Shown: piece after piece, positions 1 through 47,686 of the stretch
Layout: every line of letters begins with the position of its first letter
Position numbering within the stretch: the first letter of the stretch is position 1
NCBI GenBank assembly: GCA_030019415.1
Contig: JASEEX010000001.1
Location: forward strand, 40,403 to 88,088
DNA length: 47,686 nucleotides
Origin: Thermodesulfovibrionales bacterium
GTDB lineage: Bacteria > Nitrospirota > Thermodesulfovibrionia > Thermodesulfovibrionales > SM23-35
Reading direction: 5' to 3'
Position numbers and translations under genes: made by a program
Notes under the pieces: generated by a model
What the model was told of the DNA's origin: nothing
What the model saw: the letters and a program-made list of their open reading frames with translations, nothing else
The model's database searches: none

Positions 1-1
1 T

Positions 2-190
2 AAGGCATTTGCTACAAAGGAGGACCTTAAGGCATTTGCTACAAAGGAGGACCTTAAGGCATTTGCTACAAAGGAGGACCTTAAGGCATTTGCTACAAAG
101 GAGGACCTCAAGGCATTTGCTACAAAGGAGGACCTTAAGGCATTTGCTACAAAGGAGGACCTTAAGGCATTTGCTACAAAGGAGGACTTT
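2..190 (+). repeat. 27-bp tandem repeat, 7 units (may continue left of the window)
   Basis: aaggcatttgctacaaaggaggacctt repeated at 2, 29, 56, 83, 110, 137 and 164; only a terminal C and a last-unit T variant. Confidence 0.95.
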
Positions 191-445
191 CTTGAATTTG
201 AAAGGCGTTTGAGTTCCTCCATGGAGAAGGTTCGGGAAGGGGTAAGGCTTTCCTTATTAGAAGTTGAACAGGAGATAAGGGAAATCAAGAGCAAGTTGAG
301 ATTTTATGATTTCGACTATCTTGCAAGACAAAATGATGCAATAGTTAAGGTCCTTCAGGACCTTTATCAGGAAAAGACACTGGTAGCGGCAAGACTCAAA
401 GAGCACGAAAGCCGCATAGGAATCCTTGAATCTAAGCAACAATAG
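2..445 (+). CDS. Partial (5' truncated) coiled-coil protein with N-terminal KAFATKEDL nonapeptide repeats
   Basis: Frame 2 reads (KAFATKEDL)x6 + KAFATKEDF, then LEFERRLSSSMEKVREGVRLSLLEVEQEIREIKSKL...ESKQQ*. It continues in frame into the 209..445 ORF. No stop between position 2 and 445. Confidence 0.75.
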   Translation, partial: KAFATKEDLKAFATKEDLKAFATKEDLKAFATKEDLKAFATKEDLKAFATKEDLKAFATKEDFLEFERRLSSSMEKVREGVRLSLLEVEQEIREIKSKLRFYDFDYLARQNDAIVKVLQDLYQEKTLVAARLKEHESRIGILESKQQ

Positions 446-456
446 AGGTTTCTGAT

Positions 457-1656
457 ATGGAAGGTAAAGAAGACATAAGGAGTAATGAGATAAACCTTCT
501 TGACTACATTGTTGTCCTCGCAAAGCATAAAGGTCTTATCGTCGGCATTACCTTAGGTGCTGCCATAATAACCGCCATCATAAGCCTTGTCATGCCGCCG
601 ATATATAGAGCAGAGACAAAGATACTTCCACCACAGCAGAGTAGTTCAAGTATGGCCCAGTTTATGGCTCAGTTTGGTGGCGCTGCTAACTTGGCCGGCG
701 GTGCCCTCGGCATAAAGACCACAAATGACCTCTATATCGGGTTATTAAAAAGCAGACCTGTCCTTGATAACATTATTGACAGATTCAATATAATGGGGCT
801 TTATAAGACTGAAAGCCAGGAAGATGCAAGACGTGCCCTTGCAGGCGCACTGAAGCCTCAGGACGACAAAAAAAGTGGAATAATAACTATTGGAATAGAG
901 GATAAAGACCCAAAGCGTGCTGCTGATATGGCAAATGCCTTTGTGGAGGAATTAAAGAATCTAAATAAAGGACTTGCCGTCACAGAGGCAAGCCAGAGAA
1001 GGCTTTTCTTTGAGGAGCAGTTGAAGGATGTAAAAGAATCCCTCATAAAGGCAGAGGAGTCTATGAAAGGGTTTCAAGAAAAAACAGGTGTTATCAAGAT
1101 GGATGAGCAGGCAATTGCAGTAATAGGGGGCATTGCAAACCTGAGGGCACAGATTGCTGCGAAAGAGGTAGGGCTGAAGGTAATGAGGACATATGCAACG
1201 CCGCAGAATCCTGACCTACAGAGGGCAGAGGAAGAGCTAAGGGGCTTAAGGGTAGAGTTAAGCAAGCTTGAGGCAAAAGGTGGTGGCCAAAATCCAGACC
1301 CCCTCATGCCAACAGGTAGAATACCAGGAGTGGGCACGGAGTATGTAAGAAAGCTCAGGGATTTTAAATACAACGAGGCCCTTTACGAAATCTTATTAAA
1401 GCAGTTTGAGGCTGCAAAACTCGATGAGGCCAAGGATGCTGCAATAATACAGGTAATAGAGAAGGCAATACCGCCAGAAAAAAGGGTAAAGCCAAAAAGA
1501 AAACAGATGGTAATGATTGCAATGGTCACAGGGTTCTTTATTTCAGTATTTGCAGCATTTTTTATGGAATATATAGAGAAGTCATCGAAGGGCCCTGACA
1601 ATAAAGAGCGATTTGAAACACTCAAGAGATATGCTAATTTCCGTTTCAAGAGATAG
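457..1656 (+). CDS. Wzz/GumC-like polysaccharide chain-length determinant protein
   Basis: N-terminal TM, PPIYRAETKILPP, long coiled coil, C-terminal TM after PPEKRVKPKRK; typical Wzz/GNVR layout. Confidence 0.85.
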   Translation: MEGKEDIRSNEINLLDYIVVLAKHKGLIVGITLGAAIITAIISLVMPPIYRAETKILPPQQSSSSMAQFMAQFGGAANLAGGALGIKTTNDLYIGLLKSRPVLDNIIDRFNIMGLYKTESQEDARRALAGALKPQDDKKSGIITIGIEDKDPKRAADMANAFVEELKNLNKGLAVTEASQRRLFFEEQLKDVKESLIKAEESMKGFQEKTGVIKMDEQAIAVIGGIANLRAQIAAKEVGLKVMRTYATPQNPDLQRAEEELRGLRVELSKLEAKGGGQNPDPLMPTGRIPGVGTEYVRKLRDFKYNEALYEILLKQFEAAKLDEAKDAAIIQVIEKAIPPEKRVKPKRKQMVMIAMVTGFFISVFAAFFMEYIEKSSKGPDNKERFETLKRYANFRFKR

Positions 1657-1661
1657 ATTGT

Positions 1662-2098
1662 GTGAAAAGATTTGCATTGGTGCTGCCCTTCCTTTTATTA
1701 ATTGTCTCTGCCAATGAATCTTTAGCAGCTCCGGACTCTTTATTCAAAGGGCAACAGGGGCATCAAGACCATCAGAAGATGACTCAAAATGGAGGCCACT
1801 TAAGGATGGCAATGGACTGAGTGCCCATGCCTTTGTAGGTGCGGTGCCTTTCATAACCGCTGCTAAGATGAATGATATTCAATATCTGAAGGCTGTTTTT
1901 TATGGCTTATCAATACTTCCAGGACTGTCAAGAATAAATGATAATAAACACTATTTTTCTCAGGTTGCACTTGGTTGGTATCTTGCATTTTTAAGTTGTA
2001 GTGCCATTGAAAAAACAGAATCTAAAAATAGAACAAAATTTCTGATTACTCCTCTTTCAGGTAATGGTGTAGCTGTACAGGTCTATATAGGCATTTAA
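1662..2098 (+). pseudogene. Degraded PAP2-like (phosphatidic acid phosphatase-like) gene, frameshifted
   Basis: GTG 1662 gives a signal-peptide-like start (VKRFALVLPFLLLIVSANESLAA) in one frame. A second frame then reads ASRPSEDDSKWRPLKDGNGLSAHAFVGAVPFITAAKMND...GLSRINDNKHYFSQVALGWYLAFL... Confidence 0.5.
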
Positions 2099-2121
2099 AA
2101 GATATTTGATTTTTAACGGGT

Positions 2122-2148
2122 AAAAGGGGCAGTTAAACTGCCCCTTTT
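2122..2148. terminator. Bidirectional rho-independent terminator
   Basis: aaaaggggcagtt-a-aactgcccctttt, perfect arms with A/T tracts on both sides, between convergent genes. Confidence 0.8.
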
Positions 2149-2167
2149 ATGATGATGCGTATACGTA

Positions 2168-2521
2168 TCAGTGAAGTAGCTTTCCAAAGGGATTCACAAA
2201 GAGGATGATGAGAATCACAACCAGGGCATAGATTGTTAGTGACTCCATCAGTGCAAGACCGATGATGAGGGTTGTTGTGATCTTACCTGTTGTGCCTGGA
2301 TTTCTGGCTATTCCTTCGCATGCCTTACTTGTGCCAATGCCCATACCAATGCCTGAGCCAATGGCACCAAGTCCTATTCCGATACCGCAGCCGAGTGCAG
2401 CCATTGCATAGTAAAAGATGTTTGAACCCTTTTCGGGTGCAGCCTCCTCAGCAAAACATAAAGGCGCTAATACCCATAAAAGTGCGAGGGCAAGCAGAAT
2501 TACAGTCTCAGTCTTCTTCAT
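2168..2521 (-). CDS. atpE: F0F1 ATP synthase subunit c with N-terminal signal-like extension
   Basis: [25 protein letters not shown]...[15 protein letters not shown]. Start set at the ATG at 2521 preceded by ggagg; the ORF track start at 2542 is upstream of the SD. Confidence 0.92.
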
Positions 2522-2555
2522 TATTTTTCTCCCTCCTTTCAATAGTAATTTTTAA

Positions 2556-3254
2556 TTAATGTGCCTCTTCAACAGCACCGGCAAAATAACATACTGACAA
2601 AAGTGTAAAGACAAAGGCCTGGACAATGGCGACGAGGACACCGAGTCCTAAAATCAAAGTCGGGAAAATCCATGGGGCAATAATCGCAAGGATTAAAAGT
2701 AACACGTGCTTTGCTGTCATATTGCCAAACAACCGGATTGTAAGGGTGAAGGGCCTTGCGAGGTGGCTGATAAACTCTACAACGAACATCAGTATCATAA
2801 GCGGGAGCGCAGCTATAGAACGGATGGGACCAAGAAAATGGTATATGTATTTAATTCCGTGAATCCTGATCCCATAAAATTGGTATGCTATAAAGACAGG
2901 TACCGCCATAGCCGCATTTGTATTTACATTGGCTGTAGCTGAAGCGAATCCCGGTATCAGACCCATAAAATTACAGAGAAGTATAAATATAAATATCGTG
3001 CAGATGAAAGAAAATACCTGTCTGCCCCAACGGTGGCCTATATTGTCCTCTACTAATTTTAAGATTGCCTCCGTTATCACCTCCATGAAATTCTGAATAC
3101 CTCTTGGTACTAAACGGACAGATGTTCTTATGATAAGGGCTACAACTATTAAGATTACAGATGCAAGAAGGGCGTGGCTCACATTGTGCGGTATTACCTC
3201 AGGATTAATAATGGCATCCATTAAAAGGGTCTCGTGTAAAGCTTCTACTGCCAT
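2556..3254 (-). CDS. atpB: F0F1 ATP synthase subunit a
   Basis: TLTIRLFGNMTAKHVLL and GLIPGFASATANVNTNAAMAV, typical of subunit a. Confidence 0.93.
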   Translation of the reverse strand: MAVEALHETLLMDAIINPEVIPHNVSHALLASVILIVVALIIRTSVRLVPRGIQNFMEVITEAILKLVEDNIGHRWGRQVFSFICTIFIFILLCNFMGLIPGFASATANVNTNAAMAVPVFIAYQFYGIRIHGIKYIYHFLGPIRSIAALPLMILMFVVEFISHLARPFTLTIRLFGNMTAKHVLLLILAIIAPWIFPTLILGLGVLVAIVQAFVFTLLSVCYFAGAVEEAH

Positions 3255-3424
3255 AGGTACCTCCTCGGAGAAAAATCGGTGTTATACTACATAAGCCTCC
3301 CTGAAAAGTCAAGGAGGAAATGAATGAATTAATTAATTTTATAAAAAGGGGTGACAACTGAAATTGGGCACTTAGTTAATTGGTATGTTTTAAAAAATAC
3401 CTGTAGTAAAATAATGAAGGAAAA

Positions 3425-3859
3425 ATGAAAAAGGTACTTTCCGAATTTACTGAAGAGGAAAAGAAGAATATGCCTCTTTATACTATAGGGGTTGTAGCGG
3501 AGCTGATAGGGATTACAGACCAGACAATCCGACTTTATGAAAAACATGGCCTGATAAAGCCTGGCAGAAGGAATAGAAACAGATTTTATTCAGAGAATGA
3601 CGTAAAATGGCTCCGATGTCTGAGGGATCTTATACATAACAAAAAGATAAGCATCGAAGGGATTAAAAAGCTGCTCGATTATGTACCATGCTGGGAGATA
3701 ACAGGCTGTTCAGAGGGGGAAAGGGAAAAGTGCTCTGCATATATAGAGAGGATAAAGCCATGCTGGGAACTTAACAGGACTATATGCCAGGGGGAGTCTT
3801 CCAGGTTATGTGAGAACTGTGTTGTCTTTTTATCCAGGGCTATTGAGAGAAAGGTCTAA
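3425..3859 (+). CDS. MerR-family regulator with Cys/Trp-rich C-terminal domain
   Basis: YTIGVVAELIGITDQTIRLYEKHGLIKPGRRNRNRFYSENDV (MerR HTH), then CWEITGC...CSAYIERIKPCWEL...CENCVVF. Confidence 0.85.
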   Translation: MKKVLSEFTEEEKKNMPLYTIGVVAELIGITDQTIRLYEKHGLIKPGRRNRNRFYSENDVKWLRCLRDLIHNKKISIEGIKKLLDYVPCWEITGCSEGEREKCSAYIERIKPCWELNRTICQGESSRLCENCVVFLSRAIERKV

Positions 3860-3919
3860 CCCCCCATGAGCGAAGATACTATATCCGCCATCGGTTAAAA
3901 AATTTATGTATTAAGTAGG

Positions 3920-5314
3920 CTAAAACCCTACCATTACGGCATTGAGTTTCCCTTCAACAATCTCTCTAATTTCTCTAAGAGAATCTTCATCTTTTGCCTC
4001 GAACCTCAACACAAGTGCTGGCTGGGTGTTTGAAGCCCTTATAAGTCCCCATCCTTTATCGAAATTAATCCTTATGCCGTCAATGTCATTAAGAGGGTAA
4101 TCCCTGAATACCTCCTTTGCCCTCTCGACTATCTTGAACTTTATATCATCAGGACATCCGAGTCTTATCTCAGGGGTTGAGACGCTTTTTGGGACATCGC
4201 TGAGCAGTCTCTCTATAGAATAAGGGCTTCCCTTCTTAGAGAGTATCTCGAGAAGTCTGAGACTTGTGTATATCGCATCATCATATCCAAAGTACCTGTC
4301 AGCAAAGAATATATGCCCGCTCATCTCTCCACCGAGGAGTGCACCCGCCTCCTTCATCTTATGTTTTATGAGTGAGTGACCGGCCTTCCACATAATAGGA
4401 TTTCCTCCGAGCCTTTTTATTTCGTCATACATTACCTGAGAACATTTAACCTCGCCCACAAAGGTCGGAGGTTCTAACTTTTGAGTTTTGAGTTTTGAGT
4501 TTTGAGTTTCGATGATGTCCCTTGCGAATATAATCATAAGCCTGTCTCCCCATATCACCTCACCCTTATCACTCACAACTCCTATCCTGTCAGCATCTCC
4601 GTCATAGCCGATACCAACGTCCGCACCTGAGGATACTACCTCTGCGATGAGGTCTTTTATATTCTCCATCACTGTAGGATCTGGGTGATGGTTCGGGAAG
4701 TTTCCATCAGGCTCGCAATAAAGTTCTATTACTTCGCAGCCGAGGTCTCTCATGAGTTGTGGTGCAATGAGGCCGCCTGTACCGTTACCAGCATCAATTA
4801 CAACCTTTATCCTGCTAAGGGGAGGAAAACCTCTCTTGAGGTGCTCCATATATTTCGGGATTATCTCATAAACTTCGGCCTTTCCTTCCCCCTCTATAAA
4901 ATCACACCCATCACATATCTTTCTTATATCTTGTATCTTTTCACCATAAAGGGTCTCTTTACCTACACTCAGCTTCAGGCCATTGAATTCAGGTGGATTG
5001 TGGCTTCCCGTGATCATTACCCCACCGTCAACTGGGAGGTGAAATAGAGAAAAATATTGTAAGGGAGTTGGACATACGCCAATATCTACAACATCAATGC
5101 CGCTACCAAGGAGTCCTCGTGAGAGGGCCTCAAATATGACAGAAGAACTCAGCCTTACATCTCTTCCAATGCTTACCTTTATCTTTTCTTTTTTAAGGAT
5201 GCCCTTCAGATAAACTGCAAATGCCCTTCCTATCTTTTCGATAACCTCCTCTGTAAGGTCCTTTCCCCATATCCCTCTTACATCATACTGTCTGAAGATT
5301 GAGGGATTTATCAT
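3920..5314 (-). CDS. Phosphomannomutase/phosphoglucomutase
   Basis: MITGSHNPPEFNGLKLS active-site Ser loop, GIGYDGDADRIG metal loop, GEMSGHIFFADRYFGYDDAIY, RASNTQPALVLRFEA. Confidence 0.93.
   Translation of the reverse strand: MINPSIFRQYDVRGIWGKDLTEEVIEKIGRAFAVYLKGILKKEKIKVSIGRDVRLSSSVIFEALSRGLLGSGIDVVDIGVCPTPLQYFSLFHLPVDGGVMITGSHNPPEFNGLKLSVGKETLYGEKIQDIRKICDGCDFIEGEGKAEVYEIIPKYMEHLKRGFPPLSRIKVVIDAGNGTGGLIAPQLMRDLGCEVIELYCEPDGNFPNHHPDPTVMENIKDLIAEVVSSGADVGIGYDGDADRIGVVSDKGEVIWGDRLMIIFARDIIETQNSKLKTQKLEPPTFVGEVKCSQVMYDEIKRLGGNPIMWKAGHSLIKHKMKEAGALLGGEMSGHIFFADRYFGYDDAIYTSLRLLEILSKKGSPYSIERLLSDVPKSVSTPEIRLGCPDDIKFKIVERAKEVFRDYPLNDIDGIRINFDKGWGLIRASNTQPALVLRFEAKDEDSLREIREIVEGKLNAVMVGF
4479..4506. 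repeat. 7-nt tandem array, 4 x ttttgag, inside the phosphomannomutase CDS
   Basis: Four perfect copies of ttttgag; encodes ETQNSKLKTQKLE on the minus strand. Confidence 0.95.
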
Positions 5315-5351
5315 AGCTAATTCCTACTTTTTAATTACTAATCTCTGCCTC

Positions 5352-7667
5352 CTAATCAAAATTAAGGTTTATTTGATCTTCCTTTATCCTCCAGATAGAA
5401 GGAGAAGACGCAAATTTTTTCGGCTCCGTGCCTTCCTTAAAATATTCTTTTATACCTGCTGCCTCGACCCCTGATAAAAGCCCTGTTGCCGGGTCTATAA
5501 TGCAACTTACGATACCGTCATCAGGTGGAGAGAATTCTTGAGGTTCGCCCTTTAATACATCCTTAATAAAAGACACCCAGATAGGAGATGCTGCACGCGC
5601 GCCTGTCTCCTGAGGACCGAGGGGTCTCATATCGTCAAAACCAACCCAGACAACAGCAACTAAATCCGGGCAATAGCCTGCAAACCATGCATCTCTGAAT
5701 TCGTTTGTTGTCCCTGTCTTTCCGGCGACAGGCCGACCGAGTGCTTTAGCCCTCCACCCTGTACCATATTTTACAACATCCTCCATCATCGAGGTTATCA
5801 GAAAAGCAGTCTGGGGACTTATAACCTGCTCTGCATCTGGTTCATTGCTTTCGAGAACCCTCCCCTTTGAATCTATGATATATTTAATTGTGATGGGTTT
5901 TTTTACCCTCATACCATTGCTTGCAAATACATCAAAACATAAAGCAAGTTCCATAGGGGTAATGCTCATTGAGCCCAGTGAGATGGTCAGATCTCCCGGC
6001 ATCTCTCTTTGAAGACCTAAGGTTCTCGCAAAATCTATCACGCTATTTACTCCAATTGCTTCAACCAATTTTACTGTAACTACGTTTCTTGAATATGCTA
6101 ATGCCTCTCTCAGACGTGTTGGCCCGTAAAATTTATGGTCATAGTTTTCGGGGCTCCATTCACCTTTTGGTCCCCCCCGGTAGGTTACGGGTTCGTCCGC
6201 TATGATGCTTGCTGGAGTAAAGCCATGGTCTATTGCAGCTGCATATATAATAGGCTTGAACGCAGAACCTGGCTGGCGCTTTGCATTTACAGCCCTGTTA
6301 AATTCGCTCTTTACAAAATCATATCCGCCAATCATTACCTTGATGAACCCGGTGCTCGGCTCTAAGGCAACAATAGCCCCTTCTACCTCCGGCTCCTGCT
6401 CAAGGGAAAGTCGGATATCATTGTCCTTGATGCTTTTAATGCCCACCTTAACAACATCTCCAGATTTGAGTATCTGTGTCAACCTAAAGTTTTCCAAAAT
6501 TTTGCCTGTACCCTTCTTTGGGTCGAGAACCTTAGATGCCCATCTTGCATCCTCGATCAAGAGTTTTCCTACAATACCTCTCGTCTTTATCAGGGCTTCT
6601 TTTTCGGTAACCTTAAGAACAAGTCCAGAGGAAATATCCCAGGTACCTGCAACTACAGGAGGTATGAGTTCCTTGCCTTTCAATTCCTTTTTGACATCAA
6701 CGTCCTTCCTGTGTTCTAATGGCCCTCGCCATCCTCTTCTTTTGTCGAGTTCCCTGAGACCCTCCTGGAGCGCCTTCGACGCCGATAATTGTGCATTTCT
6801 ATCTAATGTGGTATATACCTTTAATCCTCCTCTATATACGAGTTCTGCGCCATATTTTTCTTCAAGATATTTTCTTACGTACTCCATGAAATAGTTATGG
6901 GCTTCTGTTCCCTTCTTTACGCTTGAAAGATAAAAAGGCTGTTTTAATGCATTCTCTTTCTCAGATTTTTTGATGTATCCCTCTTCCTCCATCCTTGAAA
7001 GAACGATCTGCTGTCTCTCTCTGGCCTTTGTAAGGTTGTTGTATGGAGAATATAATGAGGGTGCCTTTATGAGGCCCACAATGAGTGCAGCCTCAGGTAA
7101 GGTTATATCCTTTACTGACTTTCCAAAATATACCCTTGAAGCCATCTCAACACCATATGCACCATGGCCAAAATAGACTTTGTTCAGATAAAGTTCAAGT
7201 ATTTCTTCCTTATCAAGGTTTTTTTCCATCTTTATCGCAAGTGCTGCCTCCCTGAGCTTTCTCTTTAGAGTCTTTTCCGGTGTAAGGAACATTATCTTTG
7301 CAAGCTGTTGTGTTATTGTGCTTCCACCCTCTTTTAACTCTGCATAGAGAATGTCTTTAATGAGTGCCCTTGTTATCGCAATATAGTCAATACCTTTATG
7401 CCTCCAGAACCTCGAATCTTCAACTGCTATTGCAGCATTTACCATATTTTCCGGCATCTTGTGCAGGGGAACAAATATACCTTTTTCTACCTTTAGCTCT
7501 CCTACAAGGACATCATCAGCAGCATATATCTTCGTGCCTGCTGCAGGCCTGTATTGCTTCAGGTCTTCAACAGAAGGTATTCCCTTTTCGATTGCAAAAT
7601 AACTTCCGGCAGAGGCTCCGAGGATGATGGAGAAGGCTATAAAGATAAGAATAAATTTAAATCGCAT
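5352..7667 (-). CDS. PBP1A-family penicillin-binding protein
   Basis: EDSRFWRHKGID and GGSTITQQLAK (glycosyltransferase 51); RQPGSAFKPIIYAAA, SRN, GKTGTTNEFRDAWFAGY (transpeptidase). Confidence 0.93.
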   Translation of the reverse strand: MRFKFILIFIAFSIILGASAGSYFAIEKGIPSVEDLKQYRPAAGTKIYAADDVLVGELKVEKGIFVPLHKMPENMVNAAIAVEDSRFWRHKGIDYIAITRALIKDILYAELKEGGSTITQQLAKIMFLTPEKTLKRKLREAALAIKMEKNLDKEEILELYLNKVYFGHGAYGVEMASRVYFGKSVKDITLPEAALIVGLIKAPSLYSPYNNLTKARERQQIVLSRMEEEGYIKKSEKENALKQPFYLSSVKKGTEAHNYFMEYVRKYLEEKYGAELVYRGGLKVYTTLDRNAQLSASKALQEGLRELDKRRGWRGPLEHRKDVDVKKELKGKELIPPVVAGTWDISSGLVLKVTEKEALIKTRGIVGKLLIEDARWASKVLDPKKGTGKILENFRLTQILKSGDVVKVGIKSIKDNDIRLSLEQEPEVEGAIVALEPSTGFIKVMIGGYDFVKSEFNRAVNAKRQPGSAFKPIIYAAAIDHGFTPASIIADEPVTYRGGPKGEWSPENYDHKFYGPTRLREALAYSRNVVTVKLVEAIGVNSVIDFARTLGLQREMPGDLTISLGSMSITPMELALCFDVFASNGMRVKKPITIKYIIDSKGRVLESNEPDAEQVISPQTAFLITSMMEDVVKYGTGWRAKALGRPVAGKTGTTNEFRDAWFAGYCPDLVAVVWVGFDDMRPLGPQETGARAASPIWVSFIKDVLKGEPQEFSPPDDGIVSCIIDPATGLLSGVEAAGIKEYFKEGTEPKKFASSPSIWRIKEDQINLNFD

Positions 7668-7718
7668 CTTTAAATTATACCCTTATACATTAGACCTGTC
7701 AAAATGGAGGTCAAAATA

Positions 7719-7749
7719 AAACGGGGGCGTATGGAATACGCCCCCGTTT
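7719..7749 (-). terminator. Rho-independent terminator of groESL
   Basis: aaacgggggcgtat-gga-atacgcccccgttt, perfect 14-bp stem; minus-strand tail ttttattttg. Confidence 0.85.
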
Positions 7750-7750
7750 A

Positions 7751-7778
7751 TCGACTATTGACTCCTGACTCCTGACTA
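7751..7778. repeat. 7-nt tandem array, 4 units (tcgacta ttgactc ctgactc ctgacta)
   Basis: Period-7 repeat between the terminator and the groEL stop. Confidence 0.8.
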
Positions 7779-7782
7779 ATTT

Positions 7783-9411
<1,629 letters not shown>

Positions 9412-9437
9412 TTATAACCTCCTTAACATCAAATTTT

Positions 9438-9734
9438 TTAGCCTTCAATGATTCCTAAGATGTCTTCTTCCCTGATGATGAGGTACTCTTCCTCGTCAAT
9501 CCTAATCTTTGAGCCTGAATACTTATCGAAAAGTATAGTATCCCCAACCTTAACCTCCATAGGCTGACGTTTGCCATCATCTGTCACCCTACCAGGGCCT
9601 ACTGCTATTACTGTGCCCTTTTGAGGTTTCTCCTTTGCAGCATCAGGAATATAAAGACCCCCTGCTGTCTTTTCCTCCTCTGAGGAATACTTGACAAACA
9701 CCCTGTCTCTAAGCGGTTTGAACTTCATACCCAT
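9438..9734 (-). CDS. groES: Co-chaperonin GroES
   Basis: [47 protein letters not shown] aaaggag upstream. Confidence 0.98.
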
Positions 9735-9770
9735 CGCTCCTTTCTTTATAATATAAGATTTTTGATTATA

Positions 9771-9797
9771 TTAGCACTCAAAGTCAGTGAGTGCTAA
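9771..9797. promoter_or_regulatory. CIRCE element (HrcA operator)
   Basis: ttagcactc-N9-gagtgctaa, exact consensus match immediately upstream of groES. Confidence 0.97.
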
Positions 9798-9938
9798 TAT
9801 AATGGTTAGTGGATATAGAAGGCAAGGATTTTTAAGGGTCAAAAAGATTTAAAATCACATAATAACTTCTATTTTCTCTAAAATTCATGCATTTTCTAAT
9901 TTTTTATAAAGCCTTCTTTCTATTTATAATTAAAACCA

Positions 9939-10604
9939 CTATTTAGTCCTTCTTGGTAACCAGAGTCTTATTGTTAGAAGACCTATAAGGAAACCTCCTA
10001 TATGGGCAAACCACGCAACCCCACCCTCCTTAACAAGACCTGTGCTTATCAGGCCGTTGACGAATTGTATAACAGCCCAGAATCCGATAACTATAAAGGC
10101 AGGGATCTTCACAACTTGTACAAAGAAACCCAAAAATATCAGTGTATATATCCCTGCCCTGGGAAAAAGTAGTAAATATGCACCGAGGACACCAGAGACG
10201 GCACCGCTTGCTCCAATCATGGGTATAAACGAATGGGGCTCTGTGATTGCATGGGCATAGGCAGAGGCAATTCCACAGAAGATGTAAAAAATAATAAACC
10301 TTAAATGGCCTAATTTGTCTTCTATGTTGTTGCCGAATATCCATAGGTAAAGCATGTTGCCTGCGAGGTGAAAAACTCCTCCATGCATAAACATGGCAGA
10401 GAAGATTGTCAGTGCTGGATGTATCGGCTGGACCGCCTCGAAGGTCAGGATGTAATTAGGGATTGCACCGTAAGCATAGGCAAGCTTTTCCATGTCCGAT
10501 GGAGATGCGACCTGGAATAAGAATATAAGTATGTTGAGTGTGATAATCCCTATCGTTACATAAGGGAATATATGTGTAGGATTATCATCTTTATAAGGAA
10601 TCAA
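9939..10604 (-). CDS. Rhomboid-family intramembrane serine protease
   Basis: Multi-TM protein with GASGAVSGVLGAY (catalytic Ser) and AHIGGFLIG (His). Confidence 0.92.
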   Translation of the reverse strand: MIPYKDDNPTHIFPYVTIGIITLNILIFLFQVASPSDMEKLAYAYGAIPNYILTFEAVQPIHPALTIFSAMFMHGGVFHLAGNMLYLWIFGNNIEDKLGHLRFIIFYIFCGIASAYAHAITEPHSFIPMIGASGAVSGVLGAYLLLFPRAGIYTLIFLGFFVQVVKIPAFIVIGFWAVIQFVNGLISTGLVKEGGVAWFAHIGGFLIGLLTIRLWLPRRTK

Positions 10605-11025
10605 TCGTCTTTACCTCTATTCCATTTTTTTCTAAAAGTCCTGTTGTCACACCTTTACCTGCCCTTTTTTCACCAGAGACCCATACATATGTTACCCCGC
10701 ATGACGGACTCCCATCTTTAAAGATGGCCCTTTTTATCCTGAACATACCAGCAATCCTGAGGACCTCTTCCGCTCCTTTAACTAAACTCTCTGTATAATC
10801 AATGCCATCTCTGTCTACGACCTCAGATTTTTGATCCAGAACAATTCTACCATTGCCTTTCGTAAACTGTACAGGTGGTCTTGGAGTCGGAAGACCTCCG
10901 AGTTGCTCGGGGCAGACAGGAATAGCCTTACCTGATGATACGAGTTCGACTATCCTTCTGTCTTCGCTATTTGTCCCATTATATCTCGTGTTAAAGCCTG
11001 CAAGGCACGCGCTAACGAGGAACAT
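10591..11025 (-). CDS. DUF523 family protein
   Basis: MFLVSACLAGFNTRYNGTNS...VCPEQLGGLPTPRPP...FKDGSPSCG. Confidence 0.9.
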   Translation of the reverse strand: MFLVSACLAGFNTRYNGTNSEDRRIVELVSSGKAIPVCPEQLGGLPTPRPPVQFTKGNGRIVLDQKSEVVDRDGIDYTESLVKGAEEVLRIAGMFRIKRAIFKDGSPSCGVTYVWVSGEKRAGKGVTTGLLEKNGIEVKTIDSL

Positions 11026-11100
11026 AACAAATTATACCAAAACGGAAGCATCTCTTTTTTTGTGATGAAAATTAATGACATTTATAAGCTGTGAGTATAA

Positions 11101-11225
11101 ATGGCAGGATATAGTATCTTCGCTCATTCTCGTCCCGCACCACTCCGAGGCTTTTGCCTCTTTATTATAAATATTCTCATTGGACTATCGGCAAAAGAAA
11201 CCGCTCAAATACTATATCCTGCCAT
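11101..11225. repeat. 17-bp inverted repeat pair within the MITE-like element
   Basis: atggcaggatatagtat (11101-11117) and its exact reverse complement atactatatcctgccat (11209-11225). Confidence 0.9.
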
Positions 11226-11270
11226 TTATTACTGTTTACAGACCTTAATATTGCAAAAAACATTATAAAA

Positions 11271-11439
11271 AGAGAGGGCAGATGTGCTGAAAAAGCCCTG
11301 CCATCGACACCTTATAGCCCTTACGAGTGGCCTGCCAGCCTTTTGCCAAAAGGCACAAAAGGTTAAGAATGCGGCCACGTGTATCATAATCAAATCCTGT
11401 CGATTTGCAGGGGTTTTGAAGCATGTCTGCCCTCTTGTC
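11271..11439. repeat. Long imperfect inverted repeat within the MITE-like element
   Basis: agagagggcagatgtgctgaaaaagccctgccatcgac (11271-11308) pairs with gtcgatttgcaggggttttgaagcatgtctgccctcttgtc (11399-11439). Confidence 0.75.
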
Positions 11440-11591
11440 TTTGCAACGTTTAGGTAGATTCATGGTTAACCTTGTCACGAAAAAAGAGATGTTTACTACC
11501 AAAACTTCATACTTGCATTTTGCCTTAAGATATGCTAAAGTCATCCCGATAATAATCCCGATAATAAAGGTCTAAAACAATAAAAAATTCC

Positions 11592-13289
11592 ATGGGGGTT
11601 ATGATGGATAACAGAAAGATAGCTCTAATATTTCTGGTTATTGTTTTCATGATCATCCCTGTATATGCCAATGCTACAAAAGGCACTCTTTCAGATGAGG
11701 CCAAGATGTGTCTGGGTTGCCACTCAATTAAGGATATGACCAAGGCCTTAGAAAGCAAAGAGATTCTATCTTTATATATTGGTGGCAAGGAGTTTTCGGA
11801 TTCTATCCATAATATGTTTAGCTGCTCGGGCTGTCATCCAGATATCTCAATGGAAAAACACCCCCTGGTAAAGAAAATCAGCAGCAAAAAGGAATATTCA
11901 AAGAATGCCTCAAAGGTATGCAAGAACTGTCATCCAGATCAAGTGCTCAAGAAAAAACCCATGCATGGAAGTTTAATAGCCCAGCCAAAGGCACCTGCGT
12001 GTGCCGAATGCCATGGCTCACACGATATAAAACGGATAGCAGAGTTGAAGGCCCCTCTAACTGAAAGCCAGTATTGCCTCATCTGCCATAAGTATGACAT
12101 CAGTATACCACTGAAGAGTGGTGAATTTTTATCCCTTTATGTAGATGAGTCAGTTATTAGAAGATCTATACACAGTAAGCTTCAATGTGGTGCCTGTCAT
12201 GCAGGTTTTTCAAAAGTCGAACACCCCATAAGGGTTTTTAAAAGCAAGCGCGACCATTCAATTACTGCTGGAGAAGGGTGCGGAAAGTGTCATCCTGATG
12301 CACAAGAACAATATAAAGGCAGCATACACCATATCGTCTTGAGGGAAAACAATCTCAAGGCAGCTGTATGCATAGATTGCCATGGCTCCCACTCAGCAGT
12401 AAAGGTAGATAAGAATCTGGGTTTAATATCCTGCGATAAATGCCATGGGGATGTAAATGCCGCATACAAATTGAGCGTTCATAACGCTGCAAGGATTAAA
12501 GGGAAAGAGGATGCCCCGATCTGTTCTACCTGCCATAAGTCACATGATATTGAAGTGACGGCAATGACAATGAAGATGAAGGATAAGTGCCTGGAGTGTC
12601 ACAAAGATGCTGAAAAGGCTCATAAAAAGTGGCTCTCCAATCCTCCTTTTAAGCTCTCCTCCTTTGCAGAGCATCATCTTAATAAAGTAGCATGTGCCCT
12701 CTGTCATTCACCCGGAGCAAGTGGTGGTGTTTATCTCTGCCTTTATGACCAAAAGACGAAAAAGCCTTTTTCAAAAGAAGATGTACTTAAGTTACTGGGA
12801 ACAGACTCTGCGGGATTAATAGGGAAGTTAGACACAAATAGGGATGGCAGTATCGATGCCCCTGAATTATGGAACATGGTTAAACAGTTGAATGAGAAGG
12901 GTGCAGATGTGACCCTTACAGCAAGGATGGATGTTCGTAAGGGTACTGAAGCACACCAAATTGCCGTGAAGAAAGAGGCGGTAAGAGAATGTGAACGATG
13001 TCACCGAACAGACTCTGACTTCTTTAAGGAAGTCTCTGTCGTGCTCCTGAAATCTGATGGAAGGCCGAGATTCCTCAGTGCAAAACAGGGGGTCCTCACA
13101 TCTGTCCTTTCGATATTGCCCGTAAGTGAATTTTATGCCCTCGGCAGTACGAGGCTTGGGCTATTAGATATCGTAGGAATCATCGCTGTTCTGGGCGGTA
13201 TAGCCTTTGCTTTAGGCCATATTACAATAAGGATAATAACCTCGCCTATCAGGTCTTTAAGAAAGATGGGAAAGGGAGGAAAGGAATGA
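11592..13289 (+). CDS. 13-heme c-type cytochrome with EF-hand-like insert and C-terminal TM
   Basis: Signal peptide; 13 CXXCH motifs counted; DTNRDGSIDAPE loop; C-terminal hydrophobic helix. Confidence 0.92.
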   Translation: MGVMMDNRKIALIFLVIVFMIIPVYANATKGTLSDEAKMCLGCHSIKDMTKALESKEILSLYIGGKEFSDSIHNMFSCSGCHPDISMEKHPLVKKISSKKEYSKNASKVCKNCHPDQVLKKKPMHGSLIAQPKAPACAECHGSHDIKRIAELKAPLTESQYCLICHKYDISIPLKSGEFLSLYVDESVIRRSIHSKLQCGACHAGFSKVEHPIRVFKSKRDHSITAGEGCGKCHPDAQEQYKGSIHHIVLRENNLKAAVCIDCHGSHSAVKVDKNLGLISCDKCHGDVNAAYKLSVHNAARIKGKEDAPICSTCHKSHDIEVTAMTMKMKDKCLECHKDAEKAHKKWLSNPPFKLSSFAEHHLNKVACALCHSPGASGGVYLCLYDQKTKKPFSKEDVLKLLGTDSAGLIGKLDTNRDGSIDAPELWNMVKQLNEKGADVTLTARMDVRKGTEAHQIAVKKEAVRECERCHRTDSDFFKEVSVVLLKSDGRPRFLSAKQGVLTSVLSILPVSEFYALGSTRLGLLDIVGIIAVLGGIAFALGHITIRIITSPIRSLRKMGKGGKE

Positions 13290-13933
13290 AAAAGATGTAT
13301 CTTCATCCAATACCCGTAAGGCTCTGGCACTGGATCAATGCGGCATGCTTCATTTTACTGATTATCACGGGAATCCAGATGAGATATGGTGATATTGTTA
13401 AGCTGTTCTCCTTTGAGACGGCTGTTGACATACATAGCTGGACGGGATTTATTTTGATTGCCAACTATGCCATCTGGTTTTTCTTCTACCTTTTTACCTT
13501 GAAGATCAGAATCTACATCCCCACGTTAAATCCTATAAAGTTTGCCAAGGAGAGCATCACTCAGGCCCTATTCTATGGTTATGGCATTTTTGTGGGAAAT
13601 CCCAATCCACACCATCCTACTCCTGATAATAAGTTTAACCCTATGCAGAAAGTGACCTATCTGATGATCATGGCGCTGCTCATCCCTGTCCAGATAATCA
13701 CAGGACTGCTCCTCTGGGATCCAAAGTTCTTCTCCAAATTTGTTAATCTCTTAGGCGGGATAAAGATAGTGGATACGATACATGTGGTTCTCTTCATATT
13801 CTTTACGGCCTTTATCTTTGTTCACGTTTATTTAGCTACCCTCGGGCACACGACCTTTGCACATATTAAGGCGATGTTCACCGGTTATGAGGAGGAAGAA
13901 GAGGAACATGAAAGTCCTAGTATCTCCATTTAA
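13286..13933 (+). CDS. Membrane b-type cytochrome (thiosulfate reductase/hydrogenase cytochrome b-like)
   Basis: PIPVRLWHWINAACFILLIITGIQMRYGD, multiple TM, His-containing helices; overlaps the multiheme cytochrome by 4 nt. Confidence 0.85.
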   Translation: MKKMYLHPIPVRLWHWINAACFILLIITGIQMRYGDIVKLFSFETAVDIHSWTGFILIANYAIWFFFYLFTLKIRIYIPTLNPIKFAKESITQALFYGYGIFVGNPNPHHPTPDNKFNPMQKVTYLMIMALLIPVQIITGLLLWDPKFFSKFVNLLGGIKIVDTIHVVLFIFFTAFIFVHVYLATLGHTTFAHIKAMFTGYEEEEEEHESPSISI

Positions 13934-15392
13934 GATACTCATTAACAGCCTTTGCTGCCCGCCTCCCGGCACCCATAGCTGATATGACTGTAGCAGATCC
14001 TGTTACGATATCTCCGCCAGCAAAGACACCTGGTTTTGAGGTCATCCCTGTTGCTTCTTCAGCTATAATGTAACCTCTCTTGTTTAATTTTAAATCCGGC
14101 ATAGTTTTCGTTAAAAGCGGATTTGCCATTGTCCCGAGTGCAGTGATTGCTACATCTATCCCAATCTGGAATTCACTGCCCTTTATGGGACTGGGTCTTC
14201 TCCTGCCAGATTCATCTGGCTCACCCAATTCCATCCTTACACATTCAACCTTGCAGACATTTCCCTTGCCATCATCAATAAATCTTGTCGGATTTGTTAA
14301 TAATAAGAATTCTACTCCCTCCTCATGTGCATGATGGATTTCAGCCTTTCTTGCCGGCATCTCAGCCTCGGAACGCCTGTATATAAGATAGACCTTTTCT
14401 GCACCGAGTCTTAGGGCTACTCTTGCTGCATCCATTGCAACATTTCCGCCACCAAATACAGCGACCCTTTCGCCCCTTTTTATTGGTGTATCATACTCAG
14501 GGAAGAGATAGGCCTTCATCAAATTAGCCCTTGTCAGGAATTCATTAGCAGAGTAAATACCGTTTAGATTTTCCCCTGGTATTCCCAGAAATATAGGCAA
14601 ACCCGCGCCTATACAAATAAAACAGGCATCATATCCCTTATCATTTAATAGTTCATCAACAGTATAGAGTTTCCCGATTATTGCGTCAAGGACAAGTTCA
14701 ACCCCCAGCTTTTTTATGTATTCAACCTCTCTCTCTACTATTACCTTTGGAAGTCTGAATTCTGGTATGCCGTAGATTAATACCCCACCCGGTTTGTGTA
14801 ATGCTTCAAATAAGGTAACCTGATGGCCTGACCTTATCAGGTCAGCCGCGCAGGTTAAACCACCCGGCCCAGACCCTACTATGGCTACTTTCCTACCAGT
14901 AGGCCTTGGTTTCTCAGGGATCTGAATCCCGCCCTTTTCTGCCTCGTAATCAGCGACGAATCTTTCGAGGTTGCCTATTGCGACAGGTTCACCTTTCTTA
15001 CCCAGGATGCATAAAGATTCACATTGAATCTCCTGAGGACATATCCTTCCACAGACAGCAGGCAATGCATTTTTCTCCTTAACCTTCCAGGCAGCTTCTA
15101 TGAATTTTCCTTCTTTAATTAACTTTATGAATGAAGGTATGTCTACCTCCACAGGACAGCCATTTCTACAGGTAGGCCTCTTACATTGTAAACACCTGGA
15201 TGCCTCATCAGCCGCCTCATCAGGTGTATATCCGTAGGGGACCTCCTCAAAATTCCTGATCCTTTTCAGAGGATCCTGTTCCCTCATCTTTACCCTGGGC
15301 TTTGTTTTTTTCTCTTTCTCAAGCTCAGGCTTTTCTTTCAACTCTGGCCTCCATAGCCTTGGATGTTTCAAAATACCACTGCTGGCATTCAA
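13917..15392 (-). CDS. NADPH-dependent glutamate synthase small-subunit-like protein (NfnL/NfnB/SudA type); true start probably downstream of 15392
   Basis: CLQCKRPTCRNGCPVEVDIPSFI, GRKVAIVGSGPGGLTCAADLIRSGH, ALGTMANPLL, GVFAGGDIVTGSATVI. Confidence 0.88.
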   Translation of the reverse strand: MNASSGILKHPRLWRPELKEKPELEKEKKTKPRVKMREQDPLKRIRNFEEVPYGYTPDEAADEASRCLQCKRPTCRNGCPVEVDIPSFIKLIKEGKFIEAAWKVKEKNALPAVCGRICPQEIQCESLCILGKKGEPVAIGNLERFVADYEAEKGGIQIPEKPRPTGRKVAIVGSGPGGLTCAADLIRSGHQVTLFEALHKPGGVLIYGIPEFRLPKVIVEREVEYIKKLGVELVLDAIIGKLYTVDELLNDKGYDACFICIGAGLPIFLGIPGENLNGIYSANEFLTRANLMKAYLFPEYDTPIKRGERVAVFGGGNVAMDAARVALRLGAEKVYLIYRRSEAEMPARKAEIHHAHEEGVEFLLLTNPTRFIDDGKGNVCKVECVRMELGEPDESGRRRPSPIKGSEFQIGIDVAITALGTMANPLLTKTMPDLKLNKRGYIIAEEATGMTSKPGVFAGGDIVTGSATVISAMGAGRRAAKAVNEYLKWRY

Positions 15393-16203
15393 ATCGCTGT
15401 AGTGATCTTATTTCTTCCTCAAGGTAAGTTGTTCGCCGGGTTGCTAAAAGTTCCCAATCAACTTCATGACCATCAAATTCTGGTCCATCAACACAGGCAA
15501 ACTTAGTTTCTCCTCCCACTGATACACGGCAAACACCACACATTCCTGTTCCATCAACCATAATGGGATTAAGAGCCACGCGGGTCTTGACCCCAAAAGA
15601 TTTAGTTGCCTCACTGATTAGCCTCATCATAAAGGTGCAACCGTAAGCGAAAACAAGATCAATCTTTTTACCTGCCTCTAACATTTCTTTCAGCGGGTCA
15701 TAAGCCCAACCTTTATAGCCAGATGAACCATCACCTGTGGTAAAAATAAGTTCATCACTTACCTGTTGTAACTTATCCTGCCAGTAAAGGAGGTTTTTAC
15801 TCCTGGCTTCTATAATAGAAATGACGGTATTCCCTAAATGTTTCAGAGATCGGGCTAAAGGCATTATCGCACCAATACCATAACAGCCACCAATGCAAGC
15901 AACTGTCCCGAATCTCTCGATATGAGATGGCAGACCTAAGGGACCTGCTAAACTCAAGATGCAACCATCAGCCTTAAGGGCTGCTAACTTCCTTGTGGAA
16001 GTACCTACTTGCATAACTACAAGCGTTATCGTCCCCTCCTCAGCATCCCAATCAGCTAAGCTAAGAGGAATTCGTTCACCAACCTCGTCAACCATCACAA
16101 CCACAAATTGTCCTACTAAAGCCTTCCTGGCTATTGTTGGTGCCTCTATTTTTAGGAGGTGGATGTTTGGAACTAATTGCTCACTAACCAGGACTTTATA
16201 CAT
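15325..16203 (-). CDS. Sulfide/dihydroorotate dehydrogenase-like FAD/NAD-binding protein (NfnS/NfnA/SudB type)
   Basis: GERIPLSLADWD, CIGGCYGIGAIMPLA, TGMCGVCRVSVGGETKFACVDGPEFDGHEVDW. Confidence 0.88.
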   Translation of the reverse strand: MYKVLVSEQLVPNIHLLKIEAPTIARKALVGQFVVVMVDEVGERIPLSLADWDAEEGTITLVVMQVGTSTRKLAALKADGCILSLAGPLGLPSHIERFGTVACIGGCYGIGAIMPLARSLKHLGNTVISIIEARSKNLLYWQDKLQQVSDELIFTTGDGSSGYKGWAYDPLKEMLEAGKKIDLVFAYGCTFMMRLISEATKSFGVKTRVALNPIMVDGTGMCGVCRVSVGGETKFACVDGPEFDGHEVDWELLATRRTTYLEEEIRSLQRFECQQWYFETSKAMEARVERKA

Positions 16204-16214
16204 AGGTCATCTCC

Positions 16215-18983
16215 CTATTCCTTTTCTATCCTTACTGCGCATACCTTAAACCCTGGAATTTTAGACACTGGGTCAAGAGCAGGGTTAGTAAGGATATTTG
16301 CGGAGCTTTCAGCGAAGTGGAAGTTCATATAGACTACTGCTGGTAGACATGCATTGGTCACTTTTGCCCTGGTGGTTACTTGTCCACGTCGGGAAATGAC
16401 CTTAACAAGATCACCGTCGTCAATGTTTAACTGCCTGGCATCAGCAGGATTTATCTCCACTACCCCTTCTGGCTCAAGGGCGTTAAGTCCTAATACCTTG
16501 CGTGTTATAGTTCCGGTGTGATAATGATAAAGAGAGCGCCCTGTAGTTAAAATTAACGGATAGTCTTTGTCTGGCAGCTCTGCTGGTAGCTTATAACCGA
16601 GAGGCGTAAATCTACCTTTGCCTCTAACGAAAGTGCCGGCATGCAAGACTGGAGTTCCCGGATTCTCTTCATCAGGGCATGGCCATTGTAGACCTACCTT
16701 TTCCAATCGCTGATAAGTAATTCCACTATAATGAGGATCGAGCCTGGTTATCTCCTGCATAATTTCCGAGGGATGGCCAAAATCGAACCCGCTGGCTCCC
16801 ATTCTCTTTGCGATCTCACAAATAATCCACCAGTCAGGTTTAGAATTACCTATGGGTTCAATTGCCTTTCGTATTCGTTGTACCCGCCGCTCGGTATTGG
16901 TAAAAGTGCCATCCTTCTCAGTAAAACTGGCTGCTGGCAAGACAACGTGGGCTAATTGGGCACTTTCACTGAGAAAGATATCTTGTGCTACCAAGAATTC
17001 CAATTTCTTTAGAATCTCTTCTACATGACTTGCATCAGCTTCGCTGAGCACAGGGTTCTCGCCAATAAGATAGATAGATTTTATATCACCTTTATAAACA
17101 GCATCTAACATCTCTGGCAGTGTCAAACCAGGGACTGAACTTAATTTAGTCCCCCAAGCAGCTTCAAACTTCTTCTGGACATCAAGATTATCAAAATCTT
17201 GATAGCCCGTATACACATTGGGTAGAACTCCCATGTCGCAGGCACCCTGGAGATTATTCTGTCCTCCAAGAGGATTAACTCCGGAAGAAGGTTTACCAAT
17301 ATTTCCGGTAAGCATAGCCAAGTTAGCGATGGCAAAAACATTATCAGTGCCATGTACATGCTGGGTAATACCTGCAGCATAAATAATGGTTGCTGGTTTC
17401 TGAGTAGCATAAAGCCGTGCTGCTTTTTCTATATTAGCCTTATGTACACTGGTAACTTTCTCCACAAAATCTAAATCAAAATCCTTCAGAGACTCCCTGA
17501 AGGCATCAAAATTCTCACAATGCCCTTCAATGAAAGCTAAGTCTGCCAGTCCCTCATCCATAATAACCCGCATCATACCCATTAAGAGGGCCACGTCACT
17601 ACCAGGCAGGTGCTGAAGCCAGACATCTGCCCATTGACACATCTTAATCTCTCGAGGGTTAGCCACAATTAGCCTTGCTCCCTTACTTATTGCCCTTTTT
17701 ACCTCTAAGGCAATAACCGGATGACCTGAGGTAGTGTTACTACCGATAACAAAGGCACAAGCAGTATCGCCAATCTCAGTTATTGGATTTGTCATGGCAG
17801 CGCTGCCAAATGCTTGCTCTAAAGCAGCTATCGAAGGGGCATGGCATAAACGGGCGCAATGGTCTACATTATTGGTACCCATTACGGCCCGAGTAAATTT
17901 CTGGGCCAGATAATTCTCTTCATTAGTGATTTTTGCCGAGGAGATGAGGGCAAACTGCTCTCCCTTATATCTCTGTAATTTCTCAGCCACAAGGTTCAAT
18001 GCCTCGCCCCAGCTTGCTTCTACAAACCTCCCATCTTGCTTGATTAGAGGAGTAGTTAGCCTTTGTGGATGATGCACAAACTCGGTAATTCCAAAACGCC
18101 CTTTAACGCAGGCCTGTCCCCGGTTAGGTATACCATCTAATGCTGGCACAGAACTGATAATCCTTCCTTTCTTTACTTCTAAGTTTAACTGGCAGCCAAC
18201 ACCGCAGTAAGGGCAGGTGGTAGTCACAATATACTCAGGTTTTCCTTCCCATTTAATAGATCGCTCTACAAGGGCACCAGTAGGGCAAGTATCAACACAG
18301 GCCCCACAAAATTGGCAGCCGGCATCTTGCAAGGTGTAATCAAAAGCTGTGCCTACTAAGGCCTTAGAACCCCGGTAAGTAAAGGCTATGGCTCCTGCGC
18401 CTCTAACTTCCTGGCAGACCCTCACACATCTTCCGCACAGAATACATAAATTGTAATCGCGGTCAAAAAAAGGAGAGTCCCGCAGGATAGGCAGCTCGCG
18501 ATAGGTATAGGGAAGGCTAACCTCCTTTAGCCCTACATAATCTACCACCTTCTGAAGTTCACAGCGTCCATTTTTAGGACACATGATACAGCCGGTGGTT
18601 ACAGCTACCTTCTGTATACAAATATGATAAGGCTTACATTGTTCTTTTCTGTCACAGATCAGGCAAGTATGGGGATGTTCTGTGAGAATCAGTTCTAAGA
18701 TATTGCGTCTTAGTTCCTGAAGTTGCGAGGTATCAGTCTTTATAACCATTTTATCCTCTGCCGGGGTGGTGCAAGCTGTGGGAAAACCCCGCATTCCCTC
18801 AATCTCTACAATACACATACGACATCCTCCATAGGGGGGTAAACTCGGGTGGTGACACAAAGTGGGTATATAAATGCCTGCCCCTTGGGCGGCTTCGAGT
18901 ACTGTTACGCCTATTTTCGGTGAGACCCTTTGACCATTAATAGTAAGTGTTATAGTCTTAACCTCTTCAGTAGTTATACTCAT
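16215..18983 (-). CDS. fdhA: Formate dehydrogenase alpha subunit with NuoG-like N-terminal Fe-S domains (Cys variant)
   Basis: N-terminal 2Fe-2S CHHPSLPPYGGCRMC; ferredoxin CILCGRCVRVC/CQFCGACVDTCP; CPYCGVGCQL; DHCARLCHAPS; C-terminal molybdopterin dinucleotide-binding region. Confidence 0.9.
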   Translation of the reverse strand: MSITTEEVKTITLTINGQRVSPKIGVTVLEAAQGAGIYIPTLCHHPSLPPYGGCRMCIVEIEGMRGFPTACTTPAEDKMVIKTDTSQLQELRRNILELILTEHPHTCLICDRKEQCKPYHICIQKVAVTTGCIMCPKNGRCELQKVVDYVGLKEVSLPYTYRELPILRDSPFFDRDYNLCILCGRCVRVCQEVRGAGAIAFTYRGSKALVGTAFDYTLQDAGCQFCGACVDTCPTGALVERSIKWEGKPEYIVTTTCPYCGVGCQLNLEVKKGRIISSVPALDGIPNRGQACVKGRFGITEFVHHPQRLTTPLIKQDGRFVEASWGEALNLVAEKLQRYKGEQFALISSAKITNEENYLAQKFTRAVMGTNNVDHCARLCHAPSIAALEQAFGSAAMTNPITEIGDTACAFVIGSNTTSGHPVIALEVKRAISKGARLIVANPREIKMCQWADVWLQHLPGSDVALLMGMMRVIMDEGLADLAFIEGHCENFDAFRESLKDFDLDFVEKVTSVHKANIEKAARLYATQKPATIIYAAGITQHVHGTDNVFAIANLAMLTGNIGKPSSGVNPLGGQNNLQGACDMGVLPNVYTGYQDFDNLDVQKKFEAAWGTKLSSVPGLTLPEMLDAVYKGDIKSIYLIGENPVLSEADASHVEEILKKLEFLVAQDIFLSESAQLAHVVLPAASFTEKDGTFTNTERRVQRIRKAIEPIGNSKPDWWIICEIAKRMGASGFDFGHPSEIMQEITRLDPHYSGITYQRLEKVGLQWPCPDEENPGTPVLHAGTFVRGKGRFTPLGYKLPAELPDKDYPLILTTGRSLYHYHTGTITRKVLGLNALEPEGVVEINPADARQLNIDDGDLVKVISRRGQVTTRAKVTNACLPAVVYMNFHFAESSANILTNPALDPVSKIPGFKVCAVRIEKE

Positions 18984-18999
18984 TGAAGGTCTCCAAAAT

Positions 19000-20880
19000 T
19001 TATTTACTTATAGGTATTGGCTTCTCAGGGACTTTTATCTGTTTCCCAGAAACCTTAACCACTGCCGAAAAGCGCTTTGGACAAACATCAAAACATGTCC
19101 CGCATTTAATGCACCTTTCGTGGTTAATAACATGAATCAGTTTTTTGCCGCCAGAGATCGCCCCAACAGGGCAATTCTTGAAACAAATTCTGCATCCTTT
19201 ACATTTCTCCGGGAGAATGTAGAAAGAAATTAATTCTTTGCATACTAAAGCTGGACACCTTTTATTATTAATATGTTCTTCATACTCGCTACGAAAGTAA
19301 CGAATAGTAGTGAGTACCGGATTTGGTGCTGTCTGTCCCAGACCGCAAAGGGAGCCTAACTTAACAGTATTAGCCAATCTCTCTAATAGTTCAACATCAC
19401 CAGGCACTCCATCGCCTTTAGTTATCCGTTCCAAGATAATTAACATCTGTCTTGTCCCCACACGGCAAGGAACACACTTACCACAGGATTCTGCTTGGGT
19501 AAAGATAAGAAAATATCTGGCTATATCAACCACGCAGGTATCCTCGTCCATTACTATCATGCCACCTGAGCCCATGATAGAACCAGCATCAGCAAGAGAT
19601 TCATAATCAATAGGTAGATTGAGCATAGATGCTGGGAGACACCCACCAGAAGGCCCGCCAGTCTGTGCTGCTTTAAATTTCCTGCCGCCTGAAATCCCGC
19701 CGCCAATCTCATAAATAAGTTCACGTAATTCAATACCCATAGGCACTTCTACTAAACCAGAGTTGGCTATTTTCCCTGTCAAAGCGAAAACGACTGTCCC
19801 TTTGCTTTTTTCCGTTCCAATGCCTGAATACCAGTTACTGCCTTTAGCAATAATTACTGGTACACTGGCTAACGTTTTGACATTATTGATAATAGTAGGT
19901 TTTCCCCAAAGTCCAGAGATTGCTGGGAAGGGAGGGCGTGTGCGTGGCATTCCACGTTTACCTTCAATTGAGGCTATAAGGGCCGTTTCTTCTCCGCAGA
20001 CAAAGGCTCCAGCTCCTTCTTTGATCTTTATATGAAAATTGAAACCAGAACCTAAAATGTCGTTACCAAGGAAGCCATGCTCTTCCATTTGACGTAAGGC
20101 TATCCTTAATCTTTCCAAAGCTAACGGGTATTCAGCCCGGCAATAAATATAGCCCTGGTTAGCGCCAATAGCATAAGCACCGATAAGCATCCCTTCCAAG
20201 ACTGAATGAGGATCAGCTTCTAATATTGAGCGATCCATAAAGGCTCCGGGGTCACCTTCGTCAGCATTACAGATGATATATTTTTCATTGCCCGGTGACC
20301 TGTGACAGAGATCCCATTTGAGGCCGGTTAAAAAGCCAGCCCCACCTCGACCTCGAAGCCCGGAACTACTTATCTCAGAAATCACTTGTTCAGGGGTCAT
20401 CTCAGTAAGTACTTTCTTTAATGATTCATAACCACCAACAGCCAGATAATCACCTATATTTTCAGGATTAATGTGTCCACAGTTACGCAGAATGATACGT
20501 TGTTGCCGACTGTAAAAGGGAATATCCCGAGAGCAGGGTATGGTTTCTCCAGTCGAGGGATGGCGATAAAAGAGTCTATCAACAAACTTACCTTTTTTAA
20601 GATGTTGCTGAACAATGTCTGTTACATCTTCTTCTTTAACTTCTGAGTAAAAAATGCCACCGGGTTCAATGTCAACAATTGGACCACGTTGACAAAAGCC
20701 ATGACAGCCGGTGAAGTTGATGAGAACATTCTTAATCTTTAAACTATCCACCTGCTGCTTTAAGGATTTGTAAATATTGAGAGAACCACCAGAAATACAC
20801 CCCGTGCCCAAACAAACATGAACAATGTACCTCTTCTTTGATGTCCTATTTATTTTCCCCATAAGTTTGTAAAACCCCAC
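19000..20880 (-). CDS. NuoF/HydB-like NADH-binding flavoprotein with N-terminal thioredoxin-like 2Fe-2S and C-terminal 2x4Fe-4S
   Basis: GRGGAGFLTGLKW, CNADEGDPGAFMDRSILE, ESCGKCVPCRVGTRQM, CKGCRICFKNCP...CIKCGTCFDVCP. Confidence 0.92.
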   Translation of the reverse strand: MGFYKLMGKINRTSKKRYIVHVCLGTGCISGGSLNIYKSLKQQVDSLKIKNVLINFTGCHGFCQRGPIVDIEPGGIFYSEVKEEDVTDIVQQHLKKGKFVDRLFYRHPSTGETIPCSRDIPFYSRQQRIILRNCGHINPENIGDYLAVGGYESLKKVLTEMTPEQVISEISSSGLRGRGGAGFLTGLKWDLCHRSPGNEKYIICNADEGDPGAFMDRSILEADPHSVLEGMLIGAYAIGANQGYIYCRAEYPLALERLRIALRQMEEHGFLGNDILGSGFNFHIKIKEGAGAFVCGEETALIASIEGKRGMPRTRPPFPAISGLWGKPTIINNVKTLASVPVIIAKGSNWYSGIGTEKSKGTVVFALTGKIANSGLVEVPMGIELRELIYEIGGGISGGRKFKAAQTGGPSGGCLPASMLNLPIDYESLADAGSIMGSGGMIVMDEDTCVVDIARYFLIFTQAESCGKCVPCRVGTRQMLIILERITKGDGVPGDVELLERLANTVKLGSLCGLGQTAPNPVLTTIRYFRSEYEEHINNKRCPALVCKELISFYILPEKCKGCRICFKNCPVGAISGGKKLIHVINHERCIKCGTCFDVCPKRFSAVVKVSGKQIKVPEKPIPISK

Positions 20881-21307
20881 GAACCTTAGGTAATTTCATC
20901 TTTGTGTATACAGTTTTATCCACCACCATCACAGGAGCTAAGGCACAGCAACCCAGGCAGGCTACTCTTTCTAAACTAAATTTATAGTCCTCGGTCGTCT
21001 CTCCCGGTGAGACACCCAGTTCTCTTGTTACTTCGTCTAAAATACGCTCCCCACCGCTGACATGGCAAGCTGTCCCTAAACAAACTCTGATTACGTGATC
21101 GCCACATCTGGTAAAGCGAAATTGAGCATAAAAAGAGGCAACCCCGAAGACCTCAGTTTCTGACATTCGGGAAAACTTTGCTATCTCTGAAATCACTTCT
21201 TGAGATAAGTATCCTAATTTATCCTGGACTTTCTGAAGAATAGGGATTACTGCCCCTTTCTCTCCCTTATACTCATTGAATATTTCAACTAATTTGGTTA
21301 TAAACAT
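20846..21307 (-). CDS. NuoE/HydC-like thioredoxin-fold 2Fe-2S subunit
   Basis: VRVCLGTACHVSGGERIL...LERVACLGCCALAPVMVVD. Confidence 0.93.
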   Translation of the reverse strand: MFITKLVEIFNEYKGEKGAVIPILQKVQDKLGYLSQEVISEIAKFSRMSETEVFGVASFYAQFRFTRCGDHVIRVCLGTACHVSGGERILDEVTRELGVSPGETTEDYKFSLERVACLGCCALAPVMVVDKTVYTKMKLPKVRGVLQTYGENK

Positions 21308-21370
21308 TAGCCTCGAGTTCCATGGTGTTACCCATGGTGTTACCTGTGATTAAAGGATTTCACGAAAATT

Positions 21371-22798
21371 CTAAGTTCTCAGCTCTCTATATTCTTTGAC
21401 CAATTCTGTTAGCGCAGGTTTCGCATCACTGAATATCATGACTGTGTTGTCGTTAGCAAATAATGGGTTAGGTACCCCTGAGAATCCTGGACTTAGACTT
21501 CTTTTTATTACTATGACGCTCCGGCATTTATCTACGTCCAGTATTGGCATGCCATATAGCGGGGAATCTTTTGCATACCTTGCTGTAGGATTAACAACAT
21601 CGTTAGCACCAACAACTACAGCAACATCGGTATCAGGTAAAAGCTCGTTACTCTCTTCTAAGGTTTTTAATTTATCATAGGGCACATCAACCTCCGCAAG
21701 TAATACACTCATGTGTCCTGGCATACGACCTGCAACTGGATGAATAGCAAAATATACTTCTATACCATCTTTTTCAAGCTCAGCCATTAGATCTCTTACA
21801 GGACCTTGTGCCTGTGCTACAGCCAGACCATAACCTGGTACTATGGCGACCCTTTTTGATGCCTCAAGGATCATAACAGCTTCCTCAGGTGTTGTTGATT
21901 TTATTCTACCGGCGTAAATATCTTCACCGCCTTGCAGTTTGCTCATTTCTGGTGGTGTGATGTTTCCAAGAAGAATGCCGTAAAAATCTCTATTCATAGC
22001 CTTAGCCATTATACGTGTAAGTATCAACCCGGAAGCACCCACCAGAGAACCAACCATTATGAGACCATGAGTAAGGTATATAAATCCTACGGCACTTGCA
22101 GATAACCCAGCATACGATATAAATAATGCTATGATAACGGGCATGTCTGCACCGCCGACAGCTATGGTTAACGAGATAGCTAATAGTGAAGCAGATACAA
22201 GTATTCCGATAAGATAGTAAATATTATATGGATCATTAACGAGCAATATACCCGAGACTGCACTTATGGATAGAAGTAGAAGGTTTATAATATTTTTACC
22301 TGGTATAACCACTGGTCTTTCCGTAATAAGTCCTTGGAGTTTAGCAAATGCCATCATACTGCCCCAGAATGTTAAAGTACCTATAAATGTGCCGACTGAG
22401 ATCGCTGAATAAAAATGCAGTGATGTTACATTTCTCGGCAATTCTTTCTGTATAAATGCTGACACACCAACAAGGGCTGAAACTGCACCACCGAATCCAT
22501 TTAATATGGCAACATACTGCGGTATTGCCCGCAGATCCAGTGCATAAGCAGAAATAGCACCTATTATTGACCCAATTGCAAGACCTATTATGATTAATTT
22601 ATAAGTAAGGATACCATGATACATCAGTGTAATAGTTATAGCTATAAGCATTCCTACAGCACTTACAACGTTGCCCCTTCTGGCAGTTCTTGGAGATGTC
22701 AGTAATCTCAACCCAAAGATGAAGAACAGGACAGTTATAAGATAAAACACCGCCTGATATTTATTAGCCACGTTTCTTATAATGTTTACAATATCCAA
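21371..22798 (-). CDS. pntB: NAD(P) transhydrogenase subunit beta
   Basis: VAIVPGYGLAVAQAQGPVRDL, FAIHPVAGRMPGHMSVLLAEVDVPYD, VVVGANDVVNP. Confidence 0.96.
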   Translation of the reverse strand: MDIVNIIRNVANKYQAVFYLITVLFFIFGLRLLTSPRTARRGNVVSAVGMLIAITITLMYHGILTYKLIIIGLAIGSIIGAISAYALDLRAIPQYVAILNGFGGAVSALVGVSAFIQKELPRNVTSLHFYSAISVGTFIGTLTFWGSMMAFAKLQGLITERPVVIPGKNIINLLLLSISAVSGILLVNDPYNIYYLIGILVSASLLAISLTIAVGGADMPVIIALFISYAGLSASAVGFIYLTHGLIMVGSLVGASGLILTRIMAKAMNRDFYGILLGNITPPEMSKLQGGEDIYAGRIKSTTPEEAVMILEASKRVAIVPGYGLAVAQAQGPVRDLMAELEKDGIEVYFAIHPVAGRMPGHMSVLLAEVDVPYDKLKTLEESNELLPDTDVAVVVGANDVVNPTARYAKDSPLYGMPILDVDKCRSVIVIKRSLSPGFSGVPNPLFANDNTVMIFSDAKPALTELVKEYRELRT

Positions 22799-22856
22799 TT
22801 TAAATCCTTCCTTATATTACAGTTAAGTGAAAAATAGTTTGGAGTTAAAGGGAGGT

Positions 22857-23147
22857 CTACTTTTTCTTTTTATTACCTTTGAACATACTTAACATTCTAT
22901 CCGCTATCAAGTATCCACCTACCACATTAACAGTCCCAAGTAATAAAGCAGAAAAACCAAGTATCCGAGCAGATAAAGTGTTACCTGTTCCAGCAGCCTC
23001 AATTGCACTTACCACCATTATAGCGGCCATAGCATGCGAAGCAACAACCAGTGGTGTATGTAATATAGGTGGAACTTTTGTTACAACCTCAAAACCAATT
23101 ATCAAAGCTAATACAAACAAAATTAAAGCAGCCATCAGTGGATCCAT
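22857..23147 (-). CDS. pntAb: NAD(P) transhydrogenase subunit alpha part 2
   Basis: Small 3-TM protein; GFEVVTKVPPILHTPLVVASHAMAAI; between pntAa and pntB. Confidence 0.9.
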   Translation of the reverse strand: MDPLMAALILFVLALIIGFEVVTKVPPILHTPLVVASHAMAAIMVVSAIEAAGTGNTLSARILGFSALLLGTVNVVGGYLIADRMLSMFKGNKKKK

Positions 23148-24310
23148 TAAAACCTCCCCTGAGATTTTGCTAGAGCTTGTTTTACAATATCACTGATAAT
23201 TTCACCATTCTGTGTAACAAGTGTACCTCTTACTATTTCATCAGATGTGTCTATATTTAACTGTCTATCTTTTACAATGAGTTGCAAGAAATTTTTTATG
23301 TTGTTGGAATACATCTGGCTTGCATGTACTGGTATATCACTCGGTGCATTAACGAGACCTACTATTTTCACACCGTTATAATCTACAATTTCACCGGGTC
23401 TGGTAAGTTCGCAATTTCCTCCCTTTTCTGCTGCTAAATCAATTACAACTGATCCAGATTTCATTCTTTTTACCATCTCCTCTGTTACGAGTACAGGGGC
23501 TTTCTTACCAGGAACTGAAGCAGTGGTTATGACTACATCTGATGCTTCTATAACTTTTAACATCATCTCCCTTTGTTTTTTATAAAATTCTTCCGACATT
23601 GCTTTAGCATATCCTGATCTATCGCTTGCTTCTTTCGTTTCAAGACCAAGTTCTATAAACTTGGCGCCCAAACTTTGTACCTGCTCTTTTACTTCAGGTC
23701 TTACATCGTATGCTTCAACAATAGCACCGATTTTTCTTGCAACAGCTATTGCCTGTAATCCAGCGACTCCAATCCCTATTATAAATACTTTTGCAGGCAG
23801 GAGAGTACCAGCAGCTGTCATCAGCATTGGAAATATCTTTGAGTATATATCCGCAGCAACAATAACAGCTCTATATCCTGCTATAGTTGCCATTGAACTT
23901 AGAACATCCATACCTTGTGCCCTTGTTATTCGTGGCATCAATTCCATTGCAAACGCTGTAACTCCAGATTCAGCAACTTTCTGGATTATGTCGGGATTGG
24001 CTAGTGGTTCCATCATACCGACTATAGTTGCATCTTTCTTTATAACATTTAGATCGCTGAGGTTGTTTTTATCAGCACCGGGTCCTCTTACATAACATAT
24101 TATATCAGCATTCCTTAAAACCTCTTCTCTGCTTGAGACAACCTCAGCACCTGCTTTTTTGTAATCACCATCGCTTATGAAGGCTCCGAGACCAGCACCA
24201 CTCTGAACAACAACATCAAGACCAAGTTTTTTTAGATTCGCAACATTTTGAGGTATGACTGCAACTCTCCTCTCATTAGGAAAAGTCTCTTTAACTACTC
24301 CTAACTTCAT
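23147..24310 (-). CDS. pntAa: NAD(P) transhydrogenase subunit alpha part 1 (start likely at MKLGVVKE rather than 24325)
   Basis: MKLGVVKETFPNERRVAVIPQNV; IGIGVAGLQAIAVARKIGAIVEAYDVRPEVKEQV; family architecture. Confidence 0.95.
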   Translation of the reverse strand: MKLGVVKETFPNERRVAVIPQNVANLKKLGLDVVVQSGAGLGAFISDGDYKKAGAEVVSSREEVLRNADIICYVRGPGADKNNLSDLNVIKKDATIVGMMEPLANPDIIQKVAESGVTAFAMELMPRITRAQGMDVLSSMATIAGYRAVIVAADIYSKIFPMLMTAAGTLLPAKVFIIGIGVAGLQAIAVARKIGAIVEAYDVRPEVKEQVQSLGAKFIELGLETKEASDRSGYAKAMSEEFYKKQREMMLKVIEASDVVITTASVPGKKAPVLVTEEMVKRMKSGSVVIDLAAEKGGNCELTRPGEIVDYNGVKIVGLVNAPSDIPVHASQMYSNNIKNFLQLIVKDRQLNIDTSDEIVRGTLVTQNGEIISDIVKQALAKSQGRF

Positions 24311-24428
24311 ATACCCGCTCCTCATGCTAAGAATTTGCGGATATAAAGTCTATATGAACGGGTCAAAAATTGCAAGGAAGGGAGCTCAACCTGATTTTAA
24401 AATTTCAAGAATGGTTCTAATTTTTTAC

Positions 24429-24458
24429 TTGACAAAGACTGACGCTTTTAAGTATAAC
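24429..24458 (+). promoter_or_regulatory. Sigma-70-like promoter of the nuo operon
   Basis: TTGACA (24429-24434), 18-nt spacer, TATAAC (24453-24458), 10 nt before the nuoA ATG. Confidence 0.65.
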
Positions 24459-24468
24459 ATAAACGCTT

Positions 24469-24843
24469 ATGCCCGGAACCTACATACCATCAGAGTATTT
24501 GCCTGTCCTTATCTTCCTGATGGTCTCAGTGACCCTCGGTTTTGCCCTTTTATTAATTTCTTCAGGGATATTAGGTCTAAAAAGGGCATATTCAGAAAAA
24601 TTCACCCCTTATGAGTCAGGTGTTCCTCCTGTTGGGGAACCACGCTACAGGTTCTCCGTCCGATTCTACATAATTGCTATGCTCTTCGTAATATTCGATA
24701 TTGAAGCTGTTTACCTTTACCCATGGGCAATAGTATTCGACAAAATCGGGTTATATGCATTTATTGAAATGGTCATCTTTATCGTAATACTTCTTGTAGG
24801 TTTCATTTACGTATGGAAAAAGGAGGGCTTTAAGTGGGATTGA
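24469..24843 (+). CDS. nuoA: NADH-quinone oxidoreductase subunit A
   Basis: [40 protein letters not shown]. Confidence 0.96.
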
Positions 24844-25358
24844 TTGAGATATCTGTTCCGGGGCTCATTGAGGTAGAAAAGGGCACAAAGGTACTACCTC
24901 CAAATGTTATTTTAACATCATTTAACAAGGTAGTTAACTGGTCAAGGTTTTCATCCCTCTGGCCCATGACATTCGGGCTTGCATGTTGTGCGATAGAGAT
25001 GATGACTACAGGCTCAAGTCATTATGACCTTGATAGAATGGGTATCATATTCAGGGCTTCCCCAAGGCAGTCAGACTGCTTGATTGTTGCTGGAACTGTA
25101 ACAAAAAAGATAGCCTCTGTAGTGAGGAGGGTCTATGACCAGATGCCAGAACCCAGATATGTGATTGCAATGGGAAGCTGTGCCTGTACTGGCAATATAT
25201 ATAATGTTTACAGTGTAGTTCAAGGGGTTGATACCTTCCTGCCTGTTGATGTATATATACCAGGTTGTCCACCAAGGCCAGAGGCATTTATCGACGGAAT
25301 TATCAGGCTTCAGGAGAAGATGAGAAGGGAACAGTTCAGGTGGAGCCACTGGAGGTAA
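24834..25358 (+). CDS. nuoB: NADH-quinone oxidoreductase subunit B
   Basis: [16 protein letters not shown]...[38 protein letters not shown]. Confidence 0.97.
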
Positions 25359-25362
25359 AGAT

Positions 25363-25896
25363 ATGGAACCACAGGAGATAGCAGAGAAGATCAAAGAAAG
25401 ATTCCCTGATGAGGTTATTGATATAACCAGCTTTAGAGATCAGGTTTCTGTCATCGCAAAGAAAGAAAGAATCGTTGATATATGTAGATATCTCCATGAT
25501 GACCCCCATCTACATTTTGATTTTCTTGTAGATCTCTGTGGTGTTGATTACCTTGATAAAAAAGTTCCGAGATTCGAGGTTGTATATAACCTTTATTCCA
25601 TAAAATATCGCCACAGGATACGGTTAAAGGCACAGGTTCCTGAGGATAACCCACGTATCGATACCGTGACATCTATGTGGGCAGGTGCTAACTGGCATGA
25701 GAGGGAATGTTTTGATATGTATGGCATAGTATTCAGAGGTCATCCTGACCTAAGGAGGATCCTCATGCCTGAGGATTGGGAAGGTTATCCATTGAGAAAA
25801 GATTATCCTGTTAAAGGTCCTGAGAAGGAATGGCCTGGATTTCAGGAGGTGCTTGATAAGGCAAAGGCATTCAGGGAGTTTGAATGGAAGAAATAA
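25363..25896 (+). CDS. nuoC: NADH-quinone oxidoreductase subunit C
   Basis: [40 protein letters not shown]. Confidence 0.97.
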
Positions 25897-27125
25897 GCAG
25901 GAACCAGCCACCATCTGATATCAGGATAGCACCTGAACTTCATACAAGGGAAATAACCCTGAACATGGGGCCTCAGCACCCTGCTACCCATGGAGTTTTA
26001 AGACTGGTGCTTGAACTTGATGGTGAGACAATTGTTAAATGCACTCCATATGTGGGTTACCTTCATAGAGGCACTGAGAAACTCGGTGAAAACAGGACAT
26101 ATCTTTCTGCCCTTCCCCTTACCGACCGTTTAGATTATGTTTCTTCAATGAATAACAATATCGGCTATGTTGTTGCTGTTGAAAGACTCCTTGGAATAGA
26201 GCCACCTGAAAGGGCAAAGTTTATAAGGACTATGGTGGCTGAAATGGGAAGGATATCGAACCATCTCCTCTGGCTCGGAACCCATGCACTCGATATAGGT
26301 GCCATAACACCATTCCTCTATGTCTTCAGAGAAAGGGAAAGGATAATGGACCTCTTTGAGGAACTATGCGGAGCAAGGCTTACTGTAAGTTATCCGAGGA
26401 TTGGAGGTGTCAGGAATGATGTATCCCAGAAATTCCTCGATGACCTCTATGCCTTCACAGAGGAGTTTCCAGGAAGGATAGATGAGTACGAAACCCTTTT
26501 GACCGTAAACAGGATATGGCTAAGGAGGACAAAGGGAGTCGGCGTTATCCCAGCGGAGGAGGCTATTAACTGGGGGCTTACAGGCCCTGTATTGAGGGGC
26601 TCAGGCGTTAGATATGATATAAGGAAGTTTGCACCCTATGACGCATATGATAAGGTTGAGTTTGAAATTCCTATAGGCTACAATGGCGATGTATATGACA
26701 GATATATGGTCAGGATAATAGAGATGGGGCAGGCAAACAGGATAATAAGGCAGTGTATTGAAAAATTGCCGAAAGGCCCCATAACGATTGATAGCCCTTT
26801 TACCCTTCCACCAAAGGGGTCTTTATCAAGGAGAGATAAGGAACGCTTTAATAAAGACTATTACAGCCGTCATTTTGTCTTAGCTAAGAGTGGTCCTAAA
26901 GAAGCTCCTCAGGGAGAAATCTATGTTGCAACAGAGGTGCCAAAAGGCGAACTCGGCTTTTACTTTATAAGCGATGGCACGGGGAGGCCTTACAGGATGA
27001 GGATAAGGGCACCATCTTTTGTGCATGCCTCTGCATTGCCAAGGTTGTGTGAAGGAGGCCTCGTGGCAGATGTTATTTCGAATATCGGCTCTATTGATAT
27101 AGTTTTGGGAGAATGTGATAGATAG
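25884..27125 (+). CDS. nuoD: NADH-quinone oxidoreductase subunit D
   Basis: [45 protein letters not shown]-term DIVLGECDR. Confidence 0.98.
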
Positions 27126-27133
27126 GGATAGAA

Positions 27134-28198
27134 ATGTTTGAAAATATAATCCGACCTGAGACTTTAGAACCCATAGTAAGGTCCGTAATAAACATTGGAA
27201 TCATCCTCATTAACATAGCAATTATAGTTGGCATAGCACTCTTTCATGTTGCCTATGCTACCTATTTTGAAAGAAAGACAATAGGCCATATGCAGGTGAG
27301 GCTGGGCCCTATAGAGGTTGGCCCCCACGGTATACTTCAGCCCATCGCAGATGGCTTAAAATTGCTCTTCAAGGAGGATGTCATCCCTCAGGTTGCAGAC
27401 AGAACAGTATTCTATATCGCTCCTGTTATATTTTTTACTGCGGCCATGACTTCTTTAGCCGTTATCCCCTTCTTTGAGAAATTTGTTATTGCTGATATAA
27501 ATATTGGCCTCCTGTTTCTCTTTGCCATGTCCTCACTGGGTGCTTATGGAATCGTTATGTCTGGTTGGGCTTCAAACTCAAAATACGCCTTTTTAGGTGG
27601 GCTGAGGTCAGCAGCCCAGGTCTTAAGTTATGAGATAGCTATGGGGCTAAGCCTTGTGGGAGTTATGATTATGGCAGGTTCTTTAAACCTTTCGGAGATA
27701 GTAAAGGCCCAGCAGACTTATCCCCTCGGGCTCTACCTGATTCCACAGATTCTCGGATTTGGGGTATTCCTGATAGCTATGTTTGCAGAGACGGGCAGGT
27801 GCCCCTTTGACCTTCCAGAGGCAGAAAGTGAACTTGTTGCAGGGTATTTTGTTGAATACAGCGGTTTCAGGTTTGCATTGTTCTTCCTCGGAGAATATAT
27901 TGGGATGTTCATAATGTCAAGTATTGCGGTGGTATGTTTCCTCGGGGGCTGGACAGTTCCTCAGTTTATCCTCGGGATTCCCCTTATCGGTGACATCCTT
28001 TCAAAGATACCTAACATAATCTGGTTCTTGTTAAAGGTTTACTTCTTTATATTCCTTTATTACTGGGTAAGGGCGACTGTTCCAAGATACAGATATGACC
28101 AGCTTATGGCTATAGGTTGGAAGATACTCATACCTGTTGCACTGGCAAACATAGTAATAACAGGATTAATAAAACTATGGGTTAAAGGCATGATTTAA
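27134..28198 (+). CDS. nuoH: NADH-quinone oxidoreductase subunit H
   Basis: ERKTIGHMQVRLGPIEVGPHGILQPIADGLKLLFKED; AETGRCPFDLPEAESELVAGYFVEYSG. Confidence 0.98.
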   Translation: MFENIIRPETLEPIVRSVINIGIILINIAIIVGIALFHVAYATYFERKTIGHMQVRLGPIEVGPHGILQPIADGLKLLFKEDVIPQVADRTVFYIAPVIFFTAAMTSLAVIPFFEKFVIADINIGLLFLFAMSSLGAYGIVMSGWASNSKYAFLGGLRSAAQVLSYEIAMGLSLVGVMIMAGSLNLSEIVKAQQTYPLGLYLIPQILGFGVFLIAMFAETGRCPFDLPEAESELVAGYFVEYSGFRFALFFLGEYIGMFIMSSIAVVCFLGGWTVPQFILGIPLIGDILSKIPNIIWFLLKVYFFIFLYYWVRATVPRYRYDQLMAIGWKILIPVALANIVITGLIKLWVKGMI

Positions 28199-28199
28199 A

Positions 28200-28730
28200 A
28201 TGACAACCAAGGAACTTATCAGAAAGATATTTTTTGTGGAGATATTTAAGGGCATGGCCCTGACTTTTAGCAGGTTGTTCACACACGCCGTTACAAGGCG
28301 CTATCCCCATAAGATTAGGAGACCTGCTCAACCAGGTTTCAGGGGGCTACATGCCTGGTCAGGGGAGAGATGTGTGGGCTGTAAACTTTGCGCCGGGATC
28401 TGCCCGTCGCAGTGCATTTACATTGCCACGGAGACAGATAAGGAAACAAAAAAGCTTGTTGTTAAAAAATACGATATAGAAGTCCTTAGATGCCTTTTCT
28501 GCAGTTTTTGTGTAGAGGCGTGTCCGGAGGGCGCTTTAGCCCTCACAGAACATTACGAATATGCTGATTATTCGAGAGAGGCCCTGTACATGACAATGGA
28601 GAAGCTTCAGGCAAACTGGGATAAATATATGGCGGGAAAGGTGGAGGATTATTTCAAGAGATTCTGGGGACCAAGGCCTGAAGACTTTAGTACTCCAGAA
28701 GAACAGGCTGTCTTCAGAGGAAGGAAATAA
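28200..28730 (+). CDS. nuoI: NADH-quinone oxidoreductase subunit I
   Basis: CVGCKLCAGICPSQCIYI and CLFCSFCVEACPEGALAL. Confidence 0.96.
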   Translation: MTTKELIRKIFFVEIFKGMALTFSRLFTHAVTRRYPHKIRRPAQPGFRGLHAWSGERCVGCKLCAGICPSQCIYIATETDKETKKLVVKKYDIEVLRCLFCSFCVEACPEGALALTEHYEYADYSREALYMTMEKLQANWDKYMAGKVEDYFKRFWGPRPEDFSTPEEQAVFRGRK

Positions 28731-29242
28731 TGCTTCCCGAATTATTCTTTGCGTATTTTGCAGTTACCATCGTCCTCTTTTCGATATTTGTTGTCACTGC
28801 CAGAAATCCAGTTCATAGTGTCCTGTGGATGCTCCTGCTGTTCTTTCATATCGCAGGACTTTACCTCTTCCTGAATGCCGAGTTTATCGCAGCAATACAG
28901 ATAATTATTTATGCAGGGGCAATACTCGTGCTTTACCTCTTTGTTGTTTTTCTTCTGAATCTCAGGGAGGAATTAAAGATATACAGGTTTATTGGTGGAT
29001 GGCCTTCAGGGTTAACCTTTGGTATTGCACTCCTTGCGGTCATTATACTGTCAATACGATCATTCATAGCCGCTCCTCCGGGAAAATATTCAATAAATCT
29101 CATAAGGGAAGAGACTCATACAAAGGCCCTTGCAAAACTTTTATACACAGACTACCTCTTCCCCTTCGAGATAATATCAGTCATACTTTTAGTGGCAATA
29201 GTTGGCGTTATAGTCCTTGCAAAAAGGAGGCTTAAGACCTGA
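28730..29242 (+). CDS. nuoJ: NADH-quinone oxidoreductase subunit J
   Basis: [53 protein letters not shown]. Confidence 0.95.
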
Positions 29243-29243
29243 A

Positions 29244-29546
29244 ATGGTCCCTTTAAACTGGTATATGTTACTCAGCGCCGTGGTTTTCACAATAGGGGTA
29301 ACGGGATTCCTCATGAGGAGAAACATAATCATTATGCTCATGTCAATTGAGTTGATGTTAAATGGTGTAAATATAAATCTGGTTGCCCTCAGCCATTACC
29401 TTCAGGATATGCGGGGCCAGATACTGACGTTTTTCGTGATTTCTGTTGCAGCTGCCGAGGCTGCTATTGGATTAGCCATAATCATTGCGTTATTCAGAAA
29501 CAAGGCCACAGCCCATGTGGATGAAGTACAGGAGATGAAGGGATGA
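29244..29546 (+). CDS. nuoK: NADH-quinone oxidoreductase subunit K (start refined to ATG 29244)
   Basis: [33 protein letters not shown]...[17 protein letters not shown]. Confidence 0.95.
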
Positions 29547-29557
29547 TACAAATAAAA

Positions 29558-29585
29558 AGTTTAAAGTTAAAAGTTAAAAGGTTTA
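29558..29585. repeat. 7-nt tandem array, 4 units (agtttaa agttaaa agttaaa aggttta)
   Basis: Period-7 repeat between nuoK and nuoL. Confidence 0.75.
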
Positions 29586-29589
29586 AGAC

Positions 29590-31503
29590 ATGAAGCTGTA
29601 TTTGCTCATACCATTCCTTCCCCTTGCAGCATTTGTAATAAATATCCTTTTCGGTAGGACCCTCATAAGGGATAAGGCACATTGGGTTTCTTGCCCTACA
29701 ATAATAGGCTCCCTTGTGGTTTCTGTGATAACTCTCATTGACGTTATTAATGGAAAGATAATCAACGAGGACCTATATACATGGGTAGTCTCTGAAAAGT
29801 TCATAGTATCTATCGGTTTTCTCATTGACCAGCTCACCGCAGTAATGCTCATAGTCGTTACAGGTGTAGGGTCTCTTATTTTTATATATTCCATCGGCTA
29901 CATGCACGGCGATAAAGGCTATTACAGGTACTTTGCGTATCTCAGCCTCTTCGTATTCTTCATGCTCATGCTCGTTATGGGAAATAACTTTCTTGTGCTC
30001 TACCTCGGCTGGGAGGGTGTTGGTCTCTGTTCCTATTTTCTTATAGGTTTCTGGTTCGAGAAAAAGTCGGCATCCGATGCGGGGAAGAAGGCCTTTATAA
30101 CATGTAGATTCGGTGATTTTGGATTTGCCCTCGGAGTAATATTGATATTCCTTACCTTCGGAACACTTCACTATGTGCCTGTTTTTGATGAGGTAAAAGG
30201 CGTTGCCGGTCAGACGATAAATATCCTTGGATGGGAGGTTGATTTAATAACCCTCATAGCCTTGCTCCTTTTTGCGGGTGCCGTCGGTAAATCAGCCCAG
30301 ATACCCCTCCATGTCTGGCTACCTGATGCAATGGAAGGTCCAACACCTGTCAGTGCACTCATACATGCCGCAACAATGGTCACGGCAGGTGTATTCATGG
30401 TAGCAAGATGCAACCCCATATTTAACCTCTCAGAGGTCGCAATGCTTACAGTGGCTGTTATCGGAGCAGTTACGTCCCTGTTCGCAGCTACTATCGCCAT
30501 TTTCCAGAATGATATAAAGAGGATAATTGCCTACTCTACCATCAGCCACCTCGGGATGATGTTCGCAGCATGCGGTGTCGGTGCATATGCTGCAGGGATA
30601 TTTCACCTTTATACCCATGGATTTTTTAAGGCTTTACTCTTCCTCGCTGCTGGTAGCGTCATCCATGCCGCCCACCATAATGATATTCAGAGGATGGGAG
30701 GGCTCAAAAAATACCAGCCAATCACCTATATCACAATGCTTATTGCAGCATTAAGCGCTGGAGGGATTCCTGGCCTCGCAGGGTTTTTCAGCAAGGACGA
30801 GATAATATGGTCTACCTTTGCCTCTGGTAGCCCTGTAGGAACACTTGTATGGATTCTCATGATCGCTATCGCATTCTTCACACCCTTTTACTCATTCAGG
30901 ATGATATTCCTTACATTCCACGGGAAATTCCGTGGAACCCATGAGGAGGAGCATCATCTCCATGAATCACCTCCTGTTATGACCATACCTCTTATGTTAC
31001 TGGCAGCAGGTGCCCTCGGAGCAGGATGGGTTGGGATTCCAACTATTCTGGGTGGAGGTGCTCATATTGCTCATTTCCTTGAGCCTGTGCTCGGGCATCC
31101 AGAACTGCATGGCACGCATGCGCAGGAATTTGGTGTGATGGGTCTTTCGACAACTATAGCCCTTTCCGGAATCGTTATTGCTGCAATCCTTTATCTCATA
31201 AAGACATATCTACCCCTTAGACTTGCTCAGGGCTTTAGCGGTATCTACAGGGTAGTTTTTAACAAATATTATGTTGATGAATTGTATAACTTAACAATCG
31301 TAAAGCCCGGACTCTGGATTGCTGATAGCTTTATCGAGCGTTTCACAGACGCAAAGATAATAGAAGGTATTGTGAATGGCGTCCCGAGGTCAATAGGAAG
31401 ATTCGCCGGGATATTAAGGAAAGTGCAGACGGGCATTACACAACATTATGCAATTATAATGGCTGCAGGTGTATTTATCTTGATTGTCTTAATCTTATGG
31501 TGA
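29590..31503 (+). CDS. nuoL: NADH-quinone oxidoreductase subunit L
   Basis: LGWEGVGLCSYFLIGFWF; AQIPLHVWLPDAMEGPTPVSALIHAATMVTAGVF; KRIIAYSTISHLGMMF. Confidence 0.98.
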   Translation: MKLYLLIPFLPLAAFVINILFGRTLIRDKAHWVSCPTIIGSLVVSVITLIDVINGKIINEDLYTWVVSEKFIVSIGFLIDQLTAVMLIVVTGVGSLIFIYSIGYMHGDKGYYRYFAYLSLFVFFMLMLVMGNNFLVLYLGWEGVGLCSYFLIGFWFEKKSASDAGKKAFITCRFGDFGFALGVILIFLTFGTLHYVPVFDEVKGVAGQTINILGWEVDLITLIALLLFAGAVGKSAQIPLHVWLPDAMEGPTPVSALIHAATMVTAGVFMVARCNPIFNLSEVAMLTVAVIGAVTSLFAATIAIFQNDIKRIIAYSTISHLGMMFAACGVGAYAAGIFHLYTHGFFKALLFLAAGSVIHAAHHNDIQRMGGLKKYQPITYITMLIAALSAGGIPGLAGFFSKDEIIWSTFASGSPVGTLVWILMIAIAFFTPFYSFRMIFLTFHGKFRGTHEEEHHLHESPPVMTIPLMLLAAGALGAGWVGIPTILGGGAHIAHFLEPVLGHPELHGTHAQEFGVMGLSTTIALSGIVIAAILYLIKTYLPLRLAQGFSGIYRVVFNKYYVDELYNLTIVKPGLWIADSFIERFTDAKIIEGIVNGVPRSIGRFAGILRKVQTGITQHYAIIMAAGVFILIVLILW

Positions 31504-31507
31504 TGAT

Positions 31508-33046
31508 ATGGAACAGGTAATGATGAATAATCTACCGTATCCGATCCTTAGCACTATTATATTTCTTCCTGTTATAGGAGTCCTGGTACTTCTTATCATA
31601 AGCAGGTCTCAGGAAACGCTTTTAAAATGGGTAGCTCTCATATTTGCTGTCGCCACATTCCTCCTTTCACTTCCCCTGTTTATAAACTTTGATAAGTCAA
31701 CATTTAAGATGCAGTTTGTCGAGAGGCACGATTGGATTCCTGCTTGGAATATAAAATACTACTTAGGCGTTGATGGTATAAGCGTCTTCCTTGTCCTCCT
31801 CACTACCCTCTCAACGGTCCTCTGCGTCCTTATATCATGGCATGCTATAAAGATAAAGGTAAAAGAGTTTTATATAGCAATCCTTCTAACATGTGGAGCA
31901 ATCGCAGGTGTGTTCTGTTCCTTAGACTTCATATTATTCTATATCTTCTGGGAGGCAATGCTCATACCCATGTACCTCATTATAGGGGTCTGGGGAGGGC
32001 CAAACAGGATCTATGCAACAATAAAGTTCATCCTCTATACACTTGTGGGAAGTGTACTCCTTCTGGTCGGGATAATATTCCTCTACCTCTATGGAGGGAC
32101 ATCCGATATCCTCGAATTGATGGAAAGGACATATCCTTACACGATGCAGCTCTGGCTCTTCTGGGCCTTCTTTGCAGCCTTTGCAATAAAGGTCCCTATG
32201 TTCCCTGTGCATACCTGGCTTCCAGATGCACATACTGAGGCACCAACAGCAGGCAGTGTCATCCTTGCAGCCATACTCATCAAGATGGGTGCATATGGTT
32301 TCCTCAGATTCTCCCTACCCTTTTTCCCTGAGGCTACAAAGTCTATGGTTCCTGCCATGTTGACCCTTTCTGTTATAGCCATTATATATGCTGGATTGGT
32401 ATGCCTCGCCCAGAAAGACTTAAAGAGGCTTATTGCATATAGTTCGGTGAGCCATATGGGTTTTATTACAATGGGAATCTTCGCCCTTAACAGCCAGGGA
32501 ATAGAGGGCGGAATTTTACAGATGATCAACCACGGGGTTGTAACGGGTGCACTCTTCATGTGCGTAGGAATAATATATGACAGGACACATTCGAGGCAGA
32601 TAGCAGACCACCAGGGGCTTTCAATACCCATGCCTGTTTTTGCAGCCTTTGCTATGGTCTTTACACTCGCTGCCATAGGACTCCCGGGGACTAATGGATT
32701 CATAGGGGAATTCCTCACCATCCTCGGTGGGTTTACAGCGAATAAATTAGTAGGTGTGCTTGCTGCAACAGGAGTAATCATAGGAGCCGGCTATATGCTC
32801 TGGCTTTATCAGAGGTTATTCTTTATGAGGATTCATGAGAAGGTTGTGGGTCTTCCCGATATGGATCTAAGAGAAATAGTAACGCTAACACCTCTCCTTA
32901 TCCTTGTATTCTGGATAGGTGTTTATCCAGTCCCATTCCTTGACTTCATGCATCCATCAGTCCAGCATCTCTTAGAGAGGGTTAATGTAGCAGGTGGTAT
33001 GCAAGAGATGAACATAGCAAGAACCCTTATGGAGGTGATCAGATGA
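31508..33046 (+). CDS. nuoM: NADH-quinone oxidoreductase subunit M
   Basis: FYIFWEAMLIPMYLIIGVWGG; FPVHTWLPDAHTEAPTAGSVILAAILIKMGAYG; KRLIAYSSVSHMGF. Confidence 0.98.
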   Translation: MEQVMMNNLPYPILSTIIFLPVIGVLVLLIISRSQETLLKWVALIFAVATFLLSLPLFINFDKSTFKMQFVERHDWIPAWNIKYYLGVDGISVFLVLLTTLSTVLCVLISWHAIKIKVKEFYIAILLTCGAIAGVFCSLDFILFYIFWEAMLIPMYLIIGVWGGPNRIYATIKFILYTLVGSVLLLVGIIFLYLYGGTSDILELMERTYPYTMQLWLFWAFFAAFAIKVPMFPVHTWLPDAHTEAPTAGSVILAAILIKMGAYGFLRFSLPFFPEATKSMVPAMLTLSVIAIIYAGLVCLAQKDLKRLIAYSSVSHMGFITMGIFALNSQGIEGGILQMINHGVVTGALFMCVGIIYDRTHSRQIADHQGLSIPMPVFAAFAMVFTLAAIGLPGTNGFIGEFLTILGGFTANKLVGVLAATGVIIGAGYMLWLYQRLFFMRIHEKVVGLPDMDLREIVTLTPLLILVFWIGVYPVPFLDFMHPSVQHLLERVNVAGGMQEMNIARTLMEVIR

Positions 33047-34470
33047 ATCTCCAGTTTCCTGATCTCACTCCTGTAATGCCTGAGCTTTTTATGACAGCCC
33101 TTGCCCTCATACTCCTTTGCACAGAACTTCTTGTAAAAAAGAAAGGGATCCTCGCAGCTTTGAGCATCTTGGGTGTGGTTGTTGTTGCATATACCCTGAT
33201 TGGTTCTTCCGGTACCACCTTCGGGGGAATGTTTGTCTCTGATGGTTATAGCACATTCTTTAAGGTCATCTTTTTTGTTAATGCCATCTTATCTGTTTTA
33301 ATATCCATTAAATATATTGCTATAGAGAGGGTCAATTTTGGAGAATACTACAGTCTCATCCTGATTTCAACACTCGGCATGATGATTATGGCCTCTGCTG
33401 CTGACCTTATAGTGCTTTATCTCGGCCTTGAACTCATGGCCCTTAGCACTTATGTCCTGGCGGGTTTCATAAGATATGATATTAAATCAAATGAGGCGGC
33501 ACTGAAGTATTTCCTCCTTGGTGCTTTTTCATCGGCCTTCCTTCTTTATGGAATTTCAATGATCTATGGTCTTACAGGTACGACAGATATTAAATCAATA
33601 GCACTTTACATAAGCGAAAAGGGTCTTACAGAGAATCCTGCACTCTCCCTCTCCATGATACTCTTTGCTGTTGCCTTTGGGTTCAAGATTGCTGCAGTAC
33701 CATTCCACATGTGGGCACCTGATGCTTATGAAGGAGCACCGACATCAATTACAGCCTTTATGTCTGTTGGTCCCAAAGCAGCCGGTTTTGCAGTTCTCGG
33801 AAGGGTCTTCATGATTGCCTTTGCGTCGATAAAGCTCGAATGGGTAGCTGTGTTCATACCACTTTCAATCCTCTCTATGGCTGTAGGTAATATTGTTGCC
33901 ATAGCCCAGACAAATATTAAGAGGATGCTTGCTTATTCATCTATTGCTCATGCGGGGTATGCCCTTTTAGGTATTATTGCAGCAAACAATGAAGGACTTG
34001 CCAGTATGATGAGCTACCTGATGATATATGCATTCATGAATATCGGTGCCTTTGCAGTAGTAATCATGCTCAGGAGTGAGGATTTCAAAGGTGATAGTAT
34101 TTCAGACTACGAAGGTCTTTCCAGGGCCCACCCATTATTAGCAGCCCTTATGCTGATATTTATGTTTTCCCTTACAGGAATACCACCTACAGCCGGATTT
34201 ATGGCTAAGTTGTATGTATTTATGAGTGCAATAAATGCTGGTTACACATGGCTTGTTGTTGTTGCTGTAGTCTTCGCTGTTATATCTGCATATTTCTATC
34301 TCAGGATTATCATGTATATGTATATGAGGGAGCCGAAGGTTGAGGTCAGCCTTTCTACATCTCCATCATTAGGGCTTGCCCTTGGAGTGACAACTGTGGC
34401 CGTGCTTGCGATAGGTGTATTCCCATTATACCTCGTAGAGCTTGCCAGGGCAGCAATATCAGGGTTTTAA
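33043..34470 (+). CDS. nuoN: NADH-quinone oxidoreductase subunit N
   Basis: YLGLELMALSTYVLAGF; PFHMWAPDAYEGAPTSITAFMSVGPKAAGFA; KRMLAYSSIAHAGYALLG. Confidence 0.98.
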   Translation: MNLQFPDLTPVMPELFMTALALILLCTELLVKKKGILAALSILGVVVVAYTLIGSSGTTFGGMFVSDGYSTFFKVIFFVNAILSVLISIKYIAIERVNFGEYYSLILISTLGMMIMASAADLIVLYLGLELMALSTYVLAGFIRYDIKSNEAALKYFLLGAFSSAFLLYGISMIYGLTGTTDIKSIALYISEKGLTENPALSLSMILFAVAFGFKIAAVPFHMWAPDAYEGAPTSITAFMSVGPKAAGFAVLGRVFMIAFASIKLEWVAVFIPLSILSMAVGNIVAIAQTNIKRMLAYSSIAHAGYALLGIIAANNEGLASMMSYLMIYAFMNIGAFAVVIMLRSEDFKGDSISDYEGLSRAHPLLAALMLIFMFSLTGIPPTAGFMAKLYVFMSAINAGYTWLVVVAVVFAVISAYFYLRIIMYMYMREPKVEVSLSTSPSLGLALGVTTVAVLAIGVFPLYLVELARAAISGF

Positions 34471-34494
34471 AATCAAGTTTATACACTCTTGAGG

Positions 34495-35010
34495 TCATGA
34501 TACTAATGTCCTCTCCGGCAGGCCCCTTTCAATCGATGGGAGAATCCTTATAGTAACCTTCACCTTTCCATCCCTCAGCCAGTAATCCACTTCAAGAACA
34601 TCGCTGACACCAAAGACAAAAGGCATATATAAGGGTCTCAATTCATAACCAATGGTATTGCCTTTGTCATCAATAATTCTACTTAACTGAGAACGATAAA
34701 AGGAATTGTGATAGCTGATAAACTTATGTCCCTCATCGAGTGCCTCTTTTCCAGAAAGGCCCCTTTTTATCCTATAGTCGAATTTCGGTGCATAGGGCTC
34801 CAGAGTGTATTGGTCTCCTTCAAGATCAAGGATGGCTACCGTTTCAATGTCATTGATGTCTCTGCTTCCATAAAGTATTAATGTAAATACCCCATTTATG
34901 TCGTCCTTTTTTATCTCCTCAGTCCTCAGGTGTCCTGTAATAGCAAAAACATTGTTGACTATGAAGAGATGGATGGCTATAAGAATAAAAATATTGAGAA
35001 TATTTTTCAT
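34495..35010 (-). CDS. Hypothetical exported protein
   Basis: Signal-peptide-like N-terminus MKNILNIFILIAIHLFIVNNVFA; complete ORF; no family recognised. Confidence 0.7.
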   Translation of the reverse strand: MKNILNIFILIAIHLFIVNNVFAITGHLRTEEIKKDDINGVFTLILYGSRDINDIETVAILDLEGDQYTLEPYAPKFDYRIKRGLSGKEALDEGHKFISYHNSFYRSQLSRIIDDKGNTIGYELRPLYMPFVFGVSDVLEVDYWLRDGKVKVTIRILPSIERGLPERTLVS

Positions 35011-35032
35011 AAAGAACGCCTCCCAGGCGACT

Positions 35033-36325
35033 TCAGTGTTTAAATGCCCTCTGACCTGTGAAGACCATAGCTACCTTTGGATTCGCTTCATTGCAGGCTA
35101 TGATGGATTCAAAATCCCTTTCAGAGCCCCCTGGATGCACTATTGCTGAGATACCCTCTTTAATACCAACATCAACTCCATCTCTGAAAGGAAAGAATGC
35201 ATCAGAGACCATTACAGACCCTATAAGTCCACCTTTATTCTTGTTAGTCTCCTCATCTATCTCAAGGAGTGCATCCCTGTCCCTTTTTCCATTCTTCACA
35301 TCAAGCTCAAATGTCTTATAAGGAATACCATATTTCTTGAAGCACAGGGCATCAGCGTATTTTGTATATGCCTTAAAGATTGCAATCTCAGCCACACCTA
35401 CCCTGTCCTGCTCACCTGTTCCAATTCCGACAGTCACACCTTCTTTGACAAATACCACAGAGTTTGATGTAATACCCTGCTCCACATTCCAGCCAAATAA
35501 CATATCAGCATATTCCCTATCAGTCGGCATTCTTTCTATAAAATATTCTTTCCCCTTATATGTTGTCTTTGCAGGTAAGAAGTCTTCCTTCGATTTAATT
35601 TTATTTATAGGAGACTGTTGGACTATGATGCCTCCGTCAATTAACGATTTAAAATCCACAAAGCGGAGGGTCCTGTATTTTTCTAACTCGTTAATCCTGC
35701 TTATTCTGATAATCCTCAGATTCTTTCTCCTCGATAAGATATCTACGGTTCCTTCTTCAAACTCAGGTGCAGCGACAACCTCGAGGTAGTTTCCGCTGAC
35801 CATATCTGCTGTCTCTTTATCTATTGCTCTGTTGACAACGAGGCATCCTCCGAAGGCTGCAATCCTGTCTGCCATGTTAGCCTTCTCATAGGCATCTGCC
35901 AGCGTCTTTCCGTAAGCGACACCACAGGGGTTATTGTGCTTCAGGATCACAGCCGCAGGACGACCCATGAGATATTTAATAATATTCAGACCGTTATCGA
36001 GATCCGTTAGATTAATCTTCCCAGGATGTTTTCCTGCCTGAATCATATCCTCTTCAGTAATGCTGCTAACAAGGCCGTTTCCAGGCTGGATAAACTGGCA
36101 ACCTCCGAGGGTCAGATTCCCATTAATCAATTCATAAAGTGCAGCCTCCTGTTCAGGATTTTCACCATACCGAAGACCCTTTTCTATTAATTCACCCGTT
36201 TTTTCATCAGGTATCTTCCATGTTCTTTTTCTGTAGATTAATGTCTGATCCCCGAATTTGATTATCATCTCATCAGGGAAATGGTCTTCCATGATAGTGC
36301 GGTACATCTTCTTTATGTCTGACAT
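35033..36325 (-). CDS. AICAR formyltransferase (PurH transformylase domain) without IMP cyclohydrolase domain
   Basis: LRYGENPEQEAALYE, VILKHNNPCGVAYG, IAAFGGCLVVNRAID, DAFFPFRDGVDVGIKEGISAIVHPGGSERD; no N-terminal MGS-like domain. Confidence 0.85.
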   Translation of the reverse strand: MSDIKKMYRTIMEDHFPDEMIIKFGDQTLIYRKRTWKIPDEKTGELIEKGLRYGENPEQEAALYELINGNLTLGGCQFIQPGNGLVSSITEEDMIQAGKHPGKINLTDLDNGLNIIKYLMGRPAAVILKHNNPCGVAYGKTLADAYEKANMADRIAAFGGCLVVNRAIDKETADMVSGNYLEVVAAPEFEEGTVDILSRRKNLRIIRISRINELEKYRTLRFVDFKSLIDGGIIVQQSPINKIKSKEDFLPAKTTYKGKEYFIERMPTDREYADMLFGWNVEQGITSNSVVFVKEGVTVGIGTGEQDRVGVAEIAIFKAYTKYADALCFKKYGIPYKTFELDVKNGKRDRDALLEIDEETNKNKGGLIGSVMVSDAFFPFRDGVDVGIKEGISAIVHPGGSERDFESIIACNEANPKVAMVFTGQRAFKH

Positions 36326-36343
36326 AAACAACCCTCCTTCTAT

Positions 36344-37151
36344 TTAGGATTTCTTTTTTAGTTTCAATGTCTCTTCGAGCATCAAGATATATCTTAATTT
36401 AACAGGCTCTACTGCCTTCGTATCCAGCATCTTGAAATAATATCCTTTCTGTCTCAATCGTTCGATTAAGCTCACGACGAAGTCTTAAAAGTTCTTGAAT
36501 TGCAAAATCATCAGCATACCTTTCAACCCTCGAATAAATGTCTTTAAGCTTTCGCCTTCTTAGCCAGGATCGCCTTCCGCCTGATAAGGAATGATTTACT
36601 ATAGCAGTAAAGTAGCATTCATTCCCTGCCGTCCTTGTATGTCCTATTTCATGAAGGAAAAGGAAGGTATAAAGCTCATCAGGTTTAATTTCCACCCCTA
36701 ATTGTTTGCTCAGACGGTGACATACAGATTCACGATCCAGATCTGGATTAAGATAGATGTTATAACCTCCGTTATATCCCTTCGACAGGGTATTGTAAGC
36801 AAGTTTACCTTTACTCCATTTTCCATCCATATCACCCTCAATGCCTATATAATTAATATTATGTTCATTGGCATATCTCAGCATTGTCTGAAAATCTACG
36901 AAGCTATGAAAGAACCTGATTTTTTCCAGCATCTCTGAAACACGCTTAACAAAGATGCCCCTGTATGTTTTCGGCATCTCAACCTCTATAGAACCTAAAA
37001 GTGGTAGTTTGAGTAAAAGGGTCTTTTCATCCAGTCTGTCTAACTTTATTCCTATAAATCTAAGAAGGAAGTAGACAGAACCTATTCCGATTATTAACCC
37101 GAGGATAAGGGTAAAAAGGGGAGAAATTCCTTGCACCATCATTAGCATCAC
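36344..37151 (-). CDS. Membrane-anchored zincin-like protein (HEIGH motif), probably frameshifted near 36476-36486
   Basis: ORF track 36399..37151 carries LHEIGHTRTAGNE and ERYADDFAIQE. The +1 frame continues FVVSLIERLRQKGYYFKMLDTKAVEPVKLRYILMLEETLKLKKKS* to 36344, while the called frame ends in a low-quality tail (NRTIETERILFQDAGYEGSRAC*). Confidence 0.6.
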
Positions 37152-37174
37152 CTCTTTATTCCACCTGAAAATAG

Positions 37175-37340
37175 GTCAGGCGTCTCGCCTGACATTGTAT
37201 CCATTCGAGGCAAGATACCTCGGCTATTTTCGTTATTCTTTGTGTCTCTTTGAGACATGATTATTTCATCATTATATCATTTAGTGCCGAAATATAAGAT
37301 TGCTTCGGTCGTCCGCCTAAGGCGGAGACCTCGCAATGAC
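37175..37340. repeat. Cluster of intergenic palindromes including a CATTGCGAG...GAAGCAATCT-type dispersed repeat
   Basis: gtcaggcg-tct-cgcctgac (37175-37193); cgagg...cctcg near 37205; tgtctc-ttt-gagaca (37243-37257); agattgcttcggtcg-tccgcctaaggcgga-gacctcgcaatgac (37297-37340). Confidence 0.75.
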
Positions 37341-37356
37341 ATAAGAGGGTGAAAAT

Positions 37357-37390
37357 AAAAAGGCCGACAGACGTGTCTGCCGGCCTTTTG
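37357..37390 (-). terminator. Rho-independent terminator of hppA
   Basis: aaaaggccgacagacgtgtctgccggcctttt hairpin; minus-strand tail tttttattttc. Confidence 0.8.
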
Positions 37391-37402
37391 AATACTAAAT
37401 CC

Positions 37403-39469
37403 TTACAGCAGCAAAGGAACAATCAAAAGTGCCACTATATTAACAACCTTGATCATAGGGTTCATTGCTGGCCCTGCAGTATCCTTATAAGGGTCACCAA
37501 CAGTGTCACCCGTAACAGCGGCCTTGTGTGCATCAGACTTCTTACCACCATACATGCCTTCCTCTATAAACTTCTTTGCATTATCCCATGCACCGCCTCC
37601 GCTCGTCATCTGGATTGCCAGGAAGAGCCCTGTAATTATGACCCCTATCAGCATAGCTCCAAGGGCCTCTTTACCAAGAATGAAACCCACGAGGATCGGC
37701 GAAGCCACAGGAAGTAAGGACGGGATAATCATCGCTTTAATGGCACCTTTCGTAACAATGTCAACACATTGACCATATTGTGGTTTAGCCGTCCCTTCCA
37801 TGATGCCTGCAATCTCGCGGAACTGGCGCCTTACCTCTTCTACTACACCACCTGCTGCCTCGCCTACTGCTAACATCAACCTTGAGCCGTAATAGAATGG
37901 CAGTAGCCCACCGATAAACAGGCCAGCCAGAACGAGCGGGTTTGAAAGTTTAAAGTGAAGCTCAATTCCATGTGCCAGAAATTCACGTGCGTATTCAGCA
38001 AATAGAACCAATGCGCAGAGCCCTGCTGAGGTAATTGCATATCCCTTTGTGACTGCCTTCGTTGTATTTCCGACTGCATCAAGCGGATCGAGGACAGTCC
38101 CACGAACCTTCTCATCCATCTGTGACATCTCGGCAATACCAGCGGCATTGTCTGTAACTGGTCCGTAGGAATCGATGGCGACTATAATACCTGTCATTGA
38201 GAGCATAGAGGCAGCAGCCAGACCTATTGCAAAGAGACCAACATCTTCTTTACCTGCGAATCCACCACCTAAGGCATAGGATGCAAGGATGGCGCCAACG
38301 ACAACGAAAGCAGGCGGCATAGTTGACCTCATGCTGACAGAGATTCCAGCAATAATATTGGTGGCATGACCTGTTGTGCTTGCCTTCGCAATCATCTTTA
38401 CAGGGCCAAAGCCCTTAGAGGTAAAGTACTCTGTGATTATCATCATAAACCCTGTAGCCACTAAGCCAACACCGGCAGTTAAAAGCACCGTCCAGGGCGT
38501 GAATGCCAATGCATCCTTCGAGTCTGGCAGGAATTTTCCGATAAACCAGACAGAGACGAAATAGAATGCGACCGCAGCCAATATACCAGAGGCAGCTAAT
38601 CCTTTGTAAAGAGCACCCATGATATACTGCTTTGCACCTAACCTTACGAAGAAGGTCCCAACGATAGAGGCTATAATAGAGATCCCACCTAAGAGCAACG
38701 GGAAGAAAGCCCAGGTACTCTCTGCACCAAAGACAGTCTTACCAAGTAGCATTGCAGCCACTAATGTGACTATATAGGTCTCATAGAGGTCTGCAGCCAT
38801 ACCAGCACAATCTCCTACATTGTCTCCAACCTGGTCAGCTATAACAGCAGGATTTCTCGGGTCATCCTCAGGTATGCCTGCCTCGACCTTCCCTACGAGG
38901 TCAGCACCAACATCAGCAGCCTTTGTATAGATACCGCCAGCAATACGAGCAAACACACTCATGAGTGAGCAACCAAATCCCAGACCGATGAGGGCATAGA
39001 ATGCCTGCTTCGGATCGATAGCTTTAGCAACAGAGTAGTAGATTGCGATGCTCAGGAGGGCTAACCCTACAACCAGGAGACCTGCTACAGAGCCACCCCG
39101 AAATGCTAATTTAAGGGCGTTTTTTAGACTGGTATAGGCAGCCTGTGAAGTCCTTAGATTGCCCCTTACAGTGATCATCATTCCCACATAGCCTGCAGTT
39201 GCAGAGCCAGTAGCACCAAGGAGAAATCCAAAGGCTGCAAGCCAGCTCAGAAAGATCCCTATCAGCACAAATATGACAGCCCCAACAAGGGCGACTGTCC
39301 TGTATTCACGGCTGAGAAATGCCTTGGCACCCTCATGTATAGCAGCAGCAATCTCCTGCATCCGAGGAGTTCCCTTTTCTTGCTTGACCACCCAGATCGC
39401 AGTCAGTATCCCATAGAGGATACCTACTGCTCCACAAATACCTGCAAATATCACAATACCTTGTTCCAT
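37403..39469 (-). CDS. hppA: Membrane-bound H+-translocating pyrophosphatase (predicted K+-independent)
   Basis: [99 protein letters not shown]. Confidence 0.97.
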
Positions 39470-39634
39470 TCTTCACCTCCCTTTAATTGTCCGTTCTTTT
39501 CTTAAAGACCATTACTATCAATATATTGAACAATATATTGAATCTTTCTTTCACCCCCCTTCTGCCTTGCACTAAATTTTTCTTTCACCCCCTTTATCTT
39601 AGATTTGTTATCTGGCTTTTTGAATAGCATAATT

Positions 39635-40789
39635 TTAACCTGCTTTGGTCACAATTTCAACCCCCTTTTCTGCATGCTTTGTAAAGACCATTGCTACAGT
39701 TCTATAGACCATGTGAGCCATCTTTGAGTAAGGGGCATAGGCGAAGAGAAAGAAGACAAATACAAGATGCAGGAAATATACGGGATATGCCAGGACCGCC
39801 ACCTCAGCCAACCTCAGGCACTGTGCAGCCATCCCTGTTACAGCAATAGCAGCTATGACAACTATGAGGAGCCAGTCAAAATAACTCCCAATACCTGCCT
39901 TTTCCTTGTTTCTGCTTCTGTAAATCACAACAAGGGTAATGCCTATTAAAAGTCCCAGGGCGCCTGCATTTCCAAGCCATTTCATAGGGTCTGTCAGTGG
40001 ATAAGGTGACTCCCGGTGAAGTACATATAAATAAAATACCCCCCAGGCGGCTGTAATAGCAAGACCTATAAAGCTATAAAAAACTAAAAAGTGTGATATC
40101 TTTCTTTCCTTTGTTAATTCACATTTTTCAAATCTTTTGTGTGCCAATATTTCCCCTATTATAGAAGCAATAGTACCTAAGATACTACCTGCAGCTAATA
40201 TCTGCCCCTTTTTATCTACGCTCATATCCTTCCAGTATCGTCGGATTCCCATAACAAAGGAAAATACTACAAAGGCAGATACTGCTATATAAATAACCTC
40301 AATATATATCTCAGGCATAAACTTTGCGTACACTATCCCTCCATCTTCCCCCCTCGGTATGGCAGTAAGATTAAGGTTCCCGAGTAATGCAAGGACAATA
40401 AACAGGACCACTACCGGGATTGCAAAGAGGAGAACGAGAAATTGTGGTTTACCAACAGCCTTTCCTAAGAAACTTGGAAAAGAGTAATGCTCAATAGCCA
40501 GTTTTCTTACTGCTCCAAGGACTTCTCCTGGCTTTGCACCTCTTGGACAGTAGGCAGTACAATCGCTACACTGGTGGCAGAGCCACACATCAGGGTTGCT
40601 TATAAGTCTGTCCTTTAAACCCCATTGTGCATAGATCATCTCTTTTCTCGGGAATGGTTTATCATCAGGAGCTAAGTTGCATACAACAGAACATGTTGCA
40701 CACTGAAAACATTTTTTCAGGGATTCACCTCCCGAGGCTATGACATCCTTTACAAAGCCTAAATCAGGACTTATAACTTGCTCTGCCAT
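39635..40789 (-). CDS. qmoC: Quinone-interacting membrane-bound oxidoreductase subunit C
   Basis: CFQCATCSVVCNLAPDDKPFPRKEMIYAQWGL...CHQCSDCTAYCPRGAKPGEVLGAVRK followed by membrane cytochrome b-like region. Confidence 0.92.
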   Translation of the reverse strand: MAEQVISPDLGFVKDVIASGGESLKKCFQCATCSVVCNLAPDDKPFPRKEMIYAQWGLKDRLISNPDVWLCHQCSDCTAYCPRGAKPGEVLGAVRKLAIEHYSFPSFLGKAVGKPQFLVLLFAIPVVVLFIVLALLGNLNLTAIPRGEDGGIVYAKFMPEIYIEVIYIAVSAFVVFSFVMGIRRYWKDMSVDKKGQILAAGSILGTIASIIGEILAHKRFEKCELTKERKISHFLVFYSFIGLAITAAWGVFYLYVLHRESPYPLTDPMKWLGNAGALGLLIGITLVVIYRSRNKEKAGIGSYFDWLLIVVIAAIAVTGMAAQCLRLAEVAVLAYPVYFLHLVFVFFLFAYAPYSKMAHMVYRTVAMVFTKHAEKGVEIVTKAG

Positions 40790-40816
40790 CCCTTATACCT
40801 CCTATACATTTCAAAT

Positions 40817-40919
40817 CACCAATAACCAAGCACCAATAACCAAAAAGTTAAATTCCAATCATTAAAATCTAAATAGCCAATTATTTTTTTGTTTGGAACT
40901 TGGAATTTGGTTATTGGTC
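40817..40919. repeat. Inverted pair of 7-nt tandem arrays between qmoB and qmoC
   Basis: caccaataaccaagcaccaataaccaa (40817-40843) and tttggaacttggaatttggttattggtc (40892-40919); accaataaccaa is the reverse complement of ttggttattggt. Confidence 0.85.
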
Positions 40920-40928
40920 ATTCCCACC

Positions 40929-43130
40929 TTAGAATCCCTTATACGGATTAGGGCCAAACTCCTTCAATTTTTCTATGAAGCTGTCTAATACCTCTGGTAC
41001 TTTGTAATATTCTGAGATAGATATCTGTTCCATTTGAGCCCTTCCAGACTCAAGCTTTAATCTGTCCAGTGTTTCGGCGACCTTCGAAAGCCTGATTTTA
41101 GCCAGATGGCTTCCTGTAGCAAAATGGCACTGGTAATCTTCGCCGTATTGACATCCCAGAATAAGTATCCCATCAACACCTTTTGAGAGGGCATCGGCCA
41201 CCCATACCAGGTTCATTGAGCCTGCGCATCTTAATGGAACAACCCTTACAAAGGGGGTATACTGAAGGCGGCTGATTCCCGCCATATCCAGCGCTGGATA
41301 GGCATCATTCTCACAGGCGAAAACTATAGCCCTCGGTTTCTCCTCTTCTTCAGGAACCTCTATATTCTTGACCATTGTTCCTATTATGTCAACTGAGTAA
41401 TTCTTAAAGCTGATAATCCTTTCAGGGCATGCACCCAGACAGATTGCACAACGTCTACAACGTGTAGGATTGTAGATTGGATTTGCCTTTTCATCTTCAT
41501 TTATTGCCCCAAAGGGACACTCCTCTGTACATCTCTTACACTGGGTACATTTTTGCATAAAGAAATCTGCAAAGGAAATATCTCCAGCCCTTGGATGCAC
41601 TGCCTCTCCCCTTGATGTTAATTCAATGCATTGGATTGCCTTAAGGGCTACCCCTGTTGCGTCTTCGATAGTAGAGGGGATATCCATAGGTGACCTCACA
41701 GGACCAGCGGCATAAACACCTGTTCTTCGGGTTTCATAGGGGAAGCAGATGAAGTTCGAGTCAGGGTATCCATAAGCCAAAGAGGGAAGCTCTCCTCCCT
41801 GCCTGTAATCAAGGTTTAAGGTATCTGTTTCAATCATAACATAGGGGATGAACTCATCACCGGGTTTTACCCCTGGCGGAAGTTCCTCTTCCCCTAAGGC
41901 AGTTACAGGAACCGTACCTATGGCAAGAATAGCAAGGTCAACATTTAACAGAATTTTTTCTCCAATTAAGGTATTTTCAGCCTCTACTATTAAATTCTTA
42001 TTCTCATCCTCTGTAATTCCTTTAACATCTCCTTTTGTCAAAAATACTCCCGGATCGTTCTGGATACTCTTATAGAAATATTCATAATGGCCTGGTGTCC
42101 TCATGTCTCTGTAAATTATATAAACCTTTGAATCAGGGTCTTGATTCCTTACATACTTTGCCTGTTTTAGAGACTCCATACAGCAGGTTGCTGAACAGTA
42201 AGGTAGATGATTCTCATCTCTCTGTCCTGCGCAAAGTATAAAGGCAACACTTCTTGCAGGCTTACCATCGGAGGGGCGTACAATTTGCCCCTTTGAGGCC
42301 ATTTCCTCCATCATGATATTGGTTATTACATTGGGATAACTGCCAAAACCGAGATGGGTAATCTTTGTGGCATCGTAGGGCACGGTCCCAGCGGCCATGA
42401 CTATGGCTCCTGCTCTAAAGCTCTCGATCTTGCCATTTGTTTTGACAGTTACATCGTACATGCCGGGACCACCAACTACCCTTTCAACTAATGAAGAGGT
42501 GTAGATCTTGATCTTTGGATTTTGTTGAATTTCTTTAATCAAGTCTTTAATAAATGGCTCCTCCAGGTCTGTATAAGGGGGTTTTGTAGGTGTCTGCTTG
42601 TAGAGCTTTGCCATCCAGCCACCGAGGGAATCGCTCTTTTCCACAAGGTAGACATCATAACCTGCCTTGGCCGCTTCATTGGCAGCAGTAATTCCAGCAA
42701 GACCGCCTCCAACAACCAGCACGTTTTTAGAGAGATCTTCTACTTTATAGGGTTCTGGGGCCTCCATCTTCTGCATCTTTAGAATTCCCATCCTTATATA
42801 GTCTTCAGCCATCATCTGTGTGTCCTCATTGTTCGGTGGGTGGGTCCAGACGACACCTTCCCTTAGGTTGACCCTTTCCACAAGCGGGATACCAAGATCA
42901 AAGATATCATAGTTTACACGAGGAGAACAGGCAGCTATGACTACGGCGTTTACGCCTTCAGCAGCCATGTCATTTTTGATGAAATCAACACCTTCTTTCT
43001 GACACAGGGATGGATGGGTCTTAACAACAGGGGCCTTCATCTTAGTGGCAACTTTCACTAATTGATCTATATCGAGGGCCTTCCCGATTTCGCAATCAGC
43101 GCATATATATAGTCCTATCTTTTTCTCCAT
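40929..43130 (-). CDS. qmoB: Quinone-interacting membrane-bound oxidoreductase subunit B (HdrA-like + MvhD-like)
   Basis: VLVVGGGLAGITAANEAAKAGYDVYLVEK; CTQCKRCTEECPFGAINED; C-term VPLRCAGSMNLVWVADALSKGVDGILILGCQYGEDYQCHFATGS. Confidence 0.94.
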   Translation of the reverse strand: MEKKIGLYICADCEIGKALDIDQLVKVATKMKAPVVKTHPSLCQKEGVDFIKNDMAAEGVNAVVIAACSPRVNYDIFDLGIPLVERVNLREGVVWTHPPNNEDTQMMAEDYIRMGILKMQKMEAPEPYKVEDLSKNVLVVGGGLAGITAANEAAKAGYDVYLVEKSDSLGGWMAKLYKQTPTKPPYTDLEEPFIKDLIKEIQQNPKIKIYTSSLVERVVGGPGMYDVTVKTNGKIESFRAGAIVMAAGTVPYDATKITHLGFGSYPNVITNIMMEEMASKGQIVRPSDGKPARSVAFILCAGQRDENHLPYCSATCCMESLKQAKYVRNQDPDSKVYIIYRDMRTPGHYEYFYKSIQNDPGVFLTKGDVKGITEDENKNLIVEAENTLIGEKILLNVDLAILAIGTVPVTALGEEELPPGVKPGDEFIPYVMIETDTLNLDYRQGGELPSLAYGYPDSNFICFPYETRRTGVYAAGPVRSPMDIPSTIEDATGVALKAIQCIELTSRGEAVHPRAGDISFADFFMQKCTQCKRCTEECPFGAINEDEKANPIYNPTRCRRCAICLGACPERIISFKNYSVDIIGTMVKNIEVPEEEEKPRAIVFACENDAYPALDMAGISRLQYTPFVRVVPLRCAGSMNLVWVADALSKGVDGILILGCQYGEDYQCHFATGSHLAKIRLSKVAETLDRLKLESGRAQMEQISISEYYKVPEVLDSFIEKLKEFGPNPYKGF

Positions 43131-43132
43131 TT

Positions 43133-44404
43133 TTACCTCCTCACTCCGCCTGAGGCGGATTGAATAGCCTTGAGGGCTGCAGCTGTAGCCGTCTGGACAG
43201 ATGAGTAGACATCAATTGGCTTTAAGGAACAACCAGCGGCGTACATCCCGGCTACTCCAGTATTTAATAAAATGAACCCATCTGTATCGTAAGATACACC
43301 TGCAGGAATCTTCGATTCTCTTGTGATGGGAGCCATGCCTGTAGCAAGCACAACCATATCTGCCTTCTCATGAATCTTCTGTAATGTTAGGGCATCCTCT
43401 GCGGTAACTGTAAGGTCCCTTGTAGTAGGGTCTTCCTCTATCTTGGCGACCTTACCTTTAATAAACTTTATCTTTTCGTCCTTCAGGGCCTTCATATAAA
43501 CTCTTTCAGCCCTTGCTGGTGCACGAATGTCGATATAAAATACAAATATTTCTGCTTCAGGATATTGTTCCCTGATATAGGTAGCCTGTTTCATTGAGGC
43601 AAGGCAACATACATAGGAGCAGTATGGAAGGTGATTTTCATCTCTTGAGCCAGCACACTGGACAAAGGCTATCCTTGAGGGCTCTTTTCCATCAGAGGGG
43701 CGAAGGATCTTACCTTTAGTAGGGCCATTTTGAGAGGCAAGCCTTTCCATCATCATGTTGGTTATGACATTTTGATACGTCCCGAATCCGAGATTGTCAA
43801 TTTTTGTGGCATCGTAGGGGTTCCAGCCTGTAGCCCAGACAATAGAACCTACCTTTAGTGAAAGGCTCTGGGGCTTCATATTGAGGTCAATGGCGTTATA
43901 TGTGCATACCTCCACACATTTGTTACATTTTTCTTTCGTGCAATATTTTTCATCAATAACATATCTCAGAGGAAAGGAAAAATCATGGGGAAGATATATA
44001 GCCTTTGTCTTATCCATACCGAAATTAAACTCATTTGGTCTTTCTATAAGGCATGCCTCAACACAGGCGTTACAGGCAGTACAATTTTCGTTCACAAAGC
44101 GGGGCTCCAGCCTTATTGTTACATCAAAGTCTCCCTCCGTGCCAGAAATCTTTTCGACTTCTGCCATGGTGTAAAATTTTACCCTCGGATTATTTTTGAT
44201 TCTTCTGAAATTTATTTCCAGACCGCAATTTGGTGGGCATAACTTCGGAAAATATTTATTAAGCTGGTTTACCCTTCCACCAAGATAGGGGTTCTTCTCA
44301 ATGAGAGTGACCTCATAACCAACCTCGGCTGCCTCCACAGCGGTGGTTATTCCACTTATTCCTCCACCCACAACTAATATGCTTTTCGTTTTCTCCACTG
44401 CCAT
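43133..44404 (-). CDS. qmoA: Quinone-interacting membrane-bound oxidoreductase subunit A (HdrA-like)
   Basis: SILVVGGGISGITTAVEAAEVGYEVTLIEKNPYLGGRVNQLNKYFPKLCPPNCGLEINFRRI; adjacent to qmoBC. Confidence 0.94.
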   Translation of the reverse strand: MAVEKTKSILVVGGGISGITTAVEAAEVGYEVTLIEKNPYLGGRVNQLNKYFPKLCPPNCGLEINFRRIKNNPRVKFYTMAEVEKISGTEGDFDVTIRLEPRFVNENCTACNACVEACLIERPNEFNFGMDKTKAIYLPHDFSFPLRYVIDEKYCTKEKCNKCVEVCTYNAIDLNMKPQSLSLKVGSIVWATGWNPYDATKIDNLGFGTYQNVITNMMMERLASQNGPTKGKILRPSDGKEPSRIAFVQCAGSRDENHLPYCSYVCCLASMKQATYIREQYPEAEIFVFYIDIRAPARAERVYMKALKDEKIKFIKGKVAKIEEDPTTRDLTVTAEDALTLQKIHEKADMVVLATGMAPITRESKIPAGVSYDTDGFILLNTGVAGMYAAGCSLKPIDVYSSVQTATAAALKAIQSASGGVRR

Positions 44405-44564
44405 GCTATACCTCCATAAATATTTATGTTCTTAAAAGCACTCGGAAATTTCAAACACTAGACTGGTATTTGGACGCAATTTAAACATAGTTTTCCTCCT
44501 ATTGGTATAGAAGTTTAGGTATATTAATTAACATGAAATCGTGAATATTTGTCAATAAAAAAAT

Positions 44565-44581
44565 GAGAGGTGACGCCTCCC
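44565..44581 (-). terminator. Possible weak rho-independent terminator after the HsdR_N-like gene
   Basis: Minus strand gggaggcgtcacctctc then atttttttattg. Confidence 0.45.
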
Positions 44582-44603
44582 AGTTTCAAAACTATAAAAA
44601 TAG

Positions 44604-45122
44604 CTAATAATCACATTCTGAGGGACACTTGATTGATTCAAATGCCAGATAGATTCTTTTTTCCATCTCTATTCTCTTCTCCGGGAGCCTTTTGAATTCC
44701 ATGCCTTTTAGTATCTCAAGGATCTGGCTCTTTGAAGGTATAGCCTCTAAACCGTTGCCGATTACTTCACCGGATATAGTGTCCAGAACCTCTGCATCCT
44801 CTCCATTGGTGACAACAGTAAATGGGATTTGATAAATATCAAGGATCCTTGCACAGGACAGAACCTCTCTCTCCCTCGATACTAATGAACCACGAGCGCA
44901 TTTTATGACCATGAATATCTTTTCTTCAACGCTTACAACAAGGTCAACCTTTGATCTGTTTATTTCTTCGCCTAAGACAATTTCGAATTCCCTGTCAACC
45001 TCGATATCAAATTTTGAATAACCCTTCTCTTCAATCAGAAGTCGTTCTATACCCTGTCTGATCCTTTCATCATCTGTATCAATGAATAACTGCCCTGTTA
45101 TAAAATCGCATATATCTGACAT
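44604..45122 (-). CDS. Type I restriction HsdR N-terminal-domain-like protein (orphan, degenerate nuclease motif)
   Basis: EYxF-like DIEVDREFEIVLGEEINRSKVDLVVSVEEKIFMVIKCARGSLVSREREVLSCARILD; small single-domain protein. Confidence 0.6.
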   Translation of the reverse strand: MSDICDFITGQLFIDTDDERIRQGIERLLIEEKGYSKFDIEVDREFEIVLGEEINRSKVDLVVSVEEKIFMVIKCARGSLVSREREVLSCARILDIYQIPFTVVTNGEDAEVLDTISGEVIGNGLEAIPSKSQILEILKGMEFKRLPEKRIEMEKRIYLAFESIKCPSECDY

Positions 45123-45145
45123 TTTATTTTCTATATTCTTTCTTT

Positions 45146-45180
45146 ACCCCGTTAGAAGGCCCCGTCCTTTCTAACGGGGT
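45146..45180. repeat. REP-like palindrome overlapping the 3' end of the YkgJ-like gene
   Basis: accccgttagaa...ttctaacggggt; encodes the C-terminal residues HPVRKDGAF*. Confidence 0.75.
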
Positions 45181-45979
45181 GAACCTTTAATGTTTCCTCG
45201 AGCATCAAAATATATTTCAGATATTTAAATCCGAACTTCATCAGTGCGATCTCATCTGCCTTTATCTTCTTGACTTCTTCCTTATCAATATCAAGGATAT
45301 CGAGAAATTTGCTCTCAAAAATAAATCTTCTGAACCTATCTATATCATAACTTGCCATGTAAAGCATGGACTGCTTCTTTGAGTCGAGTTTGGGTTGACC
45401 CGGGGTGTCCCTCCTCAACTGGATCTCCTTCCACTCACTGTTCATTTCATCATAGAGGTCAACGCCCTGGTCAATCCTCCATGTCTCAATGGTCCACTCT
45501 TTGTCTTCCTGAAAGCCGAGACAATTCGGTTCCCTGATAAAGAAATAGAATTCCTTATTTATGGTCGCACTACTCCGTAGTGCGCCATTTACCGGCCCTT
45601 TCTCTGAGCCCTTTATCATAAGACCCTGGCCGACGGGATAATATCGACAGTTAGCAGGCCGGTCTTCATAAATACTACAGCCCTCGGGTGTAACAAAGGG
45701 ACATTTCCCTTCATCATCATCCATCATCTTAAGCACTGCATAAGGATGTGAGGACTTTTCATCAATATGAGTGTAAGTGTATTTCCTGAGGAACTCTTCT
45801 GAAGAAATTCCCAACCTCTTTTTCATCCTTAGGATGTCATAAGGAGTTAGGAGTATATCTGTAAGTTTACAGCATTTATTAAAACAACTGATACCTTTAT
45901 GACACCTGAACTTGAATTTAGAATTCAATGTTCGCTCAATAGGTTCTACAAACTTCATATTTAGTAGTAACATAGTCAT
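45152..45979 (-). CDS. YkgJ-family Cys-cluster (putative zinc/iron-chelating) protein
   Basis: CHKGISCFNKCCKLTDILLTPYDILRMKKRL...CPFVTPEGCSIYEDRPANCRYYPVG. Confidence 0.85.
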   Translation of the reverse strand: MTMLLLNMKFVEPIERTLNSKFKFRCHKGISCFNKCCKLTDILLTPYDILRMKKRLGISSEEFLRKYTYTHIDEKSSHPYAVLKMMDDDEGKCPFVTPEGCSIYEDRPANCRYYPVGQGLMIKGSEKGPVNGALRSSATINKEFYFFIREPNCLGFQEDKEWTIETWRIDQGVDLYDEMNSEWKEIQLRRDTPGQPKLDSKKQSMLYMASYDIDRFRRFIFESKFLDILDIDKEEVKKIKADEIALMKFGFKYLKYILMLEETLKVHPVRKDGAF

Positions 45980-46019
45980 AACCTCCTAATTATATCATTA
46001 TTATATCATTCCCGCATCT

Positions 46020-47582
46020 TCAGTACTTTGCATAAGCACCAAAACTTTTCCCCACTGCTATCCGGGGAATGTCTTTTTCATCCTCAACCTCAACAAAGGT
46101 AACAGAGACAGGAAGTTTTTCTTTCAAAAGCCTATAACTTTCTTGAAATCTCTTGTCTTCTTTTACATCACATTTAATCCAGATAATAGTCAGTCTATCT
46201 TTAAAGCTGGAGAAATAGTTAAGAACCTTATAGATATTGTCAATTCCTGCATCTGTCAACAAGATATAATCAATTCCTTTTTCATTGTCCTTAATTTTGA
46301 GCATATATTGCTTGAGGTCATCAAGATGAAGCGTTGTTCCTCCTCCCTGGTATACCTTTAGCATATTATATACTCTATCCCCATCTCTTGTTGGCTCAAG
46401 CTCAAGGTTTCTGTCTGAGAAATTTATTACCCCTACCTTTGAACCATGCTCAAGATAATTCTTAGCAATAGCAAAGGCCCCAAGCACTGCATAGGAGATT
46501 TCTATGTCTGGATTTCGCATACTTCCTGAGGAATCTATGATTACCACTGCATCAGGGATAGATATTTCTTTATACCCTTCGAACTCCTCAAGTTCATACT
46601 TTTTTGAAAGCCCTGGAAGAACCTTCCCGTAACTTTCAACAGGACTGAAAGTGTCGATACTGTCATCTAACTCAAAATCTTTTATCTCATTGGGGTAGAG
46701 TGAGCCTTTTTTTGAAAATGCCTCTATGCGAACTGTGTAGCGTTGAGCCCTATTCTTGTACCAGCCAATATCTGACCTTTCAAGGTCTTTAACGAGGGAC
46801 TCCCTACCCGGGCTGATTCCTATACTCCTTTCCACTGTACCAGCGAGCTCCTTTAAAACCTCCCCAGCAATTTTTCTATATTCTTGTGGGTCGAACTCCC
46901 TGGCGATTTCCCTCATCGCTCTGTTAACTTCCTCTGAAGTAAAGTCACCTAAGGAAAAGATGCTAAATGGGAACATGGTCCTTTCATCCGCCAAACCTCC
47001 TATTATGTGAGAAAATCGCTTTATGTTGCTTTTAAGTCTGGCCTGGCTTGTATCAAGGAAGTCTATTTCGGAAAGCTCTTCTAATTTTCCCTTGAGTTCT
47101 CCTTCAGGCTCTGCTGTACCGAAATCTAAGCCGGTAACCTTTTGGCAGAAGCTCCTCAGGAGCTGGTCGGTCTTGCTTGCGACTGGCACTTCTTGATAAA
47201 CAGTAGCGACCTCCTCCAAGCCCTTGTTAATTATTAAATCTAGATTTGTAACGGTGTCATCATAAAGATTCCTTACTATATTTTTGTTAAATATCTCACC
47301 AAGCCAGTGATATTCTAATATTATAGTCTTTGCATCATAGGGATGTTTTGCCCAGTGATTTAGCTCGTGATGGAAAGCACCAAGCAAGGCCCTTTCACTC
47401 AATCTTTTGACAAGACTCTCCCCAATCAAGATTTTGTGCCTACGGCCAGAAAAATCTATCTGGCTTGTTGGAACATTGGAAACCTCTACCCTTGAGATAG
47501 GCGGATAGTATAAATCTTTCCTGGCTTGCTTGAAGACTCTATTTATTGTGTCTATCCCATCTTTATACTTAGTCCTCATCAT
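46020..47582 (-). CDS. VWA-domain protein with N-terminal zincin-like HHELNH region
   Basis: GAFHHELNHWAKHPYD (HExxH) and MIDAS AVVIDSSGSMRNPDIEISYAVLGAFAIAKNYL. Confidence 0.82.
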   Translation of the reverse strand: MMRTKYKDGIDTINRVFKQARKDLYYPPISRVEVSNVPTSQIDFSGRRHKILIGESLVKRLSERALLGAFHHELNHWAKHPYDAKTIILEYHWLGEIFNKNIVRNLYDDTVTNLDLIINKGLEEVATVYQEVPVASKTDQLLRSFCQKVTGLDFGTAEPEGELKGKLEELSEIDFLDTSQARLKSNIKRFSHIIGGLADERTMFPFSIFSLGDFTSEEVNRAMREIAREFDPQEYRKIAGEVLKELAGTVERSIGISPGRESLVKDLERSDIGWYKNRAQRYTVRIEAFSKKGSLYPNEIKDFELDDSIDTFSPVESYGKVLPGLSKKYELEEFEGYKEISIPDAVVIIDSSGSMRNPDIEISYAVLGAFAIAKNYLEHGSKVGVINFSDRNLELEPTRDGDRVYNMLKVYQGGGTTLHLDDLKQYMLKIKDNEKGIDYILLTDAGIDNIYKVLNYFSSFKDRLTIIWIKCDVKEDKRFQESYRLLKEKLPVSVTFVEVEDEKDIPRIAVGKSFGAYAKY

Positions 47583-47686
47583 CTTCAGTTACAAAAATAT
47601 TATAACTGCTAATGCGAATAAATTCATGGAGGCGAATTGCCTCATCAAAAATCTATATAAAACTGAATCGTTGCCTCATTTAAAAA

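Follow-up and report, generated by a model that had tools for sequence, protein, structure and literature searches.

Nested mobile layers and strand-specific folds in a 453-bp feature of a Thermodesulfovibrionales genome

In the window analyzed here, a stretch of 47,686 nucleotides from a Thermodesulfovibrionales bacterium (GenBank assembly GCA_030019415.1, contig JASEEX010000001.1), the 453-bp feature at positions 11044–11496 is very probably made up of three nested layers, namely a MITE (element A), a module in its interior (module B) and a separate insertion (element C), with strand-specific folds of B and C. What the two folded modules B and C might do is discussed below as a candidate activity only. 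When the 453 bp were compared with the genome of origin (1.94 Mb in 166 contigs), many partial matches were obtained and a second full-length copy was absent, and the partial matches split the feature into three pieces. The first-pass annotation had taken the feature for a single 453-bp MITE or a decayed IS with incidental internal palindromes, and the TIRs and the target-site duplication (TSD) do sit at the 453-bp ends. Nevertheless, that reading is highly improbable, because all six other copies are only 214–233 bp long and lack positions 11243–11454, which refutes a single 453-bp element, and both 11243–11454 and 11097–11229 have independent copies elsewhere. A non-autonomous TIR element with 9-bp TSDs and six further copies therefore stands, but 453 bp as one element does not, since a 212-bp element (11243–11454) lies inside one of about 237 bp and 11097–11229 is also found far outside the MITE. 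The two nested inverted repeats described earlier are real (41 nt at 78% identity, 11097–11137/11189–11229, and 29 nt at 83%, 11273–11301/11407–11435), and they come from two different repeat families.

Element A (11044–11496, unstranded) is delimited by its TIRs, its TSD and its six other copies. The left TIR (11044–11065, plus strand, GGAAGCATCTCTTTTTTTGTGA) agrees at 19 of 22 positions with the reverse complement of 11475–11496, the right TIR (GTAAACATCTCTTTTTTCGTGA on the minus strand), and a perfect 9-bp direct repeat, TACCAAAAC, abuts both TIRs on the plus strand (11035–11043 and 11497–11505), a match with a chance of about 8e-6 at that fixed position. The window copy measures 453 bp because it contains the 212-bp insertion C and a 4-bp duplication, and it would measure 237 bp without both. 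As had been anticipated, further copies with different 9-bp flanks are present in the same genome: the six other full copies share the TIRs and have 9-bp duplications of their own. Comparison of the 9 bases outside each end in the seven copies, including that of the window, gave 9/9 matches in five, 8/9 in one and 8/9 with a 1-bp shift in one. When the genome was scanned with the TIR pattern GKAAGCATCWCYWWTTYCGTGA, allowing up to three mismatches, 19 ends were found, and a control pattern gave none. Such ends are rare among relatives, being present in 12 of 61 genomes (own genome included) at up to two mismatches. An autonomous IS with the TIRs of A was not found in the own genome or in 60 relatives, and no transposase was recognized by eye among the ORFs adjoining A-type TIRs in these genomes. 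The reported absence of a transposase inside the feature was borne out as well, with no Pfam match for the ORFs 11263–11544 (minus strand) and 11154–11366 (plus strand). Its TIRs of 22 bp (about 4–30 bp are usual in MITEs), its 9-bp TSD, its short length (214–237 bp), its seven full copies and the lack of any Pfam domain inside identify A as a MITE family mobile in this lineage and, as a MITE, an ordinary one.

Element A lies in the gap that separates a PF04463 gene, whose ORF starts at 11025, from a multihaem cytochrome gene (11592). A spacer of 18 bp with a TATAAT-like stretch lies between the ATG of the PF04463 gene (11025, minus strand) and the start of A upstream of it, and the insertion of A may separate this gene from its promoter. 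The site without A and one repeat would read ...aaattataccaaaacttcatac.... Among the other copies of A, one (L084, C79:15090-15322) has an internally rearranged B, with a partly inverted core and a TSD that still matches at 8/9, and at two further loci of the own genome (L096 and L097, contigs C111 and C122) single A-type ends adjoin another dispersed palindromic repeat starting GTCATTGCGAGG.

Element C (11243–11454, plus strand) is a separate 212-bp insertion with the ends CCTTAATATTGCA and TGCAACGTTTAGG, absent from the other copies of A and with copies of its own elsewhere. It is flanked on the plus strand by CAGA (11239–11242) and TAGA (11455–11458), which match at 3/4 positions and, by comparison with C-free copies of A, represent a probable 4-bp target duplication; a copy of A without C reads TTCATAGATTGATGG across the insertion site. 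Clean 4-bp duplications were found at other copies of C (TTTA/TTTA in L005 and TTAA/TTAA in L190). Thus, C has the TIRs (ends CCTWAAYRTTGCA) and the TSD of a MITE, a clean duplication not being seen in every copy. Matches to C were obtained in 15 of 61 genomes, with at most 9 per genome. Its structured core (11277–11431) folds on the window plus strand, where 12 of the 33 predicted pairs show double changes and the wobbles give a GU:AC ratio of 33:2. Element C is therefore multicopy and covarying, and it folds on one defined strand.

Module B is a unit of about 130 nt in the middle of A (11097–11229). A covariance model, R1, was built on the window minus strand of B, and its match on this strand (11096–11230; C78:51498-51632) scored 133.7 bits. 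In the predicted minus-strand fold, P1 is a long stem that closes the structure, P2 a hairpin and P3 an inner helix. In P1, the 5' arm on the folding strand (11209–11229) pairs with the 3' arm (11097–11117), and in P3 positions 11151–11158 (CTTTTGCC on the plus strand) pair with 11190–11197 (GGCAAAAG on the plus strand). From 44 aligned copies the structure was derived as a P1 of 17 bp, a variable hairpin P2 and the P3 pairing CUUUUGCC:GGCAAAAG. The stems diverge between copies yet stay paired, and the loops (GAGCGG ... CUCGGAG ... GAGAAUGAGCG) are nearly invariant. In the window copy P2 is truncated, and this copy itself may be inactive.

The fold of B is backed by covariation. Both partners vary in 24 of 34 pairs of the building set, with 202 double-change cells versus 60 after shuffling, and the signal is lost when the partner is shifted by 1–3 columns. 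In 95 copies from seven further genomes, the alignment of which was fitted to the model and hence leans towards the structure, 28 of 34 pairs covary (528 cells versus 133 shuffled), including 6 of the 8 pairs of P3. Since the copies of B share descent, p-values overstate their independence. The folding strand was revealed by the mismatches of P1: on the strand as first written they were 58 A.C versus 11 G.T, which implies G.U wobbles on the opposite strand, that is, the window minus strand. Counted gap-free, with GU and AC penalized equally, the arm wobbles gave GU:AC ratios of 8:0 for the own genome, 20:2 for a distant genus, 30:6 for a set retrieved with a loop pattern and 100:9 for a 94-copy set; the loop-pattern set was chosen without P1, so its bias does not stem from the model. 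The direction of the neighbouring genes makes no difference to the asymmetry, and transcription-coupled mutation bias was discarded as its source on this ground. The folding strand is predicted to be more stable than the opposite one in 90 of the 95 copies (-57.9 versus -44.1 kcal/mol in the window copy). These data, which include the covariation expected of a structured RNA with a common one-strand fold, show B as a multicopy, covarying module folding on one defined strand.

Replication could also preserve the complementarity of the P1 arms, through template switching or through correction of one arm by the other, with no selection on structure. At two matching sites of the genus g26 (L123/L115 and L110/L113) sister species carry the interior of B in opposite orientations, with the P1 arms in place and nearly unchanged, which indicates that the loop of B can flip, and the arms show paired changes there even though the flanks are about 90% identical. 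However, such a process predicts neither that GU outnumbers AC in keeping with the orientation of the module itself nor that the short inner helix P3 covaries. As the whole explanation it is thus unlikely, although it may contribute to P1, and selection on a one-strand fold remains our reading of B.

Module B occurs almost only in Nitrospirota and is a phylum-wide family. A search of GTDB genomes with a gapped loop pattern gave 37 loci, 35 of them in Nitrospirota-type records and the remaining 2 in a single MAG labelled Nitrospinota, and the same pattern found no match in viral contigs, on which basis a phage origin was abandoned. With R1, 22 copies were detected in the own genome, and 39 of 61 genomes were positive, with 0–52 matches per genome in relatives; across the phylum, where fewer candidates were scored per genome, B was found in at least 58 of 296 genomes, mostly of the same order. 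When the flanks of B were traced among four sister genomes of one genus (G030, G041, G050 and G061), B was missing at many matching sites, some of which hold an unrelated terminator-like hairpin, and one site (L121) has B in two species and is empty in G030. In one gap B is present in a single species, and three sisters each have a different terminator-like hairpin (L134, L135 and L154 versus L105).

Element A is not the only vehicle of B. The module also lies within a second MITE type with the ends CCCRGATTATTCATAAA and 4-bp TSDs of the form YTAR (TTAG/TTAG in L240 and L241, CTAA/CTAA in L236). Neither MITE skeleton was recognizable by eye in about half of the own-genome copies, which may either have moved in an independent way or have lost their TIRs. 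TSDs surround B only where a MITE skeleton does, and B alone has no TIRs and TSD at its own ends, the columns outside P1 being unconserved. In G014, two TIRs separated by 1.8 kb were considered as an autonomous partner of the 4-bp-TSD MITE and set aside, as they belong to one broken and one whole MITE, and the two genes between them are not transposase-like. At this locus (L236 154-1945, G014:C48) the two B-bearing MITEs, with identical inverted ends, bracket two host-type genes in a transposon-like arrangement.

Because the fold is specific to a single strand and many copies of B have no recognizable TIRs, B might be self-mobile as folded ssDNA, like REPs or the hairpins of IS200/IS605, through a Y1 (HUH) transposase, in which case the wobble bias would reflect ssDNA folding. 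The number of Y1 genes correlates with the copy number of B (Spearman 0.52, and 0.35 outside the own family), but phylogeny or general transposon load can produce such a correlation, and G020 has 10 copies of B and no Y1 match. Moreover, the 44-copy alignment (A1) shows no conserved base beside P1, the TSDs of B inside MITEs belong to the MITE, and the single close Y1/B neighbour appears to be a Y1 element that carries a flanking repeat of its own and was inserted into a copy of B. In that locus (L172 1293-2110, G050:C73) the Y1 gene carries its own AGGGACAGCG inverted repeats, and the apparently interrupted copy of B adjoins a tandemly duplicated acyltransferase-like gene. The Y1 linkage thus amounts to a weak correlation with exceptions and one misleading neighbour, and Y1 was not retained as the mover of B, the evidence for it being correlation and the neighbouring case being explained by insertion. 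Self-mobility as ssDNA is accordingly a doubtful, though by no means negligible, possibility.

The position of B relative to genes was then considered. Copies follow a stop codon by a few bases, and the next start lies about 24 bases beyond them. Where both neighbouring genes run in the same direction, 47 copies of the large set have the folding strand antisense to them and 13 have it sense (p = 1e-5); the corresponding numbers in the first set are 21 and 6. With ORFs around B taken from a mechanical call and copies of one genome related to each other, p-values are indicative only. The under-representation of sense copies between co-directional genes is the main argument for an RNA-level effect that does harm in sense transcripts; a replication-fork bias could equally well produce the orientation pattern. 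If B were a conventional cis-regulatory RNA (a riboswitch or leader), or if it terminated the upstream gene, this would explain the conserved loops and covarying helices, the location directly after stop codons and the terminator-like hairpins of sister species at some of the same gaps. Either role is nonetheless quite unlikely, since co-directional neighbours mostly have the folding strand antisense to them in both sets, the neighbouring genes vary from copy to copy, and presence and copy number are patchy. The genes downstream of B do not form a single functional class read in the direction of the folding strand, and with its mostly antisense orientation B was dropped as a riboswitch. An integron attC identity, prompted by the post-stop position, was set aside on general grounds, the loops being too conserved and no arrays being seen.

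Judging by the shortage of sense copies, the fold of B would more likely act as RNA than as ssDNA, although routine transcription is not obvious for a folding strand that is mostly antisense to its neighbours. As the activity of B and C we tentatively prefer a transcript-ending or transcript-cutting effect, which is possible rather than probable. Somewhat more doubtful is the broader proposal that B and C are mobile structured RNAs of a new class, small modules that spread in Nitrospirota within different transposon skeletons and are retained because one strand folds into an active RNA that would, for instance, cut itself, end transcripts or guide its own movement; under this proposal RNA activity would account for the rarity of sense copies in operons.

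The history of the feature was very probably as follows. An element A of about 237 bp, with module B as its interior, was placed between the PF04463 gene start and the multihaem cytochrome gene (11592), most likely through a trans-acting transposase working on the 22-bp TIRs and duplicating 9 bp. Later, C, with its own TIRs and probable 4-bp TSD, entered A beside B. We infer that B and C are passenger modules selected as single-stranded structures, and a sense fold of B would disturb the mRNA containing it, leaving sense copies under-represented.

Several known systems resemble parts of this arrangement. Prokaryotic MITEs (PMC10969869) resemble A in their size and the length of their TIRs, in having 9-bp direct repeats, in lying between genes without a transposase of their own and in being foldable, QMITE2 of Coxiella, for example, having direct repeats of 7–9 bp, TIRs of 23–29 bp and a core of 113–145 bp (PMC10969869), and A fits among them fully. 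Unlike in those, the core of A is a strand-specific covarying module common to another MITE type and to TIR-less copies, and C is nested inside A. ERIC, Correia and BOX/RUP/SPRITE repeats are, like B and C, about 130 bp long, intergenic, palindromic and multicopy in a bacterial group (in part from PMC10969869). Module B differs from them in its one-strand wobble bias, invertible interior and antisense bias, properties measured in B alone, and the sequences of B and C were compared with these repeats through Rfam only. REP/BIME sequences with RAYT (Y1) and the hairpins of IS200/IS605 share with B an extragenic location, single-strand folding and a multicopy nature; however, E. coli REPs span about 14–40 nt (PMC12306157), whereas B has about 130 nt with an inner helix, and its relation to Y1 genes is a weak correlation. 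The structured RNAs of Rfam (riboswitches, ribozymes) combine covarying helices and nearly invariant loops as B does, but B is mobile, mostly antisense to genes and without a match at gathering score. Against Rfam, B and C gave nothing at the gathering score over the element, in the window or at the copy loci, and by E-value a chance-level match only. Narrow literature searches, one of them pairing Nitrospirae with miniature inverted-repeat elements, yielded nothing, an account under another name being conceivable. We call B and C uncatalogued in this sense, that is, without an Rfam match and without a hit in those narrow searches.

The unusual part of the feature is thus the nesting of two uncatalogued mobile modules of different repeat families, each constrained to a one-strand fold, in one 453-bp stretch. 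MITE interiors are usually seen as leftover, and here a conserved one-strand fold is common to different MITE types. The covariance model and the list of copies make the RNA and ssDNA readings testable. If the fold of B is an active RNA, it would represent a structured RNA class that came to light by way of its mobility; an ssDNA fold would point to an unrecognised way of moving.
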